DNA of 36,481 nucleotides, from NCBI RefSeq assembly GCF_903946935.1, contig NZ_CAJAXH010000106.1:1-36481 (forward strand), written 5' to 3'. Under the pieces are notes generated by a model. That model searched no databases. It saw nothing but the letters and a program-made list of their open reading frames with translations, and had not been told where the DNA came from. The stretch's first letter is position 1. Each line of letters starts with the position of its first letter. A program made the position numbers and the translations under genes. Origin of the DNA: an uncultured Thiodictyon sp. (lineage in GTDB: Bacteria; Pseudomonadota; Gammaproteobacteria; Chromatiales; Chromatiaceae). Shown in pieces: positions 1 to 36,481 of this stretch.

Positions 1-1169
1 ACGCCGGCGCCGACGGTACGGCCACCCTCGCGGATGGCGAAACGCAGGCCCTCTTCCATGGCAATCGGGTTGATCAGCTTGATCACCATCTTCACGTTAT
101 CCCCCGGCATCACCATCTCAATGCCTTCCGGCAGGGTGCAGGCACCCGTGACGTCGGTGGTGCGGAAGTAAAACTGCGGACGGTACCCATTGAAGAACGG
201 GGTATGACGCCCGCCCTCTTCCTTGGACAGAATGTACACTTCGGCCTCGAAGTGGGTGTGCGGGTTGATGCTCTTGGGCTTGGCCAGGACCTGACCGCGC
301 TCCACATCCTCACGCTTGGTGCCGCGCAGCAACACACCGATGTTGTCACCGGCCTGCCCCTGATCGAGCAGCTTGCGGAACATCTCAACGCCAGTGCAGA
401 TGGTCTTGGTGGTGTTGTGGATGCCGACGATCTCGACCTCCTCACCCACCTTGACGATCCCGCGCTCAACCCGGCCGGTGACCACCGTACCACGACCGGA
501 GATCGAGAACACGTCCTCGATCGGCATCAGGAAGGCGCCGTCGATGGCACGCTCAGGCTGCGGGATGTAGGTGTCGATCGCGTCCATCAAGCGGTCGATG
601 GACTGCGTACCGTATTCGGAATCCTGGCCTTCCATCGCCAGCTTGGCCGAACCGATGATGATCGGGGTGTCGTCGCCGGGGAAGTCGTAGCTGGACAGGA
701 GCTCACGCACCTCCAGTTCCACGAGCTCCAACAGCTCCGCATCGTCGACCATGTCGGCCTTGTTCATGAATACGACAATATAGGGCACACCGACCTGACG
801 CGCCAGCAGGATGTGCTCACGGGTCTGCGGCATGGGGCCGTCGGCCGCCGACACCACCAGAATGGCGCCGTCCATTTGCGCCGCGCCGGTGATCATGTTC
901 TTCACATAATCGGCGTGTCCCGGGCAGTCCACGTGGGCATAGTGGCGGGCCTTGGTCTCGTATTCGACGTGCGCCGTGGCGATCGTGATGCCGCGCTCGC
1001 GCTCCTCAGGGGCGTTGTCAATCTGGTCATAGGCACGCGCCACGCCGCCAAACTTCTTGGCCTGGTGCATGGTGATCGCGGCCGTGAGCGTGGTCTTGCC
1101 ATGGTCCACGTGCCCGATCGTGCCGACATTCAAGTGCGGCTTGGTGCGCGAAAATTTTTCTTTGGACAT
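1..1169 (-). CDS. tuf: Elongation factor Tu (3' end cut by window edge)
   Basis: EF-Tu is the GTPase that brings aminoacyl-tRNA to the ribosome. Reading the minus strand from the ATG at 1169 gives [20 protein letters not shown], then the G1 motif GHVDHGKTT, the G3 motif DCPGHADY, the G4 motif NKAD and the G5 motif GSAK. The last residues in view are GRTVGAGV, so only about six C-terminal residues and the stop lie outside (389 codons seen; the family has about 394-396). A GGAGAG Shine-Dalgarno sits just upstream of the ATG. The gene follows the Tyr-Gly-Thr tRNA cluster on the same strand, as tufB does in many gammaproteobacteria, and is probably co-transcribed with it from the promoter at 1708-1736. 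Identification is secure; which of two possible tuf copies this is cannot be told. Confidence 0.98.
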
Positions 1170-1288
1170 GAACTGCTCTCCGCCTAGTTCTGAAGGGCAA
1201 GGGTCAAAAGGCCAAGCCTTAAACAGTTAAGGACCAGGCTCGGGCAACAACATCAAGCCGACCGGCAACCGCACCGGCTACGTTAATT

Positions 1289-1364
1289 TGGAGCCCATGA
1301 TCGGAGTCGAACCGATGACCTCACCCTTACCAAGGGTGTGCTCTACCAACTGAGCTACATGGGC
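1289..1364 (-). tRNA. tRNA-Thr (GGT)
   Basis: The minus strand folds as a full cloverleaf. The acceptor arm GCCCATG pairs with CATGGGC, the D-arm is GCTCAGTTGGTAGAGC, the anticodon stem CACCC/GGGTG encloses loop TTGGTAA with anticodon GGT, and the T-loop is TTCGACT. CCA is encoded. It is the last tRNA before tuf. Confidence 0.97.
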
Positions 1365-1428
1365 AAAACTGCTAACATCCGGCAGCGGCAGCGGGCAACA
1401 TTGCTGGCCTCTGTCGCGCCTGTTCAAT

Positions 1429-1502
<74 letters not shown>

Positions 1503-1608
1503 GTGGCACCCTGATGGCCGCGCGGATCGTCCGGCCACCGCTTACCGAAAACTACCATCGTCTAAGCCGTACGCATCGAGCAATACCGCCCGGCTTAGTT
1601 CCGTAAAA

Positions 1609-1693
1609 TGGTGGAGGGGGGAGGATTCGAACCTCCGAAGGCTGAGCCGTCAGATTTACAGTCTGATCCCTTTGACCGCTCGGGAACCCCTCC
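1609..1693 (-). tRNA. tRNA-Tyr (GTA)
   Basis: Minus-strand class II tRNA of 85 bases with a long variable arm. The acceptor GGAGGGG pairs with CCCCTCC, the anticodon loop CTGTAAA carries GTA, and CCA is encoded. It is the promoter-proximal tRNA of the cluster. Confidence 0.97.
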
Positions 1694-1707
1694 GAATCGA
1701 GCGACGC

Positions 1708-1736
1708 AGTATAGAGGGCGCTGAGGGGTACGTCAA
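1708..1736 (-). promoter_or_regulatory. Sigma-70 promoter of the tRNA-tuf operon
   Basis: On the minus strand a -35 box TTGACG (1736-1731) and a -10 box TATACT (1713-1708) are separated by exactly 17 bases. The stretch after the -10 is GC-rich (GCGTCGCTCG), like the discriminator of stringently controlled stable-RNA promoters. The first tRNA base is 15 bases below the -10, so the 5' leader is very short. Confidence 0.85.
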
Positions 1737-1927
1737 GCCGAGTTTGACCGACACGGACTCTGGCGGGAGAACTGGTATATTTCAGTCCCCGGGTGGGGCG
1801 CGCGTGACCGTTTAGGGTGCGCCATGTTTGGCGTTGGCTGGCTTGGGCCCGCGGGGCGGGGGCTTGCGGGGTCTGGCAAATCCGCCGAAAAAAATTCTAA
1901 CTCAATGAAAAAACGTGGGAGTCTCCG

Positions 1928-3265
1928 ATGGATGTGACGATATTCGGCAGCGGTTATGTCGGTCTGGTGACGGGGGTCTGCCTCGCCGAGGTGGGCAACA
2001 ACGTGCTCTGCATCGACGTCGACCCGCACAAGATCGAGCTGCTCAATAGCGGCGGGGTGCCGATCTTCGAGCCTGGGCTGGACGATATGATCCAGCAAAA
2101 CCGCGCCGCCGGGCGCCTGAGATTTTCCACCGATGCCGCGGCCGGGGTGCGCCACGGCCTCTTTCAGTTCATCGCCGTGGGCACGCCGCCGGACGAGGAC
2201 GGGTCCGCGGACCTCCAGTATGTATTGGCGGTCGCCCGCACCATCGGCGAGCACCTGGACTCCTACCGGATCGTCGTCGACAAGTCGACCGTCCCGGTCG
2301 GCACCGCGGACAAGGTGGCCGCGCGGATCGCCGAGACCCTGGCGGAGCGCGGGGTGGCGGGGGACTATGACGTGGTGTCCAACCCCGAGTTCCTGAAAGA
2401 GGGTGCCGCCATCGAGGACTTCATGCGGCCGGATCGGATCATCGTCGGCACCGACAACCCCCGTACCGGCGAGTTGCTACGCGCCCTCTATGCCCCGTTC
2501 AACCGTAGTCATGATCGGGTCATGGTGATGGATGTGCGCTCGGCCGAGCTGACCAAATACGCCGCCAACGCGATGCTTGCCACCAAGATCAGCTTCATGA
2601 ACGAACTGTCGAACATTGCCGAGGCGGTCGGCGCGGACATCGAGCAGGTCCGGGTCGGGATGGGCTCAGACCCGCGTATCGGCTACCAGTTCATTTACCC
2701 CGGGTGCGGCTACGGCGGCTCCTGTTTCCCGAAGGATGTCCGTGCCCTGGAGCGCACGGCCCGCGCCCTGGGCTACCAGGCCGAGTTGTTGCAAGCGGTC
2801 GAGGCGGTCAATTTCCGCCAGAAGGAGGTCCTGTTCAAGAAGATATCGGACCATTTCGGCGGCGACCTCAAGGGTCGCACCATCGCCCTCTGGGGGCTGT
2901 CATTCAAGCCGAACACGGACGACATGCGCGAGGCCTCCAGCCGCACCCTGATGGAGGCCCTGTGGGCCGCCGGGGCCCAGGTGCGCGCCTTCGACCCGGT
3001 CGCGATGGAGGAGACCCGGCGGATCTATGGCGACCGCCCCGATCTCACCCTGGCCAAGGACGCCATGCTGGCGCTCGCCGGGGCCGACGCCCTGGCGATC
3101 CTCACCGAGTGGAGCCAGTTCCGCAGCCCGAGCTTCGCGGCCATCAAGGCGGCGCTCAAACACCCGGTGATCTTCGACGGTCGCAACATCCTCGACCCTC
3201 GCCTGGCCGCGGCCGCCGGACTGACCTACCTCTCCATCGGACGCGCACCGGCCACGCCGGACTGA
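1928..3265 (+). CDS. ugd: UDP-glucose 6-dehydrogenase
   Basis: This NAD-dependent enzyme oxidises UDP-glucose to UDP-glucuronate in two steps, supplying precursors for capsule, exopolysaccharide or lipid A sugars. The 445-residue length is normal for the family. The N-terminal Rossmann motif is [10 protein letters not shown], the linker Lys is in NPEFLKEG (about K157), and the catalytic Cys is C266 in [12 protein letters not shown]. The C-terminal domain has [14 protein letters not shown]. The ATG at 1928 is preceded by GTGGGAG. The gene is monocistronic: a 124-bp palindromic element starts 44 bases after the stop. No other sugar-nucleotide genes are adjacent, so its specific polysaccharide pathway cannot be read from context. 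Confidence 0.97.
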
Positions 3266-3308
3266 CCCCCTCCGGATTTTCCGTTCACCCGTCGACCGTT
3301 CGACCAGC

Positions 3309-3432
3309 GGCCTCGATCAAGATTCCGGCCACTTGGGTTCGCCCGGTGCGTAGTCAGGCCATCTTGGCCTGACACCGTCAGGGCTGGAAGCCCTGACTAC
3401 GCACGCCGCTGGCCGGGATTATGATCGAGGCC
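3309..3432. repeat. Nested palindromic element, copy A (124 bp)
   Basis: Outer arms GGCCTCGATCA...CCGGCCA and TGGCCGG...TGATCGAGGCC face each other. Inside is a second pair, GTGCGTAGTCAG / CTGACTACGCAC, which itself encloses two short hairpins (GCCATCTTGGC and AGGGCTGGAAGCCCT). The result is a branched cruciform. A second copy at 14196-14319 differs at only two positions by my reading. No gene is visible inside. Confidence 0.9.
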
Positions 3433-3443
3433 CGACCAGCTCA

Positions 3444-3477
<34 letters not shown>

Positions 3478-3527
3478 ACAGCTCAGGGCGAACGGAAAAT
3501 TTCTAATCTAAATCAGGAAGTCGATCG

Positions 3528-3673
3528 CGCCAAGGCGCCAAGGCGCCAAGAAAAATCAAGAGCCTGTGGGCAGCATCCGAAGCGCCCGACGGGTGAGTCG
3601 CGAAGCGGCGATAGCGCATTGAAAACCCTTGGCGAGCTTGGCGCCTTGGCGTGAGAACCGCTCTTTCTAGGTT
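3528..3673. repeat. CGCCAAGG-type inverted repeat, copy 1
   Basis: The left arm has the unit CGCCAAGG repeated (3528-3553) and the right arm CTTGGCGAGCTTGGCGCCTT with its extension (3628-3651) is its inverse. The element is followed by a tail, GTGAGAACCGCTCTTTCTAG, that also occurs alone at 17462-17481. A cleaner copy lies at 22619-22747. Between 3433 and 3527 there is only a short run of CTCCGCT units (about 3445-3476). No gene between 3266 and 3891 is convincing. Confidence 0.75.
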
Positions 3674-3891
3674 TAACGATGGCAGTGGCCTTTGAGGCTG
3701 GGAAACGGCCGCATCGCCGCCTCGTGGCCCGCCGGCACCATCATGCGATTCACGGGTCGGCGCCCTGGTCACTGATAATCGTCAAGCCAGATATCGCTCA
3801 TTGTGCAAAGTTTGTGATAGATTTCCCCGGCCCAAAAAAATCGACAGCACGCCCTGAGGGCGCCGCTGCATCACACTACCGGGGGGACCCC

Positions 3892-5364
3892 ATGTCTTTG
3901 TCCAGAATCTCAGCCGTCTCGCTCGGACTCGGCTGCGCGCTTGCAGTCACCGGCGCCCAGGCCACCAACGGCTACATGTCCCACGCCTATTCCCCCGCGG
4001 CCAAGGCGATGGCCGGCGCGGGCGAGGCAACCTTGGCCCTGGATAGCCTGAGCATCGTCGGCAACCCGGCCACCCTCGCCAAGCTCGGGCGCCGCCTGGA
4101 CCTGGGCCTCGCCTGGTTCAGCCCGTCGCGCAAATACCAGGGCGTTGCGCCCAATGCGGCCACCGGCGCCTACGCGCCGATCGGCAGCGGTAGCGGCACC
4201 GGCAGTGTCACGAGCCAAAACGACAATTTTCTGATACCCAGTTTCGGCTACGTCCATCCCTTGGACGCCAAGAGCGCCGTCGGCCTGGCGCTCTTCGGCA
4301 ACGGCGGTATGAACACCGACTACCGTAGCGGCGATACCCTGTTCAACCTCGGTACCTACGGCGGCAACAACGGCTGCGCCAATCCGCCCCATAATCCGGG
4401 CGTCCCGTGCGGTGCTCAGGTTGCGGGGACCAGCCTGCTGGGCGGCGGCAACACCGGCGTCAACCTGTCGCAGTTGGGCATTGCCCTGGGCTATGGCCGC
4501 CGGGTCATGGACAACCTCTCGCTCGGCGCGAGCCTGCTCATCGGCTATCAAACGATCGAGGTACGCGGCGCTGGCGCCTTCCAGGGATTCACCCAGGCCT
4601 TCACCCAGAGCATGATCGCCAACGGCGGCCGGAGCGCCGCATCGCCCGCCAACCTAACCAACCGAGGTGTAGATTCCGCTTGGGGGGCCGGGCTCCAGCT
4701 CGGCGCGCTGTGGGACATCACCCCCCAGTGGACGCTGGGGCTGTCCTTGCGCTCTAAGACTTACATGAGTAAGTTCAAGAAATATTCCGACCTGTTGGCC
4801 GAGGGGGGCGACCTGGATGTCCCGGCTTCCGGGGTCATCGGTCTGGCCTTCAAGCCGAACAACCGGCTCACCCTGGCCCTGGACGTGCAGCAGATCTGGT
4901 ATAGCGACGTGCCCGCCATCGGCAACCGCAACCAGTTGGCCCAGCGGTGCGATGTCAACGCCGCCTTCGGGCCCACCGCCTCCGGTTCCACCTACAACCC
5001 GAGCTATTGCCTGGGCGGGAGCAACGGTGCCGGTTTCGGCTGGCGCGACATGACCATCCTGAAACTCGGTGTGCAATATGCCGTGACCGACACCCTGACC
5101 CTGCGCGCCGGCTACAGCCACGGCAACCAGATCGTCAGGAGTCAGGAGATCGCCTTCAACACCCTGACCCCTGCGGTGATCCAGGACCACTGGACCCTGG
5201 GTGCCACCTACCGCCTGCGCAAGCAATACGAGCTGACCTTCTGGGGCATGTATGCCCCCGAGCGGAGCGTCAGCGGCCCCGGCGCCTTCACTGGGACCCA
5301 ATCCGCCTCGATCTCCATGTCGCAGTTCGAACTCGGCCTGAGCTTCGGCTGGCTGATCGACTGA
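3892..5364 (+). CDS. OmpP1/FadL/TodX-family outer membrane protein
   Basis: FadL-type 14-strand barrels carry hydrophobic substrates such as fatty acids or aromatics across the outer membrane. The 490-residue product begins with a Sec signal peptide ending about GAQA (residue 24). The mature N-terminus TNGYMSHAYSPAAKAMAGAG is the family's typical start, followed by LALDSLSIVGNPATLAKLG. The rest is a Gly/aromatic-rich beta pattern, and the chain ends with ISMSQFELGLSFGWLID, a barrel closing strand. The frame is open further upstream (to 3679), but the signal peptide begins at the ATG at 3892, preceded by GGGGGG. It has no operon partners. The substrate cannot be inferred. A hairpin CTCATCGG/CCGATGAG at 5393-5409 lies just after the stop but has no T-run. 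Confidence 0.92.
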   Translation: MSLSRISAVSLGLGCALAVTGAQATNGYMSHAYSPAAKAMAGAGEATLALDSLSIVGNPATLAKLGRRLDLGLAWFSPSRKYQGVAPNAATGAYAPIGSGSGTGSVTSQNDNFLIPSFGYVHPLDAKSAVGLALFGNGGMNTDYRSGDTLFNLGTYGGNNGCANPPHNPGVPCGAQVAGTSLLGGGNTGVNLSQLGIALGYGRRVMDNLSLGASLLIGYQTIEVRGAGAFQGFTQAFTQSMIANGGRSAASPANLTNRGVDSAWGAGLQLGALWDITPQWTLGLSLRSKTYMSKFKKYSDLLAEGGDLDVPASGVIGLAFKPNNRLTLALDVQQIWYSDVPAIGNRNQLAQRCDVNAAFGPTASGSTYNPSYCLGGSNGAGFGWRDMTILKLGVQYAVTDTLTLRAGYSHGNQIVRSQEIAFNTLTPAVIQDHWTLGATYRLRKQYELTFWGMYAPERSVSGPGAFTGTQSASISMSQFELGLSFGWLID

Positions 5365-5554
5365 CCCACCGCGCCTGACCCACTCATCGGGGGCGCGGCC
5401 ACCGATGAGAGGGTGATTTCCATGTCCCAAATCGCCAACGAATCGCATCGAATTGCGCAAGGCCGACCGACTCCAGCGAGCAACGGGCGGACTCCCCGCC
5501 TGGATTGTGCCCTTCAGTCTTGGTGACCACTCGGCCATCGGCCCTGCGGGGCTA

Positions 5555-5614
5555 CCCGTCGCGGCCTGGGGGCCGCTCCTACACCCGTAGGAGCGGCCCC
5601 CAGGCCGCGACGGG
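5555..5614. repeat. Perfect 28-bp-arm hairpin (GGAGCGGCC family)
   Basis: Arms at 5555-5582 and 5587-5614 are exact reverse complements over 28 bases with a 4-base loop ACCC. The core is GTAGGAGCGGCCCCCAGGCC. The same core recurs at 7830-7883, 17226-17273 (plus 17400-17413) and as a half copy at 35662-35688. It resembles intergenic REP-type repeats. In the surrounding stretch 5365-5730, the only other recognisable piece is ATGTCCCAAATCGCCAACGA at 5422, a scrap of the start seen in the Rpn-type remnants at 5761 and 7426. Confidence 0.9.
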
Positions 5615-5730
5615 TGCGAGCAGGGTGGTCGGAAGAATGACCAAGGCTCTGTCTACAGTGGTGCGACCCTCGGCAACCGCACATCCACCTCGGGAACGAA
5701 CGACAATGGGCAGGCGCCTCGGATCATCGA

Positions 5731-6033
5731 GCGTTTGAACACTGGCAAGAGGACCAGACCATGTCTCAAATCGCAAACGAACCCGTGCGCGCCGCACTGG
5801 ACAAGCTCAGACACCTGAGCGCCGACGCCGAGACCCGCCGGCTCGCCTTCGTGCGCGAGCGGGCGCTGCACGACGAGCGTAGTTTGCTCAAGGACGCACG
5901 GGAGGAAGGCAGGGAAGAATGCATGGAAAAAGGCAAACTCGAAGGCAAGCGCGAAGGTCTCGAAGAGGCCGTGGCTCGGCTGGTTCAGAAGGGGATGAGC
6001 GAACGCCAGGCCCGGGAGCTCCTGGGCCTCTGA
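5731..6033 (+). pseudogene. C-terminal remnant of an Rpn/PD-(D/E)XK transposase-like gene
   Basis: The ATG at 5761 opens a 90-residue frame (MSQIANEPVRAALDKLRHLS...). The reading frame continues in phase upstream as AFEHWQEDQT from 5731, as it would inside a longer protein. In Rpn-type proteins (PF12784-like, 'recombination-promoting nuclease/putative transposase') this stretch follows the nuclease core. It has a charged region ARERALHDE-like and a run of EGREE/EGK repeats, then ends VQKGMSERQARELLGL. The nuclease core and N-terminus are missing. A near-identical start occurs in the remnant at 7426. Inferred to be non-functional, though a short protein from the ATG is possible. Confidence 0.75.
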
Positions 6034-6107
6034 GTCACGGGTCGCAGGGCGCGCCGGGAAGCGGCGCTGGGGAGCCAGGAAAATCTGACGAAGAAAAATC
6101 GTTGTCC

Positions 6108-6217
6108 GTCCCCATTATCCGCCTCCCCATTATCCGCCATTATCCGTCGTCCCCATTATCCGTCCCCATTATCCTTCGTCCCCATTATCCTTCATTATCC
6201 GCTGTCCCCGTTATCCG
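6108..6217. repeat. ATTATCC short-repeat cluster
   Basis: Seven ATTATCC and one GTTATCC are spread over about 110 bases, mostly within units like TCCCCATTATCCG, with irregular spacing of 10-17 bases. The cluster directly abuts the stop codon of the minus-strand Rpn-like gene (6219). Spacing is too irregular and units too short for a CRISPR array. Confidence 0.8.
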
Positions 6218-6218
6218 C

Positions 6219-7199
6219 TTATTCCGGCCCAAATACCGCGTCCAGGGTCGACGCCGTCACCCCCCGCTGGAACCAGATCGCCAACTGCGCCGAGTCGGCC
6301 CCCGCCAGCCGCGCCACCGCCGACGCCGGTAGCGACCCAAAGCGCCCCATCAGCAATTGCTCCAGCAATTCGCGTTGGGCCTCTTGGCGACCTTCTTGGC
6401 GGCCTTTTTGAATACCGATGCGTTCAGCAGTGGTCACGTATTGCATGTGCGCTGCCTCCTCAATGGTCTGGATATAACGGTGGTAATCTTCTTCCAAGGC
6501 ATCGGGTAACGCCAACACCCAGTCGATAAAGGCATAGAGGCTCAAGATGTCCTCTCGCTCCAACCCCCGCCGATATAACCGGCGGGTCAAGCCGATCTTG
6601 CGTTCGAGCCGGGCGGAGGGGTCGCGACGGGTGGCCGTCGCCGCCAATTGTGCCAAGACCACCAGCGCAAAGGGATTCTCGCTGACTTCCAGTTCGGTGA
6701 GCCGATCGCGATAGTCCAACAACTTGACGCAGGGAAACTCCAAGAGCGCCCGGCAACCCCACAACTCATGCTCGTAATGGTCGGGACGCCATTCGGGATA
6801 ATCGTCCGCCAACACCACGAGGGTCGCTACCGGGCGGTTATACCGATCCATCAGCCGCGAATGGTAGCTGTAAAGGCGTCGCGCGAAACTCCCCTCCCGG
6901 TTGCCCTGAATCTCAGTGTGGATCAACACCCAGGTTTCATCCCCACTGCGCCGCCATACTTTGATCAGCTTGTCGACATGCCGACGCCCCACGACCGCCC
7001 GGCGCGTGACCTTCTGCAGCTCTTTGTCGAGAAATTCATACCCACGCGACCACTCGATGTCGGCAGCGGCCCGCGGAAAGAAAAACTCGATAAACTGCCG
7101 GTGCCAGCGATCAAGCACCTCTTTCCACGGCGAATCGTAGTCGTCGCGCTGCACCGCGGTTGAGCGAGCGTCGTTCTTGGGGGCGAGGCGGTCGGGCAT
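6219..7199 (-). CDS. Rpn-family PD-(D/E)XK nuclease / transposase-like protein
   Basis: The 326-residue product looks intact. After a variable start comes SPWKEVLDRWHRQFIEFFFP, then IEWSRGYEFLDKELQKV and the core RHVDKLIKVWR...TWVLIHTEIQG, the pattern of the PD-(D/E)XK fold used by the Rpn group. SFARRLYSYHSRLMDRYNRP follows. The C-terminus has KGRQEGRQEAQRELLEQLL and a DUF4351-like tail RFGSLPASAVARLAGADSAQ...TLDAVFGPE. E. coli Rpn proteins are DNA endonucleases that promote recA-independent recombination; that activity is assumed here, not shown. The same tail is attached to the broken gene at 7386-7782 on the other strand. No strong ribosome site precedes the ATG at 7199. Confidence 0.8.
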   Translation of the reverse strand: MPDRLAPKNDARSTAVQRDDYDSPWKEVLDRWHRQFIEFFFPRAAADIEWSRGYEFLDKELQKVTRRAVVGRRHVDKLIKVWRRSGDETWVLIHTEIQGNREGSFARRLYSYHSRLMDRYNRPVATLVVLADDYPEWRPDHYEHELWGCRALLEFPCVKLLDYRDRLTELEVSENPFALVVLAQLAATATRRDPSARLERKIGLTRRLYRRGLEREDILSLYAFIDWVLALPDALEEDYHRYIQTIEEAAHMQYVTTAERIGIQKGRQEGRQEAQRELLEQLLMGRFGSLPASAVARLAGADSAQLAIWFQRGVTASTLDAVFGPE

Positions 7200-7385
7200 G
7201 GTGGTCGGCGGCAGGCTGACTTTGAAAAATGCAGCTATTTGTGTAAAAAGCTTAACATTTGTTCATGAACTTGGTCAAACCGTCGCGCTCGCCGGTTGCC
7301 CTGGTTTCCACGCGCCGCGAACGGCGAGCGTCCAGGCGGGACAGGGTATCATGCGCCATCCGACGCCGCCTACCCCCGGGCCACC

Positions 7386-7782
7386 ATGATCGACCTTCTC
7401 GACCCCAAGAACGACTACGTCTTCAATGTCCCAAATCGCAAACGAACCTGTGCGCGCCGCGCTGGACAAGTTCAGACACCTGAGCGCCGACGCAGAGACC
7501 CGCCGGCTCGCTTTCATGCACGAGCGGGCGCCGCACGACGAGAGCAGTTTGCTCAAGGACGCACGGGAGGAAGGCATGCAAGAAGGCATGGAAAAGGGCA
7601 GGGAAGAAGGCCGTCAAGAGGCTCAGCGTGAATTGCTGGAGCAATTGCTGATGGTACGCTTTGGGTCATTACCGGTGCGGGCCGTAGCGCGGCTGGCGGG
7701 GGCCGACTCGGCGCAGTTGGCGGTTTGGTTCCAGCGCGGAGTGACGGCGTCGACCCTGGACGCAGTATTTGGGCCGGAATAA
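7386..7782 (+). pseudogene. Internally deleted Rpn-type gene
   Basis: The ATG at 7386 gives MIDLLDPKNDYVFN, the typical N-terminus of this family. It then joins directly, in another frame, to MSQIANEPVRAALDKF (ATG at 7426), the segment that normally follows the nuclease core. About 200 residues of core are absent and the join is out of phase (40 bases between the two ATGs). The distal part runs through REEGRQEAQREL and ends with the DUF4351-like tail TASTLDAVFGPE, nearly the same as in the gene at 6219-7199. The 118-residue frame from 7426 could still be translated. Confidence 0.8.
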
Positions 7783-7829
7783 ACCCTGCAACGGACAAGC
7801 GGCGGACTCGCCGCCGGAGTGTGCTACCC

Positions 7830-7883
7830 GTCGCGGCCTGGGGGCCGCTCCGACGGGGGTAGGAGCGGCCCCCAGGCCGCGAC
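7830..7883. repeat. GGAGCGGCC-family hairpin, second copy
   Basis: Arms GTCGCGGCCTGGGGGCCGCT+CC (7830-7851) and its exact complement (7862-7883) enclose a 10-base loop. It is the same family as 5555-5614 but with a diverged loop. Confidence 0.88.
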
Positions 7884-7913
7884 GCGTGCGAGCAGGGTGG
7901 CCGGAAGAAGGCA

Positions 7914-8051
7914 GAGGCGCTCCGCCAAACCGCGCTCAACTCGATTCGATCCAGCGGCTTCGACGACACCACCATTGCCGCGGCGACCGGGTTAAGCGTG
8001 GCTGACATTGGCGCACTGCGGCAACGGCTGGAGTCAACCGGGCATCGCTAA
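7914..8051 (+). pseudogene. Second Rpn-type C-terminal scrap
   Basis: An open frame without a start reads EALRQTALNSIRSSGFDDTT then IAAATGLSVADIGALRQRLE and ends STGHR at a TAA (8049-8051). The pattern 'aTGLsvadI..LR' is the short helix-turn-helix-like tail found at the end of many Rpn-type proteins. It follows the hairpin at 7830 and has no upstream part. Confidence 0.6.
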
Positions 8052-8108
8052 AGGTTGCAGGCGAGGCGAGGAAGCAAGAACATGTGCCCCGGAAGATCGA
8101 AGTCCCCA

Positions 8109-8178
8109 GTGGGGGCGGCTTCCAGCCGCGTTGCGACGCCGCGGCGCCCGGCGTCGTCGCGGCTGAAGCCGCTCCCAC
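8109..8178. repeat. GGAGCGGCTTCAGCC-family hairpin
   Basis: GTGGGGGCGGCTTCCAGCCG (from 8109) faces CGGCTGAAGCCGCTCCCAC (to 8178), with a GC-rich centre. It is a diverged member of the family seen perfectly at 15883-15956. The rest of 8179-8438 holds no gene that I can support. Confidence 0.75.
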
Positions 8179-8286
8179 GAGGGCGCTCCGGCGCGATTTT
8201 CGAGCCTCGACCGTTGGTTGCGGACGGGCCGCAACGATGGCGATGCTCAAGGCCGCGAAAAGTATTCTGTAGCACGCTCGGGGGGC

Positions 8287-8314
8287 TTGTTTTGTGACAG
8301 ACTTCATGTATAAA
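8287..8314 (+). promoter_or_regulatory. Possible promoter of the C25 protease gene
   Basis: TTGTTT (8287-8292) and TATAAA (8309-8314) are 16 bases apart in an AT-rich pocket about 125 bases before the GTG start at 8439. The -35 match is modest. Confidence 0.35.
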
Positions 8315-8438
8315 TATCAGCCCGCCTTGACTCAGGGCCGCTTGGGCGATGCCGTCCAGGGTCCTGAGGAGGCTCGGCGGCAACAAGGCGCACAACGGTC
8401 AACAAGATTTAAGATTTCGACGAGTTTAGGGGGGTATC

Positions 8439-11400
8439 GTGGATACACAGATTTTGGCAGTCGGTCGTCGCGTGTTACACGCGCTGGCCTCGTTGGTGCC
8501 GCGGCGGGGCGCGGCTTCGGGGAAAAGGGATCTGCCCCCTTTTTCGCCCCCTTTTTCGATCGCTTTTCTGCCTTTTTCGCTGGCCTTATCCGTTCTGTGT
8601 ATATTCTATATTGGCGTCATGCCTAGCGCTGAAGCGGCTACTCAGCTACTGGATGGTTGGACGACCTCGCATACTCTGAGTGCGCATGGTGCGAACCCAA
8701 CGAGCGCCTCGCTATCCGTTGGCGATGGCACCACGACTGATATGGCGGGCGGATATCGAAACATCTATGTTGTCAAAGATAGTGGTAGCAATACTAGTAG
8801 TAATGTTACCAGTTCAGCCAGTCAAGGTTTTCTTACGCATAGTGAAGATGGAGCCGGACTTACTGCAGTTGGCGGATATTCGCTGATCACATGGGACGGA
8901 AATTCCGACGTTGCAGGCGTCGATCCATTCGGATTACGCAAAGGCGGCAGCACAGGCATTGACTTTGCCGGAGGATGCACCGGATCTGCCCAGCGATTTG
9001 CTTTTGGGTGGCAAAAGATTGGAGCTTATGACGCAACCGTCTTAATGACTGTTTATACTGGCTCAGGAGGGACTGCAGTTAGTTACTCAAAGAGCGCCGG
9101 TACAGGCGCATCCGGGACGATGATTTTTCCGTTTGCTTCCTTTGTCGGCGCGAACTTTAACGACGTCGGCGCAGTCACCCTGAAGATTACAACGGTTGGG
9201 TCTGCAGCGCCCTTCAATATTACCACCGCCATTACCTCCTGCTATCAAGATCATAGCGATGCACCCGACACTTATGGAACAACGCTAGGGGGCAGTGGTC
9301 CCTTCCATATTCCCTCTGCGAACCTGTATCTTGGCGCTGTGCAACCGGATGTTGAAAGCGACGGGCTACCTGGTGGGGATGCAACGGGAGATAATCTCGA
9401 TAACATAAACGACGAAGATGGTCTTGTGTCACTGACTGCAACAGGCTCCGGCGCCTCTTACACGATGACTGCGAATGTCAAGGTCAGTATTGCATCAGGC
9501 ACGGCAATGCTCTGCGGTTGGATCGATACCACTAACGAGACAGTTTTTTACGATGTTGGTTTAGGGGGAACAAAGAACGTCTGCGCCACCGTTGACTCGG
9601 CCAATGGGACGGTACAGACCATTGCGTTGTCGGGTTTCCAGGGGTTCGTGGTTGGCGCCAGCACTAAAACCTATGCCCGCTTCCGCGTCTGTACTAATGC
9701 GAATCATGAATGCGATACCCCTTATGGATTTGCCCCCGACGGCGAGGTGGAAGACTATGCGTTCACTTACAATACCAACACCACCAGCGCAGTCATAGGC
9801 AAGGTCGAAATCGATTCGCTGACATCCGATGCGGCCCTCAGCTCCTTGCTTGGCGCGGCCGATCCGACGGATGCGGCGGCCCTGTGGGCACTGCTTAATG
9901 GCCTGGATCCCGAACTGGCTGCGATGCTGAGGGATGCCGATGCCGCTACCCTGCAGGCCGCGTTGCTGCGGTTGCTCGACCCGAATCACGATGGCGTGGT
10001 GGCCCTGCTGCGCTGGGAGACGCTTGCTGAGAATGGCACCATCGGCTTTGATGTCGAGCGCCGTCAGCGAGATGGCGACTGGCAGCGTTTCAATGATCCA
10101 CTACTCCCCGGGTTGATCGTTGCCAGCGCGGGCGGCGACTATGCACTGCTCGATCCGGCTGCGGTGCCGGGTCAAACCCTGGAGTATCGGATCGTCGAGC
10201 AGGAGGCCGGGGGCAACCGCAACACCTATGGCCCCTACACCCTGACGATGGCGGCGGCGGGCGGCTCGGCAAGCGCTGCCAGCATCCGGGCCGCACTCGC
10301 GGCCAAGCGGGTTAGCGGCCGGCCCAACCAGGCGAGCGGGACGGCGCCCACCGAGTGGCATGGGCTCGGCCAGGGTTATATGGGCCATATCCGGGAGGCG
10401 AATGCGCCGCATGGGGCGTCGCGCCATGGGGCGCCGCGCCACGGGCGGCCAGCGCACACCTCGGCCCAGTCGACCCCGGCCAATTGGCTCTATACCGCTG
10501 GGACCGGCCTGTACCAACTCACCGCCACCGAGATCGCCGGCCTGACCGGCAATCCGGTGCGGCAGGTGCAGCAGATGCTCAAGACGGGAAATGCGTTCGC
10601 ATTGAGCCACGATGGCGCTCCGGCGCCCTGGTGTTATGACGCGGCGGCGGATGCGTTGCTCTTCAGCGCGCTGGATTTTCGTGACCTCTATTCGGACCAG
10701 GACGCCTTCCGGCTGTTTTCCGATCATCTGGAGGCGCGGACCATGGGTGTGAACAAGGCCGCTGCCCCGCGGGCTGGGGTGCCCGGGGAGGTCGCGACGG
10801 CCCGGGTTCATCTTGGGAAGGATGTGTATGCCAGGCCCGATCTCATCCGGGGTGACGTCAATGCCAATTATTGGTTCCAGGACTACCTCTACCCGAACCT
10901 GGCGAGCAAGGCGTCGCTCCAGCTCCCGCTCGTCCTGCCCGGGCTTGCGCCCGCCGCTGGTACCGCCAGCCTGGACATCCACTTGCACGGGATGACTGAC
11001 GTACTTCCTGGTAATGACCACAAGGTGACCGCCTCGCTGGGTGGTGCCGTGTTGGGTTCGGCGGAGTGGGACGGCTCGGCGCCGGCGACCCTGAGCGTCC
11101 AGTTGAGTTCGGCACAACTCGCCTTGGTGGCGTCCGGTACGCCATTGGTCCTCAAGTCGGCAAACCTGAACAGCATCCAATGGTATCAGTCGATCGACGC
11201 GACCTATCCACGGACCTTGCGGGCCGACTCGGGCCAACTACTGGTGCAGGGATTGACCGCTGGCCAGCATACCGTCAGCGGCTTTGCGGGCCCCGACATC
11301 CGGGTGGTGGAGGCTCCGGGTACGACTGCCGCCACCTGGTATGCCAATCGCACCATTGTGCAGGGGGCCGACGGCTGGCAGGTGAGCTTTAAGGCACCAC

Positions 11401-12545
11401 ACGCGGCCGACTTTCTGATTATCGATGGATCGACGATCAAGGCTCCCGCTGCCATCGTGGCGGAGGATGCAACAGCGCCCTTGCGCGATCCGAAGCGGCA
11501 GTCCGACTATCTGATCATCGCCCCCAAGGAATTGGGCCAGACCGCGGCGGCCTTGCAGACCTTGCGCGCGGGTCAGTTCAAGCGGGTCGATATCGCCTGG
11601 CTCCCGGATATCGAGCAGGAGTTCGGCAATGGGCGTCCAGGGATTGATGCGGTCGATGGGTTCCTCGAGTATGTCGCGACCAAGTGGCGGCGGGCACCCG
11701 ATACCGTGGTATTGCTCGGCCGTGGTACGACTGACCCGCGCGATCTGCTGGGCTTCGGTAACAGCCTGATCCCGGTGCCCATGGTGCTCACACCCTGGGG
11801 GCTGCTCCCCTCGGATTATCGCTATGCGGAGTCGGTCGGGGCTATCCGTTTTGCCCTTGGGCGAATTCCGGTGATCGACGAGACCGAGGGCCTGGCCTAT
11901 GTTGCTAAACTCCAGGCTGCCGAGGCGGTGTCCCTTGGTAGCGCGGCCAATACGGCGGTCGTGGTGGCCGACAATCCGGACAAGGGTGGCGATTTTCATC
12001 TGAATGCCGACCTGTTGACTACTGAGCTGCAGGGTGGCGGCTATACGGTACGGCGGTTCTACCGTTGCCTGGCGGGCGAGCTCCACCCGGCGTGCGCCAA
12101 TGTACGTGCCGCGTTGACGCAGAGCAGCACCTGGATGACACCACTGTTGAGCTATGAGGGGCATAGCTCGTTGACCCAGCTCGGCGGCAGCGGCGAGAAT
12201 TTCCTGCTGAACACCGATGTGGCGGGACTCAGTAACAGTGTCCAGCCGATATTCACGGCGATGACCTGTCTGGTCGGCGGTAACTTCTCGCCGCAGTATC
12301 GCTCCCTGGCCGAGACCTTGGTGTTGCGTCCCGGTGGCGGAGCCATTGCCGCACTGGCGCCCAGTGGCCAGTCGGTGGACGGAGACGCCAGCGTGCTTGG
12401 CCTGCGCTTTGCCGACTCACTGGTGGCCGGTGCCACACTGGGAGAGGCGACACGCGACGCGTTGAATGCCAGTCGCGGTCAGATCACGCCGTTCATCGGT
12501 CAGATCTATCAGGTGACCGGCGATCCTGCGGTGCGCTTGCCCTAG
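8439..12545 (+). CDS. Exported C25 (gingipain-like) cysteine protease with GEVEDY domain
   Basis: The 1368-residue product starts at a GTG preceded by AGGGGGGT. A long N-region leads to a hydrophobic stretch (FLPFSLALSVLCIFYIGV) and a likely signal cleavage after AEAA (near residue 67). Residues about 270-440 match the GEVEDY domain of surface proteins (DAPDTYGTTL at the start, PDGEVEDYAFTYN at the end). About 520-605 resemble an Fn3-like sheet (LLRWETLAENGTIGFDVERR). About 1020-1368 are a Peptidase_C25 caspase fold with His1242 (SYEGHSS) and Cys1277 (AMTCLVG), 35 apart, ending GDPAVRLP. No T9SS or PEP-CTERM sorting tail is present. GC content is clearly lower before about 9800 than after. 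It is followed by the peptide gene at 12720; its substrate is unknown. Confidence 0.88.
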   Translation: MDTQILAVGRRVLHALASLVPRRGAASGKRDLPPFSPPFSIAFLPFSLALSVLCIFYIGVMPSAEAATQLLDGWTTSHTLSAHGANPTSASLSVGDGTTTDMAGGYRNIYVVKDSGSNTSSNVTSSASQGFLTHSEDGAGLTAVGGYSLITWDGNSDVAGVDPFGLRKGGSTGIDFAGGCTGSAQRFAFGWQKIGAYDATVLMTVYTGSGGTAVSYSKSAGTGASGTMIFPFASFVGANFNDVGAVTLKITTVGSAAPFNITTAITSCYQDHSDAPDTYGTTLGGSGPFHIPSANLYLGAVQPDVESDGLPGGDATGDNLDNINDEDGLVSLTATGSGASYTMTANVKVSIASGTAMLCGWIDTTNETVFYDVGLGGTKNVCATVDSANGTVQTIALSGFQGFVVGASTKTYARFRVCTNANHECDTPYGFAPDGEVEDYAFTYNTNTTSAVIGKVEIDSLTSDAALSSLLGAADPTDAAALWALLNGLDPELAAMLRDADAATLQAALLRLLDPNHDGVVALLRWETLAENGTIGFDVERRQRDGDWQRFNDPLLPGLIVASAGGDYALLDPAAVPGQTLEYRIVEQEAGGNRNTYGPYTLTMAAAGGSASAASIRAALAAKRVSGRPNQASGTAPTEWHGLGQGYMGHIREANAPHGASRHGAPRHGRPAHTSAQSTPANWLYTAGTGLYQLTATEIAGLTGNPVRQVQQMLKTGNAFALSHDGAPAPWCYDAAADALLFSALDFRDLYSDQDAFRLFSDHLEARTMGVNKAAAPRAGVPGEVATARVHLGKDVYARPDLIRGDVNANYWFQDYLYPNLASKASLQLPLVLPGLAPAAGTASLDIHLHGMTDVLPGNDHKVTASLGGAVLGSAEWDGSAPATLSVQLSSAQLALVASGTPLVLKSANLNSIQWYQSIDATYPRTLRADSGQLLVQGLTAGQHTVSGFAGPDIRVVEAPGTTAATWYANRTIVQGADGWQVSFKAPHAADFLIIDGSTIKAPAAIVAEDATAPLRDPKRQSDYLIIAPKELGQTAAALQTLRAGQFKRVDIAWLPDIEQEFGNGRPGIDAVDGFLEYVATKWRRAPDTVVLLGRGTTDPRDLLGFGNSLIPVPMVLTPWGLLPSDYRYAESVGAIRFALGRIPVIDETEGLAYVAKLQAAEAVSLGSAANTAVVVADNPDKGGDFHLNADLLTTELQGGGYTVRRFYRCLAGELHPACANVRAALTQSSTWMTPLLSYEGHSSLTQLGGSGENFLLNTDVAGLSNSVQPIFTAMTCLVGGNFSPQYRSLAETLVLRPGGGAIAALAPSGQSVDGDASVLGLRFADSLVAGATLGEATRDALNASRGQITPFIGQIYQVTGDPAVRLP

Positions 12546-12719
12546 GTCCGGTTGGCCAGAGATAGTGTCACAAGGAGGTGACTGCAACTGGCGCGGCCGA
12601 TTATCGATGTTTCTCCTCCCCCGTGGCTGGTTTCGGGGGAATGAGAATTAGCTGGCTTCCCAACATTAGGCCGGCAGACGCATTGACTCCGGTCTAATTA
12701 ACCTTTTGTAGGTAAACAG
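12546..12719 (+). other. Leader between protease and peptide gene
   Basis: AAGGAGGTGA at 12572-12581 is a perfect complement of the 16S rRNA 3' tail, yet no ATG/GTG/TTG stands at the right distance. A hairpin TCCCCCG...CGGGGGA lies near 12615-12640 and lacks a T-run. TTGACT at 12683 resembles a -35 box, but any matching -10 would overlap the next ribosome site. Whether the peptide has its own promoter is undecided. Confidence 0.4.
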
Positions 12720-12899
12720 ATGAACGAAATTCCCGGCAATGCGGTTACCGCCAATACCCCCAAGAAGCGCTACGAGTCGCCGCAATTTTTGAGTATGGAG
12801 CCTCTGGAGGCCTTTGCGACGGGGTGTGCGGACAGTAACGAGCAGAGCGGACCGGGTAAGACCAGTTGGCTGGCTTGTCTGACTCCCTTGGGCTCCTGA
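12720..12899 (+). CDS. Candidate RiPP precursor peptide (59 aa)
   Basis: This small gene encodes 59 residues. The N-terminal part has KKRYESPQFLSMEPLEAFAT (15-34), in which Tyr18-x-x-Pro21-x-Phe23 matches the YxxPx(L/F) leader motif read by PqqD-type recognition domains in lasso peptide systems. Then comes a Gly/Ser-rich core with Cys36 and Cys53 that ends CLTPLGS, so the last residue is Ser. TAGGT precedes the ATG weakly. Its neighbours are an HprK-like kinase, a PqqD-like protein and a radical SAM enzyme, the kind of company precursor peptides keep. The leader/core border is not obvious; after Ala33-Thr34 or Gly35 is a guess. It could instead be a short unmodified peptide. Confidence 0.7.
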   Translation: MNEIPGNAVTANTPKKRYESPQFLSMEPLEAFATGCADSNEQSGPGKTSWLACLTPLGS

Positions 12900-13060
12900 C
12901 CGTGTCGATCCCAGCGCAATTCGGTGGCGACGAATCCTCGAGCGGTGCCCGGGCGCCGGCGATAGGCAGTGCTGGGGATCGGGCCATTAGTGCCTCGACC
13001 AAGCTGGCGGGGCTACAGTGCCCGTGGGGAGCGGATCGTCGCGTCGTGGCGTTTCAGACG

Positions 13061-13903
13061 ATGCGCTTTCAATTCACCGGGCTCGATGCCCGGCAGGTCG
13101 AGGTCGTCGACCGGCGCTTCGGGCGTTTTGTCGTCCCGGATGAAGATACCCGCAGAGACATTGAATGCCAGTGCTGGCGCGGCGTACCCGAGGTGGTGCC
13201 GCTCGCCTTGCTGGCCAACCGCAATGACGAATATCAGCCGCGGGTAGAGTACAGCGCGGACGCCTTGGTGGTGCGCGGATATAACTTTACGGCCAGTCTG
13301 GACCTGGCGGTTAGCCAAGCGCATGCGCACCTATGTACGGCCGGGCAGAATCAGCTTCCGGAAACGGATGTCTTCGACAACTATCTGCGTCTGGCCGCCG
13401 CCTACGTGGCCCTGGCGCGCGGCGGTCTGTTACTGCATAGCGCGGGGGTAGTGATCGACGGCCGCGCCTGGCTCGCGCTCGGACGCTCGAGTGCCGGCAA
13501 GAGTACCTTTGCCCGGGCAGCCTTGGCGGCCGGGCTCCCGATACTCAGCGACGACATCAATATCGTCCTGCCCGCGGCCGGCGGCGGCTTCGCGGCCGGT
13601 CCGGTTCCGCTGACCGGCGACCTGCGCGACCAGTGCCCTCAAGACCCGCACGCCAGCTATCCGGTCGGCGGTCTGCTGTGGCTGCATCAAGGCGCGGCGC
13701 CGGCGGTATCGCCCATGGCCGACGGCGAGCGGGTGGCGCGGGTGTTGGCGTGCGCGCTGGCGGTGAACGCCGATCCCTATCGAGTGGAGGCGGCGCTCGG
13801 TGTCATCGATGACCTGCTCGGGCAATTGCCCATGCGGGTGCTGAGTTTCCGCCGGGACGAGGGCTTTGAGGCCCTGATCCCCCTTATTGAAGAGATTGTG
13901 TAA
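13061..13903 (+). CDS. HprK-related (HPr kinase/phosphorylase-like) kinase
   Basis: From the ATG at 13061 the product has 280 residues, starting MRFQFTGLDARQVEVVDRRF. A Walker A loop GRSSAGKST lies at 141-149, preceded by LLLHSAGVVIDGRAWLAL and followed by LPILSDDINIV, the layout of HprK-like kinase domains found beside RiPP genes. In paeninodin-type lasso loci such kinases phosphorylate the C-terminal Ser of the precursor. The frame is open upstream, and GTG at 12902, three bases after the peptide gene's stop, would add 53 residues without family character; neither start has a good ribosome site. The stop overlaps the next ATG by one base (TAATG), so it is coupled to the PqqD-like gene. Confidence 0.85.
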   Translation: MRFQFTGLDARQVEVVDRRFGRFVVPDEDTRRDIECQCWRGVPEVVPLALLANRNDEYQPRVEYSADALVVRGYNFTASLDLAVSQAHAHLCTAGQNQLPETDVFDNYLRLAAAYVALARGGLLLHSAGVVIDGRAWLALGRSSAGKSTFARAALAAGLPILSDDINIVLPAAGGGFAAGPVPLTGDLRDQCPQDPHASYPVGGLLWLHQGAAPAVSPMADGERVARVLACALAVNADPYRVEAALGVIDDLLGQLPMRVLSFRRDEGFEALIPLIEEIV

Positions 13904-14178
13904 TGTCAGAAGAGACCAATCCAGACACGCTGGCGCTGCACCCCGATCTGGTGTTCCGGGCGGCCGGAGATGAGGGGGTCGCCGTGGATCAGCGCAAGTC
14001 AGAGATCCTGGTGGTCAACGGGCTCGGCCTGCGGGTGATGCAACTGGTGCGGGCGCATGGCTCGCGGCAGGCCGTGCTCACGGCGCTGCTGGCTGAATAT
14101 GAAGCACCGGCCGAGCGCATCGCCGCCGATCTGGATGCCTTTCTGGACGAGATGCGCCAGCGCGATCTGCTCTGCTGA
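13903..14178 (+). CDS. PqqD-family peptide-binding protein
   Basis: The 91-residue product fits the PqqD fold: LHPDLVFRAAGDEGVAVDQRKSE..., then ILVVNGLGLRVMQLV, then a C-terminal helical half that ends DLDAFLDEMRQRDLLC. PqqD-like RiPP recognition elements bind leader peptides and hand them to modifying enzymes, here most likely the radical SAM protein two positions on. The start overlaps the kinase stop by one base. A palindromic element follows 17 bases after the stop, separating it from the radical SAM gene by 230 bases. Confidence 0.88.
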   Translation: MSEETNPDTLALHPDLVFRAAGDEGVAVDQRKSEILVVNGLGLRVMQLVRAHGSRQAVLTALLAEYEAPAERIAADLDAFLDEMRQRDLLC

Positions 14179-14195
14179 GTGCCGTAGCCAGTCGC

Positions 14196-14319
14196 GGCCT
14201 CGATCAAGATTCCGGCCACTTGGGTTCGCCCGGTGCGTAGTCAGGCCATCTTGGCCTGACAGCGTCAGGGCTGGAAGCCCTGACTACGCACGCCGCTGGC
14301 CGGGATTATGATCCAGGCC
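14196..14319. repeat. Nested palindromic element, copy B (124 bp)
   Basis: Same structure and length as 3309-3432. I see two differences: CACCGTC versus CAGCGTC at the centre and ATCGAGGCC versus ATCCAGGCC in the last arm. It sits inside the RiPP-like gene series, between the PqqD-like and radical SAM genes. The remaining bases to 14408 hold a short GGCCCCTTGGCC hairpin. Confidence 0.9.
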
Positions 14320-14408
14320 GCGACGAACCTTCGCCAAGGATGGTTCCGCGGTAGCGGCCCCTTGGCCGCGACCAATGCCAGACTACCGATCGATGGCTGA
14401 GTGTCGCT

Positions 14409-15458
14409 ATGTACCATACAGTAATCCAGGAGCGTATCCGCCGCCTGCACCTGCTGCACAGCGTGATGCTGGAGCTGACCTATCGCTGCAATCTCAATTG
14501 CTTCTATTGCTATAACGACCCGGAAGCGGCCGGCACGCCGCTGTCGGTCGATCAGTATTTGCGCCTGTTCGACGACCTGGAGTCCATGCAGGTCTTGTTC
14601 CTCTCCTTCACCGGCGGCGAGCCGCTGGCCCACCCGCAGTTTTTCGAGTTGGCCGGTGCGGCGCGTCGCCGCGGTTTTGCGATCCGGGTCAAGTCTAACG
14701 GCCATGCCATTCGCGGTGAGGTGGCGCGGCGTCTGCGCGACGAGGTGAATCCCATGGCGGTGGAGATGAGCCTGCATGGGGCGACCGCGTCGGTCCATGA
14801 TCGGCAGACCCGGGTGCCGGGGAGCTTCGAGCGGTTGCTGGAAAACCTGACGCAGATGCAGCAACTCGGTCTGCGTCCGTCATTCGTCAGCACCCTGACT
14901 GCCTGGAACGCCCCTGAGATCGAGGCGATGTATGCCCTGGCCGACCGGTTCGGGGTACGTCTGCGTTGGCAAGGTCCGGTCAGCCCGCGTCAGAATGGCG
15001 ACCGCGAGCCGCTGACGATCCAGCCATCGGCCGTGGACTGGGAGCGGGTCCGGGCGATCGCTGAGGGCCGCCGGGCATCGGCCGCTGTACCCGCGGCGAA
15101 CCCGCTGGAGGGGGCGACCAAGCCTCCCGCCACGGATGAGGATCGGCCGCACTGTGGCATCGGCACCCAGGAGGTGCTGGTGGACCCCTTTGGCAATGTC
15201 TATCCCTGCGTACAGGTGCGCTGGTCGGCGGGCAATCTGCATCGGCAACCGATCCGGGCGATCTGGGAGCAGGCCACGGCCTTCGGCGACGCGCGCCGGT
15301 TGTCGGTGGCGACGGCCAAGCGCTTCGCGGGCCAGCGGCCCACCCAATTCGGCGCACCCATCTTCTGCCCGGGGGTCGAGCTCACCTATTTAGGCGAGCG
15401 GGGCCAACGAACCGACATCCCGCTCAATGATTGGCGCAAGTCGTCGCCTCTTCGATGA
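14409..15458 (+). CDS. Radical SAM enzyme with Twitch/SPASM-type C-terminus
   Basis: The 349-residue enzyme has the [4Fe-4S]-SAM motif C27-x3-C31-x2-C34 in LTYRCNLNCFYCYND, and FTGGEPLAHPQF as the SAM-binding GGE motif. The C-terminal region has C249-x12-G-x4-C267 (CGIGTQEVLVDPFGNVYPC), the exact spacing of a SPASM/Twitch auxiliary cluster, followed by GNLHRQPIRAIW and one more Cys, C320 (IFCPGVEL). So one auxiliary cluster is likely rather than two. Such enzymes install C-C or thioether links or epimerise residues in peptides. The ATG at 14409 lacks a clear ribosome site. Its stop overlaps the next gene (ATGA). The likely substrate is the 59-residue peptide (inference from context). Confidence 0.9.
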   Translation: MYHTVIQERIRRLHLLHSVMLELTYRCNLNCFYCYNDPEAAGTPLSVDQYLRLFDDLESMQVLFLSFTGGEPLAHPQFFELAGAARRRGFAIRVKSNGHAIRGEVARRLRDEVNPMAVEMSLHGATASVHDRQTRVPGSFERLLENLTQMQQLGLRPSFVSTLTAWNAPEIEAMYALADRFGVRLRWQGPVSPRQNGDREPLTIQPSAVDWERVRAIAEGRRASAAVPAANPLEGATKPPATDEDRPHCGIGTQEVLVDPFGNVYPCVQVRWSAGNLHRQPIRAIWEQATAFGDARRLSVATAKRFAGQRPTQFGAPIFCPGVELTYLGERGQRTDIPLNDWRKSSPLR

Positions 15459-15943
15459 TGCATTCCCGATTGGAGGTCCTGCGCGATCTGGCAGGCGACC
15501 ATGCGCTGCCCCTGAGGGTCCGCGGTACCTGCATGGCCCCCTTGGTACGCGATGGTGCGCTGGTGGTGCTGGCAGGGCCGAAAAGGGTCTATTGGCCCGG
15601 CGATGTGGTGGTCCGCGGGGGTACGCCTGGGTTGCTGATCCATCGCGTGATCGGTGTCTACTGGCGCGCCGGTCGCCTCCACTATCTCACCCAAGGCGAT
15701 GCGGCAGCGCATCCGGACGCTGCCGTGACTGCGTGCCAGATCCTGGGGCCGGTGCGGGGCGGCGATTGCTCGGGCCAGTTGGTCCGGGTGCCGTTGCGGC
15801 ATCGGTGCTGGGCCTTATGGCGATTTGGGCGCTTCATGGCGGCGCGTCTCGGCCGGGAGCGGCCTTGGCCGCGATGGGGGCGGGTGGGAGCGGCTTCAGC
15901 CGCGACGAGGCCATGGCAGTCGGTTGGGTGGGGTCGCGGCTGA
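15455..15943 (+). CDS. S24/S26-like peptidase-fold protein with Cys for Ser
   Basis: The start ATG (15455) overlaps the radical SAM stop as ATGA. VRGTCMAPLVRDGALVVL fits the signal-peptidase box GxSMxP, but the nucleophile position is Cys26. PGDVVV and LIHRVIGV supply a His63 like the His of ER/SipW-type signal peptidases, and TQGDAAAHPD supplies Asp82/Asp88. There is no clear membrane anchor. It may be a leader peptidase or an inactive fold. The last 20 residues (GAASAATRPW...) are read from the hairpin repeat at 15883-15956, whose right arm contains the stop TGA at 15941. The original C-terminus is therefore probably lost or replaced. 162 residues. Confidence 0.78.
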   Translation: MMHSRLEVLRDLAGDHALPLRVRGTCMAPLVRDGALVVLAGPKRVYWPGDVVVRGGTPGLLIHRVIGVYWRAGRLHYLTQGDAAAHPDAAVTACQILGPVRGGDCSGQLVRVPLRHRCWALWRFGRFMAARLGRERPWPRWGRVGAASAATRPWQSVGWGRG

Positions 15944-15956
15944 AGCCGCTCCCACC
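15883..15956. repeat. GGAGCGGCTTCAGCC-family hairpin (24-bp perfect arms)
   Basis: Arms 15883-15906 and 15933-15956 are exact reverse complements (GGTGGGAGCGGCTTCAGCCG plus CGAC). The repeat lies within the end of the S26-like gene and supplies its stop codon. Confidence 0.9.
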
Positions 15957-16043
15957 GGGGCCCGGCGCGACTTTCACGCTCAAGCCTCCAACGATGACCA
16001 AGGCCGCGGGGTACGTGAGATGGATGATGGAAGGGGCGGGGTG

Positions 16044-17153
16044 ATGGAGCAAGCCGACTGGCTGGCGGCCGTGCTGCGCGGCGAGTGCATTGACTGGCCG
16101 TTCGGTTGGGGACCGCGCGATTGCGAGTCCGTGCTCCTGGCGGCCCAGGCGCAGGGCGTGAGCGGGATGCTCCTGCCCCGGCTTGACCGCTACGCCGATC
16201 CCGCGAGTCTCCCGGCGGCGTTGCGTCCGGCCCTACGGCGGCGCGTCAGGGGCGAGGCCGCCGCCGAGTTCTCCCGGCAGATCGAATGTGAACGGGTCCT
16301 GGGTCTGTTGGCGGGGGCCGGTCTGAGCGCGCTGCTCATGAAGGGCACCGCGCTGGCGTATTCGCTCTATCCGGAGCCACATTGGCGCAGTCGCTGTGAT
16401 ACGGATTTGCTGTTTGCGGATCGCGACGCCGCGTCTCTGGCCCTGGAGGTCTTCGCGCGCGATGGCTATCGCCCGATCCCGGCCCTCGGCGGCACGGTGC
16501 TCAATCACGAAGTTTGCTGTTTTAAGCAGGACCGCTTTGGTGTGACCCATTCCATGGACCTGCATTGGGCCGCCAACAACCTCCCGGTGTTTGCCGACCT
16601 GCTGCCCTTTGCCGAACTGGCGGCCGCGGCCGCTCTACTCCCGCGCCTGGGGCCCCATGCGTTGGGCGTGGCGCCGGTGCATGGGCTGTTGCTGGCCTGC
16701 ATGCACCGTCTCCAGCATGCCCCCGAGGGCCAGAGCAACCGTCTGATTTGGCTCTATGACATCCATCTGCTCACGGCGGGCTTTAGTGCGGCGGATTGGT
16801 CGGCGTTCAGTCGCCTGGCCATGACGCGTGGTGTCAGCGGGGTCTGTCTGGCTGGCTTGATGGCCGCGCGGCGGGTCTTCCGCAGTACCCTGCCCCCGGG
16901 AATCCTGGAGGCGTTGACGCAGGCGGCGGCCGCCGAGTGGCTGACACCCGCGCGCTTTGCCACCCTGCGCGGTCAATTGATCGCAAATCTGTTGGCGCTC
17001 GATGATTGGGGCAGCCGCCGGCGCCTGGTGCGGGAGCATCTGTTTCCAGATGCCGCCTATCTGACACAGACCTATGGGGCGCGCCAGGGCTGGCGTTTAC
17101 CCTTGCTCTATCTGCGCTGGATCGGCAGCAAGATCGGCAAGGCCCTGCGCTGA
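16044..17153 (+). CDS. Nucleotidyltransferase-family protein (PF14907 type)
   Basis: The 369-residue product resembles the uncharacterised nucleotidyltransferases that accompany HprK-like kinases and PqqD proteins in RiPP loci. LLMKGTALAYSLYPEPHWRS (98-116) precedes the metal-binding pair D119-x-D121 (RCDTDLLFADRD). A helical C-terminal half contains HRLQHAPEGQSNRLIWLYDI. The ATG has a good ribosome site (GGAAGGGG). The longer open frame back to 15825 is repeat-derived. It is the last gene of the series, 100 bases after the S26-like stop, the gap being filled by repeat. Its acceptor is not known; transfer of a nucleotide to the peptide or a protein is possible. Confidence 0.83.
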   Translation: MEQADWLAAVLRGECIDWPFGWGPRDCESVLLAAQAQGVSGMLLPRLDRYADPASLPAALRPALRRRVRGEAAAEFSRQIECERVLGLLAGAGLSALLMKGTALAYSLYPEPHWRSRCDTDLLFADRDAASLALEVFARDGYRPIPALGGTVLNHEVCCFKQDRFGVTHSMDLHWAANNLPVFADLLPFAELAAAAALLPRLGPHALGVAPVHGLLLACMHRLQHAPEGQSNRLIWLYDIHLLTAGFSAADWSAFSRLAMTRGVSGVCLAGLMAARRVFRSTLPPGILEALTQAAAAEWLTPARFATLRGQLIANLLALDDWGSRRRLVREHLFPDAAYLTQTYGARQGWRLPLLYLRWIGSKIGKALR

Positions 17154-17225
17154 GGGGGCATCCTGTGGGAGCGGCCTGCGGCCGCGGCGGCGTCGATCAT
17201 AACTCCGGCCACCCAGCGAACATTC

Positions 17226-17416
17226 GTCGCGGCCTGGGGGCCGCTCCTACCCGCGTAGGAGCGGCCCCAGGCCCAGCAATTCCAAATTTGAAAAAATACG
17301 CCTTGTAAATCAATGAGTCGAATGTCGACGCAGAATCGCAGCAAGAAGCCTAACATTTTGTTTTATCTTGCATATTAGCTTTCAAATTTGGAACTGCTGC
17401 CCCAGGCCGCGACGGG
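17226..17416. repeat. GGAGCGGCC-family hairpin interrupted by an insertion
   Basis: The left arm GTCGCGGCCTGGGGGCCGCT+CCTAC (17226-17250) has its partner GTAGGAGCGGCCCCAGGCC at 17255-17273. The rest of that arm, GCGAC, is found only after the insertion, at 17409-17413. Just before it, TCGATCATAACTCCGGCCA (17194-17212) is a single outer arm of the nested palindrome family. The whole gap 17154-17552 contains only these repeats, the inserted element and a 24-base tail copy at 17461-17484. Confidence 0.85.
17274..17399. mobile_element. 126-bp MITE-like element with 20-bp inverted ends and 9-bp target duplication
   Basis: The ends CAGCAATTCCAAATTTGAAA (17274-17293) and the complement of 17380-17399 (CAGCAGTTCCAAATTTGAAA) match at 19 of 20 bases. 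CCCCAGGCC stands immediately outside on both sides (17265-17273 and 17400-17408). Removing the element and one copy restores a hairpin arm like that at 5587-5614. The element is AT-rich (about 35-38% GC in two 60-base lines) in a GC-rich region and has no coding frame. It must have been moved by a transposase encoded elsewhere. Confidence 0.88.
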
Positions 17417-17552
17417 TTGCCGCAAGGACAGGTCTGGCCGAAGCGATGACCAAGGCCTGTCGTGAGAACCGCTCTTTCTAGGTTCATTATTGGTCGCGTC
17501 CTGTGCCGCTTCGCGGCGGGGCACGGAACGCGACGACTCACCCAGTGCCAGG

Positions 17553-18371
17553 CTATCTTTGTCGGCGGCCGGGTCTTTTTCGGGGGGCGGCGGGCGCCGG
17601 CATCGGGTCGACGCAGAAATAGCCGCCGCCCGGGATGGGGCGCCCGTTCAGGTCGCGTGCCCGGGGGTGGTAGCCGGTGGCGCGCTCGAAGCGGTCCTTG
17701 CGGCAAACCGCATCGCCTTTGGCCTTAAGGTCCTTGGGGACTGAGCCGAAGGCGGCCGGATTGTCCCAGACGCGACCGTCCTTGCCAAGGATGATGCGGG
17801 GTGGGATCGGGCCGGGCTTGCGGTCCTCCGCATGGCCGACGCAGAAAAAGCCGCCGCCCGGGATGGGGTCCCCGTAGTAGTCGATTGCCCGGGGGTGATA
17901 GCCGGTGGCGCGCAGGAAGTCGCCCTCGAGGCAAATCTGTTTGCCGGTTTCTTTGAGTTCTTTCGGGATCGCGCCGAAGGCGGCCGGATGATCCCAGGTG
18001 CGCCCGGCATCCGTGTCGATGATGCGCGGTGGGATCGCGGCGGGTTTGCGCCGGTCCTCCTTTTCCTGATCGACCTGGCCGGCGCAATAAAATCCGCCGC
18101 CGGGGATGTGATTGTCGTCGTAGTCGCGTGCATCCGGATGGTAGCCGCTGGCGTGATCGTAGTCGGTGCCGCGGCACGCGGCATCGCCCCGTTCCTTGAG
18201 CTCGTCCGGGACGCTGCCGAAGGACCCCGGGTGCTTCCAGTGGCGGCCGTCTTTGCCGTCGGCGATGCGTGGGGGTGGGTCGCGCGGCTTCTCGCCGGGA
18301 CCGCTCACGCAACTCGCGAGCAGTGGGGCGAGGCAGGCAAGGACGACCGCCGTCTTTTTGGCTTTCAGCAT
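17553..18371 (-). CDS. Lipoprotein with three tandem 67-residue Cys-pair modules
   Basis: I do not recognise the family. The 272-residue product has a lipoprotein signal ending LLAS-Cys21; Val at +2 fits the outer membrane. Three modules follow at about 33-99, 114-180 and 190-256. Each starts PPRI, then has W.(H/N)P..FG.(V/I)P.(E/D)LK..G, then (A/S)(T/S)GYHP.A.D......IPGGG(F/Y). Each has Cys at module positions 34 and 64 (AAC/QIC/AVC and FYC/FFC/YFC), suggesting one disulfide per module. Linkers are charged and Pro-rich, and the tail is basic (RKRPGRRQR). No motif names an enzyme; a cell-envelope binding role is a guess. It lies alone, downstream of tRNA-Ala on the same strand but beyond a terminator. 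Confidence 0.85.
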   Translation of the reverse strand: MLKAKKTAVVLACLAPLLASCVSGPGEKPRDPPPRIADGKDGRHWKHPGSFGSVPDELKERGDAACRGTDYDHASGYHPDARDYDDNHIPGGGFYCAGQVDQEKEDRRKPAAIPPRIIDTDAGRTWDHPAAFGAIPKELKETGKQICLEGDFLRATGYHPRAIDYYGDPIPGGGFFCVGHAEDRKPGPIPPRIILGKDGRVWDNPAAFGSVPKDLKAKGDAVCRKDRFERATGYHPRARDLNGRPIPGGGYFCVDPMPAPAAPRKRPGRRQR

Positions 18372-18480
18372 GGCGTTGACTCATCGATGTTGAGCAAGGC
18401 CTCGCCGTCAACCGGCGAGGCAGGAGTCGGCGCTGAGCGGCCGTGCCGCGCGCATTCAGCGACATCTGGCGCGTTAATCG

Positions 18481-18510
18481 ACAACAAAAAGCCCGCGGTT
18501 AGGCGGGCTT
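18481..18510 (-). terminator. Rho-independent terminator of tRNA-Ala
   Basis: On the minus strand AAGCCCGCC-TAACC-GCGGGCTT forms a strong stem (with one bulge), followed by TTTGTTGT. It lies 36 bases after the tRNA. Confidence 0.8.
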
Positions 18511-18545
18511 CCGGATCCGTCTGGGATCGTCTGACTAAGACTGTT

Positions 18546-18621
<76 letters not shown>

Positions 18622-18730
18622 AAATGATCGCCCCGGATCGGGGGGCCAATCGGCGCTGACCGGACGGGCCGTCAGCGGAATGCGAATTTTGCACTATTCG
18701 CGGGGTCCTGGGCAAGCCCCGCGAGCGAAT

Positions 18731-19549
18731 TTAACCGACCGTGCGGTGCAACATGAGCTCCAGCACCGCCTTACTGCCGAAGTAGGCGAGGATCAGGATC
18801 ACGAAGCCGCTCAGGGTCCAGATGATGGCGGTACGACCGCGCCAGCCATAGCGGAAGCGTCCGAGCAGCAGACCGCCGAAGACCAGCCAGGCCAGGACGG
18901 ACAGCACGGTCTTGTGGACCAGGTGCTGGGCGAACATGTTCTGGAGGAAGGCGAACCCGGACAGCAGCGCGAAGGTCAGGAGCACGAACCCGGCCGCGAT
19001 CATCTCGAACAGCAGGCTCTCCATGGTCTGGAGTGGCGGTAGCCCCTTGACGAACCCGCCGGGCTGGCGGCTGCGCAGGTGATGATCCTGGATGGCGAGC
19101 AGGACCGCCTGCACCGCGCCCAGGGTGAGCAGGCTGTAGGCGAGCATCGACAAGAGCACATGGACCTTCAGGTCCCAGCCGGCCGCCGGGCTCATGAAGG
19201 CGACCTCGCCGAAGCGCGCCTCCAACCCGATGGTCAAGGCCGCCAAGGGGAGCAGGATCAGACCCAGGTTCTCCACCGGCTTGGTCAGGCTGGAAACCAT
19301 GAGGAGCGCGATCACGGTCCAGGTGGTCAGTGCCAAGGCATTGAAAAACAGTAGATTCAATCCGGTGTGGCTGAAAATACTGTCCCACAGCAACCAGGTG
19401 TGCAGGATGAGCCCGGCGAAACCCAGCCCGAGCGCCAGGTCGCGCTTAGGCACCCAGATGTCGGTCGAGCGGAACAGGCGCAGACCGATCGCGCCGGTGG
19501 CGGACAGGTAGAAGAGGATGGCGGTGACGGCGAGTAGGGTGTGTTTCAT
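18731..19549 (-). CDS. ypjD: Inner membrane protein YpjD/CcsA family
   Basis: This is a multi-pass membrane protein of the cytochrome c assembly (CcsA/HemX-like) superfamily. Hydrophobic segments span almost all of its 272 residues, with loops containing HTWLLWDSIF, VHVLLSMLAYSLLTL, the family-typical LPPLQTMESLLFEMI, and HKTVLSVLAWLVFGGLLLGR. In proteobacteria this gene is very often divergent from ffh, as here, and has been linked to magnesium/cobalt handling (CorE) and haem-related roles; its exact function is unsettled. I chose MKHTLL (19549); an in-frame ATG six codons upstream (19567) is possible. Confidence 0.9.
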   Translation of the reverse strand: MKHTLLAVTAILFYLSATGAIGLRLFRSTDIWVPKRDLALGLGFAGLILHTWLLWDSIFSHTGLNLLFFNALALTTWTVIALLMVSSLTKPVENLGLILLPLAALTIGLEARFGEVAFMSPAAGWDLKVHVLLSMLAYSLLTLGAVQAVLLAIQDHHLRSRQPGGFVKGLPPLQTMESLLFEMIAAGFVLLTFALLSGFAFLQNMFAQHLVHKTVLSVLAWLVFGGLLLGRFRYGWRGRTAIIWTLSGFVILILAYFGSKAVLELMLHRTVG

Positions 19550-19601
19550 AGCGGCGCATAATCTCATAAACCGCCGATCGGGAAAACGCCGCGGCGGGCG
19601 G

Positions 19602-19607
19602 TATACT
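19602..19607 (+). promoter_or_regulatory. Likely -10 box of ffh
   Basis: GGTATACTGTC contains TATACT about 110 bases before the ffh start; no good -35 box is visible. The same 11-base context recurs before the CysZ/J-domain gene at 30994-31004. Confidence 0.45.
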
Positions 19608-19716
19608 GTCTGACCTCAGTGCGTCCGGTTGTGCCGGGCGTGTCGGCATCGCCGGGCGGCGGGCGCGACCATTAGACCACAGCGGCGCCGACCGGGGCGA
19701 TCATTAGGGGGCAAGT

Positions 19717-21117
19717 ATGTTCGAGAATCTCCAGGAGCGCTTCGGGCGTGTACTGAAAGACCTGCGAGGGCAGGGGCGCCTGACCGAGGACAACATCAAG
19801 GACACCATGCGCGAGGTGCGCATGGCGCTGCTGGAGGCGGACGTTGCGCTGCCGGTGGTGCGGGCCTTTGTCGAGCAGGTGCGCGAGAAGGCCCTGGGCG
19901 AGGAGGTGATGAAGAGCCTCACGCCGGGTCAGGTCCTGATCAAGATCGTCAACGACGAGCTGATCGCCCTGATGGGCGAGGCCAACGAGCGTCTGGACCT
20001 CACCGCCCAGCCGCCGGCGGTGGTGCTGATGGCCGGCCTCCAGGGCTCGGGTAAGACCACCAGTGTGGCGAAGCTTGCCCGCTGGCTCCAGGAGAAGCAG
20101 AAAAAGACCGTGGCGGTGGTGAGTTGCGACGTTTACCGGCCGGCGGCCATCGAGCAACTGCGCACCGTGGCCGCCGAGGTGGGCGCGGGTTTTATCCCGA
20201 GCAGCGGCGACCAGGACCCGGTCGACATCGCCCGTCATGCGCTGGACACCGCGCGCAAGCAGTTCAAAGACGTGCTGATCGTGGATACCGCCGGTCGGCT
20301 GCATGTCGACTCGGCCATGATGGATGAGATCAAGGCCATCCATGCCGCCATCCGGCCGGTCGAGACACTGTTCGTGGTCGATGCCATGACTGGCCAGGAC
20401 GCGGCCAACACCGCCCGCGCCTTCGACGAGGCCCTGCCGCTCACCGGCATCATCCTCACCAAGACCGACGGCGACGCCCGCGGCGGTGCGGCGCTGTCGA
20501 TCCGCCAGATCACCGGCAAGCCGATCAAGTTCCTGGGTACCGGTGAGAAAACGACGGCCCTGGAGCCCTTCCACCCGGATCGGGTCGCCTCGCGCATCCT
20601 CGGGATGGGCGATGTGCTCTCGTTGGTGGAGGAGGTCCAGTCCAAGGTCGACCGCGAGCAGGCCGAGCGGCTGGTCAAGAAGCTTAAGAAGGGGAAGGAC
20701 TTCGACCTGGCGGACTTCCGCGAGCAGTTGGTGCAGATGGCCAAGATGGGTGGCATGGCGAGCCTGATGGACAAGCTCCCGGGGATGAATCAGGTCCCGG
20801 AGCGCATGAAAAATCAGGTCAATGACAAGGCGATGGGCAAGCTGGCCGCGATCATCGATTCAATGACACCCCAGGAGCGCCAGTTTCCGGCGATCATCAA
20901 GGGGTCGCGGCGACGGCGCATCGCGATGGGCTCCGGGACCCAGGTACAGGACGTCAACCAACTGCTCAAGCAGTTCACCCAGATGCAGAAAATGATGAAA
21001 AAGATGAAGGGCGGCGGTATGGCGAAGATGATGCGCGCCATGGGCGGACGCATGCCGGGCGGATTCCCCGGCGGTTTCCCGGGCGGCGGCATGCCCCCGG
21101 GCGGGTTCAACCTGTAG
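19717..21117 (+). CDS. ffh: Signal recognition particle protein Ffh
   Basis: Ffh is the GTPase that with 4.5S RNA delivers nascent membrane proteins to FtsY. The 466-residue product has the N domain (MFENLQERFGRVLKDLRGQG), the G domain ([45 protein letters not shown]) and the methionine-rich M domain with MKNQVNDKAMGKLAAIIDSM and KGSRRRRIAMGSGT, the RNA-binding motif. The tail is rich in Met, Gly and Pro (GGFPGGFPGGGMPPGG). The length is slightly above the usual 450. A small unknown gene follows after 10 bases. Confidence 0.98.
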   Translation: MFENLQERFGRVLKDLRGQGRLTEDNIKDTMREVRMALLEADVALPVVRAFVEQVREKALGEEVMKSLTPGQVLIKIVNDELIALMGEANERLDLTAQPPAVVLMAGLQGSGKTTSVAKLARWLQEKQKKTVAVVSCDVYRPAAIEQLRTVAAEVGAGFIPSSGDQDPVDIARHALDTARKQFKDVLIVDTAGRLHVDSAMMDEIKAIHAAIRPVETLFVVDAMTGQDAANTARAFDEALPLTGIILTKTDGDARGGAALSIRQITGKPIKFLGTGEKTTALEPFHPDRVASRILGMGDVLSLVEEVQSKVDREQAERLVKKLKKGKDFDLADFREQLVQMAKMGGMASLMDKLPGMNQVPERMKNQVNDKAMGKLAAIIDSMTPQERQFPAIIKGSRRRRIAMGSGTQVQDVNQLLKQFTQMQKMMKKMKGGGMAKMMRAMGGRMPGGFPGGFPGGGMPPGGFNL

Positions 21118-21127
21118 GCCGGCGACC

Positions 21128-21463
21128 ATGCACTATCGTGTCTACTATTTATTCGACCGCTTCGGCGAGTCGGTCTCCTCCGCCAGCGCGGTGGAAATGA
21201 GCGCACGCAGCATCTGCGATCAGTTGTTGCCGCGCCTCCAGTCGGAGGACGACTTTCTCGGCATCATCGACCCGGCGGAGACCATCCTCCAGATCCTGTG
21301 CGAGCGCGAGCCCGATCGCTATTGGGTCGAGCTGCCGATGGAGGCGGCCAAGGCCTCCTATGGTACCTATATGAACCTGGAGGAGCTGCGCGCATTCGTC
21401 GCCCAAATGCCCGCCGTGTTCGACTCCAAGGCGATTCCGGGGATGGTCTACCGGCCCTGGTAG
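21128..21463 (+). CDS. Small conserved-looking protein downstream of ffh (111 aa)
   Basis: Not recognised. It starts 10 bases after the ffh stop and is probably co-transcribed. It reads MHYRVYYLFDRFGESVSSAS, then acidic stretches (QSEDDFLGIIDPAETILQIL), and ends SKAIPGMVYRPW. No signal peptide or membrane segment is present. Codon use and GC match ffh. Ffh is usually followed by rpsP; that gene is not here. Confidence 0.75.
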   Translation: MHYRVYYLFDRFGESVSSASAVEMSARSICDQLLPRLQSEDDFLGIIDPAETILQILCEREPDRYWVELPMEAAKASYGTYMNLEELRAFVAQMPAVFDSKAIPGMVYRPW

Positions 21464-21491
21464 GAAATCCAGATAGGCTTGAAGAGGATAG

Positions 21492-21670
21492 GTCCGCAAA
21501 TGAACGCGAATGAACGCAAATAAGATGTAGCGGTTTAGCGTGCGCCGGGTTCGTTCCGGCGCGTCGCATCACCCATGTCGCTAACGCCGAATTGGCTCGC
21601 GACAAGAGGCTATCCATCGTGTCAAACGCTGGTCTTTCTTATTTGCGTTGATTGGCGTTCATTTGCGGAC
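21492..21670. repeat. CGCAAATGAACG-type inverted repeat (179 bp)
   Basis: Left arm 21492-21524 and right arm 21638-21670 are reverse complements over 33 bases with two mismatches. The core unit is GCAAATGAACGC. The right arm overlaps the 3' end of lgt and carries its stop codon. Confidence 0.88.
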
Positions 21671-22496
21671 TGATGTTCCCGCGGCGGTAGGCGAGTACTA
21701 GGAATAGGGTGCCGAACAGGATCATCGGGGTGGACAGGACCTGCCCCATGGTGAGCCAATCGAAGGCGAGATAGCCCAACTGGACATCCGGGGTGCGGAC
21801 GAACTCGATGGCGAAGCGGAAACACCCGTAGAGCAGCAGGAAGAGCCCGGACACCGCCATCATCGGGCGCGGGCGGCTGGAGAAAATCCACAGGATCAGG
21901 AAGAGTGTGAGGCCCTCAAGGCCCGCCTCATAGAGTTGCGACGGATGGACCGCCGGGCTCAGGAGGGTGCCGATCGGCTGGTCCGCGCAAGCGGCCGGGA
22001 ACCGGGCGCAGGGGAGTTGTACGCCCCAGGGAAGCTCAGTGCGGTGCCCCCAAAGTTCCCCATTGATAAAGTTGCCGATGCGCCCGAAGAAGAGCCCGGT
22101 GGGGACCAGCGGGCTAATGAAATCGGCCACCTGGAAGAAGTGCAGGCCCTGGCGGCGGGCGAACAGCATCATGGCCACGACGACCCCGATCAGGCCCCCG
22201 TGGAAGGCCATTCCGCCCTCCCAGACCTTAAACAAATTCAGCGGGTTGGCTAGTATCTGGTCGAACCCGTAGAAGATCATGTAGCCGAGCCGGCCGCCCA
22301 CGACGACGCCGATGATGCAGTAGAAGATCACGTCGTCGACCATCTCGGCGGTCCAGCCCGAGCCGGGGCGCGCCGCCCGGGCGCGCGCCAGGGTCCAGGA
22401 CAGGGCGAAGCCCGCCAGATACATGAGCCCGTACCAATGGACGCGCAGCGGTCCGATGGCAACGGCGATGGGGTCGATGTCGGGGTAGGTCAGCAT
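21639..22496 (-). CDS. lgt: Prolipoprotein diacylglyceryl transferase
   Basis: Lgt moves a diacylglyceryl group from phosphatidylglycerol to the lipobox Cys of prolipoproteins, in the inner membrane. The product has the conserved [10 protein letters not shown] segment and the signature [13 protein letters not shown], with several membrane helices and [15 protein letters not shown] near the end. The start [20 protein letters not shown] (22496) is the family-typical one; the frame is open to 22544 but those codons are not. About 285 residues. The last dozen residues ([11 protein letters not shown]) are translated from the inverted repeat at 21638-21670, so the natural C-terminus was probably replaced. 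The catalytic region is unaffected. Confidence 0.96.
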
Positions 22497-22618
22497 GGGC
22501 GCGGATGGTATCACGGGCGGAGGCGATCTTGGTCGACGGCTCACGCCAAGATGGAGGTAGGTCGCCCTTCAGGGCGACCGTCTGAACTGGCATCAATCAA
22601 ACCAAAACCGGGAATGGC

Positions 22619-22747
22619 TCACGCCAAGGCGCCAAGCTCGCCAAGAAATACAATGGAGTAGACCGACTATCCAGATCGCCCGCCTGGTGACTGGCCCCAC
22701 GCTGATAACGCACCGAAAACCTTGGCGAGCTTGGCGCCTTGGCGTGA
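22619..22747. repeat. CGCCAAGG-type inverted repeat, copy 2 (perfect 27-bp ends)
   Basis: TCACGCCAAGGCGCCAAGCT+CGCCAAG (22619-22645) is the exact complement of 22721-22747. The inner 75 bases have no gene but share GCACCGAAAAC-like sequence with copy 1 (GCATTGAAAAC). A small perfect hairpin GGTCGCCCTTCAGGGCGACC lies before it at 22560-22579. Confidence 0.9.
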
Positions 22748-22811
22748 CAACTGCTCTTTCCAGGATCGGGCGTCAGGTGTCCTGTTCGTGGGTACTGCGG
22801 CGCGGCCCGGG

Positions 22812-22942
22812 GGCCTTGATCATCCGTTCCGGCCAGGCGATCGGTCCGCACAGCGGACCCTACGGCTTGCGTCGCGCCCGTAGGGTCCGCTGCGCGGACC
22901 AACCTCGCGGCTAGCGCGGCGGCCAGGATTATGACCGAGGCC
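22812..22942. repeat. Nested palindromic element, variant C (131 bp)
   Basis: The outer arms GGCCTTGATCA...CCGGCCA and GGCCAGGATTATGACCGAGG+CC match those of copies A and B. The inner pair is different: GGTCCGCACAGCGGACCCTA+CGG faces CCGTAGGGTCCGCTGCGCGG+ACC. The end of this element contains the stop codon of the creD remnant (22929-22931). Confidence 0.85.
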
Positions 22943-24134
22943 GGCCCGGGTCGACGGGCCCGACGCTGTACCAGTCGAGCCGGCGGGTGATCGTCATCAC
23001 CAGGGCAAGCAGTCCGAACAGCAGCAGTGAGCCCATGAGCAGCGCCGTATCCTCGTTGATCAACAGCCCGTAGAGTGCGCCGAACAGCGCCGCGAGCAGT
23101 CCGGCGAAGCCCAGCCCCCGTCGTGCGCTCCCCAGCACATGGCTGAGATAGAACCCCTGGAGCGCAATACTGGCCCCGGCTGCGAGCGCATAAGCCAGCG
23201 CGAATGGGACCTGCTCGGAGAGGCTCAGGAGCAACAGGAAGAACAGGGCCAGGGCCAAGCCGACCAGCAGGTACTGGGCGGGGTGGATGCGCAGTGACTT
23301 CAGCAACTCGAACAGGAAAAAGGCGGCAAAGCTCAAGGCGACGAACAGGAAGCCATATTTCAGTGCCCGGTCCGCCATGGAGTAGACGTTGATGGGCTCG
23401 ATGAAACGCACGCCAAAGGCGTCCCGGCAGTCCCCCTTCCAGGCCCGGCCCTCGCGCGCGGCGGCGGTGAAGGCCGCGGGGGCCTTGGTCGCCAGGGCAC
23501 TGACCTCCCAGCGCGCGCTGAACCCGGCGGGCCTATCCTGCCGGTCGCGCGGCATGTGCCGGTCGCGCGGCATGGGCAGGAAGGCGCCGGCAAAGCTCGG
23601 GTGTGGCCAGGTTGAGTCGAGCGTGACCCAGGCGGTCTCCGCGAGCGGGACGAAGTCCACGGCCTCGGTCCCGCGGACCGAGAGGCCGATTGAGAAGGGC
23701 AGGGCGCGCGCCGTCCCGGGCGCCAGGCCGGCGGCATCGGCATGGATCCCGTCGAGCCCGGCCAACCCGCTGCCGTTGCGAAAGCCCAATGGGGTGCCGT
23801 CCAAGGTCAGTTGCGGGGTGCTCGAGAGCCCGCGGGTGTCACTGACGAAGACGCTGACGAAGGGCGTCCCCCAGGTCAGCTTGACCCCCTTACCGACACC
23901 CGGCAGTGCCGGTCTGGTCGGGACCTCGAAGCGTCCAGCGATGGAGGCCTTCAAGTCATAGACGAGTGCCTTGAACAGCCCTCGGCGTTTGAAATCGGTG
24001 GCGGCGTTGGTGTCCCAGTCGGCCCGGCTCGGCAGCACCACCCAGCGCCCCTCGCTGCGACGTTGGTCTTCGCGTTGCACCCGACTGGCAGTCCCCGTCG
24101 GGGCGTTGGCGATCTCCTCCAGTACGGTCTCAGT
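22929..24134 (-). pseudogene. creD: creD remnant (inner membrane protein CreD, N-terminus lost)
   Basis: About 400 residues match CreD: FVSVFVSDTRGLSSTPQLTL, LDSTWPHPSFAGAFLP, the INVYSMADRALKYGFLFVAL helix start, LRIHPAQYLLVGLALALFFL, and the end TRRLDWYSVG. Five or six C-terminal membrane helices are present. The normal N-terminal helix and the segment before ETVLEEIANAPTG are missing, and the following GP...P stretch of the family also appears shortened. Its frame joins the creC remnant at about 24130-24137 out of phase. The stop lies in the palindromic repeat. A product could only be made from a fortuitous upstream start. Confidence 0.8.
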
Positions 24135-24675
24135 CCATTTCGGCGAGTTCCCGCGCGCTGGAGCGGGGTGGGGGGCTGCGTCGGCCCTCGGCCACGTCGC
24201 GGGCATAGCGACTCATGCGGGCGATGGCACGCGTGAGGTGCCAGGTGAAAAGTGCCCCGATGAGGCCGGAGACCAGCAGCAAGAGCAGCCCGCGGTCGCG
24301 GACCTTGGCCTCGCCGCGGGCGATGAAGGGGGCGACGGAGGCGCTCGGCTTGCCGACCGCCACCACCCCGATGGTCCGGCCCTCCCAGACCACCGGGGCG
24401 GCGACATACATCACCGAGGTCCCGTCGACCCCGGGCCTGGTCGGGGTCGCCCGTGCCCCATACTCCCCGCGCAAGGTCCGGTACACATCGTTCCAGCGCG
24501 AGAAGTCCTGCCCGACCAGGGCCGGGTCGGTGGCATAGAGCACCCGCCCGGTCGCGTCGGTGACATAGACCCGGTGGTCCAGGCTGCGCTTGGCGATATT
24601 CCAGATACCGGCCGTCACCGTGCGCTGGGCATAGGCCGCGAGGGCGGCGCCGATGCGCGCCTCGCGCGGGGCCGG
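24130..24675 (-). pseudogene. creC: creC remnant (sensor kinase, periplasmic part only)
   Basis: The frame matches the CreC sensor domain: AALAAYAQRTVTAGIWNIAK, HRVYVTDATGRVLYATDPAL, GQDFSRWNDVYRTLRGEYGA, SVMYVAAPVVWEGRTIGVVA, KPSASVAPFI, then one membrane helix (LLLLLVSGLIGALFTWHL) and a HAMP-like start. It stops at ELAEMD, so the histidine-kinase and ATPase domains are absent; the N-terminal membrane segment is also absent. It lies between creB and creD remnants in the normal operon order. Confidence 0.82.
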
Positions 24676-24676
24676 A

Positions 24677-24784
24677 TCATTGGTCGGCGAGGAAGCCCTC
24701 GGTGCCCAAGGCATAGATCAGGGTGTCGGCGATCGCCTGTTCGTCCTCGACGATCAGTATGCGTGGCAGGGGGGGTGCCGACAT
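24677..24784 (-). pseudogene. creB: creB remnant (first 35 residues of response regulator)
   Basis: MSAPPLPRILIVEDEQAIAD, then TLIYALGTEGFLADQ and a stop. VEDEQxIADTLxYxLxxEGF is the N-terminus of the CreB receiver domain. The phosphorylation Asp and the DNA-binding domain are missing. Its ATG lies 10 bases after the methionine gamma-lyase stop. Confidence 0.8.
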
Positions 24785-24794
24785 CTCGACCGGC

Positions 24795-25985
24795 TCAGGC
24801 CCCATCCAGCGCCTGGCGCAGATCGGCGGCCAGATCGGCACAGGTCTCCAGTCCGACCGACAGCCGCACCAGTCCCTCGCCGATCCCGTGGCGGGCGCGC
24901 TCCTCCGGGGTGTAGGTGGAGTGGGTCATGGAGGCCGGGTGCTGGGCCAGGGACTCGCAGTCGCCCAGGCTCACCGCCCGGATGACCAGACGCAGTGCGT
25001 CCATGAAACGCACCCCGGCGTCGTAGCCGCCGCGCAGTTCCAGGGCGATCATCCCCCCGGGGCGGCGCATCTGCCGGCGCGCCAGCTCGTACTGGGGAAA
25101 TGAGGGGAGCCCCGGATACCAGACCCGCGCCACCGCCGGGTGGCCCTCGAGCAACTCCGCGAGCCGCTGGGCCGAGTCGCAGTGGCGCTCCATGCGCAGT
25201 TCCAGGGTCTTGAGCCCGCGCAGCACCAGATGGGCATCCAGCGCCGAGATGCAGGCCCCGGTCATCTCCTTGATGCCGAAGAAGCGGATCTGCTGGATCA
25301 GCTCGCTCGGGCCCACCACCGCCCCGGCCAGCAGGTCGCCATGACCGCCCAGATATTTGGTCGCTGAATGCACCACGAGATCGGCACCCAGCGCCAGCGG
25401 GCGTTGCAGATAGGGCGTGCAATAGGTGTTGTCGACGATCGTCAAGGCCCCGTGTTGGCGGGCGATGGCGCTCACCGCGGCGATGTCCACCAGACGCATG
25501 TTGGGATTGGCGGGTGACTCGCAGAACACCACGCGGGTGCGCTCATCCAGGGCCGCGCTCAACTCATCTGGCCGGGTCAGGTCGACAAAGCGCACCTCGA
25601 TCCCCAGGCGCTTCAGTCCGTGCTCCAGATAGCCGAAGGTGCAGCCGTAGAGCGTCTGGTCCGCGACGACGGTGTCGCCGGCCGCCAGCAGCGTCCACAG
25701 GGTCGAGGTGATGGCGCCCATCCCCGAGGCGGTGGCGAGTCCCGCCTCGCCGCCCTCCAGGCTCGCCAGTCGCGCCTCCAGGACGGCGACCGTCGGGTTG
25801 CCAACGCGTGAATAGACAAAGCCCGGCGACTCGCCGCGGAACCGCCGCTGGCCCTCGGCGGTGTCCGGAAAGGCAAAGGTGGAGTTGAGATAGACGGGTG
25901 GATTGAGCGCCCCCTCGTGGTCGAGCGGGTTGTAACCCTCATGGATGGCGCGGGTGGCGAAGCCCAGCCCTTGGTCGTCGGTCAT
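24795..25985 (-). CDS. Methionine gamma-lyase (Cys/Met metabolism PLP enzyme)
   Basis: This PLP enzyme splits methionine to methanethiol, 2-oxobutyrate and ammonia, if the subfamily call is right. The 396-residue product starts MTDDQGLGFATRAIHEGYNP. It has FVYSRVGNPT, LYGCTFGYLEHGLKRLGIEV with Cys115 (the active-site Cys of methionine gamma-lyases), SATKYLGGHGD with the PLP Lys210, and SLGDCESLAQHPASMTHSTY. Residue for residue it looks closer to Pseudomonas MGL than to cystathionine gamma-synthase or O-succinylhomoserine sulfhydrylase, though those share the fold. The start overlaps the upstream gene's stop (ATGA), so it is translationally coupled. Confidence 0.88.
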   Translation of the reverse strand: MTDDQGLGFATRAIHEGYNPLDHEGALNPPVYLNSTFAFPDTAEGQRRFRGESPGFVYSRVGNPTVAVLEARLASLEGGEAGLATASGMGAITSTLWTLLAAGDTVVADQTLYGCTFGYLEHGLKRLGIEVRFVDLTRPDELSAALDERTRVVFCESPANPNMRLVDIAAVSAIARQHGALTIVDNTYCTPYLQRPLALGADLVVHSATKYLGGHGDLLAGAVVGPSELIQQIRFFGIKEMTGACISALDAHLVLRGLKTLELRMERHCDSAQRLAELLEGHPAVARVWYPGLPSFPQYELARRQMRRPGGMIALELRGGYDAGVRFMDALRLVIRAVSLGDCESLAQHPASMTHSTYTPEERARHGIGEGLVRLSVGLETCADLAADLRQALDGA

Positions 25986-27904
25986 CGGTTCCGTGTTCCT
26001 GTTGGTGGTGAGTTGTGCAGCGCCTTGCCCGCGGCGCGGATCTGTCGGGCGGCGGGGCTCGCGGCCAGGAGTTTTGCATAGCTTTCGGACTGGGCATAGT
26101 CCCAGTTGAGCAGGGTGTTGTAGAGCTGATCCGCCTCCGCCAAGGCCGCCGCCGCTGGCGGGCCAGGTTCCAGTCGATGCAGGGCGGCCCCATAGGCGTC
26201 GAGGGCGCGCTGGCGCTCGCCCGCTCCCAGCAGCCAGTCCGCCAGGCGCTGCTGCTGGTCCGGGGGGAGTGGCGTGCCCAGCAGTCCTTTGAGACCGCGG
26301 GACATGTCGGTGCCATAGGCCGGGAACAGTTCCCCAGGCCGTTCCAGTAGCCAGGCGGCCAGGGCCAGTTGTCCGGCCGGGGTGCGGTTCGCGGCCCGGC
26401 GCCCCGCCTCCCGCCAGCGGGCCGCGCGCTGCGGGTCGGTGCGTTCCAGGACGCAGGCGCCGGCCGCCCACTGACCCTGACCCAAGCGTCGCTCGGCCAA
26501 TGCCTGCGCCGCCACCGCGGCCCGTGGCCCAGCGCCCCGCGCGGTGGTTTGCAGGTTCTGATCAGCGACCGCCACATGCAGCAGAAAGTTAGCGGTGTCC
26601 TCGTCCAGGGCCGGCAGGGTTGCGGCGCGTGTCGCCTGCCCGGCATCGACCAGGGCGGTGGCGAGGATGGCGGCCGAGCGTGGATCCCCCGCCGCATCCA
26701 AGCGCCCTGCCTGGCGCAGGGCCTCCGCGTGTCGGCCCGCCCGCCCCAGTGCCAGGGTGCGCAGTTGCGCCCAGCGCTCGCTGGGTTTGGCGGGCTCGGC
26801 CGGGAATCCGGCGGGCAGGGTGGGGTCCTCGCGCGTCGCGGCGTCCACCAGCAGGCGCTCCTGGAGGTTGATGGCCCAGGGCGCGGGGGCCGCCTGGCCG
26901 ATGGCGTCCGCGGCGCGTCGCCAGAGTGCGTCCCACTGGGCGGCGGAGGGCGCCGGAACCAGGCCCAGCAGGGCGGTGGCGAGCAGCGGGTCCGGCAGTC
27001 CGGCCAGGTCCAGGTCCTGCGGGGCGCTGCCGTTGCGCAGCAGGTGGCGCATCTCCCAGAGCGCGCGGGCCGGTCGCCGGCCGTAGAGCTCGAGCAGCAG
27101 CGTCCAGGCGCCCGGGCCGTCCCCTTGCAGATAGAGTATCCGCAGCCGTTGCAGTCGGTTGAGATCGGTCAATGGATGGTCCGGGTGACGGGCCAGCCAG
27201 TCGTCATGGGCCGCGAGCAGCGCGGTCCAGGTCTCCGCGCTGGTGCCCTGGATCTGTCCCGGCCAGCCGTTGCCGATCTCCAGGCTCATGCGGTTGCGCA
27301 GCGCGGCCAGTTCCAGTGAGGGCCGACGCGGCGAGTCCGGGAAGCGCTCCAGGGTGGCGGCGGCCGCCTCGAAGGGGGCCGCGCGGATCGCCAGCACCTG
27401 ATCCAAGAGCGCCGTGCCGCCGCGCTCGGCGCCCACTTGGAACGCGGCGGCCGTCAGCGCTGCCGGGGTGTCGCCCAGGGCCGGTTCCACCTCGGCGAAC
27501 TCGACCGCCCGCCGCAGCGAGTCGCTCCCGGGTGCAGCCAGCGGTGCGGGCAGCGCGAGCAGGGTGTCGATCGCCCGCCGCGCCGCATCGCGGGCCGCCG
27601 CCCGGTCCCCGGTACCGAGCGCCAGCCCCATGGCGTCCAGGTCCGCCGCGACCGGGTCGCCCGCCGGTGCCTGCGCCCCTTCATAAGCGATCCGCGCCAG
27701 CAGCGCCCCCTGGTGTTGCCCGGCGATCCGGAAGGGGTCTAGGAAGCGGAAGGGCTCCACATAGGTGTTATCGACGTCGTCGGTGGTCAGCGACGCGACC
27801 GCCGGATGTAGGGAGGGCACGAAAATGGCCGGGCCGCCGCATGGCCAAGCGCTGCCGACCCACCCGAGTAGTAGGCCGGCCGCCAGCGACAGTGGTTTGT
27901 TCAT
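25982..27904 (-). CDS. Secreted helical-repeat protein of unknown function (640 aa)
   Basis: The start at 27904 (MNKPLSLAAGLLLGWVGSAW) gives a signal peptide cleaved near the Cys in AWPCGGPAIF; the context PC-GG is not a classical lipobox. The mature protein is Ala/Leu/Arg-rich and predicted helical throughout, with TPR-like pairs such as WTLLLELYGRRPARALWEMR and QRALDAYGAALHRLEP. No catalytic motif is seen. The frame is open upstream to 28831 but that part overlaps the DUF3142 gene in another phase. Start and stop both overlap neighbours by ATGA, so it is the middle gene of a tight three-gene operon. Confidence 0.8.
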   Translation of the reverse strand: MNKPLSLAAGLLLGWVGSAWPCGGPAIFVPSLHPAVASLTTDDVDNTYVEPFRFLDPFRIAGQHQGALLARIAYEGAQAPAGDPVAADLDAMGLALGTGDRAAARDAARRAIDTLLALPAPLAAPGSDSLRRAVEFAEVEPALGDTPAALTAAAFQVGAERGGTALLDQVLAIRAAPFEAAAATLERFPDSPRRPSLELAALRNRMSLEIGNGWPGQIQGTSAETWTALLAAHDDWLARHPDHPLTDLNRLQRLRILYLQGDGPGAWTLLLELYGRRPARALWEMRHLLRNGSAPQDLDLAGLPDPLLATALLGLVPAPSAAQWDALWRRAADAIGQAAPAPWAINLQERLLVDAATREDPTLPAGFPAEPAKPSERWAQLRTLALGRAGRHAEALRQAGRLDAAGDPRSAAILATALVDAGQATRAATLPALDEDTANFLLHVAVADQNLQTTARGAGPRAAVAAQALAERRLGQGQWAAGACVLERTDPQRAARWREAGRRAANRTPAGQLALAAWLLERPGELFPAYGTDMSRGLKGLLGTPLPPDQQQRLADWLLGAGERQRALDAYGAALHRLEPGPPAAAALAEADQLYNTLLNWDYAQSESYAKLLAASPAARQIRAAGKALHNSPPTGTRNR

Positions 27905-28743
27905 GGCAAGCGCTCCAATAGCCGGGACCAGTCGAAGCCGGCGGGAAAGACCCAAATCCCGCGGTAGGTTGGCAGTGCGGCCAGCGCGGGTAGCGCCGCG
28001 AGCCAGGCGGCATGATGGGTCCCGGGACGGTCGAACCCCCCCAGCCCCAGGGTGAAGGGGATGGCCGCGCGCGTCAGATCGGTGACCAGCCACGCGGCGC
28101 GTCCTGGCGTCCAGGGCTCGCCGGTGTCGAACACCTGGGGCACGATGCCGTCGACCCGGGCGGCGAAGCGCGCCCCGAACCCCGGGTCTTGCAGTTGGCT
28201 CTGCAGGGCGGTGATCCAGAGCGTGCGCCCCCGCAGGGCCCCGGCCCGGCAGGTATCCAGCCAGGCGGCGTAGACCGGGAGCCGGTCGCGCGGCGCATCG
28301 TAGTCCAACTCCACCGGCAGCGCGGCGAGGCGCGGGTCGACCGCGGCCAGCAGCCGCGCCAGTGCCCGGTCCAGTTGCGCCCCGGTCGGCCCCGGCGCCG
28401 CGCGGTGAAAGGAGTCGTCCAAGCGCACCACGAGCATGGCCGGCGCCCCCGCGACCCCCGGCGGCAGGCGCAGCCTGGTGCGTACCTGCCCGTCCCAGCT
28501 CATCTCGGCGATATTGACCGCGGCCGCTACGTCGGGGCGCACCCGTCGTGCCTGCTCTAGGACCGGCAGGTCGCGGCGCGACCAGACCCATTGTCCCACG
28601 GGGCTGGCGGCACCGACCGGCCAACAGCAGACGGCGCCCAGCGTCCAGGCGATGAGGCGGTACGCCAGCAGGCGTGCGGTGCGCCCTGCGGTGGCGTGGC
28701 GGCGTTGGTTGGGGATGGTCGCTGGCACGTCGATGGAGATCAT
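27901..28743 (-). CDS. DUF3142-family protein
   Basis: The 280-residue product has an N-terminal hydrophobic segment (LIAWTLGAVCCWPVGAA), then QWVWSRRDLPVLEQARRVRP, LRLDDSF-like LVVRLDDSFHRAAPG, VELDYDAPRDRLPVYAAWLD and DTGEPWTPGRAAWLV. This matches DUF3142, a family of unknown function whose fold is probably a TIM barrel and which often sits by a tetratricopeptide-like secreted partner. Its stop overlaps the next ATG (ATGA). The two together are probably exported; how they relate to methionine gamma-lyase is unclear. Confidence 0.82.
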   Translation of the reverse strand: MISIDVPATIPNQRRHATAGRTARLLAYRLIAWTLGAVCCWPVGAASPVGQWVWSRRDLPVLEQARRVRPDVAAAVNIAEMSWDGQVRTRLRLPPGVAGAPAMLVVRLDDSFHRAAPGPTGAQLDRALARLLAAVDPRLAALPVELDYDAPRDRLPVYAAWLDTCRAGALRGRTLWITALQSQLQDPGFGARFAARVDGIVPQVFDTGEPWTPGRAAWLVTDLTRAAIPFTLGLGGFDRPGTHHAAWLAALPALAALPTYRGIWVFPAGFDWSRLLERLP

Positions 28744-28956
28744 CTTGTCGATCCATTGGGAACGGCTGTGGGCTGACAGCGCGGGGCGGCGGTGCGCTCA
28801 AGGGTGCTATCATACGCGTCCATATCGCCACGCACTGGTGGGCGAGTTAATTTATAAAAACAGGGGAGTGCGAACCTGCGGGCGGCCCCGTGAGGCGCCG
28901 GTGGCGGTCCGTATGGGCGATCGTCCCCACCCTGGATACACCCTAGAGACTCCCCG

Positions 28957-30525
28957 ATGACCACCCCCCCCCGTACCGTCCTGATCATGGACACCACGCT
29001 GCGCGATGGCGAGCAGACCCAAGGGGTGTCCTTCTCCCCGGATGAGAAGGTGAATATCGCCAAGATGTTGCTGGACCTGGTCCGGGTGGACCGCATCGAG
29101 GTCGCCTCGGCGCGGGTCTCGCCGGGGGAGCAGGAGGCGCTGGCCCAGATCGTCGACTGGGCGGCCTCGCGCGGGCTGGCGCAGCGCGTGGAGGTCCTGG
29201 GCTTCGTGGATGGGGGCCAGAGCGTGGAGTGGATCGCGCACGCCGGTGGGCGGGTGCTCAACCTGCTGGCCAAGGGCAGCGAGACCCACTGTCGCGGCCA
29301 GCTCGGCAAGACCCTGGACGAGCATGCGGCCGACGTGCGCGAGACCGTCGCCATCGCCTTGGCCCGCGGGCTCAAGGTCAATCTCTATCTGGAGGATTGG
29401 TCCAACGGTTATCGCGATCAGCCGGGCTATGTCTATGGCCTGATGGAGCGCCTGGCCGATTGCGGGATCGAGCATTTCATGCTGCCGGACACCCTGGGGG
29501 TGATGACCCCAGAGCGGGTCGCCGCCGCCATGGGCGACATGATCGGGCGCTTTGCCGGGGTCAAGTTCGACTTCCATCCACACAACGACTATGGCCTGGC
29601 GACGGCCAATGTGCTGGCCGCCGCCCTGGCGGGCGCGGCGGCCGTACACTGCACCGTGAACTGCCTGGGCGAGCGCGCGGGCAATGCCTCGCTGGCCGAG
29701 GTGGCGGTCAATCTGCGCGATCAGCTCGGTTTTACCATCGGGATCGATGAGACCCATCTGGCCCGGGTGAGCGAGCTGGTGGAATATTTCTCCGGTAAGC
29801 GCATCGCCGACAACGCCCCCATCGTGGGGGCCGATGTCTTCACCCAGACCGCCGGTATCCATGCCGACGGCGACCGCAAGGGCAGTCTTTATCACACCCG
29901 GCTCTCGCCCGAGCGCTTCGCCCGGCGGCGCAAGTATGCACTGGGCAAGCTGGCCGGCAAGGCGTCGCTGGCGAAGAACCTGGAGTGGCTGGATATCAGC
30001 CTGTCGGAGGAGAACCAGCGGCGGGTGTTGGCGCGGATCGTGGAGCTTGGCGACTCCAAGAAGACCATCACCATCGACGACCTGCCATTCATCATCGCCG
30101 AGGTGCTGGACAGCAAGGACTACCACCACGCCGAACTGCTGGCCTGTACCGTCACCTCGAGCCTCGACCTGGAGTCGATCGCCAGCATCAAGCTGCGCCT
30201 GGGCACCGAGGTGTTGAGCGCGGCGGGCAGCGGCAACGGCGGCTTTGCGGCATTCGACAACGCACTGGCGCGGCTGGTGCGTCGGGCCGGTTTCAGCCTG
30301 CCCCCGCTCAAGGACTTCGAGGTACGCATCCCCAAGGGCGGGCGCAGCGATGCGCTGACCGAGTGTACGATCACCTGGGACACCGACCACGGCGACATCA
30401 AGACCCGGGGGGTGCATGCCAACCAGGTGTATGCCGCCATTGCGGCGACCATGCGGATGCTCAATATCGTCATGCATCGGCGGCTCGCCGAGCGCCAAGG
30501 CGAGGCAGCGGCTGCGCCAGCCTGA
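28957..30525 (+). CDS. 2-isopropylmalate synthase-type enzyme (LeuA2 group)
   Basis: The 522-residue product belongs to the DRE-TIM metallolyases that condense acetyl-CoA with a 2-oxo acid. IMDTTLRDGEQTQGVSFSPD carries the first signature, DRIEVASARVSPGE follows, and the metal site is FHPHNDYG with NCLGERAGNASL. AGIHADGDRKGSLY and a C-terminal LeuA-dimer regulatory domain (about 365-505) complete it. The IASARV-type segment and length are typical of LeuA2 proteins; (R)-citramalate synthase is the main alternative. A product of either kind feeds leucine or isoleucine synthesis. The ATG is preceded by AGAGA. No leuCD are adjacent. Confidence 0.88.
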   Translation: MTTPPRTVLIMDTTLRDGEQTQGVSFSPDEKVNIAKMLLDLVRVDRIEVASARVSPGEQEALAQIVDWAASRGLAQRVEVLGFVDGGQSVEWIAHAGGRVLNLLAKGSETHCRGQLGKTLDEHAADVRETVAIALARGLKVNLYLEDWSNGYRDQPGYVYGLMERLADCGIEHFMLPDTLGVMTPERVAAAMGDMIGRFAGVKFDFHPHNDYGLATANVLAAALAGAAAVHCTVNCLGERAGNASLAEVAVNLRDQLGFTIGIDETHLARVSELVEYFSGKRIADNAPIVGADVFTQTAGIHADGDRKGSLYHTRLSPERFARRRKYALGKLAGKASLAKNLEWLDISLSEENQRRVLARIVELGDSKKTITIDDLPFIIAEVLDSKDYHHAELLACTVTSSLDLESIASIKLRLGTEVLSAAGSGNGGFAAFDNALARLVRRAGFSLPPLKDFEVRIPKGGRSDALTECTITWDTDHGDIKTRGVHANQVYAAIAATMRMLNIVMHRRLAERQGEAAAAPA

Positions 30526-30534
30526 CCGTCCGTC

Positions 30535-30710
30535 GCGCCTGGGAGCGCCGACATTCTGTCGGCGACGGCGCGAAGCGCCGTTAGAACCTGGCGAAAACAA
30601 GGCCCATGGCGATTCACCGCGAACCGCCGACGGCGGTTGGCCGACAGCATGTCGGCGCTCCCAGGCGCTCCGCGCGGGGAGCGCTGGCGGCCGGAACTAT
30701 GGTCAAGGCC
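30535..30710. repeat. Nested palindromic element, variant D
   Basis: The inner arms GCGCCTGGGAGCGCCGACA (30535-30553) and its complement (30650-30668) each extend into a GCCGACA/TGTCGGC hairpin. The right outer arm GGCCGGAACTATGGTCAAGG+CC (30689-30710) matches the family's outer motif. The left outer arm is not found. Confidence 0.75.
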
Positions 30711-30726
30711 CACCAGGAGGTTGCAG

Positions 30727-30933
30727 ATGTTAGTCAAAGAAGAAGACGCCAAGCGTTTTTTTTGCCCGGTAGTCTCCGGCGCCCAACAGCACATCGTGTG
30801 CAAGGGTAGCCACTGCATGGCCTGGCGTTGGGCCAGCTATAACGCCGACACCCCGCTCCCGGACCCCGAGGCGATCCACCAGCAGTTCGGGTACTGCGGG
30901 CTGGCCGGTGTGATCACGTTGCCGCCGGTCTGA
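30727..30933 (+). CDS. Small Cys-rich protein (68 aa), possible metal binder
   Basis: An excellent ribosome site (AGGAGG, 7 bases before the ATG at 30727) supports this small gene. The product has KRFFCPVVSG, HIVCKGSHCMAWRW and FGYCGLAG, so Cys residues at 13, 25, 30 and 56 could form one metal site. No signal peptide. I do not know a named family, though the CxGxxCMAWRW segment looks like a conserved motif. The ribosome site begins just after the palindromic element at 30710. Confidence 0.85.
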   Translation: MLVKEEDAKRFFCPVVSGAQQHIVCKGSHCMAWRWASYNADTPLPDPEAIHQQFGYCGLAGVITLPPV

Positions 30934-30995
30934 GGGGCGGCAGCCGGTCGCTCCTGCCGCGTCGGAGCGATCCCCCGGCCGCGACGGGCGCGAGG

Positions 30996-31001
30996 TATAC
31001 T
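30996..31001 (+). promoter_or_regulatory. Likely -10 box of the CysZ/J-domain gene
   Basis: GAGGTATACTGTCCC contains TATACT 34 bases before the ATG. There is no convincing -35 box; the half hairpin CCCCCGGCCGCGACG lies in its place. Confidence 0.45.
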
Positions 31002-31034
31002 GTCCCTCCCGGTATCCACCACGCGAAACCAGCC

Positions 31035-32219
31035 ATGTCCGTCGATCCCGTCTCCGGTGCCGGCTACCTGCTCCAAGGTATCCGGCTCATCGCCCGCCCC
31101 GGCCTGCGCCGTTTCGTCATCCTCCCACTGCTGATCAACATCCTGGTCTTTGCTGCCGGGATCTGGGCCGGGGTGTCGTGGTTCAAGGGGTTCGTCACCT
31201 CCATGCACGCTTGGATCCCGGGCTGGCTCCAGTGGTTGGACTGGCTGCTGTGGCCGCTGTTCGCCCTGCTCCTCCTGGTGCTGGTGGTTTATGGGTTTTC
31301 ACTGGTGGCCAACCTGATCGCCTCGCCCTTCAACGGCCTGCTCGCCGAGAAGGTGGAACTGCTGCTCACCGGGCGGTCACTGGAGCAGGGCGGGGGCATG
31401 GCGCAGCTGCTGCGGGAGCTCCTCCCGACCCTGGTGGATGAGGGCAAGAAGGTGCTCTATGCACTGGCGCTCGCCATCCCCTTTCTGTTCCTCCTGTTCG
31501 TCCCGGTGGTGGGCCCCGTGCTCTGGTTCCTTTACACCGCCTGGGTCCTGGCGCTCCAGTATCTGGACTATCCCATGGGCAACAGTGGGCTCAAGTTCCG
31601 GGAGATGCGTCGGCGTTTGCAGGAGCGCCGCGGCCTCAGCCTGGGATTCGGTGCGGCGACCGCCGGGCTCAGTCTGATCCCGGTGGTTAACTTCATCGTC
31701 ATGCCGAGCGCGGTGGCCGGTGCGACCGCCCTGTGGGTGCGCGAACTCAAGGGGCCGGGCAATTACCAGGGGCCACACGAGTCTCGGGTCGCCACCCGCG
31801 GTGTGCGGCTGGTGGTCGATCAGCTCTCCGGGCAGATCCGCGGTGAACTGCTGGCGGGGCCCTACCAGGGGCAGGCGCTGGAGGCGGTCTCCACCGAGGA
31901 CCTCAAGAGCCTGCTGGAACTCTGGAATCAGACCGACCTGGCCTCCGCCGAGGCGCTGGAGGTCTACCTGGAGCACGAGCGCCAGCATCAGGTGCGGCAC
32001 CCCCATCCGCCCCGGCCGTCCGCCAACCCGCCGGTCCCGCCGTCCGTCCGCATGGTGGCGGAAGAGGCGCGGGCAGTGCTGGGTTTGACCGCGCAGGCGG
32101 GTCCGGAGGAGGTCCTGGCGGCCCATCGGCGGCTGATGCTGCGCCTGCACCCGGACCGGGGCGGCTCGGACTACCTGGCCGCCAAGCTCAATGAGGCCAA
32201 GGATGTCCTGCTCGGGTGA
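31035..32219 (+). CDS. CysZ-like membrane protein fused to a J-domain
   Basis: Residues 1 to about 235 match the EI24/CysZ family (SGAGYLLQGIRLIARPGLRR, then membrane helices, LIASPFNGLLAEKVE, and LDYPMGNSGLKFREMRRRLQ). CysZ carries sulfate into the cytoplasm for cysteine synthesis. From about 250 to 394 the sequence is that of the C-terminal half of short membrane-bound DnaJ proteins (GQALEAVSTEDLKSLLELWN, YLEHERQH) and ends with a J-domain having His372-Pro-Asp in RLMLRLHPDRGGSDYLAAKL. The frame is open throughout, so this is a true fusion or the product of a deletion that joined two membrane proteins. The HPD motif suggests it could stimulate DnaK at the membrane. Confidence 0.85.
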   Translation: MSVDPVSGAGYLLQGIRLIARPGLRRFVILPLLINILVFAAGIWAGVSWFKGFVTSMHAWIPGWLQWLDWLLWPLFALLLLVLVVYGFSLVANLIASPFNGLLAEKVELLLTGRSLEQGGGMAQLLRELLPTLVDEGKKVLYALALAIPFLFLLFVPVVGPVLWFLYTAWVLALQYLDYPMGNSGLKFREMRRRLQERRGLSLGFGAATAGLSLIPVVNFIVMPSAVAGATALWVRELKGPGNYQGPHESRVATRGVRLVVDQLSGQIRGELLAGPYQGQALEAVSTEDLKSLLELWNQTDLASAEALEVYLEHERQHQVRHPHPPRPSANPPVPPSVRMVAEEARAVLGLTAQAGPEEVLAAHRRLMLRLHPDRGGSDYLAAKLNEAKDVLLG

Positions 32220-32646
32220 ATTGAGTCCGCTGCGGCCTGGGGTGGCGACTGGCAAGCGACGTCACCATAGTGCCGACCAGGTCACAGATTGACGCTCCCA
32301 GTGTGCGGGGGAGGGGCTTGGCGCCTCGCCCCGCGCGGACCCGATTGACCCCAAGCCCCTATCTATGATTTCATGCAGCCGCGTTTAACGATTGAACGCA
32401 CGCTCCCGGTAGTACCCCGAAAAATGGACCTAAAACCCTGTACCGTCTATGTAACGGTATGGCGGTAGCATGTCCGGGACCTGAGTTCGGTACGGTTTCT
32501 TCAACCACACCCGACGCTCGTGATAGCGCGGCAGCGCCACTCCCGTCCCAGGCCGCTGGCCGACATTGCGGGCACGGCCATCCCACGACACCACCGCCTG
32601 TGAAACCGCTGCGGCTTGACGGGCTTGACATATCGTACGGAATAGT
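32220..32646. other. Gene-poor stretch
   Basis: No gene is supported. A minus-strand frame (32430-32669) reads RARNVGQRPGTGVALPRYHE and PPYRYIDGTGF, and an adjacent frame has a CPQC pair, so this may be a shifted relic of a zinc-ribbon-containing gene, but I cannot identify it. TTGACGGGCTTGACA near 32616 has -35-like boxes without a matching -10. Confidence 0.3.
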
Positions 32647-33474
32647 TTGAATCCCCATACCCTTATCATCGAGCCCGGATTGGCCGAGCGTCACTATTGG
32701 CGCGATCTCTGGCGTTATCGCGAGCTCTTCTACGTGCTGGCGTGGCGCGACATCTCGGTGCGTTACAAGCAAACCATTATCGGCTTGGCCTGGGCACTGA
32801 TCCGCCCTTTTCTCACCATGGTGGTGTTTACCGTGGTGTTCGGCAAACTTGCTAAATTCCCCAGCGAAGGCGCTGCCCCCTATGCCCTGATGGTCTTTGC
32901 CGGCCTGCTGCCGTGGCAGTTCTTCTCCACGGCACTGTCGGAGTCGTCCAACAGCCTCATCGGCAACGCCAACCTGATCAGCAAGGTCTATTTCCCCCGG
33001 CTGATCGTACCCACCGCCGCGGTGGTCGTGTCCTTTGTCGATTTTCTCATCAGCTTTGCCATTCTCCTCGTCTTGATGCTGTGGTATCGGTTCCTACCCG
33101 GCTGGCAGATCCTCACCCTGCCGCTGTTCGTCGTGATGGCCTTTCTGGCGAGCCTGGGGCCAGGGCTATGGATTACAGCGCTCAACGTCAAATACCGCGA
33201 CTTTCGCTATATCATCCCCTTTATCGTCCAGTTCGGTCTGTATGTGTCGCCGGTGGGCTTCAGTTCAGCGATCGTGCCTGAACAATGGCGGCTGCTCTAC
33301 TCGCTCAACCCGGTCGTCGGTGTCATCGACGGTTTCCGCTGGGCCATCCTCGGCGGGGAATCGACCATCTATCTGCCCGGTTTCCTGTTCAGTTGGGGCG
33401 TGATCGCCTTTTTCCTGTGGCTTGGAATCCGCCAGTTCCGTCGTATGGAAAAGAGCTTTGCCGATCTGATTTGA
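32647..33474 (+). CDS. ABC-2 polysaccharide export permease (Wzm type), TTG start
   Basis: The 275-residue product is an integral membrane permease that exports O-antigen-like or other lipid-linked glycans with an ATPase partner. RYRELFYVLAWRDISVRYKQ and GLAWALIRPFLTMVVFTVVF are family hallmarks, and NVKYRDFRYIIPFIVQFGLY and YLPGFLFSWG lie in the later helices. The frame is closed by a TGA at 32626, and the only plausible start is TTG at 32647. The Wzt ATPase that normally follows directly is absent; a DUF29 gene comes instead. Confidence 0.9.
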   Translation: MNPHTLIIEPGLAERHYWRDLWRYRELFYVLAWRDISVRYKQTIIGLAWALIRPFLTMVVFTVVFGKLAKFPSEGAAPYALMVFAGLLPWQFFSTALSESSNSLIGNANLISKVYFPRLIVPTAAVVVSFVDFLISFAILLVLMLWYRFLPGWQILTLPLFVVMAFLASLGPGLWITALNVKYRDFRYIIPFIVQFGLYVSPVGFSSAIVPEQWRLLYSLNPVVGVIDGFRWAILGGESTIYLPGFLFSWGVIAFFLWLGIRQFRRMEKSFADLI

Positions 33475-33601
33475 GGGTCTGGATCATTGTTGCGGTCGGA
33501 GCGCATGGTGTAGGATTCAGTGGGCTGTCTCGAAAAGCGGAGTGTCCGCTCGTCCTGGGTGTCAACTGCCCCGCCCTAAAGGCTTCTAGGGGAGAGTTCG
33601 G

Positions 33602-34090
33602 ATGAGTGAGTTTAGTACCGCATATCAAACTGACTATTCAGCCTGGGCCCAGCGCCAGGCGGAACTCCTGCGCGCGGGTCGCTACGCCGAACTGGACGTC
33701 GAACACTTATTGGAAGAGCTCGGCGACATGAGCAAGAGCGACCGTCGAGAGCTGGAAAGCCGGCTCCTGATTCTGCTCGCTCACTTGTTGAAATGGGAAT
33801 ATCAATACCCTTTGTTGAGCGGGCGTTGGCGCGAATTCGATGGTCGCAGTTGGCGAACGACCATTATCGAACAGCGCACCCGTTTGGCCAAGCTGTTGAA
33901 ACAGTCGCCTGGTCTCAAGACCTTACTGTCCGAGGCGATCACCGCGGCCTATGCCGACGCGATACAATTGGCCAGCGATGAAACTGGTCTAGCCCTGGAC
34001 ACTTTCCCCAGTGACTGCCTTTATACCCTTGAGCAGTTGCTGGACAAGGCCTATTATCCTGCATCGCGCACACCAACCAGCAAGTCTTGA
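33602..34090 (+). CDS. DUF29-family protein
   Basis: The 162-residue product has the DUF29 pattern: YQTDYSAWAQRQAELLRAGR, LDVEHLLEELGDMSKSDRRE, LLAHLLKWEYQYPL, WRTTIIEQRTRLAKLLKQSP and LDTFPSDCLYTLEQLLDKAY near the end. Function unknown; these genes are abundant in cyanobacteria and purple bacteria, often near Rpn-type genes as here. The few residues after YYP (ASRTPTSKS) look added. Confidence 0.88.
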   Translation: MSEFSTAYQTDYSAWAQRQAELLRAGRYAELDVEHLLEELGDMSKSDRRELESRLLILLAHLLKWEYQYPLLSGRWREFDGRSWRTTIIEQRTRLAKLLKQSPGLKTLLSEAITAAYADAIQLASDETGLALDTFPSDCLYTLEQLLDKAYYPASRTPTSKS

Positions 34091-34236
34091 TGCCGCGGTT
34101 CAAAAGACGAACGATGATCGACCACACCGCATTCATCCTCGATAAAGCCTTGACCTGACCGAGGCCGACCAACGGCGCATTGTCGCCGCATTGCATGCCG
34201 GATGATGGACGCCCCAACAAATTCTGATCACACCCC

Positions 34237-34811
34237 GTGAGCCACGACCAGAACTTCAAGAACCTCATCGTCGATTATCCCCGCGAGTCGATCGCCTTCT
34301 TTGCGGCGGTCGAGGCCCAGGCGGTCGATGCCGGTGCGCGCATCCTGCCGATCCGCGAAGAGCCGCTCAAGGAGCGGCTGGGCGAGCGCTTTCGGGAGTT
34401 GCATGTGCCGCTGTTGGTCGAATGGCCGGACGGTCGGCGCGCGGCACTGTTGTTCGTGCTGCAGGAAGAGACCGATCCCAAGCGCTTCTCCATAATGAAC
34501 GCGAACTCTACAGCCAACGCTATCCGCAGGAAGCCGCCGAAATGACCGGATTCGCTCAACGCTTTATCCAAGAGGGCATCCAGCAAGGCCTCCAACAAGG
34601 CATGGAACGTGGTCTGGAGGCCGAGCGCCGGTTGCTTTTGCTGATGGCCAAGATGCGCTTCGGTGCCGCGACTGCCACGCGCAGCGCGCCCCTACTGGAG
34701 CGTATCCTTGACCGCGAGGCATTGGAGTTGCTGGGTGATGCCTCGCCCGACAGCGCCGATGCCGCCGCTTGGCTGGCGGCCGTTGCCCAGACCGCCGAGT
34801 CCGGGTCCTGA
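34237..34811 (+). pseudogene. Internally deleted, frameshifted PD-(D/E)XK (DUF4351/Rpn-like) gene
   Basis: From 34237 (GTG start) MSHDQNFKNLIVDYPRESIA and RFRELHVPLLVEWPDGRRAA then LLFVLQEETDPKRFSI match the N-terminal half. At about 34492-34500 this switches frame into NERELYSQRYPQEAAEMTGF, which belongs near the C-terminus (RFIQEGIQQGLQQGMERGLE). The frame from there ends at 34811. About the middle third of the usual protein is gone. Before it, 34157-34205 contains LTEADQRRIVAALHAG, another short scrap. Confidence 0.78.
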
Positions 34812-34823
34812 CGGCAGGATCGG

Positions 34824-35283
34824 ATGAAAACCGATCACCCTATCTACTGTAGCGGTCTTTGCCCCCCTGATGATCGATCAGGATGACGAGCTACGGGCAC
34901 GTGCCCCGCAGTTGTGGCGGACGGTGCAGACGGCGCCGGTGAGCGGCGAGGTCCGCGAACTGCTCTCGCAGGTGTTGGCGTTTTGGTTTTTCGAGCGCTT
35001 TCGCGCACTCACCGCGAAGGGGATCTGGGCGATGTTGAATCTGGTAACCCCCATCCAAGAGACCCGTGCCTATCAGTCGATCTTTGCCGAGGGCAAAGCC
35101 GAGGGCGAAGCCAAGGGCAAGGCCAACACCCTGAAACGTTAATTGAGGCGCCGTTTCGGCCCACTGCCCGCGTGGGCGGAGCTGCGGATCGCGACGGCAC
35201 CGCACTGGCAGCTGGACGCGTGGCTCGACGGCATCTTCGATGCAGAGAGTCTGACGGCCCTCATCGGCTCTGAGTCAAATTGA
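34824..35283 (+). pseudogene. DUF2887-type gene with core deleted and a nonsense codon
   Basis: MKTDHPIY (ATG 34824), the usual DUF2887 N-terminus, is followed at once by unrelated codons and a stop. DQDDELRARAPQLWRTVQTA, PIQETRAYQSIFAEGKAEGE and NTLKR continue from 34870 in another frame. There TAA (35140-35142) interrupts the frame where family members have Gln. In phase beyond it the tail reads LRRRFGPLPAWAELRIATAP and ends LIGSESN at 35281. The change is consistent with CAA to TAA. Confidence 0.8.
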
Positions 35284-35384
35284 ATCCCGAGCCACCGCCC
35301 ATCAAGTCATGCGCGGCTTGATCATAGGTTCGGCTAAGGGCGAGCCGTCACTTCGGTCGGGGCGCGGACCATCGTTTTTGCTCC

Positions 35385-35520
35385 ATGACGATCGAAGGTC
35401 TGGAGCGACGGCTGGATGACATTTTCGAGCCCGATGGTCCCGCCGGGCCGGTCTATATAGTCGAATTAATAGGGTAAACCGCGGGCGCCGCTTGGTATAA
35501 CCTGCGCTTCCGGCCCACTG
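35385..35520 (+). pseudogene. DUF2887-type N-terminal scrap
   Basis: MTIEGLERRLDDIFEPDGPA, then GPVYIVELIG, a TAA, and in phase TAGAAWYNLRF match the DUF2887 segment 'LERRLDaIFEP.g..GPVYvVEFQgQ...aWYNL'. The stop stands at the Gln position, again consistent with CAA to TAA. It is not the missing part of the preceding remnant in order or phase. Confidence 0.65.
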
Positions 35521-36010
35521 CGCCCCTTGCATGAGGCATTACGCCGGGCGCCCGTGGGAGGGGCTGCGGCGGCGACAAAACTTCGCCAATTACCAGATCC
35601 TGGCAATTATTCCGGTCCCCCGTTGATGGCCTTCGTCGGGCGCAGCCCCCTCCCGAAGTTGTAGGAGCGGCCCCCCGGCCGCGACGCGCTCCCGCGGGAA
35701 CCGATGGGTGGAGTGTCAACCGGGGCCTGAGTCATCGTTCCCGCGATGGGCGAGCCGTCATTCCGGCCGGGACCCCGGCGACGGACGGCACTCTCTCAGA
35801 CTGTAACGACGCGTAGAATAGAGGGCGCGGTCGCAACGATGATCGATGCCGCCGAGTCGGGGACCTGAAGGCATTTCCGACGACGTGTTATCTCCGATGA
35901 CGAAACGCCCGCACGCTCCGCAATTATACGTTGCCTGTCCACGATTTATGCACTAGATCAAGCTCATAGCCTCATCAAAACAGCAACCTACCCTGTGGCT
36001 TGAAATCGAG
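35521..36010. other. Repeat-bearing intergenic stretch
   Basis: GGGAGGGGCTGCG (35556-35568) faces CGCAGCCCCCTCCC (35641-35654), an imperfect long-range hairpin. A half copy of the GGAGCGGCC hairpin follows at 35662-35688. GGGCGAGCCGTCA occurs at 35339 and again at 35749. No gene is visible. Confidence 0.5.
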
Positions 36011-36481
36011 ATGAACACCCAATCGCTTAAAGATACGATCAGGCGTGAGTTGCCGGAAATCATGCGCACGGACCCTGATTTGCGCGCGTATATTCTGGAT
36101 TTGACCCGCCGGGAATATGCCGGGCGGGCGGCCACCGATGACCGGTTCTACGACCTCCTGGCTGAACTGCGCCGCGATCGGGAGGAGGGGACCCGCAAGT
36201 GGGACGAATATACAGAAGAGCAGAACCGCAAGTGGGACGAGCAGAACCGCAAGTGGGACGAGCAGAACCGCAAGTGGGACGAACAGAACCGCAAGTGGGA
36301 CGCGCATCAGGCGGAGCAACGCGAGGAATTCAAGCGAATTCACGAGGAGATCATGGCCCAGGCGCAGCGGCATGACCGCAGCATCGGCGCGCTGGGGTCG
36401 CGCTGGGGTCTGCAATCGGAGAAGGCGTTCCGCGACGCGCTGGCCGGAATCCTGGAAAAGAACTTTGGTGTACAGGTGCTC
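36011..36481 (+). CDS. DUF3782-like PD-(D/E)XK protein (5' part, cut by window edge)
   Basis: 157 codons are present, with no stop before the window ends. It starts MNTQSLKDTIRRELPEIMRT, then LRAYILDLTRREYAGRAATD. A charged coiled coil follows, including four copies of QNRKWDE and flanking RKWDE variants, then QAEQREEFKRIHEEIMAQAQ. The part RHDRSIGALGSRWGLQSEKA and FRDALAGILEKNFGVQVL is the lead-in to the nuclease-like domain of DUF3782 proteins. These are common in sulfur bacteria and cyanobacteria; function unknown. GAAATCGAG stands before the ATG. Confidence 0.82.
   Translation, partial: MNTQSLKDTIRRELPEIMRTDPDLRAYILDLTRREYAGRAATDDRFYDLLAELRRDREEGTRKWDEYTEEQNRKWDEQNRKWDEQNRKWDEQNRKWDAHQAEQREEFKRIHEEIMAQAQRHDRSIGALGSRWGLQSEKAFRDALAGILEKNFGVQVL
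36221..36304 (+). repeat. 21-bp in-frame tandem repeat (4 units)
   Basis: CAGAACCGCAAGTGGGACGA+G is repeated four times with one silent change (GAG/GAA), the last unit ending GACGCG. Each unit encodes QNRKWDE, a heptad, so copy number changes would lengthen the coiled coil without shifting frame. Confidence 0.92.

Follow-up and report, generated by a model that had tools for sequence, protein, structure and literature searches.

The window, by which we mean the whole 36,481-nucleotide stretch of DNA from an uncultured Thiodictyon sp., carries a gene for a 59-residue peptide beside genes for an HprK-like kinase, a PqqD-like protein and a radical SAM enzyme. What would such a set make, and what would its product act on? 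Comparison with related loci supports a RiPP-type, non-lasso locus as the best reading of the sequences, and draws attention to a gingipain-family protease encoded upstream.

Organization of the locus

8439..12545, + strand: peptidase C25 (gingipain/PorU family) protein, 1368 aa (PF01364, PF20009)
12720..12899, + strand: precursor peptide, 59 aa (ORF, conservation in relatives)
12819..12896, + strand: predicted core, residues 34-59, with a putative leader cut after A33 (E/M-x-x-A spacing in relatives)
12902..13903, + strand: HprK-like P-loop kinase, GTG start proposed (ORF, motifs, fold, start comparison)
13903..14178, + strand: PqqD-like protein, predicted to bind the leader (RRE) (PF05402)
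14409..15458, + strand: radical SAM enzyme, CxxxCxxC and a short SPASM/Twitch-like part (PF04055, PF13186)
15455..15943, + strand: S26 signal-peptidase-like protein, Cys at the catalytic Ser position, ATG start proposed (profile and fold matches)
16044..17153, + strand: NTP_transf_5 (PF14907) protein, accessory (Pfam)

The six genes from the peptide onwards, which an earlier note on this DNA had assigned to a single strand, all lie on the + strand at the positions it gave, and the overlapping stop and start codons it described belong to the kinase and PqqD-like genes, which share 1 nt at 13903. A second overlap is possible, as the ATG at 15455 proposed for the S26-like gene would overlap the end of the radical SAM gene, stop codon included, by 4 nt; the longest S26-like ORF begins at 15431, and the 3' end of this gene passes through a palindrome. 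The kinase probably starts at the GTG at 12902, 2 nt past the peptide stop, within a longest ORF running from 12866. This start is favoured because a PWG block upstream of the later in-frame starts is common to the homologues.

Pfam upheld the identities of the PqqD-like protein (PF05402, 47.7 bits, cut-off 23.4), the radical SAM enzyme (PF04055, 72.9 bits) with one partial SPASM part (PF13186, 30.5 bits, cut-off 21.5) and the nucleotidyltransferase (PF14907, 107 bits, cut-off 31.2). While the six genes are real, the set has to be redrawn: clustering places the nucleotidyltransferase in 7 of 56 loci and direct BLAST in 6, counting the window, which makes it optional and rules it out as a core member, and the upstream C25 gene had been overlooked. 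As judged from sequence, the gene set consists of the precursor, the PqqD-like protein, the radical SAM enzyme and an HprK-like kinase, the last nearby or elsewhere in the genome, usually with a C25 peptidase and, in about half of the loci, an S26-like protein.

A conserved precursor peptide and its predicted Cys-bracketed loop

The window peptide has a leader with Y18-x-x-P21 and E30-x-x-A33, followed by a core with C36, K47, C53 and S59, the last residue. The scan of contigs for relatives kept the best 80 of at least 435. The precursor set began with 49 rows found by motif, from which the off-frame L165:13718 and L122 (a duplicate of L038) were dropped; searching by motif or with the peptide profile brought in seven more, and L191 was the last addition. 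The resulting 55 copies, 52 of them distinct, come from 52 loci, mostly of Gammaproteobacteria and Acidobacteriota; the divergent rows L040, L056, L102, L190, L200 and L201 were kept in the counts, which are not independent over loci, many of these being related. The earlier note had staked its proposal on conservation of the small peptide beside these genes, and the peptide does recur in the 52 loci, accompanied there by the radical SAM and PqqD-like genes seen in the window.

Selection demanded [YW]xxP and a loose acidic/A pattern, so that the YxxP count is circular and that of E/M-x-x-A, present in 49 of the 52 leaders, partly so. This motif stands exactly 3 residues ahead of the first Cys in 46/52, and the residue two before the leader Ala is small or aliphatic in 48/49. 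The terminal Ser, the second Cys and the Lys/Arg were not demanded. The last residue is Ser in 50 of the 52 distinct precursors, found with the help of a profile built from Ser-ending members, and Thr in the other two, against a background of 537 Ser-ending among 4425 ORFs (12%) of 38-90 aa in the same loci; further Ser/Thr inside the core, besides the terminal residue, are present in 49/52. All 52 have at least two Cys after the leader. Between the first and last Cys, 49 have a Lys/Arg (exactly one in 46), compared with a mean of 31.9 and a maximum of 41 of 52 in 2000 shuffles; three loops are without one.

In five of five ungapped close pairs (45 codons), synonymous differences equal or exceed amino-acid-changing ones (3:0, 5:5, 6:0, 19:4 and 4:0; a sixth pair, at 4:34, is unusable because an indel shifts the frame). 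The precursor genes are thus, by codon comparison, under purifying selection in close pairs, and these differences together with recurrence in 52 loci rule out a chance ORF.

Predicted modifying enzymes

The PqqD-like gene lies on the stretch in 48 and the radical SAM gene in 51 of the 52 peptide loci. C249, C267 and C320 of the radical SAM enzyme are invariant in 10/10 aligned sequences. In NCBIfam, the enzyme stays under the curated cut-off of each of the 25 models shown, such as the sactipeptide maturase StsB (103.1/625), its best sub-threshold match being the mycofactocin maturase. The locus has what defines a RiPP gene set, a short precursor whose leader is conserved and whose core varies, encoded with an RRE protein and a modifying enzyme, and on these sequence features the peptide is very probably a RiPP precursor modified by the radical SAM enzyme.

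Pfam gives no match for the HprK-like protein, and its NCBIfam scores are far under the cut-offs, yet the identity given to it earlier holds: a structure search with its predicted model (mean pLDDT 86.9) returns PEP carboxykinases and HPr kinase/phosphatases at moderate TM-scores, and the P-loop, the His motif and the Asp-Asp motif are all preserved. C-terminal Ser phosphorylation is described for lasso peptides in PMC9266682 and PMC10368454; a His-Lys-Asp-Asp tetrad is reported to be essential in the kinases responsible (PMC9266682), while BsfK, a kinase of related type, phosphorylates a Ser that is not terminal (PMC10368454). The window kinase and 48-49 aligned relatives keep this tetrad (51 rows in total: His 48/48, Lys 48/48, Asp 49/49, Asp 48/49, with Glu as the sole exception). 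Since the HprK-like protein retains the tetrad of the lasso-precursor kinases, it is likely, by analogy, to phosphorylate the C-terminal Ser of the precursor. The activity of BsfK and the additional Ser/Thr in most cores speak against this.

The kinase is missing from the fetched stretch in 14 peptide loci, and a family kinase is encoded elsewhere in 14/14 of those genomes, compared with 3/15 same-phylum genomes without a radical SAM match, these controls being chosen in list order and not phylogeny-matched. The strongest of the three kinase-positive controls, G529, proved to carry a related locus. Carriage by viruses was rejected after the kinase, scanned once against viral contigs, produced five pattern matches and no relative.

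A signal-peptidase-like protein in which Cys replaces the catalytic Ser

The S26-like assignment stands in fold, with a changed residue at the catalytic position. Profile matches to SEC11 (E 5.5e-6) and the best fold match of the model (pLDDT 78.8; SEC11C, E 1e-3) agree with it, and Pfam S24 is below cut-off. The box GTCMAP in the window has Cys at the catalytic Ser position, which differs from the GxSMxP of S26 signal peptidases. Among 27 homologues, this position is Cys in 21 and Ser in 4, and the box was not found in 2.

The gene is present in 23/52 peptide loci. Genomes lacking a local copy have a match in 10/14, compared with 5/15 control genomes; the box was readable in nine and has Ser in 9/9, so leader removal there would need another enzyme or a Ser form. 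That the Cys protein is the leader peptidase is a plausible but tentative assignment.

Pairing of the peptide gene with a C25 peptidase gene

The C25 protein scores 141.2 bits against PF01364 (cut-off 23) and 25.7 against the GEVED domain PF20009 (cut-off 24.4); a stretch at its N-terminus is hydrophobic, and its C25 domain is C-terminal. The His/Cys dyad is present in 50/50 C25 rows aligned there (7 further rows are gapped), which together with the PF01364 score places the protein in peptidase family C25. The C25 profile matches PorU, gingipain R and Lys-gingipain in the PDB; the window domain alone gave no PDB match at 0.01. When the C25 profile is aligned with gingipain R, the S1 region, where a putative pocket for Lys/Arg would lie, can be matched in more than one way.

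Of the 55 peptide genes, 40 have a C25 gene no more than 300 bp away (38 on the same strand), compared with 0/69 other radical SAM loci, whose median length is 13,995 bases, some spanning 3-4 kb only. Among the 15 peptide genes without such a neighbour, four sit no further than 350 bp from the end of a contig, another four have a C25 gene 1.4-5.8 kb off, and the fetched stretch shows none for the remaining seven; in genome G519 (locus L200) C25 matches are wholly absent, and at 1e-6 none is found in G773 or G511. C25 is also present in 4/15 control genomes, again chosen in list order and not phylogeny-matched. An N-terminal hydrophobic stretch was found in 35/49 long C25 proteins versus 0/52 precursors (tested from just before YxxP), and no exporter recurs in the loci, both of which count against a meeting of peptide and protease. 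The usual adjacency of the peptide gene to that of a secreted-looking gingipain-family protease suggests a peptide-protease partnership, and we lean towards a product that acts on, or is acted on by, its neighbour.

Such a pairing could also arise if the C25 enzyme did no more than mature an ordinary RiPP that is secreted as an antimicrobial or a signal, cutting it at the Lys/Arg or in the leader, while the target lies in another cell. In favour of this explanation, RiPP loci commonly include protease genes, gingipains cleave after Lys or Arg, and the single conserved basic residue suits a cleavage site. We nevertheless consider it unlikely. Loci L037 and L167 are tandem C25-peptide-C25-peptide arrays with one maturation set each, giving every peptide copy its own C25 where one shared protease would suffice; no recurring exporter stood out when neighbouring ORFs were clustered, a 5-locus ATPase cluster being of generic ABC type; and most C25 proteins are long (about 800-2350 aa), with varied extra domains.

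The same co-duplication and pairing would be expected if the C25 protein were a client that the modified peptide is attached to, folds or activates, much as a cofactor or prosthetic group does. Radical SAM/PqqD systems make cofactors such as PQQ and mycofactocin, and the mycofactocin maturase match noted above fits this scheme. It is decidedly improbable, however, given that many genomes hold C25 genes without the system (17 matches in G522) and that, to our knowledge, C25 enzymes of the gingipain/PorU kind function without such a cofactor.

Proposed pathway

We moderately favour an undescribed RiPP family with a Cys-bracketed loop holding one basic residue, which would work with its own C25 protease and for which we infer the chemistry, export and C25 step. 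The leader would be bound by the PqqD-like protein, and the Cys/Lys core would be modified by the radical SAM enzyme, most likely through a loop-closing crosslink. The kinase would phosphorylate the C-terminal Ser, as with paeninodin-type kinases, and the S26-like Cys protein would remove the leader after the alanine of E-x-x-A (A33 in the window). In the Thiodictyon genome, the NTP_transf_5 protein may add a sugar to the phosphate, as proposed for PsmN. The product would then work with the adjacent C25 protease as a dedicated substrate or a substrate-mimic inhibitor.

A more specific version seems rather doubtful: the modified, phosphorylated loop, with a P1-like Lys/Arg flanked by its two Cys, would be the dedicated inhibitor or substrate of the adjacent C25, and where the Cys-type S26-like protein is present, a signal-peptidase fold turned cysteine protease would remove the leader. 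The reactive loops of the plant Bowman-Birk and sunflower trypsin inhibitors have a Cys-x-Lys/Arg-x5-Cys spacing, which recurs in many short-core members (L197, L188 and L031, for example). The sequences are unrelated and C25 is a cysteine protease, and in most members with a long core, among them the window peptide, the loop is larger.

Relation to known systems

The closest likeness is to the paeninodin and pseudomycoidin lasso loci (PadeK, ThcoK and PsmK; PsmN), which share the leader YxxP, the PqqD-like protein, the His-Lys-Asp-Asp kinase, the C-terminal Ser and, in the window, the NTP_transf_5 protein. These common features would also fit a degenerate or diverged phosphorylated lasso locus with a radical SAM gene in place of the cyclase. 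We regard this origin as highly improbable: as the earlier note had observed, the asparagine-synthetase-like cyclase and the transglutaminase-like protease are missing, here from a Pfam scan of 17 window proteins, a subset of the window ORFs, and from locus to locus the core keeps its two Cys and single basic residue. The locus is set apart further by its radical SAM enzyme, S26-like protein and C25 protease.

The best NCBIfam match of the kinase is ScmC of SynChlorMet, and the combination of kinase, PqqD-like, radical SAM and S26-like genes is also seen in L058 and L075, two loci from Chlorobiaceae. Membership was rejected, with ScmC (45.5/125 bits), ScmE (68.1/400) and ScmF (75.2/400) all under cut-off; C25 is absent from both Chlorobiaceae loci, and the candidate precursor of L058 is Cys-rich and Thr-ending. 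The HPr-rel-A system, to which the earlier note thought the locus might belong, has an HprK-related kinase and a PqqD-like protein in common with it, but the window kinase reaches 20.0 bits against a cut-off of 200 (HprK_rel_A, TIGR04352), a model that matches the family kinases weakly (9/9, best E 1.6e-6), and on this curated threshold membership was rejected here too. Gingipains and PorU share the C25 domain with its His/Cys dyad, here linked to a RiPP-type gene set. The literature searched, in which few subscription papers are covered, gave no account of such a locus among the matches listed and no mention of HPr-rel-A, SynChlorMet or an HprK-related kinase.

The precursor was not recognised in 16 of 68 different annotated loci, some where the contig ends. 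Eight of these (L174, L175, L177, L178 and L180-L183) have both radical SAM and PqqD-like genes, as would be expected if the small ORF were not the substrate and the enzymes acted elsewhere, for instance on part of the C25 protein; this is scarcely credible given a precursor kept in 52 loci with invariant features and purifying selection, and no peptide-like segment was seen at the C25 ends in six of the eight, so fusion of the peptide to C25 was rejected from the ends read.

Distribution and implications

The radical SAM enzyme was matched in 63/396 sampled genomes of the phylum of L037, and 29/40 of the stretches fetched from those 63 genomes contain the peptide. The system is thus not rare in this phylum. 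If the proposed pathway is correct, the locus would represent a new RiPP family uniting radical SAM chemistry with C-terminal Ser phosphorylation, and its S26-fold protein with Cys for Ser would be a second testable oddity. It would also tie RiPPs to C25 proteases of Gammaproteobacteria and Acidobacteriota, for which no role appears among the literature matches listed, as a peptide-protease pair across at least two phyla.

Organization and distribution of the locus

The six genes that the earlier note had assigned to this candidate RiPP locus were all found on the + strand, in the order and with the families given there. The C25 gene upstream of them proved to be part of the system.

Features of the C25 gene and the peptide in the window
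8439-12545: peptidase C25 protein of 1368 residues, carrying a GEVED domain and, at its C-terminus, the peptidase C25 domain; upstream of the six genes
12720-12899 (+): precursor peptide of 59 residues; features Y18, P21, E30, A33, C36, K47, C53 and S59

For the HprK-like gene, the probable start is GTG 12902, 2 bases past the peptide stop, since an in-frame PWG block common to the homologues precedes the next possible starts. ATG 15455 is the probable start of the S26-like gene and gives a 4-nt overlap with the radical SAM stop. The PqqD-like and radical SAM genes are separated by 230 bp, and this gap contains two nested inverted repeats with 28-nt arms (14191-14324); the two genes are almost contiguous in three other loci (L014, L016 and L017). 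An ORF at 17553-18371 (-) encodes a lipoprotein-like protein of 272 aa with about three internal repeats (PIPGGG-F-C), for which a Pfam scan at 1e-5 gave no match.

At E ≤ 1e-45, 11 of the 138 genomes from the same family encode a close relative of the radical SAM enzyme; at 1e-60, 6 of the 369 from the class do, the window's own genome being included in both counts. At 1e-55, close relatives were detected in 63 of the 396 genomes from the phylum of L037, a locus recorded as Thermoanaerobaculia. L039-L041 and L043 are recorded as Acidobacteria, and L038, the contig of which also appears as G464 in the class search, as Gammaproteobacteria. The locus is patchy: seven genomes from the genus of the window were searched, and none of them matched the kinase at 1e-6.

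Using profiles made from the first relatives, we annotated 69 stretches, of which 68 are different (L122 duplicates L038). A precursor was recognizable in 52 of them, including 29 of the 40 stretches from the search of L037's phylum, and none was recognized in 16. Eight loci (L174, L175, L177, L178 and L180-L183) have radical SAM and PqqD-like genes and no recognizable precursor, with the kinase on the stretch in seven and a C25 gene in six; they may hide a precursor of a different type. In genome G062, the system is naturally split: C25, peptide and kinase share a contig, and the genes for the PqqD-like protein and the radical SAM enzyme lie together on a second one (L015, L034).

Conserved features of the precursor

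The RiPP reading in the earlier note depended on conservation of the small peptide beside these genes in relatives, and such conservation was found at 52 loci, which yielded 55 curated copies and 52 distinct precursors. Each of the 52 carries two or more Cys beyond its leader, and the C-terminal residue is Ser in 50 and Thr in two; among background ORFs of the same loci, 537 of 4425 (38-90 aa) and 77 of 1009 (≥250 aa) end in Ser. A Lys or Arg lies between the first and last Cys in 49 of 52 precursors (exactly one in 46), whereas 2000 shuffles of loop and tail gave 31.9 on average and never more than 41. The last Lys/Arg stands 5-8 residues ahead of the last Cys in 44 of the 49. Arg replaces the neighbours' Lys in L192 and in one L199 copy; both residues are missing from the loop in the second L199 copy and in L200 and L201.

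The leader motif E/M-x-x-A is present in 49 precursors, its Ala lying three residues ahead of the first Cys in 46. The position two before this Ala holds a small or aliphatic residue in 48 of the 49, a pattern that signal peptidases prefer. When 38 precursors were scanned, no NCBIfam family matched, and Pfam gave one weak match (DUF5972, E 0.041).

Association with the C25 peptidase

Of the 55 peptide genes, 40 have a C25 gene no more than 300 bp away, in 38 cases on the same strand. For the other 15, the contig ends within 350 bp in four, C25 is 1.4-5.8 kb away in four, and no C25 is on the stretch in seven. The same scan also gave 69 loci with more distantly related radical SAM enzymes, and none of these has a C25; L056 and L102 were removed from this control set, as both hold peptide and C25. 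L037 and L167 show the order C25-peptide-C25-peptide with one maturation set each, and these tandem pairs suggest from gene order that every peptide is partnered by a C25 of its own.

At the level of whole genomes, C25 occurs in 5 of the 8 system genomes that have none locally, compared with 4 of 15 same-phylum control genomes without a radical SAM match. We consider mere presence in a genome weak evidence for the link, and adjacency strong evidence. One control genome, G522, has 17 C25 matches and neither a radical SAM match nor the kinase. The catalytic dyad is kept in all 50 aligned C25 rows, seven more being gapped there, and the profile matches PorU (3e-29), gingipain R and Lys-gingipain.

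The S26-like protein

The S26-like profile and predicted model match SEC11, LexA and SpsB. Cys takes the place of the catalytic Ser in 21 of the 27 homologues from annotated loci, across both groups; Ser is kept in L039, L042, L056 and L102, and the box was not found in two. The His and Asp boxes are retained in the first seven aligned. Where a genome has no local S26-like gene, the S26-like proteins found elsewhere in it had Ser in all nine cases that could be read.

The VGAASAATRPW tail of the window's S26-like protein is encoded by a palindrome of 37 nt (86% complementary, 26-nt gap; 15870-15969) in the 3' end of the ORF. The palindrome resembles a repeated extragenic palindrome, one that would have changed the protein's C-terminus. 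Short matches of a similar kind occur at 8112 and 17168, within the range that shuffles can give.

The kinase and its probable target

According to PMC9266682, HprK-like kinases phosphorylate a precursor Ser, which in the paeninodin type is C-terminal, the His-Lys-Asp-Asp motif is required, and PsmN adds a hexose onto the phosphate. Among 51 kinase rows, counted where aligned, this tetrad is kept at 48/48 (His), 48/48 (Lys), 49/49 (Asp) and 48/49 (Asp), the lone exception being a Glu in L039. The predicted model (pLDDT 86.9) matches the PEP carboxykinase and HPr kinase/phosphatase folds.

In 14 peptide loci, the kinase is absent from the fetched stretch and the precursors still end in Ser or Thr, which could speak against C-terminal phosphorylation. 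A family kinase is found elsewhere in the genome for all 14, in five just past the stretch on the same contig (G545, G630, G773, G829 and G836); G765, the fifteenth genome of this search, has its kinase within the stretch. At 1e-6, the kinase was also found in 3 of 15 same-phylum control genomes without a radical SAM match, the strongest of which, G529, carries consecutive genes for C25, a PqqD-like protein, a radical SAM enzyme of a more distant kind, a GCK-type precursor with a terminal Ser, the kinase and an S26-like protein. Two points weigh against C-terminal Ser phosphorylation here: the lasso-system kinase BsfK has Ser3 and not the last residue as its target (PMC10368454), and no more than 3 of 52 cores are free of another Ser/Thr.

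Proposed maturation and novelty

PqqD-like proteins are leader binders, and radical SAM enzymes that hold auxiliary clusters are peptide modifiers that often introduce crosslinks. The loci share a conserved architecture, conserved motifs and predicted folds. We infer an order of maturation steps; the peptide would contain a closed loop, and its leader would be cut after A33. The modified peptide may act with C25, given their adjacency, their co-duplication and the single conserved Lys/Arg. No recurring exporter emerged when neighbouring ORFs in the loci were clustered, and the missing exporter and the apparently different compartments are the main weakness of this proposal.

Single parts of the system are already known. 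Among the literature matches listed, we found no description of the gene combination or the C25 link, and the scan of 38 precursors gave no Pfam or NCBIfam precursor family for it.

A third precursor type

The precursors of L102, of the second system of L166 and of L249 have a GCK block and a Gly-Ser end, and adjoin C25, kinase, PqqD-like and radical SAM genes.

Loci with GCK-type precursors
L249 (G529:C162): 7131-14739
L166: 14079-16994
L102: 91-7765

The S26-like gene adjoining the L249 system is Ser-type. Only L102 falls within the 52 loci counted. Since GCK-type precursors stand beside the genes of the system, this architecture extends beyond the family that was counted.
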